Assembly: GCA_946481315.1 (NCBI GenBank) | Contig: CAMLMH010000005.1 | Location: 62,001-126,000, forward strand | Source: an uncultured Bacteriovorax sp. | Lineage (GTDB): Bacteria > Bdellovibrionota > Bacteriovoracia > Bacteriovoracales > Bacteriovoracaceae | Length of the DNA stretch: 64,000 nt | Direction of reading: 5' to 3' | Part shown: piece by piece, positions 1-64,000 of the stretch | How the letters are laid out: every line of letters begins with the position of its first letter | How positions within the stretch are numbered: position 1 is the stretch's first letter | The notes under the pieces: generated by a model | Seen by the model: the letters and a program-made list of their open reading frames with translations, nothing else | What the model was told of the DNA's origin: nothing | Database searches by the model: none | Position numbers and translations under genes: made by a program

Positions 1-1
1 T

Positions 2-490
2 GAACAGCTAATTGTCGCAAAAGTAGATACGACATTGGAATTTTTCCAAAAATATTTCTATAATTTCGATGAAGTCATTTTTTCCGGAATTAATCCCCAT
101 GTTGGCGAAAACGGCATCCTGGGTTCTGAAGATGAATGTATCAAACGTGCTATTATTACTTTAGAGAAAAAGCACAACGTTTTTTTTCGGGGGCCCTATT
201 CGGGAGACACGTTACACATTCATTCCAAAGAAGGAATAAGACAATTATTCGTTTATATGTTTCACGATCAGGGCCTGGCACCTTTTAAATCGCGCTTTGG
301 ATTCGTTGGAATTAATATGAGTATGGGTCTTCCATTTCTTCGTCTAAGTGTTGATCATGGCACTGCCTTCGATCAATATGGTAAAAACAAAGGTGACATC
401 ACAGGAATTCTCTATCTTTTGAAGATAGCTCTAGAGGTAAATCAAAATGTCCATCAACGAAATCAAAATCGTCAAAGCAGCCGTCCATAA
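2..490 (+). CDS. pdxA: 4-hydroxythreonine-4-phosphate dehydrogenase, C-terminal part (5' end outside window)
   Basis: PdxA oxidises 4-phosphohydroxy-L-threonine in the pyridoxal 5'-phosphate pathway. The reading frame is open to the left edge, so only about 162 C-terminal residues are seen. Family hallmarks are visible: GINPHVGENG, then FHDQGLAPFK with the metal-binding His, MGLPFLRLSVDHGTAFD, and the closing KGD helix. The frame runs 44 bases into uvrA, so the last residues (basic and Gln/Asn-rich) are encoded by DNA that also encodes the UvrA N-terminus. This suggests translational coupling. The identity is secure from the motifs; the start cannot be seen. Confidence 0.93.
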   Translation, partial: EQLIVAKVDTTLEFFQKYFYNFDEVIFSGINPHVGENGILGSEDECIKRAIITLEKKHNVFFRGPYSGDTLHIHSKEGIRQLFVYMFHDQGLAPFKSRFGFVGINMSMGLPFLRLSVDHGTAFDQYGKNKGDITGILYLLKIALEVNQNVHQRNQNRQSSRP

Positions 491-3263
491 CTTAAAAGAC
501 GTCACTATAAGTATTCCCAAAAATACCTTAACTGTTGTCACCGGTCCTTCTGGATCCGGCAAATCTTCACTGGCGTTCGATACAATTTACGTTGAAGGAC
601 AGCGACGCTATATAGAATCTCTTTCTAGTTATGCCCGACAGTTTCTGGGTCAGTATCAGCCTCCTGAAGTCGAATCAATTTCTGGTCTTTCTCCGTCCAT
701 TGCTATTGATCAGAAAACCTCCAGCAAAAACCCCCGTTCGACTGTAGGAACTACTACTGAAATATATGATTATCTCCGCGTATTATATGCACGCATCGGA
801 ACATTATATGATCCTGACACTGGAATAGAAGTTCGCAAGTACACACCAACACAAATTGTACGCGAAATCACGAAGCTGCCTGAAAAATCTAAACTGCAGA
901 TCATGGCGCCCATTGCTTACAATGAAAAAATTAAATTCAAGGAATTACTTTCCAAATTCCTGACTATGGGTTTTTCCCGCGCCCGAATGGATGGTGAATT
1001 CATTCAACTGGACGATTCTCTAAAAGCACCGAAGGGAAAATACCAGCTCGAAATCATTGTCGACAGAATAGTAATCAAAGACGATATCGAAAAGCGTCTG
1101 GCTGACTCAGTCGAGTACGCACTCAAGCTTGCCGGCGGCAACGTGCTTATTCTGGTTAACGACAATAAAGAATTAACTTTCTCTGAACACAACAAATCAA
1201 CTAACGGTAAAGTCATATATCCTGAACTGGAGCCAAGATTATTTTCATTCAATTCTCCAATTGGTGCCTGCGAAGTCTGCAATGGTCTGGGCGAGACTAA
1301 AACATTTGATCTGGATCTCATGATTTTTGATGAAAGCCTGCCACTTTTAGAAGGTGCCATCACGCCACTTTCTAAGAGAAATTCATTCCTCTATAAAATG
1401 GTTGAAAGTATTGCTGATGAAGAGGGTGTGGATGTTTCTGTACCTTTCAAAAAATTACCCAAAAAGTTTAAAGACATTCTCTTTAATGGTTCAGATAAAA
1501 TTTACCGTTATTCTTTTACTTCTGAAAACTCACACTTTGAATTCTCCAAAGCTTTTCCGGGCTTAACCGCCTGGCTGGAGAAAAAATTTCTGGAGTCCGG
1601 TTCAGATAAGGTTCGGATCGAACTTGAAAAATACATGAACATCAAAACTTGCCCATCCTGTAAGGGCCTGCGATTAAACCGGGTTGCTCTTTCTACCAAG
1701 ATTGGCGAAAAGCACATCATGGATCTCTGTACACTATCCATTGCTGAATGCCATTCCTATCTCACATCTATAAAACTCGATGGTGAAAAGAAAATTATTG
1801 CTGAAAAGCTACTGAAGGAAATTGTTTCCAGGTTAAGATTTCTCTTGGACGTGGGGCTTAGTTATCTCAACTTAAACAGGGGAGCCATGACTTTATCCGG
1901 AGGGGAATCCCAACGCATTCGTCTGGCCACACAAATTGGATCGGCTTTATCTGGTGTTTTATATGTTCTGGACGAACCAAGTATTGGTCTGCACCAGCGG
2001 GACAATGACCGGCTTATCAATACGCTGAAGGCATTACGAGACATCGGCAATACTGTTTTAGTCGTTGAACATGATGAAGACACGATGAAAGAAAGTGATT
2101 ACATTATCGACATGGGCCCGGGAGCAGGTATTCACGGCGGTGAAATTGTATCTCATGGTCCTCTGGAAAAAATACTCAAAGACAAAAAATCGCTTACCGC
2201 CAGATTTCTCAATGGGACTGACAGAATTCAGGTGCCAGAAACGAGAAAGAAGTTCAGCAAGTTTTTAAAGCTTCAGGGCGCTAATGAACACAACATTAAA
2301 AACCTGGACGTGACAATTCCTTTAGGTGGTTTGGTTTGTATTAGTGGCGTGAGTGGATCCGGAAAGTCGACTTTAATTCATAAAGTTTTGGTTCCGGCGG
2401 TAAAAACTTTTTTAACAAACACTCATAAAACGCTGTACCACAAAACAAATTATAATTCGCTCACCGGAATGCAGGAAATAAAGACTGTTATCGAACTGGA
2501 TCAGTCACCGATCGGGCGCACGCCTCATTCGAACCCTGCAACCTATACAGGATTATTCGATGAAATCCGTGACATTTTTGCATCCACCAATGAATCCCAG
2601 ATCCGTGGTTATAAGACCGGAAGATTCAGTTTTAATGTTAAGGGTGGTCGTTGTGAGGAGTGTGAAGGTAACGGTGTAAAGAAAATCGAAATGCACTTCC
2701 TGCCTGATGTTTATATTACCTGTACCGAATGTAAAGGAACCCGATACAACGCTGAAACACTTTCAGTTTTATACAAAGGTAAAAACATTGCTGAAGTTCT
2801 AGATATGTCGATTGAAGAAGCTGATGAGTTTTTCAAGAATCATACTAAAATGAATCGCGTATTATCTACTCTTAATTCCGTTGGACTGGGCTATATGAAA
2901 TTGGGCCAGCCCGCCACGACTCTGTCGGGTGGAGAAGCTCAACGCTTAAAATTATCCCGCGAATTATCTAAGCGAACAAAAGGACACTGCCTTTATGTTT
3001 TAGATGAGCCGACAACTGGTCTGCACTTTCAGGATATAAAAATTCTGCTGGGTGCACTTCAACAGCTGGTGGAACAAGGACACACACTATTAATCATTGA
3101 GCACAATCTGGACGTTATCAAAACCGCCGATTGGGTTATTGATCTGGGACCGGAAGGCGGATCGGGTGGCGGTCAGATTGTCGCTGCCGGAACACCGGAA
3201 GAAGTTGCCCGCAATCCAAAATCGCAGACGGGTAAGTATCTGAAGAAGCTTCTAAGGGCCTAA
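447..3263 (+). CDS. uvrA: Excinuclease ABC subunit A
   Basis: DNA-damage recognition ATPase of nucleotide excision repair, working with UvrB. At 938 residues it has the usual full length. Two ABC modules are visible: Walker A GPSGSGKS near residue 33 and GVSGSGKST near 634, with ABC signatures LSGGESQR near 482 and LSGGEAQR near 826. Zinc-binding CxxC pairs occur (CEVC, CPSC, and CEEC...CTEC in the C-terminal half). VLDEPSIGLHQRD and VLDEPTTGLH follow the signatures as Walker B/D-loop. The ATG lies inside the end of pdxA, so expression is probably coupled to it. Nothing is missing. Confidence 0.98.
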   Translation: MSINEIKIVKAAVHNLKDVTISIPKNTLTVVTGPSGSGKSSLAFDTIYVEGQRRYIESLSSYARQFLGQYQPPEVESISGLSPSIAIDQKTSSKNPRSTVGTTTEIYDYLRVLYARIGTLYDPDTGIEVRKYTPTQIVREITKLPEKSKLQIMAPIAYNEKIKFKELLSKFLTMGFSRARMDGEFIQLDDSLKAPKGKYQLEIIVDRIVIKDDIEKRLADSVEYALKLAGGNVLILVNDNKELTFSEHNKSTNGKVIYPELEPRLFSFNSPIGACEVCNGLGETKTFDLDLMIFDESLPLLEGAITPLSKRNSFLYKMVESIADEEGVDVSVPFKKLPKKFKDILFNGSDKIYRYSFTSENSHFEFSKAFPGLTAWLEKKFLESGSDKVRIELEKYMNIKTCPSCKGLRLNRVALSTKIGEKHIMDLCTLSIAECHSYLTSIKLDGEKKIIAEKLLKEIVSRLRFLLDVGLSYLNLNRGAMTLSGGESQRIRLATQIGSALSGVLYVLDEPSIGLHQRDNDRLINTLKALRDIGNTVLVVEHDEDTMKESDYIIDMGPGAGIHGGEIVSHGPLEKILKDKKSLTARFLNGTDRIQVPETRKKFSKFLKLQGANEHNIKNLDVTIPLGGLVCISGVSGSGKSTLIHKVLVPAVKTFLTNTHKTLYHKTNYNSLTGMQEIKTVIELDQSPIGRTPHSNPATYTGLFDEIRDIFASTNESQIRGYKTGRFSFNVKGGRCEECEGNGVKKIEMHFLPDVYITCTECKGTRYNAETLSVLYKGKNIAEVLDMSIEEADEFFKNHTKMNRVLSTLNSVGLGYMKLGQPATTLSGGEAQRLKLSRELSKRTKGHCLYVLDEPTTGLHFQDIKILLGALQQLVEQGHTLLIIEHNLDVIKTADWVIDLGPEGGSGGGQIVAAGTPEEVARNPKSQTGKYLKKLLRA

Positions 3264-3278
3264 CCATTTCGGTTGGGC
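3258..3278 (+). terminator. Possible rho-independent terminator after uvrA
   Basis: An 8-bp stem, GCCTAACC / GGTTGGGC with one G-T pair and loop ATTTC, overlaps the uvrA stop codon and is followed by TTATTTTAA. The T-run is modest, so termination may be partial. Confidence 0.5.
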
Positions 3279-3341
3279 TTATTTTAACAACCTAAAATTT
3301 TTTAATATGTTATCCTCTAAATAATTATCAGGAGGATTTTT

Positions 3342-3839
3342 ATGAAGCATTGTCTGGCATTGCTATTAATTTTACCTACTCTTTGTTTTGCTCACCCATT
3401 GCAAAATGAAAAAGGAAGTGTGTATGAAGCAATTGAAAATAATTTCGAAAGATCACAAAAATGGGAAGTCTCTGCATTGGAAAAAACGGCAATAGCTGGG
3501 CGCTGTTTTTCTTCCGGCTCATCAATACCCTGGGGAGCTGTGTTGCTGGTAAATTCAATCGTTGTAGATAGCGGCCCAATTTTAGGTTCAAAAAGAGTAG
3601 CTAGTGGACTAGTTGCGGCTTCATTCACGACTAATAAATTCGATAATCAGTCTTATGATGTTTTAATGAGTACTTTAGATCAGACAGAAATTGACAGAGT
3701 CGAAGAATTTCGTGAAAGCGATGAATATGGACTGGTCAGTTGGAATAATATGAAATTTAAATACAATCCTATTGATGGTTATGTATATGGTATGGCTCAA
3801 AATTACGGGTATGGCTGTTATTTTTTCCAATATAATTAA
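3342..3839 (+). CDS. Small exported protein of unknown function
   Basis: I do not recognise this 165-residue protein. The first 17 residues (Lys-His, then a Leu-rich core ending CFA-HP) form a clear signal peptide, so it is probably periplasmic or outer-membrane. The mature part is acidic, rich in Gly, Ser and Tyr, with two cysteines (about residues 55 and 160) that could form a disulfide, and ends in aromatic residues (YFFQYN). A strong Shine-Dalgarno AGGAGG sits 8 bases before the ATG. Its TAA overlaps the ATG of the next gene by one base (TAATG), so the methyltransferase gene is probably coupled to it. A -35/-10 pair (TTAACA at 3284, TATGTT at 3306) is a weak promoter candidate. Confidence 0.8.
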   Translation: MKHCLALLLILPTLCFAHPLQNEKGSVYEAIENNFERSQKWEVSALEKTAIAGRCFSSGSSIPWGAVLLVNSIVVDSGPILGSKRVASGLVAASFTTNKFDNQSYDVLMSTLDQTEIDRVEEFRESDEYGLVSWNNMKFKYNPIDGYVYGMAQNYGYGCYFFQYN

Positions 3840-4594
3840 TGAACGCAATCCTTGAAAGCTCTGATTCCCGCATTGCTGAGTTTATCACGATGCGGGATCA
3901 TGTCCTGAACAACCGTAATCTTTTTATTGCGGAAACAGAAAAAGTTTTTCTCCAATATCGGGCGAGTAAAAGACCTATTCACAAAATCCTGGCCACCCGG
4001 GAATTTCTGGAAAGGCATGGTCTATCAGGGGAAAATATTTTTTATGCGGATTCTTCTGTACTGGAACAAGTAGCGGGCTTTAAGATTTATTTCGAAGTTC
4101 TTTTCCTGGCCGAAATCCCTGCCGATGTTCCACTTAATAAGCTTGATAATAAAATTATTGTTTTAAATGGATTGAGCTCTCCGGAGAATGTAGGCAGCAT
4201 TGTCCGATCCGCTGCCGCATTTGAAATAAATTCAATCATTACGGATGAACGCACCTGTTCGCCATTTTTACGTCGTTGCATCCGCGTCTCAACCGGCAAT
4301 GTCTTTGCGATGAAAACTTTTCACGCTGCAGATATAAAATCAGATTTAAGAAAACTCAGCCAATTGGGTTATAAAATCTACTCAACGGCTAACATTGCCG
4401 GCGCGATTGATCTGCAGCAATTCACTTTCCCGGAGAAATACGTTGTTATTATTGGAAGTGAAGGCCACGGTGTAGATCCAGACATTCTTCAAATGTCCGA
4501 TCAAGTTTTGAAAATCCGCATTAACGCTCAAGTAGCACACCTGAATGCATCAAACGCCGCCAGCATTTTTCTATCCCGCATGAGTAATCTATAG
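3839..4594 (+). CDS. TrmH/SpoU-family RNA 2'-O-methyltransferase
   Basis: SPOUT-class methyltransferase that probably 2'-O-methylates rRNA or tRNA using SAM. All three knot motifs are present: NVGSIVRSA (about 118-126), IGSEGHGV (205-212) and LNASNAASIFL (235-245). The roughly 100 residues ahead of them fit the SpoU substrate-binding extension (251 residues in total). The ATG overlaps the upstream TAA by one base. The specific target (RlmB, TrmH or TsnR-like) cannot be decided from motifs alone. Confidence 0.92.
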   Translation: MNAILESSDSRIAEFITMRDHVLNNRNLFIAETEKVFLQYRASKRPIHKILATREFLERHGLSGENIFYADSSVLEQVAGFKIYFEVLFLAEIPADVPLNKLDNKIIVLNGLSSPENVGSIVRSAAAFEINSIITDERTCSPFLRRCIRVSTGNVFAMKTFHAADIKSDLRKLSQLGYKIYSTANIAGAIDLQQFTFPEKYVVIIGSEGHGVDPDILQMSDQVLKIRINAQVAHLNASNAASIFLSRMSNL

Positions 4595-4615
4595 GGCCAG
4601 CTTGATACTGGTCCC
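4594..4615 (+). repeat. Imperfect hairpin after the TrmH gene (GGTCC-type)
   Basis: GGGCCAG and CTGGTCCC are separated by 7 bases directly after the stop codon. There is no T-tract, so it is a weak terminator at best. The right arm reads CTGGTCCCATA, sharing TGGTCCCATA with the hairpin after parB; see findings. Confidence 0.4.
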
Positions 4616-4706
4616 ATAACTAAGTCTATCAATGACTGTCAGTTCATTGGATTTTTTGTCATTTAGCCTTATTCTTAGAGCATATTACTTCATGATGGAG
4701 CTGTTT

Positions 4707-5264
4707 ATGAAATGGTTATTTCTTCTTTTAATTTCTCTTAATATTGTTGCTGCTGAGAAATCACCCAATGAGCTTGCCGGTGAATTTTATTTGCAGAAAC
4801 TTGCCGGAGTGATGGACAAACATTCAGATGATCAATGTTACCCTCAACCGGACAGAGGATCTTGTGTTAAAGAATTTTGTGCGCGCATGCCTTCTTATAA
4901 ATGCGATGAGGTTTCCGAAATTCAGGAAGTCACCCGATCATGTAGCGGAAATTTTGGTGGCGCTTGTCTTTCACGGGCTTGTGATCAGCTACCATCCTTC
5001 CAGCGTGACGATTTTGATGAATTAAGTGAAATCAGTACCGCCTGCAGAAATGTCTACGGCCAGGAGTGTTTTGATTTTTATGCTTCTAAAATTCCTCGTT
5101 TTCAGCTGGATGACCGTAACGAAGTTGTCAATGTCGTTACCCAGTGTAAAAGTGTCTCTAATGAAGTTTTAGAATGTGCAAAATACACTTGTAGTAAGCT
5201 GGGATCTTTTCAATGTGATGAAGCTACAGAAATTGCCGGTGTTTTAAAGTCTTGCGGACGATAA
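4707..5264 (+). CDS. Secreted cysteine-repeat protein of unknown function
   Basis: The chosen ATG has GGAG six bases upstream and gives a clean signal peptide (MKWLFLLLISLNIVAA), 185 residues in all; the frame is open further upstream to 4632 but without a better start. After cleavage, four units of about 36 residues follow. Each has a Cys, a second Cys a few residues later, then Pro/Gly, aromatic, Asp/Glu, Glu-Ile/Val and a terminal Cys, for example CARMPSYKCDEVSEI and CSKLGSFQCDEATEI. In the third copy some cysteines are replaced (FYASKIPRFQLDD). An extracytoplasmic disulfide-rich repeat protein is likely. I recognise no named family. Confidence 0.82.
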   Translation: MKWLFLLLISLNIVAAEKSPNELAGEFYLQKLAGVMDKHSDDQCYPQPDRGSCVKEFCARMPSYKCDEVSEIQEVTRSCSGNFGGACLSRACDQLPSFQRDDFDELSEISTACRNVYGQECFDFYASKIPRFQLDDRNEVVNVVTQCKSVSNEVLECAKYTCSKLGSFQCDEATEIAGVLKSCGR

Positions 5265-5272
5265 TCCAGTTT

Positions 5273-5301
5273 AAGGCACTGAATGCAATATTCAGTGCCT
5301 T
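5273..5301. terminator. Bidirectional hairpin terminator between convergent genes
   Basis: A perfect 12-bp stem (AAGGCACTGAAT / ATTCAGTGCCTT, loop GCAAT) lies between the cysteine-repeat gene and the converging solute-binding gene. The right arm touches the stop codon of the latter. T-runs on either side are short. Confidence 0.65.
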
Positions 5302-6053
5302 CATAAGTTTAACTCTTTAACAACTTTGACTCGCAATTTTTCAATTGTTCCATCTGAAGCCATTTTCTCCAGAGTTTTTTCTAACCTTTTCCCCAGCTGT
5401 TCATGTCGCTTATTAAGATAAACATATAAAGGAATATTTTCTTTGATTGTTCTGTAGACACGGAATTTAGCAGCTTGTTCTTTTGTAAGCTTCATTGCAT
5501 GAAAGGCATTCAGAACATTGAGATCTATATCGCAATACAGGTCGAGACGTTTGTTTAAAAGTTTTTGCAGCCCTTGTTCAGTTAAAGTATTACTTCCTAC
5601 CTGGTAATTGGGAAAATAACTTTTTAGAAAATCTTCACAAATCTTCACTCCGCGCAGTGACTCAATAATGATTTGCTTTTTTTGTAAGTCTTCTATCTTC
5701 TGCCCAACTAGACTTTCATCGGCGGTATAAAAACTGAATGTGAAATTCATTCCCAGCTTTCCGGCCCTTACTAAATAAGGCCTGCTGTCTCCATATTCAA
5801 AGACCCTGGTTTCTCCATCAATGTCCTGATCTTTAACTAAAAGTTCAATCCGATTGAGTGGATAAACCGGCATGCTAAAAGGTACCTTCATTCTTGCAAA
5901 TGCTTCATGCAAAACATATGAAGCCCATCTTCCCGAATAAGTTTCAACTCCAACAGAGCCTGCAATTTTGATTTCTGCATTTGCAGATTGAAATGAAACG
6001 AAAGAAATCAATATAAGAAGAAAACTGATAATTAGTGCTTTAATTAGGCTCAT
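5301..6053 (-). CDS. Periplasmic solute-binding-like protein (SBP_bac_3 type)
   Basis: A 250-residue protein with a signal peptide (Leu/Ile/Ser-rich core ending SANA). The rest fits the two-lobe fold of amino-acid-type binding proteins: EIKIAGSVGVETYSGRW at the start, a middle segment around ESLRGVKICEDFLKS, and a C-terminal LEKMASDGTIEKLR helix. No ABC permease or ATPase gene is next to it, so it may be an orphan sensor-type or stand-alone binding protein. The ligand is unknown. It ends at the shared hairpin with the converging cysteine-repeat gene. Confidence 0.8.
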   Translation of the reverse strand: MSLIKALIISFLLILISFVSFQSANAEIKIAGSVGVETYSGRWASYVLHEAFARMKVPFSMPVYPLNRIELLVKDQDIDGETRVFEYGDSRPYLVRAGKLGMNFTFSFYTADESLVGQKIEDLQKKQIIIESLRGVKICEDFLKSYFPNYQVGSNTLTEQGLQKLLNKRLDLYCDIDLNVLNAFHAMKLTKEQAAKFRVYRTIKENIPLYVYLNKRHEQLGKRLEKTLEKMASDGTIEKLRVKVVKELNL

Positions 6054-6136
6054 TAATCTATCATAAGAGGCTTTATTAAGATTGCACTTGAATTTTTGGT
6101 TAACAAAGAGGGAATCAGAACGGAATGTGTATAAAA

Positions 6137-6160
6137 AAAGGGAGCCCGGAAGCTCCCTTT
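6137..6160 (-). terminator. Rho-independent terminator of the atpI-atpB-atpE cluster
   Basis: A perfect 9-bp stem (AAAGGGAGC / GCTCCCTTT) with a 6-base loop. On the minus strand it is followed by seven T; on the plus strand by CTTTTTATTTTT. It lies 32 bases after the atpE stop codon. Confidence 0.85.
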
Positions 6161-6191
6161 CTTTTTATTTTTAATTCTTGCGAATAAAAAA

Positions 6192-6506
6192 TTATACAAG
6201 GAATGTAGAGATAAGTGCGAAAATTACAAGTGATTCCATAAGTGCTAGACCAAGAATCATTGGAGTTTGGATCTTATCAGCAGCAGCTGGGTTACGAGCA
6301 ATTCCTTCTAGAGCAACTGAAGCTGCTTTAGATTGAGCTTGTGTACCACCGAATACAGCGATACCAAGAGCGAAGAAGTAAGAGATGTACTTGATAGCTA
6401 CATCAGACATACCTGTAGAAGCAGTTCCACCTTGAGCAAATGCTTGAGATGCTACAAGAGAGAAGAAAAGTACGAAAGCGAGAATTACTGGAAGTTTCTT
6501 AGCCAT
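6192..6506 (-). CDS. atpE: ATP synthase F0 subunit c, with N-terminal signal-like extension
   Basis: Proteolipid that forms the rotor ring. The ATG at 6506 is preceded by AGGAG with good spacing, giving 104 residues; a longer frame to 6569 lacks a comparable site. Residues 1-24 (MAKK, hydrophobic core, QAFA) look like a cleavable signal peptide, so the mature hairpin is of usual length. Helix 1 carries Q58 before the ARNP loop; helix 2 carries the ion-binding carboxylate E91 in LMESLVIF. The Gln/Glu/Ser arrangement resembles that of Na+-binding c rings, but the Thr found after the Ser in those rings is Leu here. Confidence 0.95.
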   Translation of the reverse strand: MAKKLPVILAFVLFFSLVASQAFAQGGTASTGMSDVAIKYISYFFALGIAVFGGTQAQSKAASVALEGIARNPAAADKIQTPMILGLALMESLVIFALISTFLV

Positions 6507-6546
6507 TGTTGTCTCCTTAGACAAAAAAGTTAGTAGTCGGTTTTTC

Positions 6547-7356
6547 TTAGTGGTGCGCGTGATCCCCATGATCGTGGTGAGCAGTTGCTAGACTAATATA
6601 AACCATTGATAACATCGTAAATACGTAAGCCTGGATAAACGAAACAAGAATTCCTAGAACCATGAATACGATTGGAACTAGAAGTGGTGCCAGGTTAGAG
6701 AATGTTCCAAGAACCATGTGGTCCCCATACATGTTTCCGTAAAGACGTAGAGCCAGAGAGATTGGACGAATACATGTTGAGATAATTTCGATAGGGAAAA
6801 TCAAAATCGCCATATACCAAAGAGGTCCTGCGAAATGCTTAAGGTAATTAAGCGTTCCGAGTTCTTTGCATCCTTTATAGTTAAAATAAAGAAATGAAAA
6901 TAAACCAACTGCAAGTGTTGTGTTGATAGATTCTGTTGGCGGAAGAAATCCAGGGATTAATCCGATCATGTTTGAAATGAAGATAACGATAAACATCGTC
7001 GCTACGAATGAATAATATTTCGGAGCATCTTTTTCTCCCAAAACTGCTCGGGCCTGAGTGTAGATGAATGATCCATAAAGTTCGATGAAGTTTCTGTAAG
7101 TGATTCCGCGATCTGGAACAACTGCTGCTTCAGCGTTTGCTGTTTTTGCACGATAGTAAAGACCAGTTAAAACTAATCCAACTAAAACAATGATGAATGT
7201 TAAGATATGATCGTAATGAAGATGCTGATCTCCAACATGAAAAAGATTTTCAATTCCTGTTGCTTTCCCGAATTGAGTAACCCAGGTAAATCCACCAGCC
7301 GCGTGTGCGTTTGAAGTTAATAATGCAAGAAGTGTGACGAGTGAAAATTTTCTCAT
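6547..7356 (-). CDS. atpB: ATP synthase F0 subunit a
   Basis: Stator channel subunit. It has 269 residues with a signal-like N-terminus (ending NAHAA) and about five or six membrane helices. The essential arginine is R204 in LALRLYGNMYGDH, with E190 in the preceding helix. The C-terminal tail is strikingly His-rich (ATAHHDHGDHAHH), a possible metal-binding feature not needed by the family. The ATG overlaps the stop of the atpI-like gene by one base (TAATG), and atpE follows 40 bases downstream. Confidence 0.96.
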   Translation of the reverse strand: MRKFSLVTLLALLTSNAHAAGGFTWVTQFGKATGIENLFHVGDQHLHYDHILTFIIVLVGLVLTGLYYRAKTANAEAAVVPDRGITYRNFIELYGSFIYTQARAVLGEKDAPKYYSFVATMFIVIFISNMIGLIPGFLPPTESINTTLAVGLFSFLYFNYKGCKELGTLNYLKHFAGPLWYMAILIFPIEIISTCIRPISLALRLYGNMYGDHMVLGTFSNLAPLLVPIVFMVLGILVSFIQAYVFTMLSMVYISLATAHHDHGDHAHH

Positions 7357-7736
7357 TAATTAGTCCCTTGCTCAGCTTCAGTTTTTTTCATACTGAAGGT
7401 GAGAACAGCTATTTGTAATACATAAATAAGCACTGGAATTATTATCCTTTTTCCCATTATTTGTACACCGAAAGTTAGTGCGACAATGAGCACAATTGCT
7501 TTACCTGCAAATAAGCTCATCAAGCCTAATTTATCAGTAGGTTCCTTGCCGACCGCCGAATTGGTCATCTTTAATACACCTTTCACCAATAGAAATTGGT
7601 TAAGGCACGCTGCCAAAAAAACAGTTCCCATTACTTTGAATTCGGCTGGGTTTTTTGCGAGAAAATAGGTTAGGGCCAGAAGGGGAGCGGAGAGAATAAA
7701 ATATTTTTTGAGATTAACTCTTTCGCTTATATGCAT
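7356..7736 (-). CDS. AtpI-like membrane protein upstream of atpB
   Basis: A 126-residue protein with four predicted membrane helices, in the position where AtpI (ATP synthase subunit I, thought to help c-ring assembly) usually lies. Sequence similarity alone is weak, so the call rests on size, topology and order (atpZ-like, this gene, atpB, atpE). The start overlaps the end of the preceding small gene by 23 bases and the stop overlaps the atpB ATG, so all four are probably made from one transcript. Confidence 0.6.
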   Translation of the reverse strand: MHISERVNLKKYFILSAPLLALTYFLAKNPAEFKVMGTVFLAACLNQFLLVKGVLKMTNSAVGKEPTDKLGLMSLFAGKAIVLIVALTFGVQIMGKRIIIPVLIYVLQIAVLTFSMKKTEAEQGTN

Positions 7737-7908
7737 AATAAACCATCAAGAAGAGAATATTTCCAATTATGGCCAAGAATAAAAGTACGGCTTGGGTCCT
7801 TGTTAATATCCCTAAATCGGCTAAATGCATAGCCCCCCAGACAGCAATAAATATCGTTGATGGCAAGCTCAGAGCTAGCCCCATGATTTGAATCCATTTT
7901 TTATTCAT
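7714..7908 (-). CDS. AtpZ-like two-helix membrane protein
   Basis: A 64-residue protein with two membrane helices separated by a short loop (ALSLPSTIFIAVWGAMHLAD, then a Leu/Ile-rich second helix) and a basic tail (YAYKRKS). Size, topology and place at the head of the F0 cluster match AtpZ/AtpQ-type small subunits, which accompany AtpI. It abuts the GNAT gene stop without a gap and overlaps the next gene by 23 bases. Confidence 0.55.
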   Translation of the reverse strand: MNKKWIQIMGLALSLPSTIFIAVWGAMHLADLGILTRTQAVLLFLAIIGNILFLMVYYAYKRKS

Positions 7909-8451
7909 TTAGAGTTCCGGGTTTAGTTTTAGATCTAGATCTTCCCAAATAAAGCATTGTTCAGTCATTTGAATGCCAGCTATCTCTGCTTTTTTGGTGT
8001 GACCGAGATGCACCCCACCAGCTTTTAGATAAAAAGCAATGCTAGGGTTATCTTTTAAAACCCAAAGATAAGCTTTTTTAAAGCCCTTTTTTTTCATTTC
8101 TTCGAAATAAGCCTGCATTAATCTGAGTCCTAATCCTTGCTTTTGATACTTGGCCAAAATGTAGAGGCAGTAGACTTCAGCATGATCAGCAAAACTTTTA
8201 TCACGGGCGGCGCTGCCATTGATAAATCCGATAACTCCGTTTTCCGGACATTCGGCTACAAATGTTTTATTAGAGTTATCTACTGTTACTTTTTTCCATA
8301 AACGCAAACGATTGCGAAAGTAGAGTGGTCGATCGTCCAGAAATTCCTGTGGCATTAAATTTTTATAGGCTTCTCTCCAGGAATTAATATGCACATTTGC
8401 TATTTCCGCAGCATCTTCCTGAGTAGCTTTTCTGATAATAACATTTGTCAT
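7909..8451 (-). CDS. GNAT-family N-acetyltransferase
   Basis: A 180-residue single-domain acetyltransferase. The N-terminal VIIRKATQEDAAEIANVH strand-helix, the acetyl-CoA-binding motif A (YILAKYQKQGLGLRLMQAY, with Q-x-x-G-x-G), and motif B (NPSIAFYLKAGG) are all recognisable. It lies three bases after the TPR lipoprotein gene and directly before the atpZ-like gene. Its substrate is unknown; nothing in context identifies it. Confidence 0.9.
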   Translation of the reverse strand: MTNVIIRKATQEDAAEIANVHINSWREAYKNLMPQEFLDDRPLYFRNRLRLWKKVTVDNSNKTFVAECPENGVIGFINGSAARDKSFADHAEVYCLYILAKYQKQGLGLRLMQAYFEEMKKKGFKKAYLWVLKDNPSIAFYLKAGGVHLGHTKKAEIAGIQMTEQCFIWEDLDLKLNPEL

Positions 8452-8454
8452 AAA

Positions 8455-9234
8455 TTAACGCCTTCTTGAAACCCGACGTGTGTAGAGCGAGTTCAAACGA
8501 TTTTGGATAACATCCGGGTTAGGATAATCATTGGCGATAGAATAATAAATATCATAAGCCAATTTTAGATTTTCAGTGGATTCGTAGGCGTTAGCCACCA
8601 TGAATTTTGCCTGAACTATGGCCTCTTTCTTTGTTTCTCTTTTCAGGTATTCTGACCAGACATAGAGGGCTTTATTGAAATCTTTTTGTTCATAATAAAT
8701 TAAACCAACATAATAAAACGAACGGATAAAGAATTCATGCTCGGGATTTGATTGAATAATCGTCAACTGTTGCAGGGCTTTGTCTTTTTCATTGAGAAAA
8801 TAATGAGCCAGTGCAATCTGCAACTGAAAAAAATCAAAATTTTTTAATTTTGGAGTAAACTCTGATAAGCGTGTGTAATTTTTAATGGCATCACGATAAT
8901 TCTTCAGATAATTGAAATTAACATCTGCCAATTTTTCTTCAGTCTTAATCAGCCAAAGTGGATCTTCCGTAAGTAATTTGACTTCATTATAATAGTGAGC
9001 CGCTTTCTTGTAATTGCCCAGATATATGGAATAAAGTTCACCAAGCTGATAACAGATTTTGAGTCGTAAATCAGGTGAAGGATTACTGCGTAAGATGTCT
9101 TCGTATAAATAAGCAGAACGATCGTACTTTTGTTCAGTGATATAATTTTGAGCATCAATAATTTTGCGATTAATCGGTGGTGTGAAGTCGCAGGAAATCA
9201 GGGTCGAGGCACTTATGATAAGTGCCATGACCAT
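8455..9234 (-). CDS. TPR-repeat lipoprotein
   Basis: The chosen start (or the ATG six bases on, 9228) gives a lipoprotein signal, ALIISASTLISC, with the lipid-bearing Cys about 15 residues in. The frame is open up to 9330 but would then overlap gyrA by 80 bases and bury the signal. About seven TPR-like helix pairs follow, for example YDRSAYLYEDILRSNP, KALQQLTIIQSNPEH and FNKALYVWSEYLKRE. These scaffolds bind partner proteins; an outer-membrane assembly role is possible but not shown. It lies directly downstream of gyrA. No clear Shine-Dalgarno site is seen, so the start is uncertain. Confidence 0.82.
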   Translation of the reverse strand: MVMALIISASTLISCDFTPPINRKIIDAQNYITEQKYDRSAYLYEDILRSNPSPDLRLKICYQLGELYSIYLGNYKKAAHYYNEVKLLTEDPLWLIKTEEKLADVNFNYLKNYRDAIKNYTRLSEFTPKLKNFDFFQLQIALAHYFLNEKDKALQQLTIIQSNPEHEFFIRSFYYVGLIYYEQKDFNKALYVWSEYLKRETKKEAIVQAKFMVANAYESTENLKLAYDIYYSIANDYPNPDVIQNRLNSLYTRRVSRRR

Positions 9235-9250
9235 GGATTTAAAAAATAAA

Positions 9251-11749
9251 TTATTCAGATTTTGGTGTATCAGCTTGTGCGCCCTCAGGGATATTGTCGA
9301 TATCATCATCCGGATCAACAATTTTTTCAACAGCTACAACTGTTTCCCCGTCTTTTAGTTTAATCAGACGAACACCTTGAGTAGTTCTTCCCATTAAAGA
9401 TATTCCCGAAATCTTAGTTCTGATGACCTGACCTTTATCGGAGATAATCATCAGATCGTCTTTGTCAGTAACTGGTTTTATATCGATGATGTCACCGTTT
9501 TTATCGGTTAATCTCATCGCTAAAATTCCTTTACCGCCACGGGTTTGTTTGCGGTACTCAGATACTGATGTACGTTTACCGTAACCGTTAGCTGTCACAG
9601 ATAAAATTTCAACAGAATCATCGATAATTTCCATACCGATAATCTTCTCATCATCAGAAAGCTCGATTCCTTTTACCCCTTGAGATACACGACCCAGCGG
9701 ACGAGCATCTGTTTCGGCAAAACGAATAATTTTTCCGGAAGACGAGCACAGAAGAACATCTTTTGAGCCATCAGTAATTCGGACTGATAACAAATTGTCG
9801 CCTTCGATGATTTTGATAGCAGTTAAACCTGACTGACGAATATTTTTGTATTCTGAAAGCTCAGACTTTTTAACAATTCCTTTTTCAGTTGCAATCATCA
9901 GATACTTACCTTCGATTGAATCTGGCAGACAAAGTATCTTCTTAACCGTTTCCCCAGGAGGAACAGCGATCAGGTTGACAATATTTCGTCCTTTTGTCGT
10001 ACGATTTCCTTCCGGAATGTTGTAAACCTTAATCGAGAACACTTGTCCTTTATTGGTGAAGATAAACAAAGTGGAGTGAGTGTTGGCAGTAAAGATAGAC
10101 GTGTAAAAGTCATCGTCAGCTCCGTCAGCACCTTTTACTCCTGTTCCGCCACGCTTTTGTGTGCGGTAAGTATCCATGGCCATGCGTTTTACATAACCTT
10201 TGTGGGTAATGGTTACGATGACATCTTCTTGTTTGACGAGATCTTCCATCTGAATCTCATCAGCTTTCGCTACGATTTCAGTGCGACGTTTGTCACCGAA
10301 ATTTTCCAGAATTTCACGGAATTCATCGCGGATGATTCCTGTGATTAGTTCATCACTTTGAAGAATACTTTCTAAGCGGGCGATCTCTTTCATGATGTCG
10401 TTATAATCTTTAATAATTTTATCACGCTCAAGACCAGTTAGGCGCTGAAGTCTCATGTCGAGAATAGCCTGTGCCTGGAGTTCAGATAATGAGTATGTAC
10501 CCATTAGCTGAGTTTTTGCCTGGACCGGACCTTCGGCTTTTTTTACCAGGTCAACGATTGCATCGATATTCTCAACTGCAATTTTTAATCCTTCTAAAAT
10601 GTGAGCACGTTCTTTTGCTTTTTTCAGTTCGTAAACTGTACGGCGGATAACGATTTCACGACGGTGATCAATAAAGAACAACAGCTGCTCTTTTAGATTA
10701 AGGATGCGAGGAGAACCGTTAACAATTGATAAGAAAATAATACCAAATGATGTTTGTAACGGAGTCGCTTTATATAGTTTGTTGATAATAACTGTCGCGA
10801 TTTCTCCTTTTTTAAGGTCAATCACAATGCGAATACCTTCGCGGGAAGATTCGTCCCGGATATCAGAAATACCAGTCAGTTCTTTCTCATTAACTAGTTC
10901 AGCAATTCTTTCGATTAGCTTAGCTTTGTTAACCTGGTAAGGAAGTTCAGTGATAATTATGCTATCGCGGTCTTTTTTAGAATTATGTTCAACATCGATT
11001 TTAGCACGAATTTGCAGAACGCCTTTACCGGTATGATAAGCTGAACGAATTCCTTCCGTACCATGGATGGCACCAGCAGTAGGGAAGTCCGGACCAGGAA
11101 TAACTTTCATCAGATCATCAATACTAGTTCCGTTTGGATTATCCAGAAGCAGAAGAAGACCGTTCATCACTTCGCTTAAGTTATGCGGAGGAATGTTGGT
11201 TGCCATACCAACTGCAATACCTGAAGAACCATTAATTAAAAGATTCGGAACTTTTGTAGGAAGAACTTTTGGCTCCACTAGAGAGTCGTCATAGTTTGGT
11301 TGCCAGTCAACGGTCTCTTTATCGAGATCTGCCAGCATCTCTTCCGAAAGTTTTTTCATTCTGATTTCGGTATATCGCATAGCCGCGGCATTATCGCCAT
11401 CGATTGAACCGAAGTTTCCTTGTCCATCCACCAGCGGATATCTCATTGAGAAATCCTGAGCGAGACGAACAATAGCTCCGTAAACAGCAGAGTCTCCATG
11501 TGGGTGATACTTACCGATAATATCACCAACAACTCTCGCTGATTTCAGAAATGGTTTGTTGTGATAGTTATTCAGTGTATCCATTGCATAGAGAACGCGC
11601 CGGTGAACAGGCTTCATCCCGTCACGAACATCAGGAAGAGCACGACCAACAATTACTGACATTGCGTAATCGAGGTAACAGTTTTTCATCTCGTCCTGAA
11701 TAACTACCGGAGAGATGTTGCCATGATTTGTGTTGTTTGCTTCAGACAT
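9251..11749 (-). CDS. gyrA: DNA gyrase subunit A
   Basis: Cleavage/rejoining subunit of gyrase. 832 residues. The catalytic tyrosine is Y126 in [22 protein letters not shown] precedes it. The C-terminal beta-pinwheel carries the GyrA box as QKRGGTG, which separates it from ParC, and a similar QTRGGKG later. In the quinolone-determining loop [10 protein letters not shown], Ser87 is present but Gly91 stands where E. coli has Asp87. The ATG follows AAAGGT by about ten bases and lies 25 bases after the gyrB stop. Confidence 0.97.
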
Positions 11750-11774
11750 TTTATTTTTACCTTTAAATTAATTC

Positions 11775-14240
<2,466 letters not shown>

Positions 14241-14275
14241 TCATTTGTTTGAAACACTTTTTGCGCTGAGAAGTT

Positions 14276-15373
14276 TTAGCGAATGACGGAGCCACTCCTG
14301 ACATGGATTTGATGGGCACCGCTGATTCTTTCTAATTCTTCCTTAAATTTTTCGTTGGCTGTAGTTATCAGAACCTGAAATTCGCGTTCTTCTAAATACT
14401 CAACTAGCCTTCGCCATCGATGCTGATCTAGCTCGCCAGAGACGTCGTCAATGAGCACTATGGGATAGGACATATATTTATACCGAAAAAGCTCTATATA
14501 GGCAAATAAGAGGCTTAAATAACTCATTTTTTGCTGGCCTAAAGAACAGAAATCGAAAGAATTTAATCCGTCAAAAAGAAGCACATAGTCATCTTTATGA
14601 GGACCGTATGAAGTATGACCTCTCTCCACATCTGTTTCTAGGTTGTTGGCGAATACTTTTTGGATTTGTTCGGGAGTAAGCCCAATAATGCGGGAATCAA
14701 GATTAATTTGCAGCGTATGTTTCTCAGAAAAAAGGGCCTGAAACGTTTCCCCAATGATTGGCTCTATAGCTTCCAGAAATTCAACTCGCTTATTAGTCAG
14801 GTAATGAGACATCTGAGCGAGTTCAAAATCACCAGCGAGAACCTGTTCTTTAAACTTGGAAGGCTTTTTGGATAAAAGCGTATTCCTAAAGCGCAAAGCC
14901 AGGGTGTATTTTGAAAGTGTTTTCTTATAGCCAACATCCAGCTGACCTAGAAAATAATCAATCCAATCCCTGCGATCACTGGCAATATTATGAAATCCGT
15001 AAGAATCAAAAGGGTTGATAAAAACAACTTTAATATCCAGTCTTTTTTTGACCGGACCACCATTCACAAACCAGAGAATGGATTCATTAGTCATTTTAGA
15101 AGTGTAACTGACAACTTCATTTTCGCTATTGTTGAAAACTGAAGAAAATATTATTTCCGGTTTCCCACCATCAATACTTAAAAATTGTGGAAAACCTGTA
15201 TTTTTACGAAATGATTTTTTAGTTGCAAGGACATTGATGGCTTCCAGAATATTGGTCTTACCATTTCCATTTTCTCCCAGGATACAATTGATTCCTGGTG
15301 AAAAGGAAATAACATCCGGATTCAAATTTCTAAAGTTTGTGACTTGTAGCTTAGAAATTTTATAACTGATCAT
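14276..15373 (-). CDS. recF: DNA replication/repair protein RecF
   Basis: SMC-like ATPase that, with RecO and RecR, loads RecA at gaps. 365 residues. It shows Walker A GENGNGKTNILEAI, a signature-like SLGQQKMSYLSLL, and Walker B VLIDDVSGELD. It lies one base after dnaN and 47 bases before gyrB, the classical dnaN-recF-gyrB order. The ATG is at 15373. Confidence 0.95.
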   Translation of the reverse strand: MISYKISKLQVTNFRNLNPDVISFSPGINCILGENGNGKTNILEAINVLATKKSFRKNTGFPQFLSIDGGKPEIIFSSVFNNSENEVVSYTSKMTNESILWFVNGGPVKKRLDIKVVFINPFDSYGFHNIASDRRDWIDYFLGQLDVGYKKTLSKYTLALRFRNTLLSKKPSKFKEQVLAGDFELAQMSHYLTNKRVEFLEAIEPIIGETFQALFSEKHTLQINLDSRIIGLTPEQIQKVFANNLETDVERGHTSYGPHKDDYVLLFDGLNSFDFCSLGQQKMSYLSLLFAYIELFRYKYMSYPIVLIDDVSGELDQHRWRRLVEYLEEREFQVLITTANEKFKEELERISGAHQIHVRSGSVIR

Positions 15374-15374
15374 C

Positions 15375-16490
15375 TTATAATTTTAACGGCATGATGATGC
15401 AGAGATAGTTTTGGTTTTTGGATGATTTGATAGCTACAGGTGATAATTCATTGTTAAATTCCATACGGATCTCTTCATCACCAAAGATAGAGAGCGTATC
15501 CATTAAGAATTTAGCATTAAAGCCGATTTCAAATTCTTTACCAGAGTAACTGATAGGAAATTTTTCAAAGGCATCACCGAGAGAAGGGTGATTGGCTGCT
15601 ACAGTCATCTCATTTTCTTTTAAAATGAGTTTAACGCCGTTTGATCGCTCATTGGCCATAATCTTGATACGTCTTACGGCGTGAGCAAAAGCATTCTTTT
15701 CAATATCAGCATAAAAGTTTGTCTTTTTTGGAATGACGGCTTGATATTTTAAATACTCTTTAGCAATTAAACGAATTGCGAGCAGGTAGTTATTATTGGC
15801 GTTTAGATAAATGAAGGATTCATCAACTGAAATACTGATTGGATGATCAGGATATGTTTCGGCTATTTTTTTTAATTCAGAAACACCTTTTTTAGGAATA
15901 ATAATTCCGTTAATCAGAGCTTCAATTTTATTATTTGTTAATTCTGTTTCAACCAAAGAAAGTCTGTAACCGTCAGTAGCAACTGATCTTAACTTGCCAT
16001 CAACTTCCTGCAGGTAAATTCCGTTTAAGAATAAACGTGTTTCATCATTTGAAATAGCATGTGAAGTCTTATTGATGATTTCCAGGATTTGATTTGAATT
16101 TAATTTAAAATCATTTCCTGTAGTGCCGAATTGCAAGTGAGGGAATTCTTCTGAAGTATAAATTAACAAGGTAAAATTGATATTGTCACAAGTGAGCTTC
16201 AGGCTATTGGATCCATCTGGAAGTTCAATTGTTAATTCTTTTTCCGGAAGTTCTTTGACGATATCAAATATATTTTTGGCATTTACACAAAAGGTACCTG
16301 GTTTTTCCACAGTACAGTGGGTAGTTACCTTTGCCGATACTTCGAGATCAGTTGCCGACATTTCAATTTTGTTATGACTTGCATGAATCTGAACAAAATT
16401 TAGTATTAATCGCGTATTTTTTTTATCGACCACACTTAAAATTTTATTAAGCGTCTCTTTCAATTCAACAACTGAAATCTTAATCAACAT
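15375..16490 (-). CDS. dnaN: DNA polymerase III subunit beta (sliding clamp)
   Basis: Forms the ring clamp that tethers DNA polymerase. 371 residues, the usual length, with three clamp domains. Recognisable segments are MSATDLEVSAKVT, VATDGYRLSLVET in the middle domain, and the C-terminal IIMPLKL pocket strand (family MPMRL) that forms the binding site for clamp-interacting peptides. No strong Shine-Dalgarno is visible before the ATG. It faces the putative origin, which separates it from dnaA. Confidence 0.96.
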   Translation of the reverse strand: MLIKISVVELKETLNKILSVVDKKNTRLILNFVQIHASHNKIEMSATDLEVSAKVTTHCTVEKPGTFCVNAKNIFDIVKELPEKELTIELPDGSNSLKLTCDNINFTLLIYTSEEFPHLQFGTTGNDFKLNSNQILEIINKTSHAISNDETRLFLNGIYLQEVDGKLRSVATDGYRLSLVETELTNNKIEALINGIIIPKKGVSELKKIAETYPDHPISISVDESFIYLNANNNYLLAIRLIAKEYLKYQAVIPKKTNFYADIEKNAFAHAVRRIKIMANERSNGVKLILKENEMTVAANHPSLGDAFEKFPISYSGKEFEIGFNAKFLMDTLSIFGDEEIRMEFNNELSPVAIKSSKNQNYLCIIMPLKL

Positions 16491-16638
16491 AGTTCAACTT
16501 CCAAATTTTTTTTAATGCTACGTTTTAGCAATTAAGCAGGAAAGTTACAAGCTTCGCTGGTCCATCAGTTTTCTCACAATTCCGGATCTGCTTTTTGTCT
16601 TATATTATTTAATATTATTAATACTTCTTATTATTAGG

Positions 16639-16647
16639 TGTGGATAA
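16639..16647 (-). promoter_or_regulatory. DnaA box (outlying, exact TTATCCACA)
   Basis: Reads TGTGGATAA on the plus strand, the exact complement of the consensus. It stands apart from the main cluster, on the dnaN side of the AT-rich stretch. Confidence 0.75.
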
Positions 16648-16883
16648 GTGGAAAATATATAAAAGATTAATTATTTCCATCATTTAATCTTTTACATAGG
16701 CTGAATAACTCCGAATAACTTTTCACATTTTCTATTTTTTAGCCGTATATTCTTTTATTACACCCTTATTTTTCTTTTTTATTAACAGCTTTCCCACACT
16801 GTATTCACATTACTTCTTAGATTGCCCTTTAAAGGCACTTTTCATTTAGATCTGAAGAGGGTTTTCAACAATTTTATCAACAT

Positions 16884-17043
16884 TGTGGAAAACTTTTTGT
16901 GGATAACTGCTTATGCGCAATTATCTTATTCACTGCAAATTCTCCATGCGCCAATTTTGTACAGTTCCATCTGTTTAATGTGAATAACTATGTGAATAAG
17001 ATGTGGAAACTGTGTGGAAAATATTCTTTTATATTGTGGAAAA
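16884..17043 (-). promoter_or_regulatory. DnaA box cluster next to dnaA
   Basis: Seven same-orientation boxes or near-boxes lie within 160 bases: TGTGGAAAA 16884, TGTGGATAA 16898, TGTGAATAA 16979 and 16991 (12 bases apart, about one helical turn), TGTGGAAAC 17002, TGTGGAAAA 17013 and 17035. The regular orientation suggests a DnaA filament platform, and it may also autoregulate dnaN. Confidence 0.75.
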
Positions 17044-17109
17044 GAATGTGCAAAACCTCCCGGCTTCAATTTCTTGAAACCGATAAGAGGTGAATAGTTT
17101 TTACGTTAA

Positions 17110-18678
17110 TTACAGATTTGTTTCAATTGCGTTGATGTCTTTTGATAAAGAAGCATCAACTTTCACTTTTTCAGTGATGGCATTAACTGCATGGATAACT
17201 GAAGAGTGATCGCGTCCTCCAAAGAAGGCACCAATCTCTTGTTGTTTGGCATTGACCACTTTACGGGCCAGATACATGGCTATGTGACGGGCTTTGGTAA
17301 TGTCCTGGCTTCTGCCTTTAGATTTTAAATCAGCTAGTGGTAAACGGAAATATTGAGCTGTAGCCTTAGCTACGGCTTCAATCGTTACTTCTTTTTCATC
17401 TTCGCCAGTGTTGAAGTTCAATTGTTCTTTAACAAGATCAACTTCAATTTCAACGTTCATTAGTTCACTGACTGCTTTCAAACGTACCAATGAACCTTCA
17501 AGTTCACGGATGTTTGTTTTAATTCTCGAAGCAATTAACGTTAGAACATCTTCAGTGATGTAAATATCGAGAGCCTCCATTTTTCGTCTTAAAATGGCCA
17601 AACGAGTTTCTAAATCTGGTGGCTGGATATCAACAACCAGTCCCCATTGCAGACGGCTCTTAATACGCTCTGAGATCCCGTCGATTTCTTTAGGTCGTTT
17701 ATCGGATGTAAAGATTAGCTGCTTTCCCTTATTATGCATTTCATTGAATACATGGAAAAACTGATCCTGAGTCGCTTCTTTATTTTTTAGTTCGTGAATG
17801 TCATCAATCATTAAAATGTCGATTCGTTCAGTATATTTGCGCACGAATTCTGTAATTTTATTAGTCTTTAAAAGAGAGATCATCTCTTCCATGAAATCAC
17901 GGGCTGTCGTCAGGCAAATAGTGTATTCAGGGTGGCGATCAGCAATTTCATTGGCCACAGCATGCAGAAGGTGAGTTTTGCCCAGCCCCGAATTGCTGTG
18001 AATATAAAGAGAAGGATATTTTCCCTCTTTGCCTGGTGTAAGAGCTACAGCTTTAGCCGCAGCCTGAGCGATATTGTTATTTGGTCCCACAATAAAGTTA
18101 TCAAAAGTCTTAGCGCGATCAACGCGAATTCCGGTTTTATTAGGGTTCATGTGCTGAATGTATTCGGCTTCAGCTTTAGATTTTAAATCATCGCGAGTAG
18201 GGGTTAAATCCAGCTTAAAAGTCATGTTACTCACAGACTTCGGCTTAATTTCCTCTTTATTCATGTTAAAAATGGTTTGCGGCTTATGACCATCATTTTG
18301 ATCTTTTGCGTTAATTTGGATATTGTATTCAGTTCCTAAAACATTATAAAGAGCTCGCGACATCTCTTCTTTATACAGTTCCGCCGACTTCTTTATAAAA
18401 GATGTCTTCACTTCAAAGATTGCCGTTTGTCCTTCTATTGATAAAAGTTCTAAACCTTGTTCGAAATAAGTTTTGAAATTAAGTTCAGGAACGATTGTCT
18501 TTAGGTGGTTTAAAACTTCGGAATTAATAGATTTTAGTTCTTCTTTGTAAGCCTGATCAGCGCTGGCACCTAGAGTGGAGGACGCTATCATTGGAGGAAG
18601 TTGTGAAGTTAAGTTGTCAGAACTTGATGTTTTTGCATTTAATTTGAGAAAGTGCTCAAACGGGAAGTCTTGGGCCAT
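17110..18678 (-). CDS. dnaA: Chromosomal replication initiator DnaA, with N-terminal extension
   Basis: AAA+ initiator that binds the boxes just downstream of its own gene. 522 residues. Domain I begins near residue 45 (EELKSINSEVLNHLKTIVPE) and is preceded by about 44 extra Ser/Thr-rich residues. The start is supported by GAGG six bases upstream of the ATG at 18678. Linker domain II spans about 125-185; FDNFIVGPNN opens domain III; Walker A is NSGLGKTH (229-236); Walker B is ILMIDDIHEL (D292, D293). The domain IV signature GGRDHSSVIHAV lies near the C-terminus. Confidence 0.97.
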   Translation of the reverse strand: MAQDFPFEHFLKLNAKTSSSDNLTSQLPPMIASSTLGASADQAYKEELKSINSEVLNHLKTIVPELNFKTYFEQGLELLSIEGQTAIFEVKTSFIKKSAELYKEEMSRALYNVLGTEYNIQINAKDQNDGHKPQTIFNMNKEEIKPKSVSNMTFKLDLTPTRDDLKSKAEAEYIQHMNPNKTGIRVDRAKTFDNFIVGPNNNIAQAAAKAVALTPGKEGKYPSLYIHSNSGLGKTHLLHAVANEIADRHPEYTICLTTARDFMEEMISLLKTNKITEFVRKYTERIDILMIDDIHELKNKEATQDQFFHVFNEMHNKGKQLIFTSDKRPKEIDGISERIKSRLQWGLVVDIQPPDLETRLAILRRKMEALDIYITEDVLTLIASRIKTNIRELEGSLVRLKAVSELMNVEIEVDLVKEQLNFNTGEDEKEVTIEAVAKATAQYFRLPLADLKSKGRSQDITKARHIAMYLARKVVNAKQQEIGAFFGGRDHSSVIHAVNAITEKVKVDASLSKDINAIETNL

Positions 18679-18794
18679 TATTAACCTCGAAAAGTCCTAA
18701 AAAAATGTGAGACAAAGATGTAGCACGGCCCAAAAGTTAATAGCAACAAAACACTATTTCACATTTTCTTACAAGTGACGCGGCCTGTTTATGA

Positions 18795-18821
18795 TTGACC
18801 TTTCACGAAAGAAAATATAAC
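18795..18821 (+). promoter_or_regulatory. Candidate promoter for rpmH-rnpA
   Basis: TTGACC and TATAAC are separated by 15 bases, about 45 bases ahead of the rpmH start, in the 187-base gap between the divergent dnaA and rpmH. The spacer is slightly short for sigma-70. Confidence 0.45.
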
Positions 18822-18865
18822 TCTATCACTTCCAAATATTTAATGTGTTTTAAAGGGATAGCTGT

Positions 18866-19018
18866 ATGAGCAAAAGAACGTGGCAACCAAAAAAATTAAA
18901 AAGACTTAGAGTTCATGGATTTCTAAAGAGAATGGCTAGTCCAGGCGGAAAAAACGTTATTAAGGCGAGAAGAGCTAAGGGCAGAGCTCGTTTAACGGTA
19001 TCTTCTAGTACTAAGTAA
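18866..19018 (+). CDS. rpmH: 50S ribosomal protein L34
   Basis: 50 residues, the standard length for L34. The sequence begins [19 protein letters not shown] and continues with [19 protein letters not shown], the family signature (TFQPs..kR.r.HGF..RM.t..Gr.vl..RR.kGR..L). AAGGGA sits about ten bases before the ATG. It lies divergent from dnaA and 9 bases ahead of rnpA, the classical order at bacterial origins. Confidence 0.96.
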
Positions 19019-19027
19019 TAGGCATTA

Positions 19028-19408
19028 ATGGCCGATTGTCGGTTTGAAAAAAAATTTCGCTTACTTTCGGCCAGTGATTTTTCTGACTTAAAAGTCGATT
19101 CTCTCTCTTTTAAGAAACCCTCAGTAATCATCTACTTTAAAAAGAATTCTTTCAATTTAACAAGAATCGGAATTAGTGTGCCTAAACGGTTAGGGAAGGC
19201 TCATGATCGTAATCGCCTGAAGCGATTAATCCGGGAGTTTTATCGCCAGTCTCCTTATAGGTTTTTAGGATTCGACATTCTGTTTGTTGTTTCCTGGAAT
19301 CATTCTTTATCTTTGAAAAGCACAGAAGAAAAAGAAGCCACTCTGCTTAAGAATATGGAAGATTTTTTTGTGCATGTGACGAAAATAAATGAAAAGGAGA
19401 AGCAGTGA
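19028..19408 (+). CDS. rnpA: Ribonuclease P protein component
   Basis: Protein subunit of RNase P, which matures tRNA 5' ends together with its RNA (not in this window). 126 residues. It shows the opening FEKKFRLLSASDFSDL, the strand RIGISVPKRLGKAHDRNRLKR, and the RNR motif followed by LIREFYR, which contacts the RNA. Its stop TGA overlaps the GTG start of yidD. No strong Shine-Dalgarno site; coupling to rpmH is likely. Confidence 0.93.
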   Translation: MADCRFEKKFRLLSASDFSDLKVDSLSFKKPSVIIYFKKNSFNLTRIGISVPKRLGKAHDRNRLKRLIREFYRQSPYRFLGFDILFVVSWNHSLSLKSTEEKEATLLKNMEDFFVHVTKINEKEKQ

Positions 19409-19620
19409 AATTCATCGCGGTTTCTCTTATAAAATTTTACCAATATTTTATTTCACCTCTCTTGGGACCAAAGTGCAGGTTCTATCCAACGTGCTCCCAT
19501 TATTCAAAAGAATGCTTTGAGAAGTTTCCCTTTGGGCGCGCCTTGTGGTATTCATTCCGTCGTATAATTAAGTGTCATCCATTTTGTGAAGGCGGGGTTG
19601 ATCCCGTCCCAAAAGAATAA
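19405..19620 (+). CDS. yidD: Membrane protein insertion efficiency factor
   Basis: Small peripheral membrane protein that aids YidC/Sec insertion. 71 residues. The family core is visible: FYQYFISPLLGPKCRFYPTC, HYSKECFEKF, then FRRIIKCHPFCEGGVDPVP. The start is a GTG (19405) overlapping the rnpA stop, with AGGAG six bases upstream. It lies 20 bases before yidC. Confidence 0.96.
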   Translation: MKFIAVSLIKFYQYFISPLLGPKCRFYPTCSHYSKECFEKFPFGRALWYSFRRIIKCHPFCEGGVDPVPKE

Positions 19621-19640
19621 TTTCTCCGGAGACTTTTTTC

Positions 19641-21122
19641 ATGTTTAATGCTGATCAAAAACGCGCTTTCATCGCAGTTGTATTGTCTGGTTTAGTCCTC
19701 TTTGGCTGGCAATATTTTTACGCTTCAAAATTCCAGGCAAAAAATCCTGAACAAAAAACAGTAGCACCAGCCGATCAAAAACCAGGTACTCCTGCAGTTC
19801 CTGCGACTCAACCACAACTGGCTGCTCCAACAGATACAGCGGCTGCGCAAGTTCCTGCGGCAACATCCCTTCAGTCTTACGAATTAAAGCGCGATAAATT
19901 CGCACTAAAAATCAACAATGACTTAACAGTTGTTGATATGGAAAATCCAACTTCGGTTTTCGATTTCAAAGCTCTTTCTGACTCTGCAGCACCTCTAAAA
20001 ATTCAGGTGGTGACTGAGTACGGTCCAACTGATCTTCTCTTTGAAACTGAAAATAGAGGGGATAGTCTTGTGGGAACCAATCAGAATTTTGGAGTTTCCT
20101 ATACTGCATTTATTAAAGAGAATGGACGAGTCCAGGTAAATTTGAAATCTGAAAAACCATATAAATATCGACTTGTTTTTCAGGCTAAAGAAAGAAAATT
20201 AGATAATGGACAAATTCGTCATTTTACTTACTTTACGAATGAGACGAACACTGTAGCAGTAGCTGACGACGATGAAGGCGACGGTTCTATGCAATGGGCA
20301 GGAATTGATTTTAATTATCATTTATTTGCAGCTATTTTTCCTAAGGCAACACCGGCTCGTTTCAAAATAACTGAAAAGGGTGAAATGTTTGTTGATATCC
20401 CTGATGCAACTAAAGAGTTCACAACCGACCTTCTTTTCACAAAGAAAAACTATGATGATCTGATTGCTTTAGGTGATAACCTTCACCAATCAGTAGATTT
20501 TGGTTTTTTTGCTATCATTGCCGTTCCCACTCTTAGAGTTCTGCAATGGATTTATAAATTCATTCCAAACTATGGTCTGGCCATTATTCTCGTTACTATT
20601 CTTATTCGTCTCATTACTTATCCTCTTCAGTACAAATCATTTAAAAGTATGAAGAAAATGCAGCTCATTCAGCCAGAACTGACAAAAATTAAAGAAAAGT
20701 ACAAAGAAGATCCGCAAAGAATGCAAAAAGAAACAATGGAGCTCTTCAAGAAAGCCGGAGCAAATCCGCTTTCTGGGTGTCTTCCTTTACTTCTGCAAAT
20801 GCCATTTTTCTTTGCCATTTATAAAGTTCTTTATTCGGCAGTCGAACTCGTTGGTGCTCCTTTTTACGGCTGGATTCATGATCTAAGTGTTCATGATCCA
20901 TACTACGTGCTACCTGTTCTGATGGGTCTATCAATGTTTGCTCAGCAAAAGCTCACACCTCAAACAACAATGGATCCGACTCAGCAAAAAGTTATGATGT
21001 TTATGCCGATTATTTTCGCATTCATTATGAAAGATTTACCAGCAGGTCTTGTTCTTTACATTCTCGTTTCAACCGTCGTAGGTATCTTGCAACAAATGCT
21101 CGTTTATAAGATGGCCGATTAA
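19641..21122 (+). CDS. yidC: Membrane protein insertase YidC
   Basis: Inserts and folds inner-membrane proteins, including F0 subunits such as AtpE. 493 residues: a first membrane helix at residues 7-26, an Ala/Pro/Gln-rich linker (about 33-75), a shortened periplasmic beta domain, and the conserved core of five helices from about residue 290. The core holds LIRLITYPLQYKS with the functional Arg, a cytoplasmic coiled hairpin, and GCLPLLLQMPFFFAIYKVL. GGAG lies ten bases before the ATG. It sits in the usual rnpA-yidD-yidC-mnmE order. Confidence 0.96.
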   Translation: MFNADQKRAFIAVVLSGLVLFGWQYFYASKFQAKNPEQKTVAPADQKPGTPAVPATQPQLAAPTDTAAAQVPAATSLQSYELKRDKFALKINNDLTVVDMENPTSVFDFKALSDSAAPLKIQVVTEYGPTDLLFETENRGDSLVGTNQNFGVSYTAFIKENGRVQVNLKSEKPYKYRLVFQAKERKLDNGQIRHFTYFTNETNTVAVADDDEGDGSMQWAGIDFNYHLFAAIFPKATPARFKITEKGEMFVDIPDATKEFTTDLLFTKKNYDDLIALGDNLHQSVDFGFFAIIAVPTLRVLQWIYKFIPNYGLAIILVTILIRLITYPLQYKSFKSMKKMQLIQPELTKIKEKYKEDPQRMQKETMELFKKAGANPLSGCLPLLLQMPFFFAIYKVLYSAVELVGAPFYGWIHDLSVHDPYYVLPVLMGLSMFAQQKLTPQTTMDPTQQKVMMFMPIIFAFIMKDLPAGLVLYILVSTVVGILQQMLVYKMAD

Positions 21123-21133
21123 TAAAATGACTT

Positions 21134-22639
21134 ATGAATTTTTACACTGATGACCAACCGATAATTGCATGTAGTACTGGCACTCAAGCCAATACTGCCA
21201 TTGCAGTTATCCGGTTATCAGGATTCAAAAAATTAGCAGATCTCCAGCCCTACTTTTCAAAAGATCTCTCCAAACTTTCAAAACGAACTGCAGCTCTTTC
21301 CAATATTCAGTTTGAAAATATTGTTTTTGACAACGGCTTACTTATTTATTTTCCTGAAGGCGAAAGTTATACAGGAGAGCATGTTCTCGAACTGAACGTT
21401 CATGGAAACCAACTCAATATTCAGCGTATTCTTAATTTATTCATCGAAAAAGCTAAGTTCAGGGCAGCTCACCCCGGTGAGTTTACTTATCGCGCACTGA
21501 AAAATAAAAAGCTATCGCTTTCCCAGGTGGAAGGACTAGACATGCTTTTAAATGCTAACTCCAGCCTGATGCTTTCTCAGGGACTGGACGTTCTGCAGGG
21601 AGATCTGCATGCACAATATCTGGCCCTTCATGACTCTTTTTTAAAATTAAAAGCCGCGGTTGAAATCAGTATCGATTTTTCGGAAGACGTTGGGGCAGAA
21701 GAAACTCAGAAATTAATGCAGGATTCTTTCGCTCGCTTTAAAAAAATCATAAGCAGCCTTAAAACCAGGACTGAAGGTAACATTTCTTCACTTTTAGCTC
21801 CGGAAATTGCATTGACCGGACAAACCAACGCCGGAAAAAGTTCACTTTTTAATTTGTTGCTTAAAGATGACCGTTCTATCGTCTCCAATATTGCCGGAAC
21901 AACCCGCGATTACGTATCCGAAATTTTGCACATTGATGGGACCAACTACAAACTAGTAGATACCGCCGGAATCCGTGAATCTAACGACGTCATTGAAAAT
22001 ATCGGAATTGATCGGGCCCTGACCATTTTAAAGCGATCATTCTTTAAAATTCTGGTCATCAATCCATTCGAAACAAATCCAGATTATCTGCAAAAGTTTA
22101 AAAATATCGACTTTGATCTTCTGCTTTTCTCACATAAAGATCAGCCCAATTTTCATCAAAAAGTAGGGGAGATTGATCACAGTTTCATTGGGAAAAAGCA
22201 TATTTTTAATGCCGATTTTGTGAGTGGTTCTATAGGACCAGATGATGGTAAAAGTGGTTCTATAGGACCAGCAAATGCAAAAAGTGGTTCTATAGGACCA
22301 GCAAATGGTAAAAGTGGTTCTATAGGACCAACAAATGCAAAAAGTGGTTCTATAGGACCAACTGCCCCTATAGAACCACTGATCCGCGAATTGATCGCCC
22401 AAAAGTATGCGGAAGCCACAGCCAACAACCCGATATTACTAGAGAGACACCGTCAGGTAATAAATAAAATTTACATTAAAACCGTTGACTTCGAACGAAT
22501 TTTCAATGACTTAGATGACGCGGCGATTATATCTTCTGAGGTCAATATCCTGGGCGTTTATCTTTCAGAGCTGATTGGAATCCTTACTCCAGATGATGTA
22601 CTTAATTCAATCTTTTCAAATTTTTGTATTGGGAAGTAG
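21134..22639 (+). CDS. mnmE: tRNA modification GTPase MnmE, with repeat-expanded G5 loop
   Basis: With MnmG it installs the cmnm5 group on wobble uridine of certain tRNAs. 501 residues, about 40-50 longer than usual. The N-terminal tetrahydrofolate domain is normal. The G domain shows G1 GQTNAGKSS (229-237), G2 GTTRDY (255-260), G3 DTAG (276-279) and a G4-like SHKD (333-336). At the G5 position (SGSIG for the usual SAxxG) the motif is repeated five times as SGSIGP plus a 4-residue linker, residues 364-409, then IEPLIREL resumes. The C-terminus FCIGK with the catalytic Cys is intact, and the frame is unbroken, so the protein is probably functional. Confidence 0.95.
   Translation: MNFYTDDQPIIACSTGTQANTAIAVIRLSGFKKLADLQPYFSKDLSKLSKRTAALSNIQFENIVFDNGLLIYFPEGESYTGEHVLELNVHGNQLNIQRILNLFIEKAKFRAAHPGEFTYRALKNKKLSLSQVEGLDMLLNANSSLMLSQGLDVLQGDLHAQYLALHDSFLKLKAAVEISIDFSEDVGAEETQKLMQDSFARFKKIISSLKTRTEGNISSLLAPEIALTGQTNAGKSSLFNLLLKDDRSIVSNIAGTTRDYVSEILHIDGTNYKLVDTAGIRESNDVIENIGIDRALTILKRSFFKILVINPFETNPDYLQKFKNIDFDLLLFSHKDQPNFHQKVGEIDHSFIGKKHIFNADFVSGSIGPDDGKSGSIGPANAKSGSIGPANGKSGSIGPTNAKSGSIGPTAPIEPLIRELIAQKYAEATANNPILLERHRQVINKIYIKTVDFERIFNDLDDAAIISSEVNILGVYLSELIGILTPDDVLNSIFSNFCIGK
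22223..22380 (+). repeat. In-frame 30-bp tandem repeats ending in an inverted copy, inside mnmE
   Basis: Four full 30-base units start at 22223, 22253, 22283 and 22313, and a fifth core starts at 22343. The core AGTGGTTCTATAGGACCA is constant and only the 12-base linker varies. The core is itself a near palindrome (TGGTTC-TATA-GGACCA, one G-T pair). After the fifth core comes CCTATAGAACCACT (22367-22380), an exact 14-base inverted copy of AGTGGTTCTATAGG at 22343-22356. Each unit encodes SGSIGP plus four residues. Confidence 0.95.
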
Positions 22640-22691
22640 CCAAAAGTTTCTATCGTGGTGTATTAATCGAGCCCAGACAAATTAACAAAAA

Positions 22692-22707
22692 AGTTCTACG
22701 TGGAACA
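22692..22707 (+). promoter_or_regulatory. parS: parS-like ParB-binding site 1
   Basis: AGTTCTACGTGGAACA, 14 of 16 matches to the palindromic consensus TGTTCCACGTGGAACA. It lies in the mnmE-mnmG gap just before the mnmG start, and shares 15 of 16 bases with the site at 25149. Confidence 0.8.
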
Positions 22708-22714
22708 ATTTAGT

Positions 22715-24568
22715 ATGAATAAATCTTTCGATATTTTAATTATCGGTGGCGGACATGCTGGCTCGGAAGCCGCATGGATTTCGTCACAATTTGGTCTTCA
22801 GGTGGCACTTGTCTCTGGACCGAATGCCAGTCTTGCCTCGACTCCTTGCAATCCAGCTATTGGTGGAGTGGGTAAGGGGCAAGTAGTCAGAGAGATCGAT
22901 GCGCTGGGTGGCTTGATGGGTATCGTTGCTGATAAAGCCGGAATACAGTTTCGCACACTCAATGAGTCTAAGGGATTTGCCGTTCAGTCGACTCGTGTTC
23001 AGGTAGACAAAGAGCTTTACACAAAATACGCGACAGAGCTTTTGGAATCAATCGACAATCTTACCATCGTTCGCAAGATGGTAAAGAAAGTCTCTCGAAA
23101 TGGTGACATGTTCTCTATTGAGTCGGATGACGGAAACGTTTTAATGGCCAAGAAAGTTGTAGTGACCACTGGAACTTTTCTCAATGGAAAGTTGCACACT
23201 GGAGAAGAGCAAACTGCTGGAGGCAGAGTGGAGTGTGTCCCTTCGGTTGGATTGGGTGATCTTTTTTCAGAGATAAAGACACTTCCCAATAGATTTAAGA
23301 CCGGAACTCCTCCTAGAATTGATAAAAACACTATCGATTACTCCCAAATGGAGCCGCAAGAGAGTGATTCTGGAACGAGAAACTTTCATTATCTGGGTGA
23401 ACCATTTTCTCGCACTTCAAAACAGGTTAATTGTTATCTCACTCGCACTAATTCAGAAACCTTGTCCATTATTCGGGCGAACAAAGAAAGGTCGCCTATA
23501 TTTAACGGACAGATCAAGGGCGTTGGGCCCAGATATTGTCCTTCCATTGAAGATAAAGCCTTTCGTTATACAGAAAAAGACGTTCATCACGTCTTTATTG
23601 AGCCCGAAGGCTTAGAAGTAGAGACCATATATCCCAATGGAGTTTCTACTTCTCTACCAAGAGATGTTCAAGAAAGCTTCATTCGCACTATTGCTGGTCT
23701 GGAGAATGCCAAAATACTCGTTCATGGATATGCAGTAGAGTATGATGTTGTGGACACCTCTGAACTCTCGCGCACGATGGAGTATAAAGACATCCCGGGA
23801 TTGTATTTTGCCGGTCAGGTTTGCGGTACTTCCGGTTATGAAGAGGCTGCGGGGCAGGGAATTATCGCCGGAATCAATGCTTCTTTATCCTTTTTGGGAA
23901 AAGAAAAGCTTATTTTAGACAGAAACGACTCCTATATTGGAGTTATGGTGGAAGATTTGGTCTCCAATAAACGGGATGAACCTTATCGTCTCTTTACCGC
24001 TCGTTCAGAAAACAGACTTTATGTACGCGAGGATAACACCATTTTGCGTATGAGTAAGTATAGAAGGGCGCTGGATTTAAGCAGTAGGCTGGATTTTTAC
24101 CAGGAAAGCTTCCTGGAAGAAGTAGAAATTCTGGAAAACTTGCTGGAAACCACTATGTTTTATGCCCAGGCCGATGATAAAGCCTATTTCCAGGAAAGAG
24201 GTTATGGCTCACTCGAGACAAACATTTCTCTGAAAGAATTATTACGAAGACCCGCCTTAAACCCAATTGAAGTCCTTAGGTCCGAAGCTCTACGAATGGG
24301 TGCACTTTTTAATGAAGACGTAATTCGTACGGTCGCTATCGGTGCCAAGTATGAAGGCTACATCGACCGAGCGACAGTGGAGTCCGAAAAAATTAACCGG
24401 CTTGGGAAGAAAAGAATCAATTGGGAAGCCCTAGCTGAATCAAAGAACATTTCCTTTGAGTGTAAACTGCGGATTAAGCAGATCAAGCCTGAAACATTCG
24501 GCCAATTGCAAAGAATGGAAGGAATCAGACCCGCTACCTTAGCCTACGTGGCCGGAAACTTAGTATGA
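22715..24568 (+). CDS. mnmG: tRNA uridine 5-carboxymethylaminomethyl modification enzyme MnmG
   Basis: FAD-dependent partner of MnmE. The ATG at 22715 gives MNKSFDILIIGGGHAGSEAA, matching the family start closely; a GTG at 22700 is in frame but falls inside the parS-like site. About 617 residues. The FAD Rossmann motif IIGGGHAGSEAA, the cysteine-bearing STPCNPAIGGVGKGQ, GTFLNGKLHTG, the TGTPPRI segment and GQVCGTSGYEEAAGQG are all present. It overlaps rsmG by four bases (ATGA). Confidence 0.97.
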   Translation: MNKSFDILIIGGGHAGSEAAWISSQFGLQVALVSGPNASLASTPCNPAIGGVGKGQVVREIDALGGLMGIVADKAGIQFRTLNESKGFAVQSTRVQVDKELYTKYATELLESIDNLTIVRKMVKKVSRNGDMFSIESDDGNVLMAKKVVVTTGTFLNGKLHTGEEQTAGGRVECVPSVGLGDLFSEIKTLPNRFKTGTPPRIDKNTIDYSQMEPQESDSGTRNFHYLGEPFSRTSKQVNCYLTRTNSETLSIIRANKERSPIFNGQIKGVGPRYCPSIEDKAFRYTEKDVHHVFIEPEGLEVETIYPNGVSTSLPRDVQESFIRTIAGLENAKILVHGYAVEYDVVDTSELSRTMEYKDIPGLYFAGQVCGTSGYEEAAGQGIIAGINASLSFLGKEKLILDRNDSYIGVMVEDLVSNKRDEPYRLFTARSENRLYVREDNTILRMSKYRRALDLSSRLDFYQESFLEEVEILENLLETTMFYAQADDKAYFQERGYGSLETNISLKELLRRPALNPIEVLRSEALRMGALFNEDVIRTVAIGAKYEGYIDRATVESEKINRLGKKRINWEALAESKNISFECKLRIKQIKPETFGQLQRMEGIRPATLAYVAGNLV

Positions 24569-25203
24569 ACTTAAATGAATTCAGTCAGCGCTACCTAGAT
24601 CTTCTAACCGGTGAGTTTGCCGGGATCAATTTAACCAGGATTGAGTCTCCCGAGGAATTCTTCCAAAAACAAATTCGGGATTCGATCCTTCCCCAGGAAG
24701 AAAGCGCAGTCTTCAGGAAATGCCTGGAAAAAACCAAAGTCATGGTGGACATCGGTTTCGGTGGCGGCTTTCCAGTTTTACCCTTGGCCTTTATGAATCC
24801 TGATAAGAAATTTTATGGAATGGATGCCCGTGCAAAGAAAGCCCAAACAGTTGCCAAGATAGCTGATCGGCTAGAATTAAAGAACGTCAAGCTTATGCAT
24901 CAGCGTTATGAAGAAGTTATTTTTAACCGTGATGCGGTCGTGACCTTTAAAGCGGTGGGTAAAGTATGTGACTTGCTGCCTTTATTTAAAACTAATAACA
25001 ATCTTTACGTCTTTTTCTATAAAGGACCCAATTTTTACGACCTGGAAGAAATTGAGCCCATGCTAGATGATTGGGAGGTCATTGAAGAGACATCTTATGA
25101 TGTTCCCGGAACAGAGGGCAGATTGCTGCTGGGGTTCAAGAATAAAAATGTTCTACGTGGAACAAAAACTCCAAAAAATATTCAATTTTCACAGTTACAA
25201 TAA
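24565..25203 (+). CDS. rsmG: 16S rRNA (guanine-527-N7)-methyltransferase RsmG
   Basis: SAM-dependent methyltransferase acting on G527 of 16S rRNA. 212 residues. Motif I is MVDIGFGGGFPVLPLA, followed by FYGMDARAKKAQTV (acidic ribose contact) and the VTFKAVGKV region. The last 20 or so residues after LLLGFKNKN look like a dispensable tail; the DNA for this tail contains the second parS-like site. It is translationally coupled to mnmG by ATGA overlap. Confidence 0.94.
   Translation: MNLNEFSQRYLDLLTGEFAGINLTRIESPEEFFQKQIRDSILPQEESAVFRKCLEKTKVMVDIGFGGGFPVLPLAFMNPDKKFYGMDARAKKAQTVAKIADRLELKNVKLMHQRYEEVIFNRDAVVTFKAVGKVCDLLPLFKTNNNLYVFFYKGPNFYDLEEIEPMLDDWEVIEETSYDVPGTEGRLLLGFKNKNVLRGTKTPKNIQFSQLQ
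25149..25164 (+). promoter_or_regulatory. parS: parS-like ParB-binding site 2, inside the rsmG 3' end
   Basis: TGTTCTACGTGGAACA, 15 of 16 matches to the palindromic consensus. It lies inside the rsmG reading frame, 93 bases before parA, where it could also serve ParB in autoregulating parAB. Confidence 0.85.
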
Positions 25204-25256
25204 GCATTTTTGTCGGTATAAAAGTATTCTAAATTCGAACAAGAAGGGGATTGTAA

Positions 25257-26153
25257 ATGGCTAAAATCATTGCAATGATGAACCAAAAAGGTGGCGTTGG
25301 TAAAACGACTTCATCAGTAAATTTGGCAGCGTGTCTGGCAGTAGCTGAGAAAAAAACTCTACTAATTGACCTGGATCCACAGGGCAACGGCTCACTTTCC
25401 ATTGGTCTTTCTAAAGAAACATTCGCCGGAAAAAATATTTATCATGCGCTGATTGGCCAGATTGATATTAAAGACGCGATTTACGAAAGTGAGCTTCCTT
25501 ATTTTCATATTTGTCCGTCTGATAACAATCTTTCAGGTGCGGAAATTGAACTCGTGAGTTTATTTGCTCGCGAATCAAAATTAAAACAAGCATTCAAATC
25601 CGTTGAAAAAGATTACGACTATATCATTATCGACTGTCCTCCATCACTTGGACTATTAACCGTGAACGCTCTCAATGCAGCTCACTCCTATATTGTTCCA
25701 ATGCAAACAGAATATTTAGCAATGGAAGGATTAGCTCAGCTCTTAAATACGGTTCGCTTAATTAGAACATCGTTAAATCCTAATCTGGAATTAGACGGAA
25801 TTTTATTAACGATGTTTGATTCGCGCTCTGGTCTGCATAAGCAAGTTGTGAATGAAATCAAAACTCACTTTGGTGATGTAGTTTTCAAAACCATTATTCC
25901 TCGTAATGTAAAACTAGCTGAATGTCCTTCATTCGGAAAACCAGTCATTCTTTACGATATCGAATCCAAGGGTAGTGAAGCTTATCTGGCCCTCGCCAAA
26001 GAATTAATTTTAAAAGAAAGATTTAAAGCTGCACCGGCTCCAGTGGCTGCACCAGTTGCTCAGGAAGAGAAGGAACCAGAAGACGCACTAATGAGTGCCA
26101 TTCCCGATTTAAGTAATATTTCATTTGATGAACCACCGGTATTTGAGCAGTAA
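25257..26153 (+). CDS. parA: Chromosome partitioning ATPase ParA
   Basis: Deviant Walker-A ATPase that moves ParB-parS complexes. 298 residues. KGGVGKTTSSVNLA (residues 11-24) carries the signature lysine pair; LLIDLDPQGNGS and YDYIIIDCPPSLGLLT follow. There is no N-terminal DNA-binding extension, as in chromosomal (Soj-type) members. A tail of about 40 residues rich in Ala, Pro and acidic residues follows the domain. AGGGGA precedes the ATG. It lies 14 bases before parB. Confidence 0.96.
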   Translation: MAKIIAMMNQKGGVGKTTSSVNLAACLAVAEKKTLLIDLDPQGNGSLSIGLSKETFAGKNIYHALIGQIDIKDAIYESELPYFHICPSDNNLSGAEIELVSLFARESKLKQAFKSVEKDYDYIIIDCPPSLGLLTVNALNAAHSYIVPMQTEYLAMEGLAQLLNTVRLIRTSLNPNLELDGILLTMFDSRSGLHKQVVNEIKTHFGDVVFKTIIPRNVKLAECPSFGKPVILYDIESKGSEAYLALAKELILKERFKAAPAPVAAPVAQEEKEPEDALMSAIPDLSNISFDEPPVFEQ

Positions 26154-26167
26154 GCGAGGATTAAGTT

Positions 26168-27106
26168 ATGGCTAAAAAAATTGCATTAGGAAAAGGTATT
26201 GCATCTCTTCTTCACGACGCTGCTCCGGCAACAGTTGTGAACCAAACATATAATGCTCACTTTAATTCAGAAGCAGCACCAGCAGTTCCAGCTGAGAGAG
26301 AAGTTGAAGTCAGAATAGAAAATACTCCCTTATTGGTGGATGTTGGTTCCATTAAAACCAATCCAAATCAACCACGAAAAATTTTCAAAGAAAAAGATCT
26401 CGAAGAACTTTCAGAATCAATCAAAGAAAATGGAATTATTCAGCCGCTGATTGTTGCTGAACTCGATGGCGGACAATTTGAACTTGTCGCAGGTGAGAGA
26501 CGTTTAAGAGCAGCTAAAAAAGCGGGCTTAGAACAAGTTCCAGTCGTGGTAAAAAGAGCAACTGACCGTGAGAAAATGATCATGTCGATCATTGAAAACG
26601 TTCAGCGTTCCGACCTCAACTGTGTGGAAGAAGCCCTGGCCTATTATCAACTGATGAATGAATACAAACTTACCCAGGAAGAAGTGGCGAAAAAACTTGG
26701 AAAGGAACGCTCAACTATTGCGAACTTTTTGCGTGTTTTAAATCTGCCTCGTCCGGTAATTGATCTTCTTCAAAAAGAAATGCTCTCTTTCGGCCACGCT
26801 AAAATCCTTGCCAGCGTAAAAGAGCGTGAAGACGCCGTAAGACTGGCCAACGAAGCTGTTGCCAAGACATGGTCGGTTCGTGAATTAGAACAGGCGATAA
26901 AGGCTAAAAAACCGCTTAAAGAGAAGGCACCAAGAACCAATCCTTTTTTTGATGAAAAGCTTGATCAGTTTAGAAAGTCTCTGGAGCAAAAAACCGGATT
27001 CCACTACAACATAACTTCCGGAAAAAATGGTTCAGGCCAGGTCATCCTAAAGTTCTCCAATGAGGCAGAATTTAACGATATTTATGAATTCCTGCTTTCG
27101 AAGTAA
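26168..27106 (+). CDS. parB: Chromosome partitioning protein ParB
   Basis: parS-binding CTPase clamp. 312 residues. The N-terminus AKKIALGKGIASLL contains the short Lys-rich peptide that stimulates ParA. The CTP-binding GERRLRA box lies at 109-115, ENVQRSDLN at 143-151, and the parS-reading helix-turn-helix at about 168-190 (LTQEEVAKKLGKERSTIANFL). A C-terminal dimerisation domain follows. It is co-transcribed with parA and ends at a strong hairpin terminator. Confidence 0.96.
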   Translation: MAKKIALGKGIASLLHDAAPATVVNQTYNAHFNSEAAPAVPAEREVEVRIENTPLLVDVGSIKTNPNQPRKIFKEKDLEELSESIKENGIIQPLIVAELDGGQFELVAGERRLRAAKKAGLEQVPVVVKRATDREKMIMSIIENVQRSDLNCVEEALAYYQLMNEYKLTQEEVAKKLGKERSTIANFLRVLNLPRPVIDLLQKEMLSFGHAKILASVKEREDAVRLANEAVAKTWSVRELEQAIKAKKPLKEKAPRTNPFFDEKLDQFRKSLEQKTGFHYNITSGKNGSGQVILKFSNEAEFNDIYEFLLSK

Positions 27107-27135
27107 ACTGTCAGTAATCAACATTTGTTGCTAAT

Positions 27136-27159
27136 AAAGTGGTCCCATAGGACCACTTT
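27136..27159 (+). terminator. Rho-independent terminator after parB
   Basis: A perfect 10-bp stem AAAGTGGTCC / GGACCACTTT with loop CATA, followed by TTG. The GTGGTCC-CATA-GGACCAC core closely resembles the palindrome repeated inside mnmE. A further GGACCAC (27168-27174) just before the bactofilin start can also pair with the left arm. Confidence 0.8.
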
Positions 27160-27182
27160 TTGTTTCAGGACCACAAAAAGTT

Positions 27183-27533
27183 ATGGAAAGACGTCGCGGT
27201 GAAGTTTCTGCCATTATTGAAGAAGGCTGTAAGTTTGAAGGGAACCTCTCTTTTAACGGGACAGCTCGGATTGCCGGGATAGTGAATGGCTCCGTTTTTT
27301 CAAATGACACGGTGGTTATATCAGAAGGTGCGGTTATCAATGCCGATATTAACGCCAACATTATCATCATTGCCGGTTCAGTTAAGGGCAATATCAAAGC
27401 GAGCTCTCGAGTAGAAATATTGAAACCTGCGCGCTTTGAAGGAATCATTACAACTCCCAGTTTGATTGTTGAGGAAGGCGTTATCTTCCACGGAACAACA
27501 AAAATGCGTGACAAGAAAAACACTCAAATCTGA
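27183..27533 (+). CDS. Bactofilin
   Basis: A 116-residue bactofilin (polymer-forming cytoskeletal protein) with the typical short right-handed beta-helix: SAIIEEGCKFEGNLSFNGTA, then repeating strands each ending in Gly/Asn turns (ISEGAVINADINANIIIIAG, SVKGNIKASSRVEI). N- and C-terminal tails are short and basic. It lies just after parAB; in Myxococcus, bactofilins form scaffolds that hold the ParABS machinery, so a segregation link here is plausible but inferred. The Shine-Dalgarno (AGGA) is rather far from the ATG. Confidence 0.92.
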   Translation: MERRRGEVSAIIEEGCKFEGNLSFNGTARIAGIVNGSVFSNDTVVISEGAVINADINANIIIIAGSVKGNIKASSRVEILKPARFEGIITTPSLIVEEGVIFHGTTKMRDKKNTQI

Positions 27534-27565
27534 GTGCGTTAAGACAATCATCATCTTAATTTACC

Positions 27566-27594
27566 TTGACGGAAATGGGCTTTGCCATTATCAA
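27566..27594 (+). promoter_or_regulatory. Candidate promoter of the atpF'-atpC operon
   Basis: TTGACG and TATCAA are separated by 17 bases, about 70 bases before the first gene. The -35 is good, the -10 moderate. Confidence 0.45.
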
Positions 27595-27663
27595 TTAGTG
27601 ACAAAAAAAAGTTCGTCATTTCACTACCAAAGCTAGTAGCGCTGAACCGGAGCTTTCGTCCCT

Positions 27664-28122
27664 ATGGATATGCTTAATAATTTCTTTCAATTGACTATTA
27701 TCAAGTCACTAAAAATCGATCAAACCGTCATTGTGCAATTCATTTTATTCGTTGTTTTTTTCAACGTTATTGCGCCAGTGCTTTTCAAGAGGCTACAGGC
27801 CATTCTTGATCTGCGTGACGAAAAAACAACTAAGCTTGAATCAAATGCTCATCACATTTTTAAACAAGCTGATGATCTGAGCGAACAGTACAATGGTAAG
27901 ATTGAAAAAACTCACCAGGAAGCTCAGACCATCGCAACCAAAAAGAAAAATGAAACTCTTGAAGCAGAAAAAGCAACTCTCGTTTCAGCTGAAGAGAAAT
28001 TGACAGCAGATTACGAAGAGAAAAAAGCAAAGCTGCTTAAAGAAATGGCAGAAAAAAGAAACAACATCATGTCGGAAGCAGACAAGCTTTCTGGCAACCT
28101 TGTCGAAAAATTAACTAAATAA
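27664..28122 (+). CDS. ATP synthase F0 subunit b' (AtpF-like)
   Basis: A 152-residue stator stalk protein: one N-terminal membrane helix (VIVQFILFVVFFNVIAPVLF) followed by a long, highly charged Lys/Glu/Ala helix to the end. It is the first of two b-type genes in tandem, the arrangement found where b and b' form a heterodimer. GGAG lies 9 bases before the ATG. It heads the operon b'-b-delta-alpha-gamma-beta-epsilon. Confidence 0.85.
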   Translation: MDMLNNFFQLTIIKSLKIDQTVIVQFILFVVFFNVIAPVLFKRLQAILDLRDEKTTKLESNAHHIFKQADDLSEQYNGKIEKTHQEAQTIATKKKNETLEAEKATLVSAEEKLTADYEEKKAKLLKEMAEKRNNIMSEADKLSGNLVEKLTK

Positions 28123-28130
28123 GGATTTAA

Positions 28131-28679
28131 ATGAAAACAATCGTAAAATATTCATTTATGTTCGCCTCTCTTTCAACTTCAGCATTCGCCGCTGGAAATG
28201 GCGCTCACCATGAGCCCTCTATTGCTGATCTAATGTATCCAGCAATCAACTTCACAGTGCTCGTTGGATTTCTTGTATGGAAACTAAAAAAACCCGTCAC
28301 TGAAATGTTCAATAAGAAAGCAGACGATGTGAAGTCGCTGATGAACTCTGCTGCTGAAAAGAGTAAAGCAGCTCAAGATCGTTTAAATGCACTTCAATCT
28401 AAGATGAAAAATCTCGATGCTGAAGTAGCAAAAATCAAAGCTGATTATGAATCAGATACAGCGACTTTTGCTAAGACAACGGCAGCAGAAACTCAGGCGA
28501 CGATTGCCCGTGTTAAGCGTGATTTAGAAAACAAAATCGAAGGTGAGAAAAATGAACTCGTTGAAGAAATGAGTCAGGATCTTATCAATCGTGTAATCGA
28601 AAAAACTCAAGAGACAATTAGAGCAAGCGCCGACATGAAAACACGTGCGACTCAGAAAATTGTTTCTGAATTACGATAA
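28131..28679 (+). CDS. atpF: ATP synthase F0 subunit b
   Basis: A 182-residue peripheral stalk subunit. Residues 1-20 look like a signal peptide (ending SAFAAG), then a short periplasmic His-containing stretch, a membrane helix (YPAINFTVLVGFLVWKL), and a long charged coiled helix. The leading signal sequence parallels the ones on AtpE and AtpB. It lies 8 bases after b' and 15 bases before atpH. Confidence 0.9.
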   Translation: MKTIVKYSFMFASLSTSAFAAGNGAHHEPSIADLMYPAINFTVLVGFLVWKLKKPVTEMFNKKADDVKSLMNSAAEKSKAAQDRLNALQSKMKNLDAEVAKIKADYESDTATFAKTTAAETQATIARVKRDLENKIEGEKNELVEEMSQDLINRVIEKTQETIRASADMKTRATQKIVSELR

Positions 28680-28694
28680 TTGTAGAGGATAACC

Positions 28695-29234
28695 GTGAAA
28701 GAACAAATCATCGCGAAAGCCTACGCCCAAGCCATCGTCGAATTATCAGACGAATTAAAGCTTGATCTAGCTGGTGAGCTTACAAAGCTTACAGAGACCA
28801 TCAACAAGAGCAATGATCTTGAAACACTTCTATTCTTAGAAGTATTCACTGCTGAAGAAAAATCTTCAGTCTTAGATCAGGTTATGAGTAAACTTAACCT
28901 TTCTGCTGCTACAAAAAACTTCATGAATTTCCTGATCCAGGAACAAAGAATTGGCTTAATGCCAATGATCTTTAAGAACGTCATCGTGATCGACGATCAC
29001 CGAAAAGGATTCCTTCGCGGAACGATCGAAGGATCAGATGCCACAATTCCTGAAGATGTTAAAAATAAACTCAAATCTTACCTTCAACAGAAGTTAGGAA
29101 AAGAAGCCATTCTTGAATATAAACAATCAAACATGGTAACAGCAGGTTACCGTGTAACGGTTGAAGATCTTCAATTAGATGCTTCGCTTGAGAACCAATT
29201 AGAAAAATTTAAAGAAAGCGTTTTAAAATCGTAA
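28695..29234 (+). CDS. atpH: ATP synthase F1 subunit delta
   Basis: Links F1 to the b stalk (OSCP homologue). 179 residues. The N-terminal helical bundle starts IIAKAYAQAIVELSDEL; the C-terminal part has the family pattern FLRGTIEGSDATIPEDV and the GYRVTVEDLQLDASLENQL strand-helix. It starts with GTG, preceded by GAGGAT. It lies within the atp operon just upstream of atpA. Confidence 0.93.
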   Translation: MKEQIIAKAYAQAIVELSDELKLDLAGELTKLTETINKSNDLETLLFLEVFTAEEKSSVLDQVMSKLNLSAATKNFMNFLIQEQRIGLMPMIFKNVIVIDDHRKGFLRGTIEGSDATIPEDVKNKLKSYLQQKLGKEAILEYKQSNMVTAGYRVTVEDLQLDASLENQLEKFKESVLKS

Positions 29235-29260
29235 ATAGTGTCACGTACTACTAGAGGTAA

Positions 29261-30772
<1,512 letters not shown>

Positions 30773-30797
30773 TACTAAAGAATTAGGAATATAAACA

Positions 30798-33096
<2,299 letters not shown>

Positions 33097-33122
33097 TTTA
33101 GAAAGCCCAAGGGACTTAAGGT

Positions 33123-33548
33123 ATGAAATATTTTACTGTTGATATACTAACGCCTTCAAAGATCATTGCGAGAGGGATTCCAGCTGAATCCCTTTTGGTG
33201 CCAACTATTCGTGGGCAGATCAATGTTTTAGAAAATCACACGCACATTGTGACGAAGCTCTCTAGTGGTGTGTTGAGTGTATTTGGTGGCGCGGATTATG
33301 CCGACAGGCACTTCGCGATCTCATCAGGTGTTTGTAAAATTCTGGACAACAATGTCATCATCATGAGCAATACGGCTGAAGAAAACACTGACGTAGACGT
33401 AGAAAGAGCGAAACTTGCGCTGAAAAACGCGGAAGATAAACTTAAAAATACTGAAGGACTTACTGATGAAGACATCGCCGCTTACCACCACAAAGTGGAA
33501 ATGGCGAAACTTCGCATCCAGCTGGGCGAATTTGTCCGTTCTCGTTAA
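33123..33548 (+). CDS. atpC: ATP synthase F1 subunit epsilon
   Basis: Regulatory shaft subunit. 141 residues: an N-terminal beta-sandwich (FTVDILTPSKIIARGIPAES, then VLENHTHIVTKLSSGVLSV) and a C-terminal helical hairpin (VDVERAKLALKNAEDKL, then KVEMAKLRIQLGEF). It is the last gene of the operon and is followed by a hairpin terminator. Confidence 0.95.
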   Translation: MKYFTVDILTPSKIIARGIPAESLLVPTIRGQINVLENHTHIVTKLSSGVLSVFGGADYADRHFAISSGVCKILDNNVIIMSNTAEENTDVDVERAKLALKNAEDKLKNTEGLTDEDIAAYHHKVEMAKLRIQLGEFVRSR

Positions 33549-33556
33549 TCAAAACG

Positions 33557-33591
33557 TGAGTACTCAAGCCTAAAGCAGACCTGAGTACTCA
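33557..33591 (+). terminator. Terminator of the atp operon built from two TGAGTACTCA copies
   Basis: The 10-mer TGAGTACTCA at 33557 pairs with the identical, self-palindromic copy at 33582 (15-base loop) and is followed by TTTTCT. Each copy could also act as a dyad operator. Confidence 0.6.
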
Positions 33592-33620
33592 TTTTCTACT
33601 AGGCAAATCTTTTCTCTCCA

Positions 33621-33648
33621 TTGAATCCAATCCAATCAAGAATAGAAT
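33621..33648 (+). promoter_or_regulatory. Candidate promoter of the 33664 gene
   Basis: TTGAAT and TAGAAT, 16 bases apart, end only 15 bases before the ATG. The transcript would have almost no leader, which fits the absence of a Shine-Dalgarno sequence. Confidence 0.4.
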
Positions 33649-33663
33649 TTAACTCATAGATAT

Positions 33664-35790
33664 ATGAAGAAAAATTCTGTGTTCGTTAAATCTTTGGGAT
33701 GTGCGTTTTTAACCACTGCAGTGGCAGGTGGAATTGCGTTTGCTCTTTACCCTAAGAACTACAATGAACAGAAAATTGATTTTTCAGCCTTTAAAAACTT
33801 CTCTCAAAATTTAAATGCCATTGCCTCGGCGGAAGCATCAAGCGAAGAAGCGAATTTAGCAGCACAAGATAAGCTTACTGCGCGAATCATTGCTCAAATT
33901 GACAGTGAAGTTAAGGCAAAAATTAATCACAGCAGAATCGCTCTTAAGGCTATTCAAAAAATCGCAATAAAGAAGCCAGTAGTCAATCAACTGAAAGCTA
34001 AGAATGTTGTGGCGAAAAACTGGAATGACATCAGACCTGTATTTAAAACGGTTGAATATAAAAACATCGAAATCAAAGCTCTAAAAACAGATGAAGAATC
34101 CATGATGATCAACAATCAGGAGCTCATCAAGCTTTATGCTTTTCAAGCAGATCCCGTTCAGACTTATGCCTTTTCATCATTAAGCTGGAAGCTTGAAGTT
34201 GAGACAGCAACCACAGAAGTTGCAGTGAATACTCAAGATGTCGTTAAAGATGAAGTCTCAAATACAATGGCCAGTCTGGAAACAGACGATACTTCCGATA
34301 TGGTAATGTATGAGTACTCAGCCGCGGGAGCGGCGGACCACAACTCCGCAGAAAGTGAGTATTCAAATCCATCACGAACCGAAGCACAAAAACCTGCGAA
34401 AATGTTTGATAGTCCGCTGTCAAAATCAGTGAAAGCAGCAATTGCCCGCGAATTGAATAAATCTCCGGCCATAGAGACAGTTGTTCCGCAAGCTCAGCCA
34501 AGAAATAAAATAAAAGAAGTCATTGAAGACGAAGCATCTTTAGATGCCATCATGGAAAATGAAGACAACATCGTCTATGACTATTCAGTTCAAAAGTCCT
34601 CTTCGACAAAAGAATCAAATGCAGCTTCGTTTGCCGGCGACATTGAGGACCAGGCACAAGAAAAAGAATTCGTCATTAAAGCTCAGGAAGTAAACCTGAG
34701 TACTCAAAAAGTCCGCACCGCCGTTGCTTTCGAATTTGTGCCGGACTATGATCGCACTGAACGCATCGATGATTCCGCCAACGGCGAAATCAAAATTGGA
34801 TACTCATTATCTGGCGACGTGAATACTCAAACCGGAGTTATCCAATCTCAAGGCATGATCCCAACCCGCGTAGAGCTTAACCTCGCTGAAGACGGCATGA
34901 GCATTCCGCTTATCAATGAAGAAGGTATTCAGAAGTTTCTCATGAAACGCAAATTGGATATTCAGGGTAACCTTGCTCTTTTTGCTATCGACAGCGGTAT
35001 TAAAGATATTGAAATTGATTCGTCTTATGCCGCAAAAATGTTCTTCAACAAGCAATTCAAAAACGTGGATACTCAGAACGCTGCTGACTACGTCATGTTC
35101 CTGGGTGTCCAAACCGGAAATACCTTGATTCGTTATCACTTAAGCAATAAAGAATCTTCGCAAAAAATCGTCTATATGGGTGACGGAGAAATGTATTTTG
35201 AAGACGCTCAGTTTGCCTCTTCAGTAAGAGAAATCTTCACGCTCACAACAAGATCGCTGTTGGGAAAAAAAGTAAAAGAACTCAACGTCGATGCAAGCCT
35301 AATCGGTGTAGTTGGAAGTCCGGTTAAAGCTAAAAAGAAAGCGCTGAATGCTTACGAATTAAAAATTCCGGAAATGATCAGTGGTTCACGCAAATACCTA
35401 GAGTTCAAACATTTGCCTGCCACTATATATGTGGGAACTGATTCACAAAATGAAATCGAAGTTCCCGGCATGGACTTCATCCGCAAAGTGCTGGAAGCTA
35501 ACCAAATCGACGAGCTGGGCGAGCGCTGTATCGTGCAACTTAATCTTGAAAAAGACCTGCGCTCGATAAAAGTCAGCGGCAAAAACAAAGCTGGCGAAAT
35601 GTTCACAGAAACTTCGTTTCTTGATACTGACGGAAACTTCACAACAGAAAATTCTGAGCTGGCGGAAAAAGCTTTCATCGTCGGCGACCTGGAAGGACAA
35701 TTCAGCGCGAAGCTTGAATACTCAGATGGATCCACTCAATTCCTGAAAACTTTTTGTTCGCAGGGTTCATATTTAATCGAACAATTATAG
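33664..35790 (+). CDS. Large membrane-anchored protein of unknown function
   Basis: I do not recognise this 708-residue protein. A single N-terminal hydrophobic segment (CAFLTTAVAGGIAFALYP) makes it an anchored or exported protein. Residues about 40-330 are Lys/Glu/Ala/Ser-rich and low in complexity, with Glu-Tyr-Ser stretches, probably disordered. From about residue 345 a more ordered, beta-rich part begins (FEFVPDYDRTERIDD, YVMFLGVQTGNTLIRYHL, MISGSRKYLEFKHLPATIYV). It stands alone after the atp operon. Its own promoter is likely. The DNA is unusual in its TGARTACTCA copies. Confidence 0.8.
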   Translation: MKKNSVFVKSLGCAFLTTAVAGGIAFALYPKNYNEQKIDFSAFKNFSQNLNAIASAEASSEEANLAAQDKLTARIIAQIDSEVKAKINHSRIALKAIQKIAIKKPVVNQLKAKNVVAKNWNDIRPVFKTVEYKNIEIKALKTDEESMMINNQELIKLYAFQADPVQTYAFSSLSWKLEVETATTEVAVNTQDVVKDEVSNTMASLETDDTSDMVMYEYSAAGAADHNSAESEYSNPSRTEAQKPAKMFDSPLSKSVKAAIARELNKSPAIETVVPQAQPRNKIKEVIEDEASLDAIMENEDNIVYDYSVQKSSSTKESNAASFAGDIEDQAQEKEFVIKAQEVNLSTQKVRTAVAFEFVPDYDRTERIDDSANGEIKIGYSLSGDVNTQTGVIQSQGMIPTRVELNLAEDGMSIPLINEEGIQKFLMKRKLDIQGNLALFAIDSGIKDIEIDSSYAAKMFFNKQFKNVDTQNAADYVMFLGVQTGNTLIRYHLSNKESSQKIVYMGDGEMYFEDAQFASSVREIFTLTTRSLLGKKVKELNVDASLIGVVGSPVKAKKKALNAYELKIPEMISGSRKYLEFKHLPATIYVGTDSQNEIEVPGMDFIRKVLEANQIDELGERCIVQLNLEKDLRSIKVSGKNKAGEMFTETSFLDTDGNFTTENSELAEKAFIVGDLEGQFSAKLEYSDGSTQFLKTFCSQGSYLIEQL

Positions 35791-35942
35791 GTGAAAACAT
35801 TTTTATGTTTTTATTGTTTCTAGTTTTTTGTATGAATTTTTAATTTTTCCAATTGTTGTTTTATTGGTTTTTGAAAATGAGGAACTTCTCAGCAAGTGCT
35901 TAAAACAAAAATTGTTTTCTAGTTTTATTAGGCGTCAGCAAT

Positions 35943-36860
35943 ATGATCGATGATAAATTTTCAGAAATAGTTAAAGAAAACAATATTACAGGTGCAGTTT
36001 TGGTAGTTGCGGAAAAAGGTCTTGCAGAAGTTTTCTACCGAGGCTTTTTAGATAAAGCCAACACAGAACCCATCACTAGTGCGAGTATATTTCCAATGGC
36101 TTCTCTAACTAAGATATTCATAGGCTTCACATGCGCTCGATTAGTGTTGGAAGAAAAAATAAACATTGATGAAAAAATATTAAATACAAACATTACCCTG
36201 AGAGAGCTATTAACTCATACCTCTGGTCTCCCCAAATTGCTACCATCAATTAAAGACAGTGTTGAACCTTACAAAGGGGTTACAGAAAGCGAGATTAGTT
36301 TTTTTACAGAGAATTTCACTTATAAAGATCGCGGTAGATATTTATATTCTAATTTAGGTTTTGGACTTATAGGTCTGTATTTAGAAAAAAAATTAAATAC
36401 TAGCTTGAATCAGATATTAACCAATTTTTTATTTGAACCAGCAGGGATGAACTCCAGTGTAATTTTACCTGAAAAATTCAAGGGTAAGACTGTTACAGGT
36501 TATGATCGAACTGGATGTGAAAGAAAACATTGGTCGTCGGGTCTTTTTGTTGCATCAGGTGGAATGTGGGCAAATACTGAAGACTTGCTCAAATTCTTTA
36601 ACTTTTTACAAACGAATGAATTAGGTAACCAAATATTTAATGAAGCCACGAAACCCTTGGCCACCTTTGATGATTTATCAATTGGTTACGGGATGCATAT
36701 TTGGGATAATGTAATCATAAGCCAGGATGGTAGCAATTATGGTGTTTATAACAAATTACGAATTAACAAGGAAAGCAAAAAAATAGCCCTGTTACTCACT
36801 AGTCTTGGAAGTGACTGTAAAGTAGCAGATGAGTTATTGGAAAGAATTATTCTCGACTAG
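35943..36860 (+). CDS. Serine beta-lactamase-like / penicillin-binding-like hydrolase
   Basis: A 305-residue member of the class C beta-lactamase superfamily. The nucleophile motif SxxK appears as SLTK (in PMASLTKIF), HTSGLP marks the next conserved block, and YSN (YSNLGFGLIG) supplies the Tyr. There is no signal peptide, so it may act in the cytoplasm as an esterase or peptidase rather than as a resistance enzyme. The gene and the 152-base gap before it are distinctly more AT-rich than their neighbours, which may point to recent acquisition. No good ribosome site is seen before the ATG. Confidence 0.88.
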   Translation: MIDDKFSEIVKENNITGAVLVVAEKGLAEVFYRGFLDKANTEPITSASIFPMASLTKIFIGFTCARLVLEEKINIDEKILNTNITLRELLTHTSGLPKLLPSIKDSVEPYKGVTESEISFFTENFTYKDRGRYLYSNLGFGLIGLYLEKKLNTSLNQILTNFLFEPAGMNSSVILPEKFKGKTVTGYDRTGCERKHWSSGLFVASGGMWANTEDLLKFFNFLQTNELGNQIFNEATKPLATFDDLSIGYGMHIWDNVIISQDGSNYGVYNKLRINKESKKIALLLTSLGSDCKVADELLERIILD

Positions 36861-36894
36861 AATAAATACTTCTCACTAAAGACAAAAGCAATTA

Positions 36895-38079
36895 TCAAAT
36901 CATTTCTAATTTCTTAAATACTTCAAAAGTTTTTTTATAGCCAGCAGTCATGATGTACTTAGCCTTTTGCGGATCCAGCGAAAAAGAGTTGGTGAAGAAA
37001 AGTTTGTAATGTGAATGATCGGGAAATATATCGATGTATTTTACATGTGGTCGATAGGCGAGTTTGCGCTCGATGATTGAAGTAATGTTGTGGCGATCTT
37101 TCTGGCTGAAGTTGTTGGTTGCCATGTAGTCGTTCACCGTATCGATAATATCTTTGGAAAGAATGATATGGCTTCGGGATGAAACAATCTTCTTTTGAAT
37201 CATCAGGTAGATTGCCTGCATACAGATGGCCGGCAAACCGTAATTGATCAGCGAGCCGATTTCATCATGATAATGATACGGCGTATGTGTCCAGGCGCTG
37301 ATAATGAAATCGCATTTATTATCGACTGCAACGTGGTTGGAAAGTGTTTCTCTGATTTCGCCATCAATATAGTAATCAACCTGGCCAGTGCGCGGATTTT
37401 TTATCGGAAAAGGTGAATAGAAAGGTGGAACACTCATGGAAGCTGATACGGCTTCGGTGATGTTTACGCCCGTGTAATATTCAGCAGTCGAATCGTGAAT
37501 AGGGCTGGGGTAATTGTATTTACTGAAAATAACTTTGCGCGAATGATCCAGCTGCGTGGCCACGACGAACATGTCAGCTGCGTATTCTTCAAATGACTGG
37601 GAAAGAATAACGTTTTTTTGCATGTACTGGTTAAGACCTTCTGTTGAGAAAAGTCCGTTAATGTTAAGCAGTGGTTTGGCCATTTGTTTGATGAGCGCAG
37701 GGAAACCTTCCAGCGGATTATAAAAATCGAAGCTGAAAGCGTTTTTGATGGGCATTTTGCGGGAAAGCATATCTGCATAGGTAACAGGCTTTAGCGAAGT
37801 CTGAGAGTTTTTGCGATTGATGGTGGCGTCGATGACATCGATAGGCCGGTAGCCGGAAGCAAAATATAGGTTAATCAATGAGCCGGCACTGGAACCGACA
37901 TAAGTGGATATTTCATAATCTGGATCCAGCGGTGATTTGTTATGCTTCAGCACAAAACCAAATTCTTCCAGAGCGAGGGCGACACCCAGGTGCCAGGAAG
38001 CAGCTTTCACTACGCCACCAGAGAGAACCAGAGCTGTTTTTTTGTTTTTGAAGGGTGAGAGATCGATATTGTGGTACAT
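36895..38079 (-). CDS. Patatin-like phospholipase
   Basis: A 394-residue patatin-fold lipid acyl hydrolase. The oxyanion loop is LSGGVVKAASWHLG (the family has GGGxRG), the nucleophile elbow is VGSSAGS with Ser64, and the catalytic Asp lies in YIDGEIRETL (DGE in place of DGG/DGA). The rest is alpha/beta with basic patches. No signal peptide. A related protein could attack phospholipids, a role that fits predatory relatives, but this is inferred. It converges with the beta-lactamase-like gene (34-base gap). Confidence 0.9.
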   Translation of the reverse strand: MYHNIDLSPFKNKKTALVLSGGVVKAASWHLGVALALEEFGFVLKHNKSPLDPDYEISTYVGSSAGSLINLYFASGYRPIDVIDATINRKNSQTSLKPVTYADMLSRKMPIKNAFSFDFYNPLEGFPALIKQMAKPLLNINGLFSTEGLNQYMQKNVILSQSFEEYAADMFVVATQLDHSRKVIFSKYNYPSPIHDSTAEYYTGVNITEAVSASMSVPPFYSPFPIKNPRTGQVDYYIDGEIRETLSNHVAVDNKCDFIISAWTHTPYHYHDEIGSLINYGLPAICMQAIYLMIQKKIVSSRSHIILSKDIIDTVNDYMATNNFSQKDRHNITSIIERKLAYRPHVKYIDIFPDHSHYKLFFTNSFSLDPQKAKYIMTAGYKKTFEVFKKLEMI

Positions 38080-38219
38080 AGTTTAAGCATAACACCCGGA
38101 TAAATTTTTAAAAGGAAAAAGGGTCTGATCTATTGTTGAACGAAATGGTCGGTTTCAATTTTTTTCGCGCTAAATCCCAAACTTTGTTAGAATAAGATGA
38201 ATACTCATGAGGAGAGCGC

Positions 38220-38534
38220 ATGAATCAAGATGGACTTTGGTTATCAATTCTGGACTATGCATCGGTTAAGAAAGTTTCAATTTCAACAATTAGACGCTCC
38301 ATAAAAGCCGGCCATGTTAAATATAAAGAAGAGAACGGAAAGTATTTTATCTGGACTCGTGAGATTAATGTGCAGAAGGAAGAGCTGTCTTTAAAAATGG
38401 AAAATGAGTTTTTAAAAAAACGCAATCGCGAACTCGAAGAAGAAATTAATGATCTGAAGATGCTGTTGCAAGTTTACGAGAACGGGCCGCAGTTAAGTAT
38501 TGAACCTCCACCTTTACCAGAATTTGAAGCATGA
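38220..38534 (+). CDS. Small DNA-binding-like protein with helix-turn-helix and coiled coil
   Basis: A 104-residue protein. Residues 8-45 look like an excisionase/MerR-type winged helix (SILDYASVKKVSISTIRRSI, then a Lys-rich wing ending YFIWTREI). Residues about 55-90 form a strong Glu/Lys/Leu coiled coil, and the end is Pro-rich. GAGGAG precedes the ATG by six bases. The last codons overlap the next gene (ATGA), so it is likely coupled to an outer-membrane-type protein, an unusual pairing. A TGAATACTCA copy lies 13 bases upstream of the ATG. Confidence 0.75.
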   Translation: MNQDGLWLSILDYASVKKVSISTIRRSIKAGHVKYKEENGKYFIWTREINVQKEELSLKMENEFLKKRNRELEEEINDLKMLLQVYENGPQLSIEPPPLPEFEA

Positions 38535-39994
38535 AAAAACTTTTTTTCCTCCTTGCTTTTAGTTTGGTGTCCAGTGTATCGCTGGCAACTGAATCAATGC
38601 GCCACTGTATGCTGTTGCCGGTAACAGATGGCGTGGATAATAAATTGGGCTTTAAGATTTTTGAAGATATTGAGTCCTATCTGAAAGACAGTGAGTGGTG
38701 TACTTATAAGTCCAATTCCGAGCTAATTAATATCCTGGGACAGTATTCTAAAAATTTAGAAAGTCACCTGGCCAACAAAGATGTATTGCGGGTGATTGCC
38801 GATAAGACCAAAGCCGGGACTTTGATTCGGGTAAATTTAGTCCTGGGTGCCAATACGGCTGATGTGGGCGTGGAAGTCATAGGTGAAAACGGTGAGGATC
38901 GGTATTTCAAAGAACAAACGCAATTAAAAACTAATGATACTTTGGTGATTGGTCAGACGATCAAAAACTGGCTGGATGTTTACGAAAAAACAATTCCCTA
39001 CAATGGAAGAGTGCGTGGAGTATTAGGCGATCAGTTTACAATCGATATTGGAAAAAAATCTCAGCTATTTAATGGCAGTCTGATAACGATTGAGCGACCT
39101 ACGGGAAAACGACAGCATCCGCTGTTAAAAGAAATTATAGATTACCAGACAGAGAAAATAGCAGAAGCAAAAGTTTTCGATGTTGGTGAGATGCAGGCTC
39201 AGGCTCGGGTCACCAGCTATGAAGGAAATAAAAAACTAAAGATTGATGACTGGGTAAAAGTGCGTTCGATTGAAACGCGCAAGGCAATTGAACAGGTTAA
39301 TTACGGTGAAAAAGAAGATACAGAATTTGGTCAGTTGGGCACTCTGGGGATATTTATTACCGCAAGCAATTCTTCTGTCACTCAGACAGGTACCGGAGAA
39401 AAATCAGTAAAAGGAATGTTGATTGGCGGTGACATTGAAGCAGAAATCTGGGCCACGCGCAATTACTGGGCAGGACTTGATTTTGGAAAGCGTTTCGGGA
39501 CATATGAAAAGGATACTGGGACATTTAGTTCCGACAAGCATTCAACGACGAACACTAGTGTGCGTGTGAAGTTTGGTTACAAATATTTGCCACTAGGTTT
39601 TTTCTACGGGCCGCAAGTTGATGCTTATGTGGGATATGCTAATTACACATATGGAATCAGTACCAATACAACAGACAAATTTACTGAGTTTACTTTTAGT
39701 GGAGTGCTCCTGGGGGTAAAGGGAAGTCTTCCGCTTTACGAAAAAATCCGAGCTTATCTGTTAATTGATTTTCTTTTAACATCTGCTTACAAAGAAAAGA
39801 TCACGACGTTTGGAAGCGATGAATCCAGTTCTAACTATCGTTTAGAAAGTGGAGTGCAATATGCGTATGAACCAAATATCACACTGACTGGTGGTATTCA
39901 GATTCTGTCAAATAAAGCGAGCTTTAACGGTGTGACAAAAGAGGAGCAATTCAAGGACGTTTCTGCTAAAGTGGGAGCAATCTTTACTTTTTAA
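38531..39994 (+). CDS. Exported protein with C-terminal outer-membrane beta-barrel-like domain
   Basis: A 487-residue protein with a signal peptide (ending SLATE). The N-terminal part, about residues 25-235, has two early cysteines (CMLL and CTYK) and an alpha/beta character (GTLIRVNLVLGANTADVGVE). From about 265 to the end, alternating aromatic/polar strands follow (ATRNYWAGLDFGKRFG, YKYLPLGFFYGPQVDAYVGY). The terminal residue is Phe (KVGAIFTF), as is typical of Bam-dependent barrels. Function unknown. It overlaps the HTH gene by four bases. Confidence 0.82.
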   Translation: MKKLFFLLAFSLVSSVSLATESMRHCMLLPVTDGVDNKLGFKIFEDIESYLKDSEWCTYKSNSELINILGQYSKNLESHLANKDVLRVIADKTKAGTLIRVNLVLGANTADVGVEVIGENGEDRYFKEQTQLKTNDTLVIGQTIKNWLDVYEKTIPYNGRVRGVLGDQFTIDIGKKSQLFNGSLITIERPTGKRQHPLLKEIIDYQTEKIAEAKVFDVGEMQAQARVTSYEGNKKLKIDDWVKVRSIETRKAIEQVNYGEKEDTEFGQLGTLGIFITASNSSVTQTGTGEKSVKGMLIGGDIEAEIWATRNYWAGLDFGKRFGTYEKDTGTFSSDKHSTTNTSVRVKFGYKYLPLGFFYGPQVDAYVGYANYTYGISTNTTDKFTEFTFSGVLLGVKGSLPLYEKIRAYLLIDFLLTSAYKEKITTFGSDESSSNYRLESGVQYAYEPNITLTGGIQILSNKASFNGVTKEEQFKDVSAKVGAIFTF

Positions 39995-40017
39995 TCCAAT
40001 TAGTTGGAGCAGAAAAA

Positions 40018-41895
40018 ATGAAACGAATTAAAAAGCTCGAAGAGCTTATCTTAAAGCATAAGGCGCTCTATTATCAAGGCCGTCCCGAAATCACAGACCA
40101 TGAGTACGACCAGCTGGAAGAAGAACTCCGCTCGATTGATCCTGAAAATCCAGTTTTATCACTAGTGGGAACCACTTCGTCAGCCAGCGAAAAAATTAAA
40201 CACGACCGCAAAATGCTCTCGCTGGAAAAAACATACGTTCTGGATGATCTCATCAGCTGGATGGGTAACGAAGAAATACTCAGCACCTTTAAACTGGATG
40301 GTATCAGCTGCTCCTTAATTTATGAGAGTGGAAAACTGGTAAAAGCTAAAACCCGAGGAGATGGTACTTTCGGTGAAAACATCATGGCGAGAGTCATGTG
40401 GGTAGAAAGCATTCCTAAGTTGATAAATAATAAAAATAAAATTGAAATCCGCGGAGAGCTCTACTGTGATGAAGAAAGTTTTTTTCATCTCTCAGCAGAG
40501 ATGGTTAATCTTGGACTGGAAAAGCCTACCAATCCCCGCAATATCGTTGCAGGACTGATGGGCCGCAAAGAAAACCTGGAGCTATGCCGGTATATTCAGT
40601 TCATGTCTTTTGACTACATCAGTGACGAACCGATTAAGCTGGAAGAAGAAAAATTTCAGCGCATGGAAGCTTTAGGCTTCACCAATCCTAGTTATGAGGT
40701 TCACAAGGGAAAGAAAACGCTGGAGAAAGTCATCGATCATGCCCGGCAATTCATGAGTGAGGGCGAATATCAGATTGACGGTCTGGTCTTTACTTATAAC
40801 CGAATGTCATTACACGAAGAGATGGGCGAGACATCTCACCATCCACGCTACAAGCTCGCGTTTAAATTTCAGGGAGAATCTAAAACAACAGTTATCCGAG
40901 AAATTACCTGGTCTGTTTCCCGAAATGGTATTTTAACTCCAGTGGGCGAAGTTGAGCCGGTGGAATTATCCGGTGCAATGATTGGCCGGGTGACGCTGCA
41001 TAATTACGGTCTGGTGGCGCAAAATCAGCTTAAGGTCGGTGATACGATTGAAATTATCCGTTCAGGTGAAGTGATTCCGAAATTTTTATCGGTGGTGAAG
41101 TCTTCTAAGAATGATTTTATAGTTCCTGCGTTTTGCCCGAGCTGTAAGCAAAAAGTGAAGATCGTGGATATCAGAATTTTCTGCATGAATGAGGATTGCC
41201 CAGGTAAAAACAAAGAAGTAATTCTTAATTTTATTCAAAAGATTGGCATAGAGGATTTGAGCGGGAAGAGGCTGGAAGAGTTAATTAATGCCGGAATGGT
41301 TAAAAATATTCCGGATCTTTATCTGCTTAAAGCAGAAGACTTGATGAAGCTGGATAAAGTTAAAGATAAGCTAAGTAACAAGCTGATCGAGTCAATTCAG
41401 AAAACAAAGGTTGTCGATCTCATCACTTTTCTCTCTGCGCTGGGAATAGCCGGCGGAGCATATAACAAATGTGAGAAAGTCGTGCGCGCTGGTTTTGATA
41501 CGATTGAAAAAATCAAAAATCTGGATCTGCATAAGCTGATGAGCATAGAAGGATTCGCTGAAAAATCCTCCTCAGAATTTTTACACTCTTTGGAGGAGAA
41601 GCATTCATTAATTGATCGTCTGATTGAAGTGGGTTTTGAGTTTCTCGTGGAAGAAACCAGGGAAACGGCTATCAGTGGAAAAAAACTTTGTATTACCGGT
41701 GCACTGTCGGAAAAACGTCCGGTGGTTGAAGATAAAATTCGTGAAGCCGGAGGGATCGTCGTTTCCTCCGTTTCGAAGAACACAGATATTCTTGTTACCA
41801 ACGAAACCGACCCAAGCTCCAGTAAGTATAAAAAAGCATTGGATTTAAAAATTAAGATTATCACCGAAGCTGAACTGATGAAACTTATGAAATAA
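40018..41895 (+). CDS. ligA: NAD-dependent DNA ligase
   Basis: Seals nicks in DNA using NAD. 625 residues, a little shorter than the common 670. The Ia domain (HEYDQLEEEL) is present. The adenylation site is K92 in FKLDGIS, followed by TRGDGTFGENI. The OB fold contains HNYGLVAQNQLKVGDTIEI. The four-Cys zinc finger (CPSC...CMNEDC), helix-hairpin-helix repeats and a C-terminal BRCT domain (KKLCITGALSEKRPVVEDKI) are also seen. It lies 9 bases before radA. Confidence 0.97.
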   Translation: MKRIKKLEELILKHKALYYQGRPEITDHEYDQLEEELRSIDPENPVLSLVGTTSSASEKIKHDRKMLSLEKTYVLDDLISWMGNEEILSTFKLDGISCSLIYESGKLVKAKTRGDGTFGENIMARVMWVESIPKLINNKNKIEIRGELYCDEESFFHLSAEMVNLGLEKPTNPRNIVAGLMGRKENLELCRYIQFMSFDYISDEPIKLEEEKFQRMEALGFTNPSYEVHKGKKTLEKVIDHARQFMSEGEYQIDGLVFTYNRMSLHEEMGETSHHPRYKLAFKFQGESKTTVIREITWSVSRNGILTPVGEVEPVELSGAMIGRVTLHNYGLVAQNQLKVGDTIEIIRSGEVIPKFLSVVKSSKNDFIVPAFCPSCKQKVKIVDIRIFCMNEDCPGKNKEVILNFIQKIGIEDLSGKRLEELINAGMVKNIPDLYLLKAEDLMKLDKVKDKLSNKLIESIQKTKVVDLITFLSALGIAGGAYNKCEKVVRAGFDTIEKIKNLDLHKLMSIEGFAEKSSSEFLHSLEEKHSLIDRLIEVGFEFLVEETRETAISGKKLCITGALSEKRPVVEDKIREAGGIVVSSVSKNTDILVTNETDPSSSKYKKALDLKIKIITEAELMKLMK

Positions 41896-41904
41896 GGAAG
41901 ACCC

Positions 41905-43281
41905 GTGGCTAAAAAAACCTCCACTTTTATTTGTCAGAATTGTTCATATCAGGCATCAAAGTGGATGGGGAAATGTCCGGAGTGCGGTTCATGGAATAGT
42001 TTTAGCGAAGAAGCACATGTCGCGGCCAAAGATCTTAATCGTGCACACAAACGAACGGCCCAGGGAAATGAAACTCCTAAACTGGTTAATGAAATTGTTC
42101 TCGAGAAGCAATTTCGTGTAAGCTCGGGGTTGAGTGAGTTTGACAGGGTTGTCGGCGGCGGGGTCGTACCTGGATCCCTCATCCTAATTGGCGGTGAACC
42201 GGGTATCGGAAAATCTACGCTGCTTACGAGTGTTATGGGAAAACTTTCTCAAACTCATCCGGATGCTGTTGTTTTGTACGCTAGTGGCGAAGAATCAGTA
42301 AATCAGGTTGCCGAGCGCGCCCGACGTGTCGGAGTGAACAATAATAATTTTTATATTTATAATGAAACCAACTGGCAAAAAATCCTGGAGCAGATTAACA
42401 AGCTTAAGCCCCGCTTTTTAGTCATCGACTCCATTCAGACAACATCATCAGCAGAAATAGACTCCGCACCGGGAACGGTTTCTCAGATCAGAGAAGTGAC
42501 ATACGAGCTGATGAATCATGTGAAGGCAAATGGGATCACTTGTTTCGTGATCGGTCATATTACGAAAGAGGGATCAATCGCAGGTCCAAAAATTCTCGAA
42601 CACATGGTAGACACAGTCATCTATTTTGAAGGAGACCAATTCGGGCATTACCGAATATTACGGGCCATGAAAAACCGCTTCGGAAATACCAATGAAGTAG
42701 GAATTTTTGAAATGAGAGAAAATGGTCTGGCGGAAGTAAAAAATCCTTCGCAATATTTCCTGGATGATCAGCTCAAGGATTCCTTCGGCAGATCTTTAAC
42801 CTGTATCATAGAAGGCTCTCGTTCTTTGTTTGTGGAAATCCAAGCACTGGTCGTCGATAATAAATTCGGCAACGGCAGAAGAACATGTCAGGGGATGGAC
42901 AATAATCGCGTTTCAATGATGGTCGCAGTCATTGAGAAATATTTTGGGTTACCATTAGGTTTTAATGACATTTATCTCAATGTAGTGGGAGGAATGAGAC
43001 TTACCACTCGTGAATCCGATCTTGCCATCATTGCGTCTTTGTTGAGTTCTTATCGGGCTAAGCCTATTGATTCCGGAACTGTCTTTGTGGGTGAAGTGGG
43101 CCTGACTGGTGAGGTGCGGTCTATTCCTCAGATGGAAATGCGAATTAAAGAAATGGCACAATTAAACTATAAAAGAGTTGTTACGAGCGAAAAAACTGCG
43201 CGAGAACTAAAAGACAAATTTGACATACAGATAGTGGGTCTTCGCCAGGCCCGGGATATCGAAGATTTAATCGGCAAGTAA
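41905..43281 (+). CDS. radA: DNA repair protein RadA
   Basis: RecA-like branch-migration helicase that processes recombination intermediates. 458 residues, GTG start. The zinc finger C10/C13/C24/C27 (CQNC, CPEC), Walker A GEPGIGKST (97-105), the RadA-specific KNRFG (in RAMKNRFGNTNEVGIFEM) and the Lon-type C-terminal domain (GEVGLTGEVRSIPQMEMR) are all present. It is co-transcribed with ligA. Confidence 0.97.
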   Translation: MAKKTSTFICQNCSYQASKWMGKCPECGSWNSFSEEAHVAAKDLNRAHKRTAQGNETPKLVNEIVLEKQFRVSSGLSEFDRVVGGGVVPGSLILIGGEPGIGKSTLLTSVMGKLSQTHPDAVVLYASGEESVNQVAERARRVGVNNNNFYIYNETNWQKILEQINKLKPRFLVIDSIQTTSSAEIDSAPGTVSQIREVTYELMNHVKANGITCFVIGHITKEGSIAGPKILEHMVDTVIYFEGDQFGHYRILRAMKNRFGNTNEVGIFEMRENGLAEVKNPSQYFLDDQLKDSFGRSLTCIIEGSRSLFVEIQALVVDNKFGNGRRTCQGMDNNRVSMMVAVIEKYFGLPLGFNDIYLNVVGGMRLTTRESDLAIIASLLSSYRAKPIDSGTVFVGEVGLTGEVRSIPQMEMRIKEMAQLNYKRVVTSEKTARELKDKFDIQIVGLRQARDIEDLIGK

Positions 43282-43385
43282 TCGTGTAAAAAATTCCTTA
43301 ACCGCTTTGGCCGCTTCTCAATTCAAGATTCCATGTGATAGGTGTCTTCAAACAAAAAAATAAAATTCAGCAGAGGATTACCTAT

Positions 43386-43841
43386 ATGAAGAAATTAGCT
43401 TTTTTCGTCGCACTACTCTTTTCCGGACTTACTCAAGCGTACGAAGTCATCTACTTAAACTGCGAGGCAGAAAACGGGACAACAATCCATTTTGAGGGAA
43501 ATGAATCGACATGGGTGCCACCAATAAATGTTCCAAGAGCGACCCTAAATGGTTTTTCAAAGAATTTTATGTTCGGAGTCGTTCAGATTCATTCTGGTAA
43601 AAATTTACTAACTATTGGTCTAACGGAAATGTCCCGTCCACATTCTTATAATTTTGAAATCGCCCTGGAAGGAAAAGTGAAACTCAACAGACGCCACTCG
43701 GCCAAGGGAATCATATATCGCGATAGTGATGAATACTGGGCATCCGCCAGTATGGAAATGCGTCGCACTTATTCAAACTCGACTAATATAGTCTGTGAAT
43801 ATGAGCTATTTGAGCAAAATCCTCGGCGGATTGATCTTTAA
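43386..43841 (+). CDS. Small exported protein of unknown function
   Basis: The ATG at 43386 gives a clean signal peptide (MKKLAFFVALLFSGLTQA) and 151 residues; a longer frame to 43335 has no advantage. AGAGGA lies 8 bases upstream. The mature part is mostly beta, with two Cys about 120 residues apart (LNCEAEN and IVCEYE) that could pair. No family recognised. It sits between radA and the polysaccharide locus. Confidence 0.75.
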   Translation: MKKLAFFVALLFSGLTQAYEVIYLNCEAENGTTIHFEGNESTWVPPINVPRATLNGFSKNFMFGVVQIHSGKNLLTIGLTEMSRPHSYNFEIALEGKVKLNRRHSAKGIIYRDSDEYWASASMEMRRTYSNSTNIVCEYELFEQNPRRIDL

Positions 43842-43901
43842 TCGGGCAATAAATGCTTGATAAAAATCCACCGCTCCTCTGTGCTAAATCTTTCTTACTG
43901 T

Positions 43902-43936
43902 TCCACCGAAAATATTTACGAGTAATTATCGGTGGA
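43902..43936 (+). promoter_or_regulatory. Inverted repeat ahead of the polysaccharide locus
   Basis: TCCACCGA and TCGGTGGA, 8 bases each, are separated by 19 AT-rich bases, 50 bases before the first gene of the locus. It could be an operator or a leader hairpin; no T-run follows. A related TCCACCGC lies at 43867. Confidence 0.35.
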
Positions 43937-43985
43937 GCAATCTTTGTCAGAACAGGTCAGAAAAACAGAGACTCAGGAAAAGGGG

Positions 43986-44933
43986 ATGGGAACTTTAAAG
44001 TTTCACAACCTGGAACTGTTTCTTTCGTTAAATGAAAAAAAGATGGATCCCCAGCGCGTCTTAGAAGCAATAAACAATCTGAAGGCCTCTATTAGTCATG
44101 TTGAACAAGAAATACTGGCAGAGACTGAGAACAAAAAAGAAACATTAAAATTAATCACTGAGAACGAAATAGAAAGCGAGAAAGTGGAAGCGGTTGTGGA
44201 ATCACATACCGCAGAAGTAGCAGATGAAGAAATTCATTTTGAATCTGATTTTCTGACACTTAAACCTAAGGCTAAAAATGATAAACCTCTGGTTAAAGCT
44301 AAGCGTTTTAGCTCTAAAAATTATTTCAACACCAGAAACCATCTGGATCTTTTTAATATAGGCAGTTTCTATTTTCAGGAATTCCAAAAGTCTAAAAAAA
44401 GTTTTGGTTTTTATGCAGGCAGCAGTCTGCAAGATTCCCATGAAACATTGCTGGGACTAGCCTCTTACTTTAATTATCACGAAGATTTGAAAGTCACACT
44501 TGTCGTGGATAATTTTAAAAAATCAGTTCTAAGCAGATATTTAAAAGAATCCCACACAGAGATCCGTTCATTTGCTCAGCAAACATATGAAGTGATCATT
44601 GCCGATGGCGTAGAAGTTTTTGAATATACAACACTGAGACATTTTGCCCTTAAGCTGGGACGTGAAAACCTGGAACTTTTTCTGGATGAACTAATAAATG
44701 ATTCAGAAATTTCATTGTGGGACATTCCGGATCTGGACATTATTGAGCAGGAACGGGAATTTTTCTTTCAACTAATGAGGAAGATTGATTCCACCAGCAT
44801 TATTCTTTCCCGCGGAAAATCGAAAGCAGCAACTTTAAAGAAGTTCTTGGATTACACCAAAAAATATAACTTACGCATTGATGGTGTTTTATTCGACAAA
44901 GGTAGAGAGAGTAAAAATGACAAACGTTCTTAA
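43986..44933 (+). CDS. BY-kinase/ParA-fold protein without P-loop (pseudo-kinase), first copy
   Basis: The ATG at 43986 has AGGA seven bases upstream and gives 315 residues; a GTG-started frame runs to 43932. Residues 1-100 are Glu-rich and likely coiled. The rest follows the layout of CpsD/Wzc kinase domains: strand plus P-loop position (FGFYAGSSLQDSHETLLGLA), strand (VTLVVDNFKKS in place of the Walker A' DADLRRP), and the final strand-helix SIILSRGKSKAATLKKFLDY plus IDGVLFDKG. The Gly-Lys-Ser/Thr of the P-loop is absent, so ATP binding is unlikely. There is no Tyr cluster at the C-terminus. It overlaps the next gene by 17 bases. Confidence 0.65.
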   Translation: MGTLKFHNLELFLSLNEKKMDPQRVLEAINNLKASISHVEQEILAETENKKETLKLITENEIESEKVEAVVESHTAEVADEEIHFESDFLTLKPKAKNDKPLVKAKRFSSKNYFNTRNHLDLFNIGSFYFQEFQKSKKSFGFYAGSSLQDSHETLLGLASYFNYHEDLKVTLVVDNFKKSVLSRYLKESHTEIRSFAQQTYEVIIADGVEVFEYTTLRHFALKLGRENLELFLDELINDSEISLWDIPDLDIIEQEREFFFQLMRKIDSTSIILSRGKSKAATLKKFLDYTKKYNLRIDGVLFDKGRESKNDKRS

Positions 44934-45543
44934 GGGAAATTTCCGTAAAAACTATTTTAATGTAAAGCTATCTGAAAATAGTCTCAACATCATCAGCAAT
45001 ATAGAAGAAAAAATTAAAGACGGTGCAAGACATCTGGCCATTAGCTCAACAGGGTACAGCTCCGCTCAACAAAAGCTTGCCTTGCAAGTGGTGTACTGGC
45101 TTAACCAGAAGTATCCCGAACACAAAGTAGCTGTTGTAACTTTTGATTATGGTTCCGGAGTTTTTAAAGAATTTTACGATCATTCTGTGGGCGATTCCCG
45201 CTCCAAAAAATTTTACAATCATTTCACAATGGTCAACTGGACCTATGTCACTTCTCCTGAAGCGTTGTTAGATGATTACGATGTTATCATCTGGAACTTG
45301 CCCGACATTTCCACATTGAAATCTCACCATCAGCGCTGGGACCATTTTTTTATGAGTCTGGATATGCTGACAATTATCTCCTGCCAAAAAGCAGGTTCTA
45401 AGCAAGCTGAGTTTGAAAAGAACGTCGTACGGACTTTTATGGATTATGGCCTGGATATTTCTAAGCTTATAGACTGCCGCCCGGAAGCACATTCTTCAGT
45501 TGTTGACCGGCTTGGAAGGTTTTTATCCCGACGAGCAGCTTAA
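44917..45543 (+). CDS. BY-kinase/ParA-fold protein without P-loop (pseudo-kinase), second copy
   Basis: The ATG at 44917 gives 208 residues. The layout again follows a ParA/CpsD domain: HLAISSTGYSSAQQKLALQV at the P-loop position (no GK[ST]), VAVVTFDYGSG at Walker A', DYDVIIWNLPDI in the place of the catalytic DxPP, and LTIISCQKAGSKQAEFEKNV near the end. Both nucleotide-binding lysines are missing. Together with the previous gene and the Wzz-type gene 69 bases downstream, it replaces the usual CpsC-CpsD pair. Confidence 0.65.
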   Translation: MTNVLKGNFRKNYFNVKLSENSLNIISNIEEKIKDGARHLAISSTGYSSAQQKLALQVVYWLNQKYPEHKVAVVTFDYGSGVFKEFYDHSVGDSRSKKFYNHFTMVNWTYVTSPEALLDDYDVIIWNLPDISTLKSHHQRWDHFFMSLDMLTIISCQKAGSKQAEFEKNVVRTFMDYGLDISKLIDCRPEAHSSVVDRLGRFLSRRAA

Positions 45544-45612
45544 GCTGGACAACTTTTTCCTCCCATAAATAGTAAATGCCGAAATGTATTATTATTTACA
45601 GAGGAGAAGCTG

Positions 45613-47115
45613 TTGAAAAAAATAGACACGCTATTAGATGGGACAACCATCATCAATTTTCCGGTCTATTTCCGTCTTTTGAAAAGATACAAAAGATTTA
45701 GTGCCATTATTTTTGTTTGTGTTTTGCTCTTCGGAATCATTCTCAATTTTTACCAAAAATCTATTTACTATACCTCCATTACCTTTAGTGATGTTGCTTC
45801 AGGTAATACAGATCCCTCATTAAAAATGCTTAGCGCTTTCATGGGTGAGAGTAAAGATAATCAAAAGGCTTATCAAATTATTGCTCTTCGAAAGTCAATG
45901 GATTTTACCAGAAAGGTTACGGGTAAAATCATGGCCAATCCGGACTTTAATCGCATGCGTTTCGATCTGAATTTTTTTGGAAATGATTCACTCAAGGCAA
46001 CTTCTATTGTTAAAAAGTGCGGCGGACGTACTCAGTGTATTCTGGAGCAATTAACTGAACTGCTTCCTTCCTTTTATGAAATATTCGACCGGGATCGCAC
46101 CGGAGTGACTTTTACTCTGGAAGTGAAAGCTTCGGACGAACTGACTGCACACGTTTTGATTAAAGAATTGCAGGACAGCATTCAGGAAGCACGTGTGGCA
46201 ACATTGCGTGCGACAATAGCACAGCAGGAAAAAACCAATATTGAAATTCTGGCAATCAAAGAAAAAGATCTCGAGGAGTCAGAATTTTACAAACATTTAG
46301 AACAAAAAGAAATGATCGACAGCACTCTTAAAGAAGTTGATGACAAGCTGGATGTTCACGGAAAAATTTTTGCAGAAGTTAAGTCAACGCTAGCTAGTCT
46401 GGAGTCACGAGTAGAGCGATCAAAGGCAGTGGTCGGAAAAAAAATTGGATTAGAACAGATTGAAAAAGAAAAACGTCGTGCAGAGTTAAAAGAGCGTATT
46501 GAAAAGCTAAATAAAGATCTTAATGCTCTGGAGATTTCTAATTTTGAGTATACTGAAAAAGATAAGCAGGTCATTGATAATCTAAAGACAGAACTGGTTG
46601 AAAAGAAAAAGGCTCTGCAGAAATTAGGACAGGGAAATGCTAGCTCATCTCTTGATTCATTTATTAAAACATCTGAAGAAAAATTAAATGCAACTGAACT
46701 TGAATACCGGGTCACTAAAGACCAATATGAATCACTGAAGGCGGGCTACGAACAGTTACTGGCCGAAAAAACAGGAATCATGGAAAAAAAGGCTAAGTCC
46801 GATCAAACTATTGAGCGACTTGCGCCTACAGCTAAATTTGTGAAGGAAATAAAAGCGAAGGTCGATCAGCTAAACCTGATGAAGACTACTGTAGTATCCG
46901 ATATGCGTTTTGATATCTATCCAAAGCCGCCGGAAGAAACAAAGAAAATAGGTAAAATTCTGATCGCGGCTTATGTGATTGTTCTCTATGTATTACTCAA
47001 TCTGCTGGTCATGACAGTTGTTTACCTCTTCGATGATAAAATACACGATGAGGATGACCTCTCAAGCATTGACGAAAGTCTTAAGGTAATAGGTGTAGTA
47101 CCAAAATACGATTAA
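45613..47115 (+). CDS. Polysaccharide chain-length determinant/co-polymerase (Wzz/GumC type)
   Basis: A 500-residue protein with the two-helix Wzz topology: membrane helix 1 at about residues 28-48, a long periplasmic part dominated by coiled coil (about 200-400), then the proline-rich YPKPPEE and membrane helix 2 near 450-472. It ends in a short cytoplasmic tail (VIGVVPKYD) without a kinase domain. The TTG start is preceded by GAGGAG. It presumably sets polymer length and links to export, partnered by the two pseudo-kinases upstream. Confidence 0.88.
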   Translation: MKKIDTLLDGTTIINFPVYFRLLKRYKRFSAIIFVCVLLFGIILNFYQKSIYYTSITFSDVASGNTDPSLKMLSAFMGESKDNQKAYQIIALRKSMDFTRKVTGKIMANPDFNRMRFDLNFFGNDSLKATSIVKKCGGRTQCILEQLTELLPSFYEIFDRDRTGVTFTLEVKASDELTAHVLIKELQDSIQEARVATLRATIAQQEKTNIEILAIKEKDLEESEFYKHLEQKEMIDSTLKEVDDKLDVHGKIFAEVKSTLASLESRVERSKAVVGKKIGLEQIEKEKRRAELKERIEKLNKDLNALEISNFEYTEKDKQVIDNLKTELVEKKKALQKLGQGNASSSLDSFIKTSEEKLNATELEYRVTKDQYESLKAGYEQLLAEKTGIMEKKAKSDQTIERLAPTAKFVKEIKAKVDQLNLMKTTVVSDMRFDIYPKPPEETKKIGKILIAAYVIVLYVLLNLLVMTVVYLFDDKIHDEDDLSSIDESLKVIGVVPKYD

Positions 47116-47420
47116 TTCTTCTTTCTTCGCGTTCTCAAATAGCTTATCAGCATCGGATATAGCATCGTCACCACAATGTCCTTAAACGATTCATCAGCTG
47201 AAACTTTGACCTGAAACTGCCAGTCGATAATTTCTTTTATGATTGCGATTGAAAACACAATTAAAACAACATAAACCAGGCGCAGATGCATTTTTAAGAG
47301 CACCACTGTTATGAAAGCGGCAACGATTATGTGGGCGATTATATCTAACGGAATTCCAGCGAACGTGTGATCACTGATATATTTTTGTAGAGTCCAGTAG
47401 AATGAGTTGAGTTCTTGCAT
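47112..47420 (-). CDS. Small membrane protein, possibly VanZ-like
   Basis: A 102-residue protein with about three membrane helices and a basic end (RTRRKKN). The order of helices and the segment IKEIIDWQFQVKVSADESFKDI recall VanZ-type proteins, but similarity is too weak to be sure. It converges with the Wzz-type gene, overlapping its stop codon by four bases, and lies divergent from the SLBB gene. Confidence 0.55.
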   Translation of the reverse strand: MQELNSFYWTLQKYISDHTFAGIPLDIIAHIIVAAFITVVLLKMHLRLVYVVLIVFSIAIIKEIIDWQFQVKVSADESFKDIVVTMLYPMLISYLRTRRKKN

Positions 47421-47430
47421 AAAATTAAAA

Positions 47431-47458
47431 TTGATTAGATTTAGACATCTGCTAACAT
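47431..47458 (+). promoter_or_regulatory. Candidate promoter of the SLBB-glycosyltransferase operon
   Basis: TTGATT and TAACAT, 16 bases apart. The -10 ends only six bases before the ATG at 47465, so the transcript may be leaderless or start further upstream. Confidence 0.3.
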
Positions 47459-47464
47459 GAATTT

Positions 47465-48001
47465 ATGTATAAAAATATATTGATAACTCTCTTCATTGTA
47501 CAAACAATTATCGGTAATTCTGACGGATTTGCTCAGGAAAAAAATCAGGCAGTGAGTCTGCGGGATCTGGCCCTTCCCAGCGAATTTGAAGGCATCAAAA
47601 AAGAATCCGGAGCAGTGTTTTATTCGGGTACATCAAAAGGTAAGGCCTTGATCCCCATCAACGTCTGGGGTGAGGTCAATAAAGCAGGTTTGCATTATAT
47701 TCCTATCGATACTGATCTGGTTCTGGGTCTGTCGCTAGCTGGAGGTCCAAAATCCACTGCTTCACTTTCCGGAATTAAAGTTACCCGCAATGCCAATAAC
47801 CAGATAAATGAATATAAATTTGATTTATCTGAGGGCGGTACACCTGAAGCTTATAAACTAAAACTAGAACCGGGTGACACTGTCTTCGTGGAAAAAGAAT
47901 TTTTTTATGAGAATCGTGCCTATTATACAGGGATCGTTGGAGTTGTAGCGACGATACTGTCCTCCATTCTTCTTTATAGGCAGGTAAGAAGGGATCCCTA
48001 G
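47465..48001 (+). CDS. SLBB-domain protein with C-terminal membrane anchor
   Basis: A 178-residue protein with an N-terminal signal or anchor, one SLBB domain (IPINVWGEVNKAGLHYIPID to about residue 108), a second beta stretch (KLKLEPGDTVFVEKEF) and a C-terminal membrane helix. SLBB domains occur in polysaccharide export proteins of the Wza type; here the Poly_export domain of Wza is missing and the protein has an extra membrane helix, so it may act as a periplasmic adaptor. The stop overlaps the next start by one base. Confidence 0.8.
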   Translation: MYKNILITLFIVQTIIGNSDGFAQEKNQAVSLRDLALPSEFEGIKKESGAVFYSGTSKGKALIPINVWGEVNKAGLHYIPIDTDLVLGLSLAGGPKSTASLSGIKVTRNANNQINEYKFDLSEGGTPEAYKLKLEPGDTVFVEKEFFYENRAYYTGIVGVVATILSSILLYRQVRRDP

Positions 48002-48885
48002 TGATAAGTTTGATTGTCCCGACATTCAATCGCGGCTATGCCCTCAGACAGGTATTGGACACATTCTTCACTCAAAAAGGTGTGAACGAAATTATTTTTA
48101 TAGATGATGCCGGGACAGATGAAACACCGGAAGTCATTGATCACTTTCAAAAAAAATATCCAGACATAAAAGTCATATACCATCGCAATGAATCACGTAG
48201 TGGAGCCTCTTTTGGTCGATGGAAAGGAGTCAGTCTTTCTTCCAACCAATTTATCCTGTTTTGTGACGACGATGAATTCCTGGGGCCAAATTATGCGGAT
48301 GTGTGCCGAAAAAAAATTGTAGAAGGCAAGGCCGATATAGTTTCTGGAAGACATTTTTACCGAAATGTTGGCGAAAATTATCTAGATGCCATTAAGCGAT
48401 TCAAGTTCGGACTTAATCACGGAAAGATATTTGGAAAAGTTCGCTTTAAGATCTATACAGATTCCATTTTTTTGCAGGATCTTCAGGTTCCCTTTACCCA
48501 TGGCATCTTCCTCACGACTAAAAATCTTTTACAAGCTTATCCCATAGATCCTTTTTACTCCAAAGGAAACGGATTCAGAGAAGAGAGTGATTTTCAGGTG
48601 AATGCTTATGTAAATGGCTGCAAAATTCTGATCACAAATGATTGTCACTGCGTACACATGAACATGAAAGAAGTCAGGACAGGAGGACAGCGTGTATCGC
48701 GGATCGCCCGTTATTTTTGGTGCATATATTACACAAACTACTTTCTAAAAAAATATTTTAAACAGTTAAAAATTAAACTCAATTTGCCTTACAACCTTCC
48801 GGTAGCCATAACTATTTATGCAATGGCAGAATTTTATGATTTTTTTCTTAGACCATTTGTAATCTTCTGGAAAAAATACTCATGA
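48001..48885 (+). CDS. Glycosyltransferase family 2
   Basis: A GT-A-fold sugar transferase, 294 residues. It begins ISLIVPTFNRGYALRQVLD; the nucleotide-sugar pocket follows (EIIFIDDAGTDETPE), with the metal-binding DDDE in FILFCDDDEFLGPNY and the acceptor region ending REESDFQVNAY. The start is GTG, overlapping the SLBB stop by one base. It probably adds one sugar of the repeat unit on the undecaprenyl carrier; donor and acceptor unknown. Confidence 0.9.
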   Translation: MISLIVPTFNRGYALRQVLDTFFTQKGVNEIIFIDDAGTDETPEVIDHFQKKYPDIKVIYHRNESRSGASFGRWKGVSLSSNQFILFCDDDEFLGPNYADVCRKKIVEGKADIVSGRHFYRNVGENYLDAIKRFKFGLNHGKIFGKVRFKIYTDSIFLQDLQVPFTHGIFLTTKNLLQAYPIDPFYSKGNGFREESDFQVNAYVNGCKILITNDCHCVHMNMKEVRTGGQRVSRIARYFWCIYYTNYFLKKYFKQLKIKLNLPYNLPVAITIYAMAEFYDFFLRPFVIFWKKYS

Positions 48886-49871
48886 GAATTCTGATAGTGA
48901 CACCCTTTCGTCAGAATATAGGGGGAGTTGAAATTGTCACACAAGATCTAGTCAGGGCTTTGCAAACTAAACATCAGGTAGACTATCTGACGACGGATGA
49001 TTTCTCCGGAAGTGTGACAGACAAAGCAGCCATAAAAATTTTTGGACTTCCATTCATCACCTCCCAGAAGTATAAAAAATTAAAGATTAAATATGATGTG
49101 GTGATTGCCAATGGTGAATTCTCCTGGGGTATCAATCATCCCCGGCTCATAAGTTATTTTCATGGAAGTTATTATGCGTTGAAAGAAAATGTCAAAAAAG
49201 GTATTTCGTTGAAGGCCCAAATGGCACTAAGCTGGAGAGGATTTCTGCAACACTTGAGGAGTAGAAATAAGCGAATTGTCTCTGTGTCAGACTTTCTCGC
49301 GGCCATACTGGAGCGACATGGGGCAAGACAAATTAAAGTCATTTCAAACCCAGTAGACACAAACCTCTTTACTCCTCAAAAAAAAGAAAAAAAATACGAT
49401 TTTATTTTTGTGGCGAGGTATGACTATTACGCAAAAGGATTCGATCGGTTGGCGAAGTTATTAAAAACCAATCAAAGTGTTCTCATAGTCAGCGACTCGA
49501 CTGAATACAAACCATTAGTGGGAACCTATCTACATAAACCAGCACGGGAGAGACTTCCGGAGTTATATAATCAATCTCGTATTCTGTTCTTTCCGAGCCG
49601 TTTTGAATCTTTTGGACAAGTGCCGGCAGAGGCCATGTCTTGCGGACTTCCGGTCTTGATGGACAAAACCGGATTAGCTATTGAGCTCGTCCGTGAAATA
49701 CCGGAATTCATAGTCGATTTTGAAAATATGGACGATGTAACAGAACGGGCGAAACTGATAAACTCACGCTATGATGAATTTAGTGAAAAGGCACGGGCAT
49801 ACGCTCTGAAACATTTTTCTCATTCCGTTTTCCAGGAAAGCTGGCTTCGCTATATTGAGGAATTACAATGA
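48882..49871 (+). CDS. Glycosyltransferase family 4-like
   Basis: A GT-B-fold transferase, 329 residues. N-terminal TPFRQNIGGVEIVTQDLVR; the C-terminal donor-binding half shows the family block PSRFESFGQVPAEAMSCGLP with the E-x7-E arrangement. ATGA overlap with the genes on both sides shows tight coupling. Sugar specificity unknown. Confidence 0.9.
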   Translation: MRILIVTPFRQNIGGVEIVTQDLVRALQTKHQVDYLTTDDFSGSVTDKAAIKIFGLPFITSQKYKKLKIKYDVVIANGEFSWGINHPRLISYFHGSYYALKENVKKGISLKAQMALSWRGFLQHLRSRNKRIVSVSDFLAAILERHGARQIKVISNPVDTNLFTPQKKEKKYDFIFVARYDYYAKGFDRLAKLLKTNQSVLIVSDSTEYKPLVGTYLHKPARERLPELYNQSRILFFPSRFESFGQVPAEAMSCGLPVLMDKTGLAIELVREIPEFIVDFENMDDVTERAKLINSRYDEFSEKARAYALKHFSHSVFQESWLRYIEELQ

Positions 49872-50665
49872 TCAGCTGGAAAATAAAGGACAATATCATC
49901 AGTGAAATCAGTCTGCAAAATGAGCCCAACATTATTGAGCCCTGGGGAGTGGAAACAGCAGACTCTTGGTCATTTTTTTCACTGGAAAAAAATGTGGGCT
50001 ATCGCTATCACACAACAAGTGAGCAAGTAGAAGCATTAACAACCTCTCTAAAGCAAAGTAAGGAAATCGAATTCAGCAGTGGAAGGTTTAAACTTATAAG
50101 TGAAGACCTAATCGTTGATAATAAGATCTGTCGAACTTCAGAACTGATCGCCGAGAGTGATCTGGATTTAATGGACTTTGTTCAGCGTTACCGTTTTAAA
50201 AAAGAATTCTTCAGTTGTGCCCTGATTAATGGACAAAAAATAGTTCACCGGAACACCAATGTTTATTATCAATTTCCCGTAAAAGAAGTGGAGTTACACG
50301 GAAATTATCGGATAAAGATTAAAATATTGGAACAGGAAACCGCAGGAAAATTCCAGCCGACCATGTATGTTCGCGACAGGGGGGAAGAGTGGATTGTCCA
50401 CATACGCATGATGCCCGTTCAGTACGCGAGTGTCGTTATTAAACTTTGCAGTTCGCTTTTTAAAACAAGTCCACTTCCGTCGTGGCTTACCCATATTATT
50501 TTATCCGTACCCGGAGTATATAATCGTTTATTATACAGAGGTGAAAGGACCCCTTACAGATCAAAAATAGCACGTCTCTTTTCACCAAACGCTTTTCCTA
50601 TGGCAAGGTTGAAAAAAGGAGAGAGATTATACTGGAAATCCGTAATGGAATGGCATGAAAGATAA
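49868..50665 (+). CDS. Unknown protein of the polysaccharide operon
   Basis: A 265-residue protein without signal peptide or clear membrane helix, except perhaps a weak hydrophobic stretch near residue 205 (WLTHIILSVPGVYNRLLY). The first two-thirds are beta-rich with many charged and aromatic residues (NPWGVE-like EPWGVETADSWSFFS). No family recognised. It overlaps the gene before by four bases and the flippase by eleven, so it belongs to the operon, perhaps as an unusual transferase or modification factor. Confidence 0.7.
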   Translation: MISWKIKDNIISEISLQNEPNIIEPWGVETADSWSFFSLEKNVGYRYHTTSEQVEALTTSLKQSKEIEFSSGRFKLISEDLIVDNKICRTSELIAESDLDLMDFVQRYRFKKEFFSCALINGQKIVHRNTNVYYQFPVKEVELHGNYRIKIKILEQETAGKFQPTMYVRDRGEEWIVHIRMMPVQYASVVIKLCSSLFKTSPLPSWLTHIILSVPGVYNRLLYRGERTPYRSKIARLFSPNAFPMARLKKGERLYWKSVMEWHER

Positions 50666-51971
50666 AATAGTCAGCAACATTGTCGTTTCGGTCTTCGAGA
50701 AAATCCTGATTATGCTGTTTCAGCTTTTAATTGCAGCAGTAATGATTCGGACACTCGATAGAAGTATCGTTGGTGTTTTGGCCATCGTGACCGGTTATTT
50801 TGCGCTCCTCAACTTCATTAATTTCCCGCTGGAAAACAACCTGCTGCGTGAAAGTAAAATCCTTTCAGATGAAAACGAGCAGCAGTTTAATCAATATTTT
50901 TCGTTCTCCGTAAAGAAAGTCATTTTGTTTGGCATTCTGCTTTTAATCGCAGTTATCTCGATACTCTTGATAAAACTAGATCACAATTACATATTTGCCT
51001 CCATAAGCATCTTTCTCATACTGGCCCATGACATTATCGTTTCACCTTTTATCATTTATTGCAGTCTGCGGTTTCGGCAGGACCTGGTTCTTAAGATGAG
51101 TTTTATAAGGTGGTCTTTGTCTTTGCTGCTTCTATTGCCGTTGTTTCTGAAGCCGGACTTAAGGATTGTCGCAGTTAAAGATGCCATCGTTCTATGTGTC
51201 TCGTTTGTATGTTGGAGGATCTATTTCAAAAAAAGATTTAACCTTCAAGTTAAGATAGAAAAAATGAATATTGAATCAGCCTTGCACAAGTTTAAAAATT
51301 TCACTCTGTGGACGCATTTAACCGGAGCTGTCACCAACCTGATTTACAAAGCCGATGCAGTCGTCCTTAGTTTTTTTTCCCCCCTCAATATCGTGGGTAA
51401 TTACAACATCTCTCTTAATGCCGCTAATATTGCGAATATTATTCCCTCGCTGCTAGCTTATCAGAACTCTGTTGCCATCGCTCATGCTGATGATAATGAT
51501 AGGGCCAACAGATTAACCTTAAGATTTTTCAGGTTGTCACTGTATTTATCTGGCTTAACCCTGCTTGCGTATTTGGTACTAGGCAAACTTTACCTTCGTT
51601 TACTTACCGGAGTGACTGAAAACGATGAGATTTTCGTCTACATGATCAATATTGTAATCGGACTATTAATTGTAAAAACTCTCATCTCGCCACTGGTGGC
51701 ATTCATAAATGTCAGAGGCAATGTCAGAAAGCTCTTCTTGAGAGTGAAACTGCCCTTGTTCATAATTTGTGTTACTAACTATATTCTTGCTTCTTACTTC
51801 TTTGGTGCCATGGGGCTCTCTGTGGCGAACGTCATCAATGCAGTCCTATGGGTACTTTTAATCCTGCTTGAAATCCGCCAGTATAACTTTAAAATTAAAG
51901 ACATATTCAATTGGAAAGAAGACCTCAGGGACATTGTCCATTATGCTAAAAACCTTAAGTTACTACGCTGA
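50655..51971 (+). CDS. Polysaccharide flippase, Wzx/MATE-like
   Basis: A 438-residue integral membrane protein with about 12 helices, beginning near NIVVSVFEKILIMLFQLLI, the usual start for PST-type Wzx. It would carry the lipid-linked repeat unit across the inner membrane. Charged residues inside helices (for example Lys-Asp in LTGAVTNLIYKADAVVLSFF) are typical. The ends overlap the unknown gene and the acyltransferase gene. Confidence 0.85.
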   Translation: MKDKIVSNIVVSVFEKILIMLFQLLIAAVMIRTLDRSIVGVLAIVTGYFALLNFINFPLENNLLRESKILSDENEQQFNQYFSFSVKKVILFGILLLIAVISILLIKLDHNYIFASISIFLILAHDIIVSPFIIYCSLRFRQDLVLKMSFIRWSLSLLLLLPLFLKPDLRIVAVKDAIVLCVSFVCWRIYFKKRFNLQVKIEKMNIESALHKFKNFTLWTHLTGAVTNLIYKADAVVLSFFSPLNIVGNYNISLNAANIANIIPSLLAYQNSVAIAHADDNDRANRLTLRFFRLSLYLSGLTLLAYLVLGKLYLRLLTGVTENDEIFVYMINIVIGLLIVKTLISPLVAFINVRGNVRKLFLRVKLPLFIICVTNYILASYFFGAMGLSVANVINAVLWVLLILLEIRQYNFKIKDIFNWKEDLRDIVHYAKNLKLLR

Positions 51972-52569
51972 ACTTTCGTTACTCACAGAAGGAATCTTTT
52001 TTCTTCCAAAACTCATTATCGATCGTCTGTTATATCAATTCTTTTTTAAATTTTACTACCGTCGGAAGTTTCGGTATTACGGTCATAAAATCTATTGGGG
52101 CAAACATGGCTGCTGGAGATGTATTCCTCGCTCGGTACGTATCGGTAATCCCAGAATGATTTCGCTGGGAGATTTTTGTCAGATTGATGAAGGTGTATAT
52201 CTGCAGGCCAACTCAGAAGGTGAAGGAGTTTTTATCGGCAACCACGTTCGGATAAATGCTCACACCCACATTCTTTCGGGCAAAGCAATCGTCATAAAGG
52301 ACAAAGTTTTAATAGCTCCGCGAGTTCTTATTTCCAGTATTAATCATGGAACAGAAGAAAATAAAGCTATTATCGATCAGCCAATGATACTGGAAGGGAC
52401 AATAGAAATCGGTGAAGGATGCTGGCTGGGTCAAGACAGTAAAATTTTAGGCAACGTCAAAATATCGCCTCGAACGATTGTTGCGGCAGCGGCAGTTGTC
52501 ACAAAGACCCATCAAAAACGCTGTTTACTCGCAGGAATACCTGCTAAAGTGGTGAAGAGTTATGAATGA
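51943..52569 (+). CDS. Hexapeptide-repeat acyltransferase (LbetaH type)
   Basis: The ATG at 51943 (inside the flippase end, overlap 29 bases) gives 208 residues; the frame is open to 51868. After a hydrophobic N-terminal helix come left-handed beta-helix turns of the IGxxxx type (ISLGDFCQIDEGVYLQ, VFIGNHVRINAHTHI, GTIEIGEGCWLGQDSKI), with the catalytic-type His in SSINHGTEE. It closes with LLAGIPAKVVK. O-acetylation of the glycan is likely. Confidence 0.85.
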   Translation: MLKTLSYYAELSLLTEGIFFLPKLIIDRLLYQFFFKFYYRRKFRYYGHKIYWGKHGCWRCIPRSVRIGNPRMISLGDFCQIDEGVYLQANSEGEGVFIGNHVRINAHTHILSGKAIVIKDKVLIAPRVLISSINHGTEENKAIIDQPMILEGTIEIGEGCWLGQDSKILGNVKISPRTIVAAAAVVTKTHQKRCLLAGIPAKVVKSYE

Positions 52570-54037
52570 ATTGATAGAGGGCCTGGAAAACATTTGTAAC
52601 GGAATCGCAGGTCATACTCTTCTTAAGCTTAAAGAAAAATCTGATTTTCAGTTGCGCACATTTTACGCAGAGACCTTTTGTCTGAGCTTGCTGGATATGA
52701 CTAGCTTTCTCACGGCAGAAGCTGAAGATAAACTAATAGCAGCCTTCATTAAAAAAGATAAATCCGATCCTCAGTTTCATTTTGAATTCAATAATTATGC
52801 GCTTTTGGATTTTGACTTGCGACATAAGAACAAGTATCAACATCTCTACCGGCCATTTCAATTTAAAGGAACACCTTGTACAAACTGGTCATTGTTAAGA
52901 GAGACCGTAAAAATAAAATCGGGTGAGTCTTCGGATTCCAAAACAGTTTTGCAAATTCTTCAAAATCGCCAATGCTCCAGCGGGTTAATTACAGATGATC
53001 CCGGAGTTCATTCATTTCAGTATCATTGCTTTTCAACCGCCCTGCTCTTTGAATTGTTTGAAAAAACGAAAGATGACCAGATAAAAAAATCATTTATAAA
53101 GGCCGTCAACTTTATCAAAAGTTTTATTCTCCCCAATGGGGACACGCTCTATATTGGTAGGGGCCAAGAGCAAAGCTTTGGTTACGGTTCATTGGTTTAT
53201 CTGCTGATCGCGCATTATAAAATGACTAACGATACTCAGTCACTAACTGAAGCTTTAAAAGTTGTTCAGTTCATTAAGAAATTCCAAAAAGCCGATGGAA
53301 GCTTTCCTCTTGTCATGAAAGATAATGATCCAGTCGACAATGTAGACCTCCAAGAAGAAAAATTCGCGGGATGGTACGCATATAATAACTTTTATGACTA
53401 TCTTTGCTTTTTAGGCTACTTTATGAAAAAAGCAGAATTACTTTTAAAGAAGGAAAAATTTCCGGAGGACTGGTCACCTTATCTGAACGTGGGTTACAGA
53501 GATAACATTTATCGCAAGTTCTCCACTGTTAAATATACCGCTGTTTGGTCGAGGCCTGGTGGCTATTGGAGCAATGATCAGACTTTTCCGTATATTTGCT
53601 ACAAAAAGAAATCTCAAACTCCCTGCACCGGGGGGGAACAGTTCGTCGAATCTCTCTATAGTGAAGATCAGCTGGGTTTTCCGGATATAGATCTGCATCT
53701 TACAAAATGGTCATGGAGAAAGTTAGGAAAAGGATTCTGGCTGGGGAATATATTGCTATGGATTTCGCCACTTGGATGTTGGAAAAAAGAAATTAAAATT
53801 AAAGATGATCACTTTATTGTTTATACAAGAATATGGAGCTTTTTCAAAGCAAGTGACCAGCTTGTACTAGCTTATAATACAAAACAACTGGATGAAAAAA
53901 CTCTCATCTCAAACGACCTGCGAATTACTTGTGATCAGCCTGTTGTTTTTCGGAGAGAAGGGCTCTGTGCTAAAGGAAAAACAAAAATTTATTCGATTCA
54001 CAATAAGCAAAATACCATAACGGTAAGTATGCAATGA
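52562..54037 (+). CDS. Unknown protein, alpha/alpha-toroid-like (possible polysaccharide-active enzyme)
   Basis: A 491-residue protein without signal peptide. The N-terminal two-thirds are helical with helix pairs and Asp-Gly-Ser/Thr turns (SFILPNGDTLYIGRG, KFQKADGSFPLVM), as in the (alpha/alpha)6 toroids of glycosidases and lyases such as heparinases. The C-terminal third looks beta-rich (HFIVYTRIWSFF). The identity as an enzyme is inferred from fold clues only. It overlaps its neighbours by four to eight bases. Confidence 0.65.
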   Translation: MNELIEGLENICNGIAGHTLLKLKEKSDFQLRTFYAETFCLSLLDMTSFLTAEAEDKLIAAFIKKDKSDPQFHFEFNNYALLDFDLRHKNKYQHLYRPFQFKGTPCTNWSLLRETVKIKSGESSDSKTVLQILQNRQCSSGLITDDPGVHSFQYHCFSTALLFELFEKTKDDQIKKSFIKAVNFIKSFILPNGDTLYIGRGQEQSFGYGSLVYLLIAHYKMTNDTQSLTEALKVVQFIKKFQKADGSFPLVMKDNDPVDNVDLQEEKFAGWYAYNNFYDYLCFLGYFMKKAELLLKKEKFPEDWSPYLNVGYRDNIYRKFSTVKYTAVWSRPGGYWSNDQTFPYICYKKKSQTPCTGGEQFVESLYSEDQLGFPDIDLHLTKWSWRKLGKGFWLGNILLWISPLGCWKKEIKIKDDHFIVYTRIWSFFKASDQLVLAYNTKQLDEKTLISNDLRITCDQPVVFRREGLCAKGKTKIYSIHNKQNTITVSMQ

Positions 54038-54792
54038 AGAAAGTAAGTGTTGTCATTCCTACACTCAACAGATCCGCGATGCTGGATCGTCTTCTTACAA
54101 GTATTGCCCGCCAGAGTTTATTGCCGGCAGAGGTAATTGTAGTGGATGATTGTTCCGACAATCAGGAAAAAAATTTAGCCGTCATTAGTAAACATAGAGA
54201 GCATCTGAATCTACACTATATGGTCAATGATAAAAGATCAGGAGCCCCTGTGTCCAGAAATCGGGGGATTTTAAAGGCGCAATCAGATTATATTGCATTG
54301 GTTGATGACGATGATGAATGGCTGGAAGATAAACTGCAAGAGCAGGTGGAATTGTTTGAGTCGAGTGAAACAAATCTGGGATTAGTTTACACCTGGACTG
54401 ATGTTGTAAATTCAAATCGCGAGAAAATAAGCGAGAACTACTCGACAATTTCGGGTCATGCCAAATCAGAAATTCTTTCGGACTGTTTTATTTCTTCTCC
54501 ATCCGTCATGGTGAAGAAAAAAGCGATAATGGATGCTGGTTTGTTTGATGAAAGCTTTGTGAGTTGTCAGGATTGGGATACCTGGACGAGAATTATTTTT
54601 AAAGGCTATTCAGCTAAACCGGTAAAGAAAGTATTGACACTCTATTATAAACACGATGGTCCGACAATCGGAACATCTCCGCGTGCAAAAACTGGATATA
54701 AACAGTATTACCGAAAACATTTTTTAAAATTGATCGTTTATGGAAAATTTCGGCACATCATAAGATTCTTAAGGCTGACGTTCAACCTATGA
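54034..54792 (+). CDS. Glycosyltransferase family 2
   Basis: A 252-residue GT-A enzyme. KKVSVVIPTLNRSAMLDRLL begins the fold, followed by VIVVDDCSDN and the metal site ALVDDDDEWLEDKL, and ends with the acceptor helix CQDWDTWTRIIF. ATGA overlaps on both sides. It is closely similar in layout to the enzyme at 48001 but differs in the acceptor part, so it likely adds another sugar. Confidence 0.92.
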   Translation: MKKVSVVIPTLNRSAMLDRLLTSIARQSLLPAEVIVVDDCSDNQEKNLAVISKHREHLNLHYMVNDKRSGAPVSRNRGILKAQSDYIALVDDDDEWLEDKLQEQVELFESSETNLGLVYTWTDVVNSNREKISENYSTISGHAKSEILSDCFISSPSVMVKKKAIMDAGLFDESFVSCQDWDTWTRIIFKGYSAKPVKKVLTLYYKHDGPTIGTSPRAKTGYKQYYRKHFLKLIVYGKFRHIIRFLRLTFNL

Positions 54793-56060
54793 AAGAAAAG
54801 CTGACGCTGTACTTTATGCTGTTTCTTTTAATCATGATGCCAGTTCTGGACATAAGCGGACATTTTATCAATCTCGCGGAGTTCTATTTGTACATAGCAT
54901 TTTTTCTTAATCTTAAGAAAATTCGCAAAACTCTGGTTGCCGTTCCTTTTATGACTTATACAATTTTGTTTTTTGTGAGCGTTTTGCTGACATCCGTACT
55001 GGCTGGCGAAGTTTTAAATAATTACGACATATTTGTTTTACGGAACATGGCCCAGTTGGTTATGGGGCTCGTTCTCTTTTATTCAATCCTTCAGCATTTT
55101 CGGGAAAAAAATAATGAAGAAGAACAATACAAAACAATATTATGGTGTTTTGGAATACTTTCTTTGCCTGCTTTAATTGTTTTTCTTCAAAGTTTAAACA
55201 TGTTCGGTATGCGCAGTCTGGTTCAGCTTCTTTACAAGCCACAATTCTTTTTTCTGAAAGCTGAGGACTTTTCCGGTTTCCGATACACCTCAGTTTTTAA
55301 AGATTTTTTTACGTCTGCAGTCTATTACGTTATTTTGAGTGGCAGCATATTTTATTTTTATCTAAAAGCCAAAGCGGAGCCGTTAAGAAAGTTGCCATTG
55401 CTCCTGATGTTGCTTGTAAATTTTGCAGCTCAATTTTTTGTCTCACGAACCAGTTTGGTGGGAATTCCCGTTATGCTTATATTAATGCTTATGTTCGGCC
55501 CAAAAGAATCCATTTTTATGAAAATGCGGAGAATTTTTATCACAATGATCCTGGTGCTGCCTCTTCTGGGTTTTTTGAGTTATGTGCTTATCAACACAGG
55601 AGCTGTTAATGTAAGCTGGGCAATGGAAGCTTTTGAATTATTTTCTGGCGATAGTGAGATGGCATCTACTTCCTTTGCGGTCATGAATATGTGGATGATG
55701 AATTTTTATAACCATCTGGCTGACAATCCAGAACTGCTTTTAAAGCCCAAACATGTCTATGACCTGACAGAGTCAGCGAATCCTTTTTTATATTCAGATT
55801 CTTTTTACCCCCAGGAAATATATCGCTACGGAGTTTATGGAATTTTAAGTTATTTGTTTTTTGTTATCACCATGATTCGCTTCAGCTCAGGACGGAGTAA
55901 AGGCTTAATGCTCTTAACCATTGCTTTAGTTGTTCTGAACTATAAGGGGGGCAACACATTTTTCATGCCTAGAAATATTTACATGTACGCATTTGTTTTT
56001 GCTTTTCTTGCCCAGTGTGATGGCCAGTTACAGTTAAAAGCGCAGGAGCAGAAGGCATGA
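54789..56060 (+). CDS. O-antigen polymerase/ligase-like membrane protein
   Basis: A 423-residue protein with about 11 membrane helices and a larger extracytoplasmic loop in the C-terminal half (after MEAFELFSGDSEMAST), the shape of Wzy polymerases and WaaL ligases. Short conserved RxS-type loop residues are present (QFFVSRTSLVGIPV). In the context of Wzx and Wzz-type genes, Wzy polymerase is the favoured role. Start overlaps the preceding stop (ATGA). Confidence 0.75.
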   Translation: MKEKLTLYFMLFLLIMMPVLDISGHFINLAEFYLYIAFFLNLKKIRKTLVAVPFMTYTILFFVSVLLTSVLAGEVLNNYDIFVLRNMAQLVMGLVLFYSILQHFREKNNEEEQYKTILWCFGILSLPALIVFLQSLNMFGMRSLVQLLYKPQFFFLKAEDFSGFRYTSVFKDFFTSAVYYVILSGSIFYFYLKAKAEPLRKLPLLLMLLVNFAAQFFVSRTSLVGIPVMLILMLMFGPKESIFMKMRRIFITMILVLPLLGFLSYVLINTGAVNVSWAMEAFELFSGDSEMASTSFAVMNMWMMNFYNHLADNPELLLKPKHVYDLTESANPFLYSDSFYPQEIYRYGVYGILSYLFFVITMIRFSSGRSKGLMLLTIALVVLNYKGGNTFFMPRNIYMYAFVFAFLAQCDGQLQLKAQEQKA

Positions 56061-57226
56061 AAATACTTTTTTTAACCCCCCAATTGCCTTTTCCCCTCAC
56101 GAGTGGTGGGGTCTTTAAAACTTACCGTGTTCTGGAAGATCTGAGCCAACATCATGATCTGGCACTAGGATGTTTTTTAAAAGGTGAAGATGCTGCTCAT
56201 CTGGAAGAGTTTAAGAATAAAAAGCTGGCAAAGACAATCTTTACTCAACGTTTAAACAAAAACAGAAACGGAATAAATTTTCTTTTAAGCATTATAAAAA
56301 GAAAACCATTAAGCGTCTTTCGGAACGAATCTAAGATATTCTTCGAATGGGTGCAGGAAGAAGTTCAGAAAGCGGACGTCATATTTATCGATCACTTTTT
56401 AATGTTTCAATACGTACCGGATAATTTTAAGAAAAAAGTCATTTTTCATGAACATAACGCTGAATATATTATGTGGGAGAGATTTGCAGCCGAAGGCCAT
56501 TGGCCAAAAAGCTTAGTTTATTTATTTGAAGCTTGGCGGATTCGGAATTACGAACGAAGTGCCATTGAAAAATCAACAACCGTCTTCGCTGCACCTAACG
56601 ATATTTTAGAACTACAAAAAATTGCACCGGGAACCAAGTATAGGGTGACTTACCATTTAGGTGACGATCAGCTTTTACTAGAACCTTCTGTTAACTTTGA
56701 TGAGAGAAAAAAACAACTTCTTTATATCGGTACACTGACGTGGGAAGCAAACAAAGACGGGTTGCTGTGGTTTTTAAAAGCGGTCTGGCCGCAGTTGAAA
56801 GCTGAAGAAGCTGATCTGCAATTAATAATCATAGGTAAAAAGAATGATGAAGATTTCTCCGACTATCTAAACGACAACCAAATTTTCTGGAAAGGATTTG
56901 TCGATGATTTGAAAACATTCTATTCCCAAGCCTTGGTGTTTATTGCACCGTTGCGATTTGGTAGCGGCATTAAAGTTAAAAACGTAAATGCCATGTATCG
57001 GGGAATCCCAGTGGTAACGACCTCAATAGGTGTCGAAGGTCTGGATGTTGTTAATGCTGAACATGTAATGATTGCCGATCAGGCAGAGGACTTTAAAAAG
57101 TGCATTCAGAATCTGATACATGACAAACAAAAATGGAATCAAATTTCAGCTCAATCAAGAAACTTTTCAAAAGAACACTTGTCCTGGGATAAAGTCTTGA
57201 GAGACATCAGGGAGGTTTTTGAATGA
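56057..57226 (+). CDS. Glycosyltransferase family 4-like
   Basis: A 389-residue GT-B enzyme. N-terminal LTPQLPFPLTSGGVFKTYRV; the hinge and donor domain carry LLYIGTLTWEANKDGLLWFL, then APLRFGSGIKVKNVNAMYRG with the conserved G-S-G-I-K-x-K of group-1 transferases. Translationally coupled at both ends. The substrate sugar is unknown. Confidence 0.9.
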   Translation: MKILFLTPQLPFPLTSGGVFKTYRVLEDLSQHHDLALGCFLKGEDAAHLEEFKNKKLAKTIFTQRLNKNRNGINFLLSIIKRKPLSVFRNESKIFFEWVQEEVQKADVIFIDHFLMFQYVPDNFKKKVIFHEHNAEYIMWERFAAEGHWPKSLVYLFEAWRIRNYERSAIEKSTTVFAAPNDILELQKIAPGTKYRVTYHLGDDQLLLEPSVNFDERKKQLLYIGTLTWEANKDGLLWFLKAVWPQLKAEEADLQLIIIGKKNDEDFSDYLNDNQIFWKGFVDDLKTFYSQALVFIAPLRFGSGIKVKNVNAMYRGIPVVTTSIGVEGLDVVNAEHVMIADQAEDFKKCIQNLIHDKQKWNQISAQSRNFSKEHLSWDKVLRDIREVFE

Positions 57227-57939
57227 TCAATTTTGCGGGAATCGAATTTAAAGGTTTAAAAAAAAATGAACTACTAAAACTAAATCCCGATGAATTGAAA
57301 TTTGTGGCGACTCTGAATGCAGAGTTTATAGTGCTCGCCAATGAAAACAAAGAATTTAAACAATTATTGAAAAATGCAATTTGCACTTTTGATGGTCAAA
57401 TACCCTATTTGCTTGCCCGGTTTAAAAATCCCAGAGAAAAATTTGAAAAAATTAGCGGTTCAGATTTTATTTATTCTGCCAGCGAATATGCCCAAAAAAA
57501 CAAACAGAAACTTTTTCTTTTAGGTGGCATGGAAAAGAGCAATATTATGGCCGTCGAAAAGCTCAAAGAGAAATATCCCGGGCTTGAAGTGGCTGGATAT
57601 TCACCACGATTTTCGCCCTATCCTTTCAGCCATGAAATTGAAGAGGAAATTAATGAAAAGATTACAAAATTTAAGCCGGACATTTTGTTTGTAGGTTTTG
57701 GAGCACAAAAACAAGAACGCTATATTATTGACCATAAAGAATTTCTAACAAAGAATAATGTTAAACTTGCAATAGGTTCCGGTGGAACTTTTGAATTTGT
57801 ATCAGGTGTTTTACCAAGGGCACCCAAGTTCTTTCAGGTAATGGGGTTAGAGGGAGTATTTCGTCTTCTCGTTGAGCCAAAATTTTTTCGCTTGATGAGA
57901 CTGATTAAGTCACTTAAGATTTTCAAATACGTTTTTTAA
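57223..57939 (+). CDS. WecG/TagA/CpsF-family glycosyltransferase
   Basis: A GT26 enzyme, 238 residues. The family blocks are visible: ATLNAEFIVLAN, TFDGQIPYLLAR with the catalytic-type Asp, FLLGGMEKSNIM, and FVGFGAQKQERYI. It ends with a membrane-associating basic helix (FRLMRLIKSLKIFKYVF). Such enzymes usually add the second sugar (ManNAc-type) to the lipid-linked GlcNAc made by the WecA-type enzyme encoded opposite; the two stops overlap by four bases. Confidence 0.93.
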   Translation: MINFAGIEFKGLKKNELLKLNPDELKFVATLNAEFIVLANENKEFKQLLKNAICTFDGQIPYLLARFKNPREKFEKISGSDFIYSASEYAQKNKQKLFLLGGMEKSNIMAVEKLKEKYPGLEVAGYSPRFSPYPFSHEIEEEINEKITKFKPDILFVGFGAQKQERYIIDHKEFLTKNNVKLAIGSGGTFEFVSGVLPRAPKFFQVMGLEGVFRLLVEPKFFRLMRLIKSLKIFKYVF

Positions 57940-59138
57940 GCTGCAAATTTTTTTTCTTTTAACTCTTCATTAAAACAGATAATAACGGCACTTTCATCTA
58001 GATCTTTGGTATTAACCAGAATCACCGGTTTGTTGATAAAATGCCGGAATGGATTCTGTTCTTCTTCACAGGCCTTGCTCGCAGCCCATGTATCCTTGCA
58101 GATCCATATATAAAGACCCAGAGAAAGAAAGACGTTGGAAAAAAGTCCAAGGGTTGGTGATACATTCTCAGCGATTGGTAAAGTAATGGCCAGAATGACC
58201 AAGTTTCCAGCAGCAATTACGGTAGAAGTTTGAGAAGCAGAAAAATGAAAGCGAGAGCGAAGGATGTGGTGAAGGTGCAAACGATCACCTCTAAATGGTG
58301 AACGTCTTGACCAAAGTCTTCTAACAAATGATATTCCTAGTTCATTAAGCGGCAGTGAACACAAAAGCAGCACATAAGCCAGACTACCAATAGGTGAGTG
58401 CGTTTTATTCAGGGTAATGAAATTGGAAAAACCCAGAACTAAAAAAGTTAAGCCGATAAAGCTTCCACCGATTTCTCCCAAATAGAGTTTAGCCGGCTCT
58501 TTGTTATAAAAATAAAATGCGTTCAATGAAGCTATTGCTACTACAGATAAATTAAGTGCAAAGCTATTTTTAGTAATATAAGAAACCGCAAAAAAACCAA
58601 GAAGTGTGGAAGTCGCTGTTTTGATGGTCATCGTATCGAGTCCATCCAACAGATTAGATCCATTGACCAGGGCCATTCCAAAAATAAACATAACGGGAAC
58701 TGTTAAGGCGATTGAGTCGGAATACATTGATGCTGAAAAAAGAGAGACAAGTCCCACGCCCATAATCTGAAAAATAAGTTTTAGCCTGGCGCGCATTTCG
58801 TACTTATCATCAAAGAATCCATAAGCAGTGATTATAATGGCCGGAATAAGGGTAACTGCTGCCTGATGGTCGCTGACGTTATAAAAGAGGAAGATACACA
58901 CGGCCGCGGCTAGCGGAAGACCGCCTAATAAGCGTGCGGCAGAAGTTGACTTTTCTGATCTGACATAAAAGATACTACCCGGTTGTAGAGTAATTAAATA
59001 TTGATATCCAGCTAAACTAAAGATAAAACTAAGGACAAATGTGAAGAACGTTTCAAAGGTTAGCATTCGTTGATTAAGCTCCTTCGCTTGTATAATGGAC
59101 TGTTCGTACATCTTAAGAAAATGTTTAGATTTTTTCAC
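57936..59138 (-). CDS. Undecaprenyl-phosphate sugar-1-phosphate transferase (WecA/MraY type)
   Basis: Integral membrane transferase that starts glycan assembly on undecaprenyl phosphate. As drawn, 400 residues from a GTG; the in-frame ATG at 59066 has AAGGAG 12 bases upstream and may be the real start (376 residues). Catalytic signatures are YGFFDDKYEMRARLK (D110, D111) and NGSNLLDGLD (162-168), with the cytoplasmic HLHHIL motif of the sugar site near 305. There are about ten membrane helices and a C-terminal hydrophilic extension of roughly 40 residues. It lies opposite the locus it probably primes. Confidence 0.88.
   Translation of the reverse strand: MKKSKHFLKMYEQSIIQAKELNQRMLTFETFFTFVLSFIFSLAGYQYLITLQPGSIFYVRSEKSTSAARLLGGLPLAAAVCIFLFYNVSDHQAAVTLIPAIIITAYGFFDDKYEMRARLKLIFQIMGVGLVSLFSASMYSDSIALTVPVMFIFGMALVNGSNLLDGLDTMTIKTATSTLLGFFAVSYITKNSFALNLSVVAIASLNAFYFYNKEPAKLYLGEIGGSFIGLTFLVLGFSNFITLNKTHSPIGSLAYVLLLCSLPLNELGISFVRRLWSRRSPFRGDRLHLHHILRSRFHFSASQTSTVIAAGNLVILAITLPIAENVSPTLGLFSNVFLSLGLYIWICKDTWAASKACEEEQNPFRHFINKPVILVNTKDLDESAVIICFNEELKEKKFAA
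59070..59096 (+). promoter_or_regulatory. Candidate extended -10 promoter of the HD-GYP gene
   Basis: TTGATT and TATAAT with TG one base before the -10, 15 bases apart. The start of transcription would be about 70 bases before the HD-GYP start. It overlaps the first codons of the divergent transferase frame, favouring the shorter start for that gene. Confidence 0.45.
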
Positions 59139-59174
59139 AATAAAAATTGATTACAGAAATTCAAGGAAGAATAT

Positions 59175-60431
59175 TTGCAAAAGTTTTTAATTTATCTTCA
59201 GGATAAGACAGAACAAAAATTTTATTCCCATTTACTAGAAGGTTATTTTACCTGTGAGGTCATCGCTGTTGGCGAATGGGAAAAAGCATTACAGTTAATA
59301 AGTGATGCGAACATTGGACTGGCCATTTTAGTAAATGCCGACGAAAAACAAATGGTATCTCTTACAAAAATGGGCATTAAAATACCTGTTTTAGTTCTCT
59401 CAAAAACGGCTAATTCAAAAACAGCCTTGCCCGCCAATTTCACCATTAAGGTTAGTAATAAAACACCAAAGCAGATAATCGACTTTATTCACGATACGCT
59501 GGCGGTTGAAGGCGGAAAACAAAAAGCCATTGATTTTTGCCGCGTAAGAAAAAATCTAATACTGGAACTTGGAAGTGTTGTTTGTGATGTTTATCTCAAG
59601 AAAGATGAAAAGACATTCGTCCAGCTTTTAAAAAAGAATGAAGCAATAATTGGTAGGTCGGCGCAAATTAAAAATGCTGCCTCGGATTTTGTCTATGTTA
59701 AAGACAGTGATTTTCCATTTTTTCTGAATCACCTGCAGACCCAGAAAACGACTAACCCCATTGTTTATCAAGAGTTGTTTCATGAAGTGGCTAACAAGCT
59801 AGGTGTGAATGAACTGACTCTTGGCTACGCCAACACAGCAATGGCATCTTTTGTATCAAATATAAAAGAGAAAAAAGATCTTAAAAAAGTATGGGACACA
59901 TTCGTATCCCGCAAAAATTTTCTTTCGGAGCACAGTTTTATTGTGGCTTTTCTCTGCAACTCAATGCTGATGCACTCAAGATGGAAAAGCCCGGACGCGA
60001 CTTTAAAAATTTGTCTGGCTGCACTTTTTCATGATGTAGCTTTTAAAGAGTTAGATTTATCTATACTGGAATTGAAAGAGCCTAAAGACTGGACTGATAT
60101 CTCACGAAAAAGATACGATGAACTTTATCATCATCCCAACGATTCACTGAAAATAATTTCTGAATTTAATAATTTCCCATCAGACGTTATTAAAATCATC
60201 AGTCACCATCATGAAAAATATGATGGAAGTGGCTATCCAAGAGGCCTGGACCATTCAAAAATTCTCCCGCTTGGTTGTTTTTTTAATGTAGCCCATGAAG
60301 CTACGGCAGAAATGTTTGATAAAGAATTTAATGCAGAAACCATTCAGGGATATTTACAGCAGAAGAAGAATTTGTACAAAGAAGGCGCTTTCGCCGAAGC
60401 AATAAGCGCCCTGGAAAAAGCCTTAAGCTAA
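59175..60431 (+). CDS. HD-GYP-domain protein with degenerate receiver domain
   Basis: A 418-residue protein. The TTG start is preceded by AAGGAAG. Residues 1-110 look like a response-regulator receiver without the phospho-accepting Asp (LAILVNADEKQ at that strand). Residues about 245-415 form an HD-GYP fold: H253, LFHDVAFKEL (H286, D287; the usual HDIGK is changed), HH at 319-320, SHHHEKYDGSGYPRGL (344-358). The later DxYDALT is NVAHEAT. It is therefore probably a degenerate or altered c-di-GMP phosphodiesterase. It may control the adjacent glycan locus. Confidence 0.88.
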   Translation: MQKFLIYLQDKTEQKFYSHLLEGYFTCEVIAVGEWEKALQLISDANIGLAILVNADEKQMVSLTKMGIKIPVLVLSKTANSKTALPANFTIKVSNKTPKQIIDFIHDTLAVEGGKQKAIDFCRVRKNLILELGSVVCDVYLKKDEKTFVQLLKKNEAIIGRSAQIKNAASDFVYVKDSDFPFFLNHLQTQKTTNPIVYQELFHEVANKLGVNELTLGYANTAMASFVSNIKEKKDLKKVWDTFVSRKNFLSEHSFIVAFLCNSMLMHSRWKSPDATLKICLAALFHDVAFKELDLSILELKEPKDWTDISRKRYDELYHHPNDSLKIISEFNNFPSDVIKIISHHHEKYDGSGYPRGLDHSKILPLGCFFNVAHEATAEMFDKEFNAETIQGYLQQKKNLYKEGAFAEAISALEKALS

Positions 60432-61921
60432 TTGATGTAAAAGCGTTTAATGGTGTTGTCCCAAATTTCTTGTTTGCCTGTAATGTAATTCTTTGCAGTG
60501 TTGTCAGGAGAAAACACCCTTTCTTCCTTCCAGATATTTTTTAATGCATCCATGTCCGTTAATCCGGCACCAATTGCAGCAGCGAGTGCAGCGCCAAAGG
60601 ATGTAGTTTCGATAATCTTAGGACGAATGATCTTTGTTTCGGATATGGTCGCCTGAATTTCCATTAATAAATTATTTTCAACGGCACCACCGTCGACTTT
60701 GAGAGTGGGCATTGGCATTTTTGTGTCTTTTCTGAAGGCGCGAATAAGGTCATTAATAGAGAAAGCAATCCCTTCCAGACAAGCACGTGCAATGTGTGGA
60801 CCGGCTGAATCACGAGTCAGTCCAATAAGAGCAGCTTTAGCTTCTGCATTCCAATGAGGGGAGCCAATACCGGTGAAATAAGGAAATAGCAGAATATTCT
60901 TTGTTTCTTCCAGACTTTTAATCTGTCGGGCAAGCCCTTCGATCTCAGAACTCTTGTTGATTAGTTTTAAATTGTCTCTGACCCATTGAACTGCTGCCCC
61001 GGCAATATAGCTGGATCCTTCGAGTGCATAACAAATTTTATTTTTGTATTTGTATTCGATCGTCGTTAAAAGACCGGACGATGACATGATCATATCCTCT
61101 CCTGTGTTGAGAACGATAAAAGCTCCTGTCCCATAGGTGCATTTCATTTCACCTTTCTGAAATCCGGCTTGCCCAAATAGGGCAGATTGCTGATCTCCTA
61201 AAATTCCAGTCACCGGAATTCCATCGGGCAAAAATGAAAGTCCTGCTGTTTTTCCAAACTCAGAAAAGGAGTCTTCAATTGAGGGTAGACAGGCGGAGGA
61301 GACACCGAAAAGATTCATCAGCTCCTGATCCCAGTTACCGGATTTAATATTCATCAACATGGTACGGGAGGCATTGGAAGCATCAGTTTTAAAACTTTTT
61401 CCATTTGTCAGTTTATATAACAGAAATGTATCAATCGTTCCGAAACAAAGCTCTTGATTGTCGCGAGCTTTTTTTACAGTATCAATGTGGGTGAGCATCC
61501 AGTTCATCTTACTGGCAGAAAAATAAGGATCGATTGGCAAACCAGTTTTTGCTTTTATTGTTTCGCTAAAACCTTTGGTCCGTAATTCAGAACAATAGTC
61601 ATGAGTTCTTCTGTCCTGCCAGACTATTGCGTTTGTCAGAGGTAAACCACTTTTGTTAAATGCACACGTCGTTTCACGCTGGTTGGTTATCCCGATAGCG
61701 ACAATGTTGCCGGCGTCGACATTTTGTTGCTTAATTAAATTGCTTACCGTGTACTCAACAGTAGACCAAATATCATTCAGATTATGTTCTACCCATCCTG
61801 GACGAGGGTATATTTGAGGATACTCTTGATTCATCTTGCCGATAAATGTGAATTTTTCAGCGTCAAGTAAACACGCAGTGGTGCCGGTCGTACCTTGATC
61901 AATGGCGATGATGTACTTCAT
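60428..61921 (-). CDS. glpK: Glycerol kinase
   Basis: Phosphorylates glycerol to sn-glycerol-3-phosphate. 497 residues. DQGTTGTTACL (the family has DQGTTSSR), YPRPGWVEHNLNDIW, the substrate strand NQRETTCAFN, and the C-terminal LKVDGGAVENNLLMEIQA of FGGY kinases are all present. The ATG is at 61921. Its stop overlaps the converging HD-GYP gene stop. A small pilin-like gene lies nine bases upstream on the same strand. No glycerol transporter gene is visible. Confidence 0.97.
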   Translation of the reverse strand: MKYIIAIDQGTTGTTACLLDAEKFTFIGKMNQEYPQIYPRPGWVEHNLNDIWSTVEYTVSNLIKQQNVDAGNIVAIGITNQRETTCAFNKSGLPLTNAIVWQDRRTHDYCSELRTKGFSETIKAKTGLPIDPYFSASKMNWMLTHIDTVKKARDNQELCFGTIDTFLLYKLTNGKSFKTDASNASRTMLMNIKSGNWDQELMNLFGVSSACLPSIEDSFSEFGKTAGLSFLPDGIPVTGILGDQQSALFGQAGFQKGEMKCTYGTGAFIVLNTGEDMIMSSSGLLTTIEYKYKNKICYALEGSSYIAGAAVQWVRDNLKLINKSSEIEGLARQIKSLEETKNILLFPYFTGIGSPHWNAEAKAALIGLTRDSAGPHIARACLEGIAFSINDLIRAFRKDTKMPMPTLKVDGGAVENNLLMEIQATISETKIIRPKIIETTSFGAALAAAIGAGLTDMDALKNIWKEERVFSPDNTAKNYITGKQEIWDNTIKRFYIN

Positions 61922-61930
61922 AATGGGCCT

Positions 61931-62134
61931 CTATGGAATGTTGAGTGTACTATCTGGGCGGGCAATGATATTAACCATAACTTCCCAGCGGGTTCCTATC
62001 ATGTATCGAAAGCCCTTCAGGAAGCCGAAGGAAATGGTAACCATGATAAGCAGAATAAATATAAACTCCAAAAAAGTCTGACCTTTTTGATTGCGAGTTA
62101 AATTCGGCTGTGGTGGTGTTAAATGGTTCGACAT
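61931..62134 (-). CDS. Small TadE/pilin-like protein
   Basis: A 67-residue protein. After a 17-residue polar start comes the pattern QKGQTFLEFIFILLIMVTIS, the Gly-x-x-x-x-Glu plus hydrophobic helix of TadE-like or type IV pilin-like proteins. A short polar tail follows. No clear Shine-Dalgarno site is seen, and the ORF overlaps alternative frames, so it could be spurious, but the helix signature is convincing. It lies nine bases before glpK on the same strand. Confidence 0.55.
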   Translation of the reverse strand: MSNHLTPPQPNLTRNQKGQTFLEFIFILLIMVTISFGFLKGFRYMIGTRWEVMVNIIARPDSTLNIP

Positions 62135-62168
62135 ATAATAAGTGTATGTTCAAGTGGAGCAGTTTCAA

Positions 62169-62720
62169 ATGAAGAAATTTTTACCTTTAATTTTATTTAT
62201 TATGGCCTTTTCCGCCGTTGTTGTCTGGCAAATAGGAATTAAAAAGTTCGGTAACAACGTGGCCCGGGAAAGCAGTGCAGAATATAAAGCATATGAGCAA
62301 CTTTTTATGCAGGAGAACTTTCAAACCACAAAGGGGGAAATGCTTCAGCTTCCCAAGGTTAAAGCACCTTTGGTCGTCGTTAATTTCTGGGCTTCGTGGT
62401 GCATACCTTGTCTGGATGAGATGCCATCAATGTTAAAATTAAAAAAGCATTTCGGTGAAGATAAAGTAAACATTGTCGCTATAAATACAGACGAAGACGA
62501 GCAATTACGTAATATTCAGAAAATCCAGCAACAATTAAAATTAGGCAACGAATTTATCATTGTTCCGGATAAATCAATGAAACTGGCTGAAAAATTTAAA
62601 GTAAGTGCAATTCCGGTATCTATAATCTATCTCAACGGAAGAGTTGTACACGTAAGCAATGGTCCGATGGATTTTTTCTCAGAGGAATTTAAAGGGCAGG
62701 TAAATCAGTGGCTTCAATAG
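62169..62720 (+). CDS. TlpA-like thiol:disulfide oxidoreductase
   Basis: The ATG at 62169 has GGAG nine bases upstream and gives 183 residues; the frame extends to 62142. A signal anchor (KFLPLILFIMAFSAVVVWQI) is followed by a thioredoxin fold: VNFWASWCIPCLDEMPS with the CIPC active site, the cis-Pro strand SAIPVSIIYLNG. It is periplasmic, with the membrane anchor, and probably reduces or isomerises disulfides of exported proteins. Confidence 0.92.
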   Translation: MKKFLPLILFIMAFSAVVVWQIGIKKFGNNVARESSAEYKAYEQLFMQENFQTTKGEMLQLPKVKAPLVVVNFWASWCIPCLDEMPSMLKLKKHFGEDKVNIVAINTDEDEQLRNIQKIQQQLKLGNEFIIVPDKSMKLAEKFKVSAIPVSIIYLNGRVVHVSNGPMDFFSEEFKGQVNQWLQ

Positions 62721-62721
62721 C

Positions 62722-63105
62722 TTAGTAAGTAGCGGAACCACACGGAGCATAGCTCACAATCTTTTTAATATCCCCATTTCGGATAGCTGCTTGTGCCTCA
62801 ACTTCGTTATAGGTCACACCGTCATCTCCACAAACTTGCTGAGCGACTGAAGGAGTGCAGTTACCCTGTACAAATTGTTTAACACCATAGCAGTTAGCTG
62901 TACAAGCATTCAAATAAGTGACGTGCGAGTTTCCATTGAAACCGCAAACGGGTATATTATCACCGGTAGTACATGAACATTCCTGCCCGCCACCACCTAG
63001 GGCCGAGACAGATTTGGTCGTTTTAGTTTCTGCCAGCTTGTCAGCTCCGCATGAGACCAGAAGAATTAATAAAGATGTTAGTAATAAGCTTATTAACTTT
63101 TTCAT
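62722..63105 (-). CDS. Lipoprotein with Kazal-type serine protease inhibitor domain
   Basis: The ATG at 63105 gives 127 residues; a TTG at 63123 is also in frame. The signal peptide ends in the lipobox LLVSC. After a Gly-rich spacer comes the Kazal core: CSCTTGDNIPVCGFNG, VTYLNACTANCYG, then VQGNC, matching C-x-C...PVCG.dG.tY.N.C.A.C...G.C. A second incomplete cysteine pair (VCGDDGVTYNEVEA, APCG) suggests a half-domain. It may protect the cell against its own or prey proteases (inference). It converges with the TlpA-like gene. Confidence 0.88.
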   Translation of the reverse strand: MKKLISLLLTSLLILLVSCGADKLAETKTTKSVSALGGGGQECSCTTGDNIPVCGFNGNSHVTYLNACTANCYGVKQFVQGNCTPSVAQQVCGDDGVTYNEVEAQAAIRNGDIKKIVSYAPCGSATY

Positions 63106-63141
63106 ACTAAGCTTATCGACCAAAATCTGGACAGCATTAGA

Positions 63142-63999
63142 TCACAGGGCGAGGTTTTTGCCCCAATTATAGCTTACCCGAGCAATTGAATCGGCATTAA
63201 AGACACTAAAGCGTGGCTTCATGCCAGTTAATAAAGCTCCCTGTTCTTTCAAACCCAGGGCATGAGCGGCATTAAGGGTGATGGCCGTCCACAATTCTGC
63301 CACATTCATTTTATACATAGGTGCAGCTATTGAGGCGATTAAAAGGAGATTATCACAATGGCAGGAGCCTGGATTATAGTCTGAAGCGATAGCGACTTTA
63401 GCTCCAGAATCCAGGAGCGCCCGGGCATTAGCCTGAGGCTTTCCAAGGAATAAACCAGTTCCCGGGAGTAGTGTGGCAACAGTAGAACTTTGAGCGAGGG
63501 CTTCAATTCCATCGTGTCCAGTTTTTAACAAATGATCAGCGGATAAGGCCTTAAAACGGGTTGCGAGAACAGCACCCTTGTTATCGTTAAATTCATCTGC
63601 ATGTATTTTTGCCGGAATGTTATGTCTTTGAGCCCTTTCAAAAAGTGCAATGACATCTTCGTCAGAGAAGTAATTTTGTTCATGAAAAATATCGACGCAA
63701 TCAATGATCTGCTCTTCAGCCAGCTTATCCAGTAGCGGAAGAACAATTTCTTTTACATACTGATATGAAGAAGAAAATTCCTTGGGCACAGCATGCGCAG
63801 CCATAAAAGTATTGATTATCTGAATGTCGGGTCGAACAATGTTTTTCAAGTCATGGATGAGTCGGGAAATTTCATATTCTTTTTCAAAGTTTAATCCGTA
63901 CCCGGATTTAATTTCGATTGTACCAACACCATATGCATGAATGGCCTTCACTCTTTGTTGGGCAAGTTTTAGCAACTCACCACGAGAAAGAGCGTTGGT
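63142..63999 (-). CDS. hutI: Imidazolonepropionase, C-terminal part (5' end outside window)
   Basis: Third enzyme of histidine degradation; a zinc/iron amidohydrolase. The frame is open to the right edge (about 285 residues). Family features: EIKSGYGL, MAAHAVPKEF, CVDIFHEQNYF, AKIHADEFND with the metal-binding His, LSADHLL, and SDYNPGSCHCDN near the active site. No other hut gene falls within the window. Confidence 0.95.
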   Translation of the reverse strand, partial: TNALSRGELLKLAQQRVKAIHAYGVGTIEIKSGYGLNFEKEYEISRLIHDLKNIVRPDIQIINTFMAAHAVPKEFSSSYQYVKEIVLPLLDKLAEEQIIDCVDIFHEQNYFSDEDVIALFERAQRHNIPAKIHADEFNDNKGAVLATRFKALSADHLLKTGHDGIEALAQSSTVATLLPGTGLFLGKPQANARALLDSGAKVAIASDYNPGSCHCDNLLLIASIAAPMYKMNVAELWTAITLNAAHALGLKEQGALLTGMKPRFSVFNADSIARVSYNWGKNLAL

Positions 64000-64000
64000 G

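Follow-up and report, generated by a model that had tools for sequence, protein, structure and literature searches.

Palindromes repeated in frame in mnmE of a Bacteriovorax relative look like part of a second set of chromosome-handling sites near the origin

Why does mnmE, a housekeeping gene for a GTPase, carry a row of identical small palindromes within its reading frame in an uncultured Bacteriovorax sp.? The sequence analysed was a window of 64 kb (the whole stretch of DNA, 64,000 nucleotides) which contains the chromosomal origin neighbourhood, with most genes named by sequence and position. Its minus strand carries recF and dnaN; these are followed on the plus strand by dnaA, rnpA, yidC, mnmE, mnmG, rsmG, parA, parB, a bactofilin-like gene and the atp genes. 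A tRNA scan of the window found no tRNA. An earlier note on this DNA had reported five in-frame copies of a palindrome in mnmE followed by an exact 14-base inverted copy, and both were confirmed. Five identical copies of AGTGGTTCTATAGGACCA start at 22223, 22253, 22283, 22313 and 22343, on an exact 30-base period and with an identical repeat unit of 18 bases, and the inverted copy at 22367-22380 is exact and forms part of a sixth 16-bp site, TGCCCCTATAGAACCA. The features used below are as follows.

17110..18678, plus strand: dnaA, an ORF named from its sequence, which marks the origin-proximal region
21134..22639, plus strand: mnmE, an ORF with Pfam matches and NCBIfam TIGR00450 over its cut-off; the array lies in codons 364-415
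22225..22240, unstranded: site 1, TGGTTCTATAGGACCA, in mnmE
22255..22270, unstranded: site 2, TGGTTCTATAGGACCA, in mnmE
22285..22300, unstranded: site 3, TGGTTCTATAGGACCA, in mnmE
22315..22330, unstranded: site 4, TGGTTCTATAGGACCA, in mnmE
22345..22360, unstranded: site 5, TGGTTCTATAGGACCA, in mnmE
22363..22378, unstranded: site 6, TGCCCCTATAGAACCA, with a variant half-site, in mnmE; contains most of the 14-base inverted copy
22692..22707, unstranded: parS-type site AGTTCTACGTGGAACA in the mnmE/mnmG gap, one mismatch to the core consensus
25149..25164, unstranded: parS-type site TGTTCTACGTGGAACA at the end of rsmG, one mismatch to the core consensus
25257..26153, plus strand: parA, canonical chromosomal, an ORF named by position and sequence
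26168..27106, plus strand: parB1, the canonical chromosomal ParB, with PF17762 and PF02195, NCBIfam TIGR00180 and the PDB relatives Spo0J and ParB
27140..27155, unstranded: site 7, TGGTCCCATAGGACCA, in the gap between parB and the bactofilin-like gene, just 3' of parB

These seven sites stand out sharply from the rest of the window. A search with a broader set of half-sites (TGGTTCTA, TGGTCCTA, TGGTCCCA, TGGTTCCA, TGCCCCTA and TGCCCCCA) at zero mismatches returned exactly these, six in mnmE and one in the gap after parB, and elsewhere in the 64 kb found nothing with fewer than three mismatches. A chance test of the repeat itself gave 15 strand matches in the window at up to three mismatches, against a mean of 0.85 and a maximum of 4 in 100 shuffles. 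A second half-site, TGCCCCTA or TGCCCCCA, recurs at site 6 and in many relatives, mostly paired with a TGGT half-site, and may be the weaker half or one that is read differently. A T run follows the longer inverted repeat in which site 7 lies (27138-27165), and the site may for that reason double as a terminator after parB. The positions of both parS-type sites are kept in most relatives compared. A plasmid search with the mnmE-region DNA returned two records, each with one 75-bp match, in mnmG.

What the array does to the protein can be read from MnmE itself, which in the window is 501 amino acids long with the Pfam domains TrmE_N, MMR_HSR1 and MnmE_helical. It had been proposed that the SGSIG peptide is the G5 motif, copied five times. 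This now seems unlikely, because S-A-[SD]-F is kept just upstream of the array in many relatives. Its counterpart in the window is N359-A360-D361-F362, and in the AlphaFold model of the window MnmE a predicted strand, 353-361, ends at this stretch, which together suggest that the array probably comes after G5 rather than duplicating it. Residues 371-409 have pLDDT <50 in that model (overall pLDDT 72.9, pTM 0.45), and the array loop is predicted to be disordered. Among the best 120 of 6827 scored MnmE relatives, whose source names are mostly Bacteriovorax (two MAG records also name Rhizobacter and Alphaproteobacteria), every one of the 120 has one or more [GA][PS][IM][GE]P motifs in its C-terminal part, with varying motif number and varied spacers in the aligned loop. 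Because the motif is present in 120 of 120, an assembly artefact is unlikely. Tandem multiplication in a lengthened loop, also suggested earlier, was borne out: across 91 mnmE genes 0-11 sites follow G3, and the segment from DTAG to the end gains 9.6 residues per site (Pearson 0.91). Short-loop relatives exist as well, in a sister lineage whose mnmE loop has no array (L014-L025, L027-L029, L032, L033 and L042); the DTAG-to-end segment is 181 residues in L015 and L019 versus 226 in the window. The earlier idea that copy number could tune GTPase activity gained no support: the array is predicted to be disordered, and sister lineages have a short loop and keep single sites in other places.

The sites extend well beyond mnmE, and they stay near the origin. 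Origin loci were picked by mnmE or mnmG (9 of the 91 picked by mnmG were chosen for absence of the exact 16-mer) and duplicates were removed by shared 60-mers, which left 114 non-redundant loci of 127, 1.91 Mb. These hold 670 sites at up to one mismatch, whereas five first-order Markov controls gave 0 each; 112 of the 114 have at least one site, with a maximum of 13 in a locus. At the same tolerance parS is found in 111 of the 114. When near-perfect 16-bp palindromes were sought without bias, the top families were parS and the mnmE-array family, each in 11 of 11 origin loci. In whole genomes, 69 of 71 sites (12 genomes; 11 matches for the reversed control) and 58 of 60 sites (8 genomes; 0 matches for the reversed control) lie within about 11 kb of mnmG, with one genome, G006, belonging to both sets. 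Two of the 8 genomes, each with one near-complete contig, have 9 of 9 and 3 of 3 sites near mnmG. The exceptions are in G010 C3, G011 C11, G043 C14 (at 447304) and G051 C4.

Within the origin loci it is the DNA, not the peptide, that the codons show to be conserved. In 398 motif peptides from 91 genes, Ile is encoded by ATA in 97% of cases versus 24% in the rest of mnmE, Ser by TCT in 97% versus 33%, and Glu by GAA in 98% versus 62%. The motif peptide swaps P for S and G for E freely, changes which at the DNA level are mere Y/R changes in GGTYCTATAGRACC, and which would be odd for a peptide. Of the mnmE sites, 454 of 458 share one frame. In the sister lineage single sites are common around codon 59 of yidC, codon 46 of mnmE and codon 145 of mnmG, and the mnmG site is read in a different frame. 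Other hosts are parB (30 sites), atpA (4), rsmG (2) and the opposite strand of yidC (3), and 112 sites lie beyond the analysed gene set, mostly between genes. The gap between parB and the bactofilin-like gene holds a site in 33 of the 77 loci with both genes within 1 kb. Spacings below 60 bp are multiples of three in 329 of 349 cases, as expected with most arrays being coding, and noncoding clusters 3' of parB have 3-5 sites at spacings of 23-34 bp that are not necessarily multiples of three (L136, L166, L168 and L169). Two unusual loci were also seen. In L128 the block of dnaA, rnpA and yidC has the opposite orientation to mnmE-parB, with sites in or near both blocks, and in L127 (2175-8589) about 6.4 kb separates the end of the mnmE match from mnmG, with sites adjoining mnmG.

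The family is restricted to one lineage. Exact copies of the 16-mer TGGTCCTATAGRACCA were found in 112 of the order's 129 genomes and in none of the 239 others of the phylum, and its reversed-pattern control occurs in none of the 129 and none of all 368. Eight of the 17 order genomes without it (G018, G029, G055, G088, G111, G112, G115 and G118) also have no mnmG match, so the origin contig may be absent from those assemblies; three more genomes have the 16-mer and no mnmG match. Among the nine with an mnmG match, seven carry variant sites close to the origin, and the mnmG loci of the remaining two, G116 and G119 (the latter locus just 10.3 kb), showed no site near the origin. A degenerate pattern gave 0, 1, 2 and 1 matches in G115, G116, G118 and G119, away from the mnmG loci examined.

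Viral contigs contained the exact 16-mer in 41 stretches, which by a rough estimate is about the chance level for a collection of that size, and a tblastn search of these stretches found no relative of ParA2, ParB2, ParA1 or ParB1 and only one weak match to MnmE. One viral stretch, L262, has four sites at up to one mismatch. A phage-like record (L272, 1961-2012) has two exact palindromes 36 bp apart in a collagen-like gene with a GPIGP repeat, apparently a coincidence of GPIGP codons. No paper of the open literature searched contains the motif, and those listed on Bacteriovorax parS or ParB and on MnmE loop repeats or insertions describe nothing of the kind.

If the DNA is what is kept, some protein may read it. 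A ParB_N search of 12 genomes found two proteins besides ParB1, here called ParB2 and ParB3, each in 11 of the 12. ParB2 (277 amino acids in L111) follows its own ParA-like gene on a contig other than the origin's, and in the two loci read it is two genes from an ORF that we named dehydrogenase-like. At E <=1e-50 it is present in 119 of the 129 genomes of the order and in none of the 239 others, the window's own genome being outside this set, and 15 of the 239 match it at just about 1e-20 to 4e-24. Across the order, 103 genomes have both sites and ParB2, 9 have sites alone (G005, G026, G033, G038, G077, G103, G109, G117 and G123), 16 have ParB2 alone and 1 has neither. Of the 16 with ParB2 and no exact 16-mer, seven also have no mnmG match and a further seven carry variant sites close to the origin; the last two, G116 and G119, have none there, yet their ParB2 helix is unchanged.

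ParB2 has the features of a ParB-family protein. It scores over the cut-off for ParB_N and HTH_ParB, carries GERR in 20 of 20 aligned sequences, and has Spo0J, ParB and Noc as its sequence relatives in the PDB. The best structural matches of its predicted model are Noc and ParB chains (pLDDT 66.5 and pTM 0.44, a modest confidence). The recognition helix reads GISKSEVHR in 19 of the 20, nine of which come from genomes without the exact 16-mer, and one has GVSK. The operon of a ParB-family system usually has a site close by. At 11 parAB2 loci no site was found at up to two mismatches, two of the loci having a single match each at three mismatches, and no palindrome was common to more than three loci, so the DNA site of ParB2 is expected elsewhere; if ParAB2 is the cognate pair of the origin sites, these lie away from their operon. 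Co-occurrence with ParB2 in one order would fit many other proteins too. ParB2 is the leading candidate reader, a strong lead and not proof.

Other explanations have to be weighed against this one. Selection on GPIEP-type peptide repeats in MnmE would account for the motif in all of the best 120 of 6827 relatives and for the single frame of nearly all mnmE sites, but it is barely credible beside the codon bias, the P/S and G/E swaps that fit Y/R changes, the recurrence of the same DNA in another frame in mnmG and between genes, and the predicted disorder of the array. The palindrome might instead work as RNA, forming a hairpin that serves the processing, stability or termination of the yidC-mnmE-mnmG-parAB transcript. 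The core can indeed fold into the hairpin proposed in the earlier note (-10.5 kcal/mol for TGGTTCTATAGGACCA with three flanking bases added), the five mnmE copies of the window are the form that folds better as sense RNA, and a T run directly follows site 7. The commonest form in the direction of mnmG, however, is TGGTCCTATAGAACCA (189/670), which folds worse, at -7.0, than its mirror TGGTTCTATAGGACCA (63/670), while TGCCCCTATAGAACCA, which recurs 31 times among the 670, barely folds (-0.8) and three sites in yidC genes are on the opposite strand, making a role as RNA very unlikely. The earlier note had also likened the array to Rickettsia palindromic elements, as an element that entered or arose within mnmE and then expanded. 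Its in-frame position in a protein gene and its tandem growth both stand. A mobile nature does not find support, since Rickettsia elements scatter and 69/71 and 58/60 sites of this family keep within about 11 kb of mnmG, with almost no copies off the origin in 20 genome searches. The unit is also short (16 bp), and its sequence is constant across the order while its positions shift, so that a selfish element which entered mnmE and multiplied appears highly improbable.

A closer alternative keeps the family of origin sites and changes the reader, which could be ParB1 with a second specificity, ParB3 (PF02195), or an order-specific factor, perhaps a regulator of replication or an anchor at the pole. 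Neither where the sites lie nor how well they are conserved identifies their binder, parB1 sits among the sites, and nine order genomes have sites but no ParB2 match. Against this, the ParB1 helix looks canonical in the window and in 34 other aligned sequences of the order (GKERST or GKERSS, and FGHAK or LGHAK), the phylum outside the order has no such sites (0/239), and ParB3 is patchy, with matches at E <=1e-20 in 84 of the order's 129 genomes and in 1 of the 239 others. A different reader is possible, though on the whole we consider it unlikely. ParB3, a third PF02195 protein of about 300 amino acids (L115, L119) and nearly absent outside the order, was rejected as the reader for its patchy presence. 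No conserved site was found near the parAB2 or parB3 loci.

The reading that we prefer, with a probability of about 0.62, is that the mnmE array belongs to an order-wide, origin-proximal set of second centromere or parS-like sites, with ParB2 as the most likely reader. Spacer-free 16-bp palindromes with half-sites TGGTYCYA and TGCCCCYA would serve as a second centromere beside canonical parS. ParB2, encoded with its own ParA at another place on the chromosome, would nucleate on them and slide along origin DNA, and ParA2, or a membrane or pole partner, would then position the origin. In Bacteriovorax relatives the sites accumulate in the MnmE loop after G5, each at a cost of about 9-10 residues (GPIEP, GSIGP etc.), probably because a surface loop tolerates extra residues, which we take to be harmless. 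The sites are present at the origin of this one order, their DNA is conserved, MnmE is lengthened by them, and they are co-distributed with ParB2. From their being origin-bound and clustered, their turnover in position with sequence kept, and their co-occurrence with a ParAB pair, we infer a role in partition or origin positioning, in which a protein, most likely ParB2, would bind them.

Judged from sequence, it is slightly better than an even bet that two partition-type systems share one origin throughout the order, canonical ParABS and a ParAB2 found in this order alone. The centromere array of ParAB2 would, in part of the order, have arisen within a housekeeping gene, and the demand for DNA sites would dictate the length and sequence of a conserved GTPase. 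If true, one bacterial origin would have a second centromere-like set, its candidate reader encoded at a distance from the canonical operon, and a chromosome's need for DNA sites would, strikingly, have rewritten a conserved protein. It would also caution that protein repeats encoded close to an origin may be disguised DNA sites.

Three known systems invite comparison. Like Rickettsia palindromic elements, these palindromes lie in frame in protein genes. Rickettsia elements scatter across the genome, whereas the array family is undispersed, its sequence conserved at one chromosomal region, and in the sets of 12 and 8 genomes it was not spread over many genes.

The likeness to chromosomal parS is closer. 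Both are short spacer-free palindromes clustered near the origin, some of them intragenic, in the neighbourhood of parA, parB and a bactofilin gene. The array family, however, does not match the parS consensus (of the TGTTYCACGTGRAACA type), from which it differs at three of eight half-site positions (TGGTYCYA versus TGTTYCAC; 5/8 agree); it reaches 13 sites per origin locus, forms tandem arrays in coding DNA, and has parS itself beside it. For Bdellovibrio bacteriovorus, passages of one paper describe a ParABS system with two parS near the origin (PMC10547168), and passages of another report neighbours without strong ParB homology for the other two ParA genes (PMC7186360). The latter fits the view that ParAB2 arose within this order.

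Noc and its binding sites (NBS) offer a parallel in which a ParB relative has a site differing from parS at few positions, and Noc gives the top structural matches of ParB2. ParB2 is no Noc by the NCBIfam Noc model TIGR04285, scoring 101.3 bits, far below the cut-off of 315. NBS spread widely over the chromosome, whereas the array family is confined to the origin region and ParB2 is paired with its own ParA. As described in passages of Jalal et al. (PMC7383237), the sites of Noc and ParB are distinguished by two half-site positions, and specificity is set by four residues. A comparable specificity shift could explain ParB2. The system would also lend itself to testing how ParB-family proteins acquire new DNA specificities.
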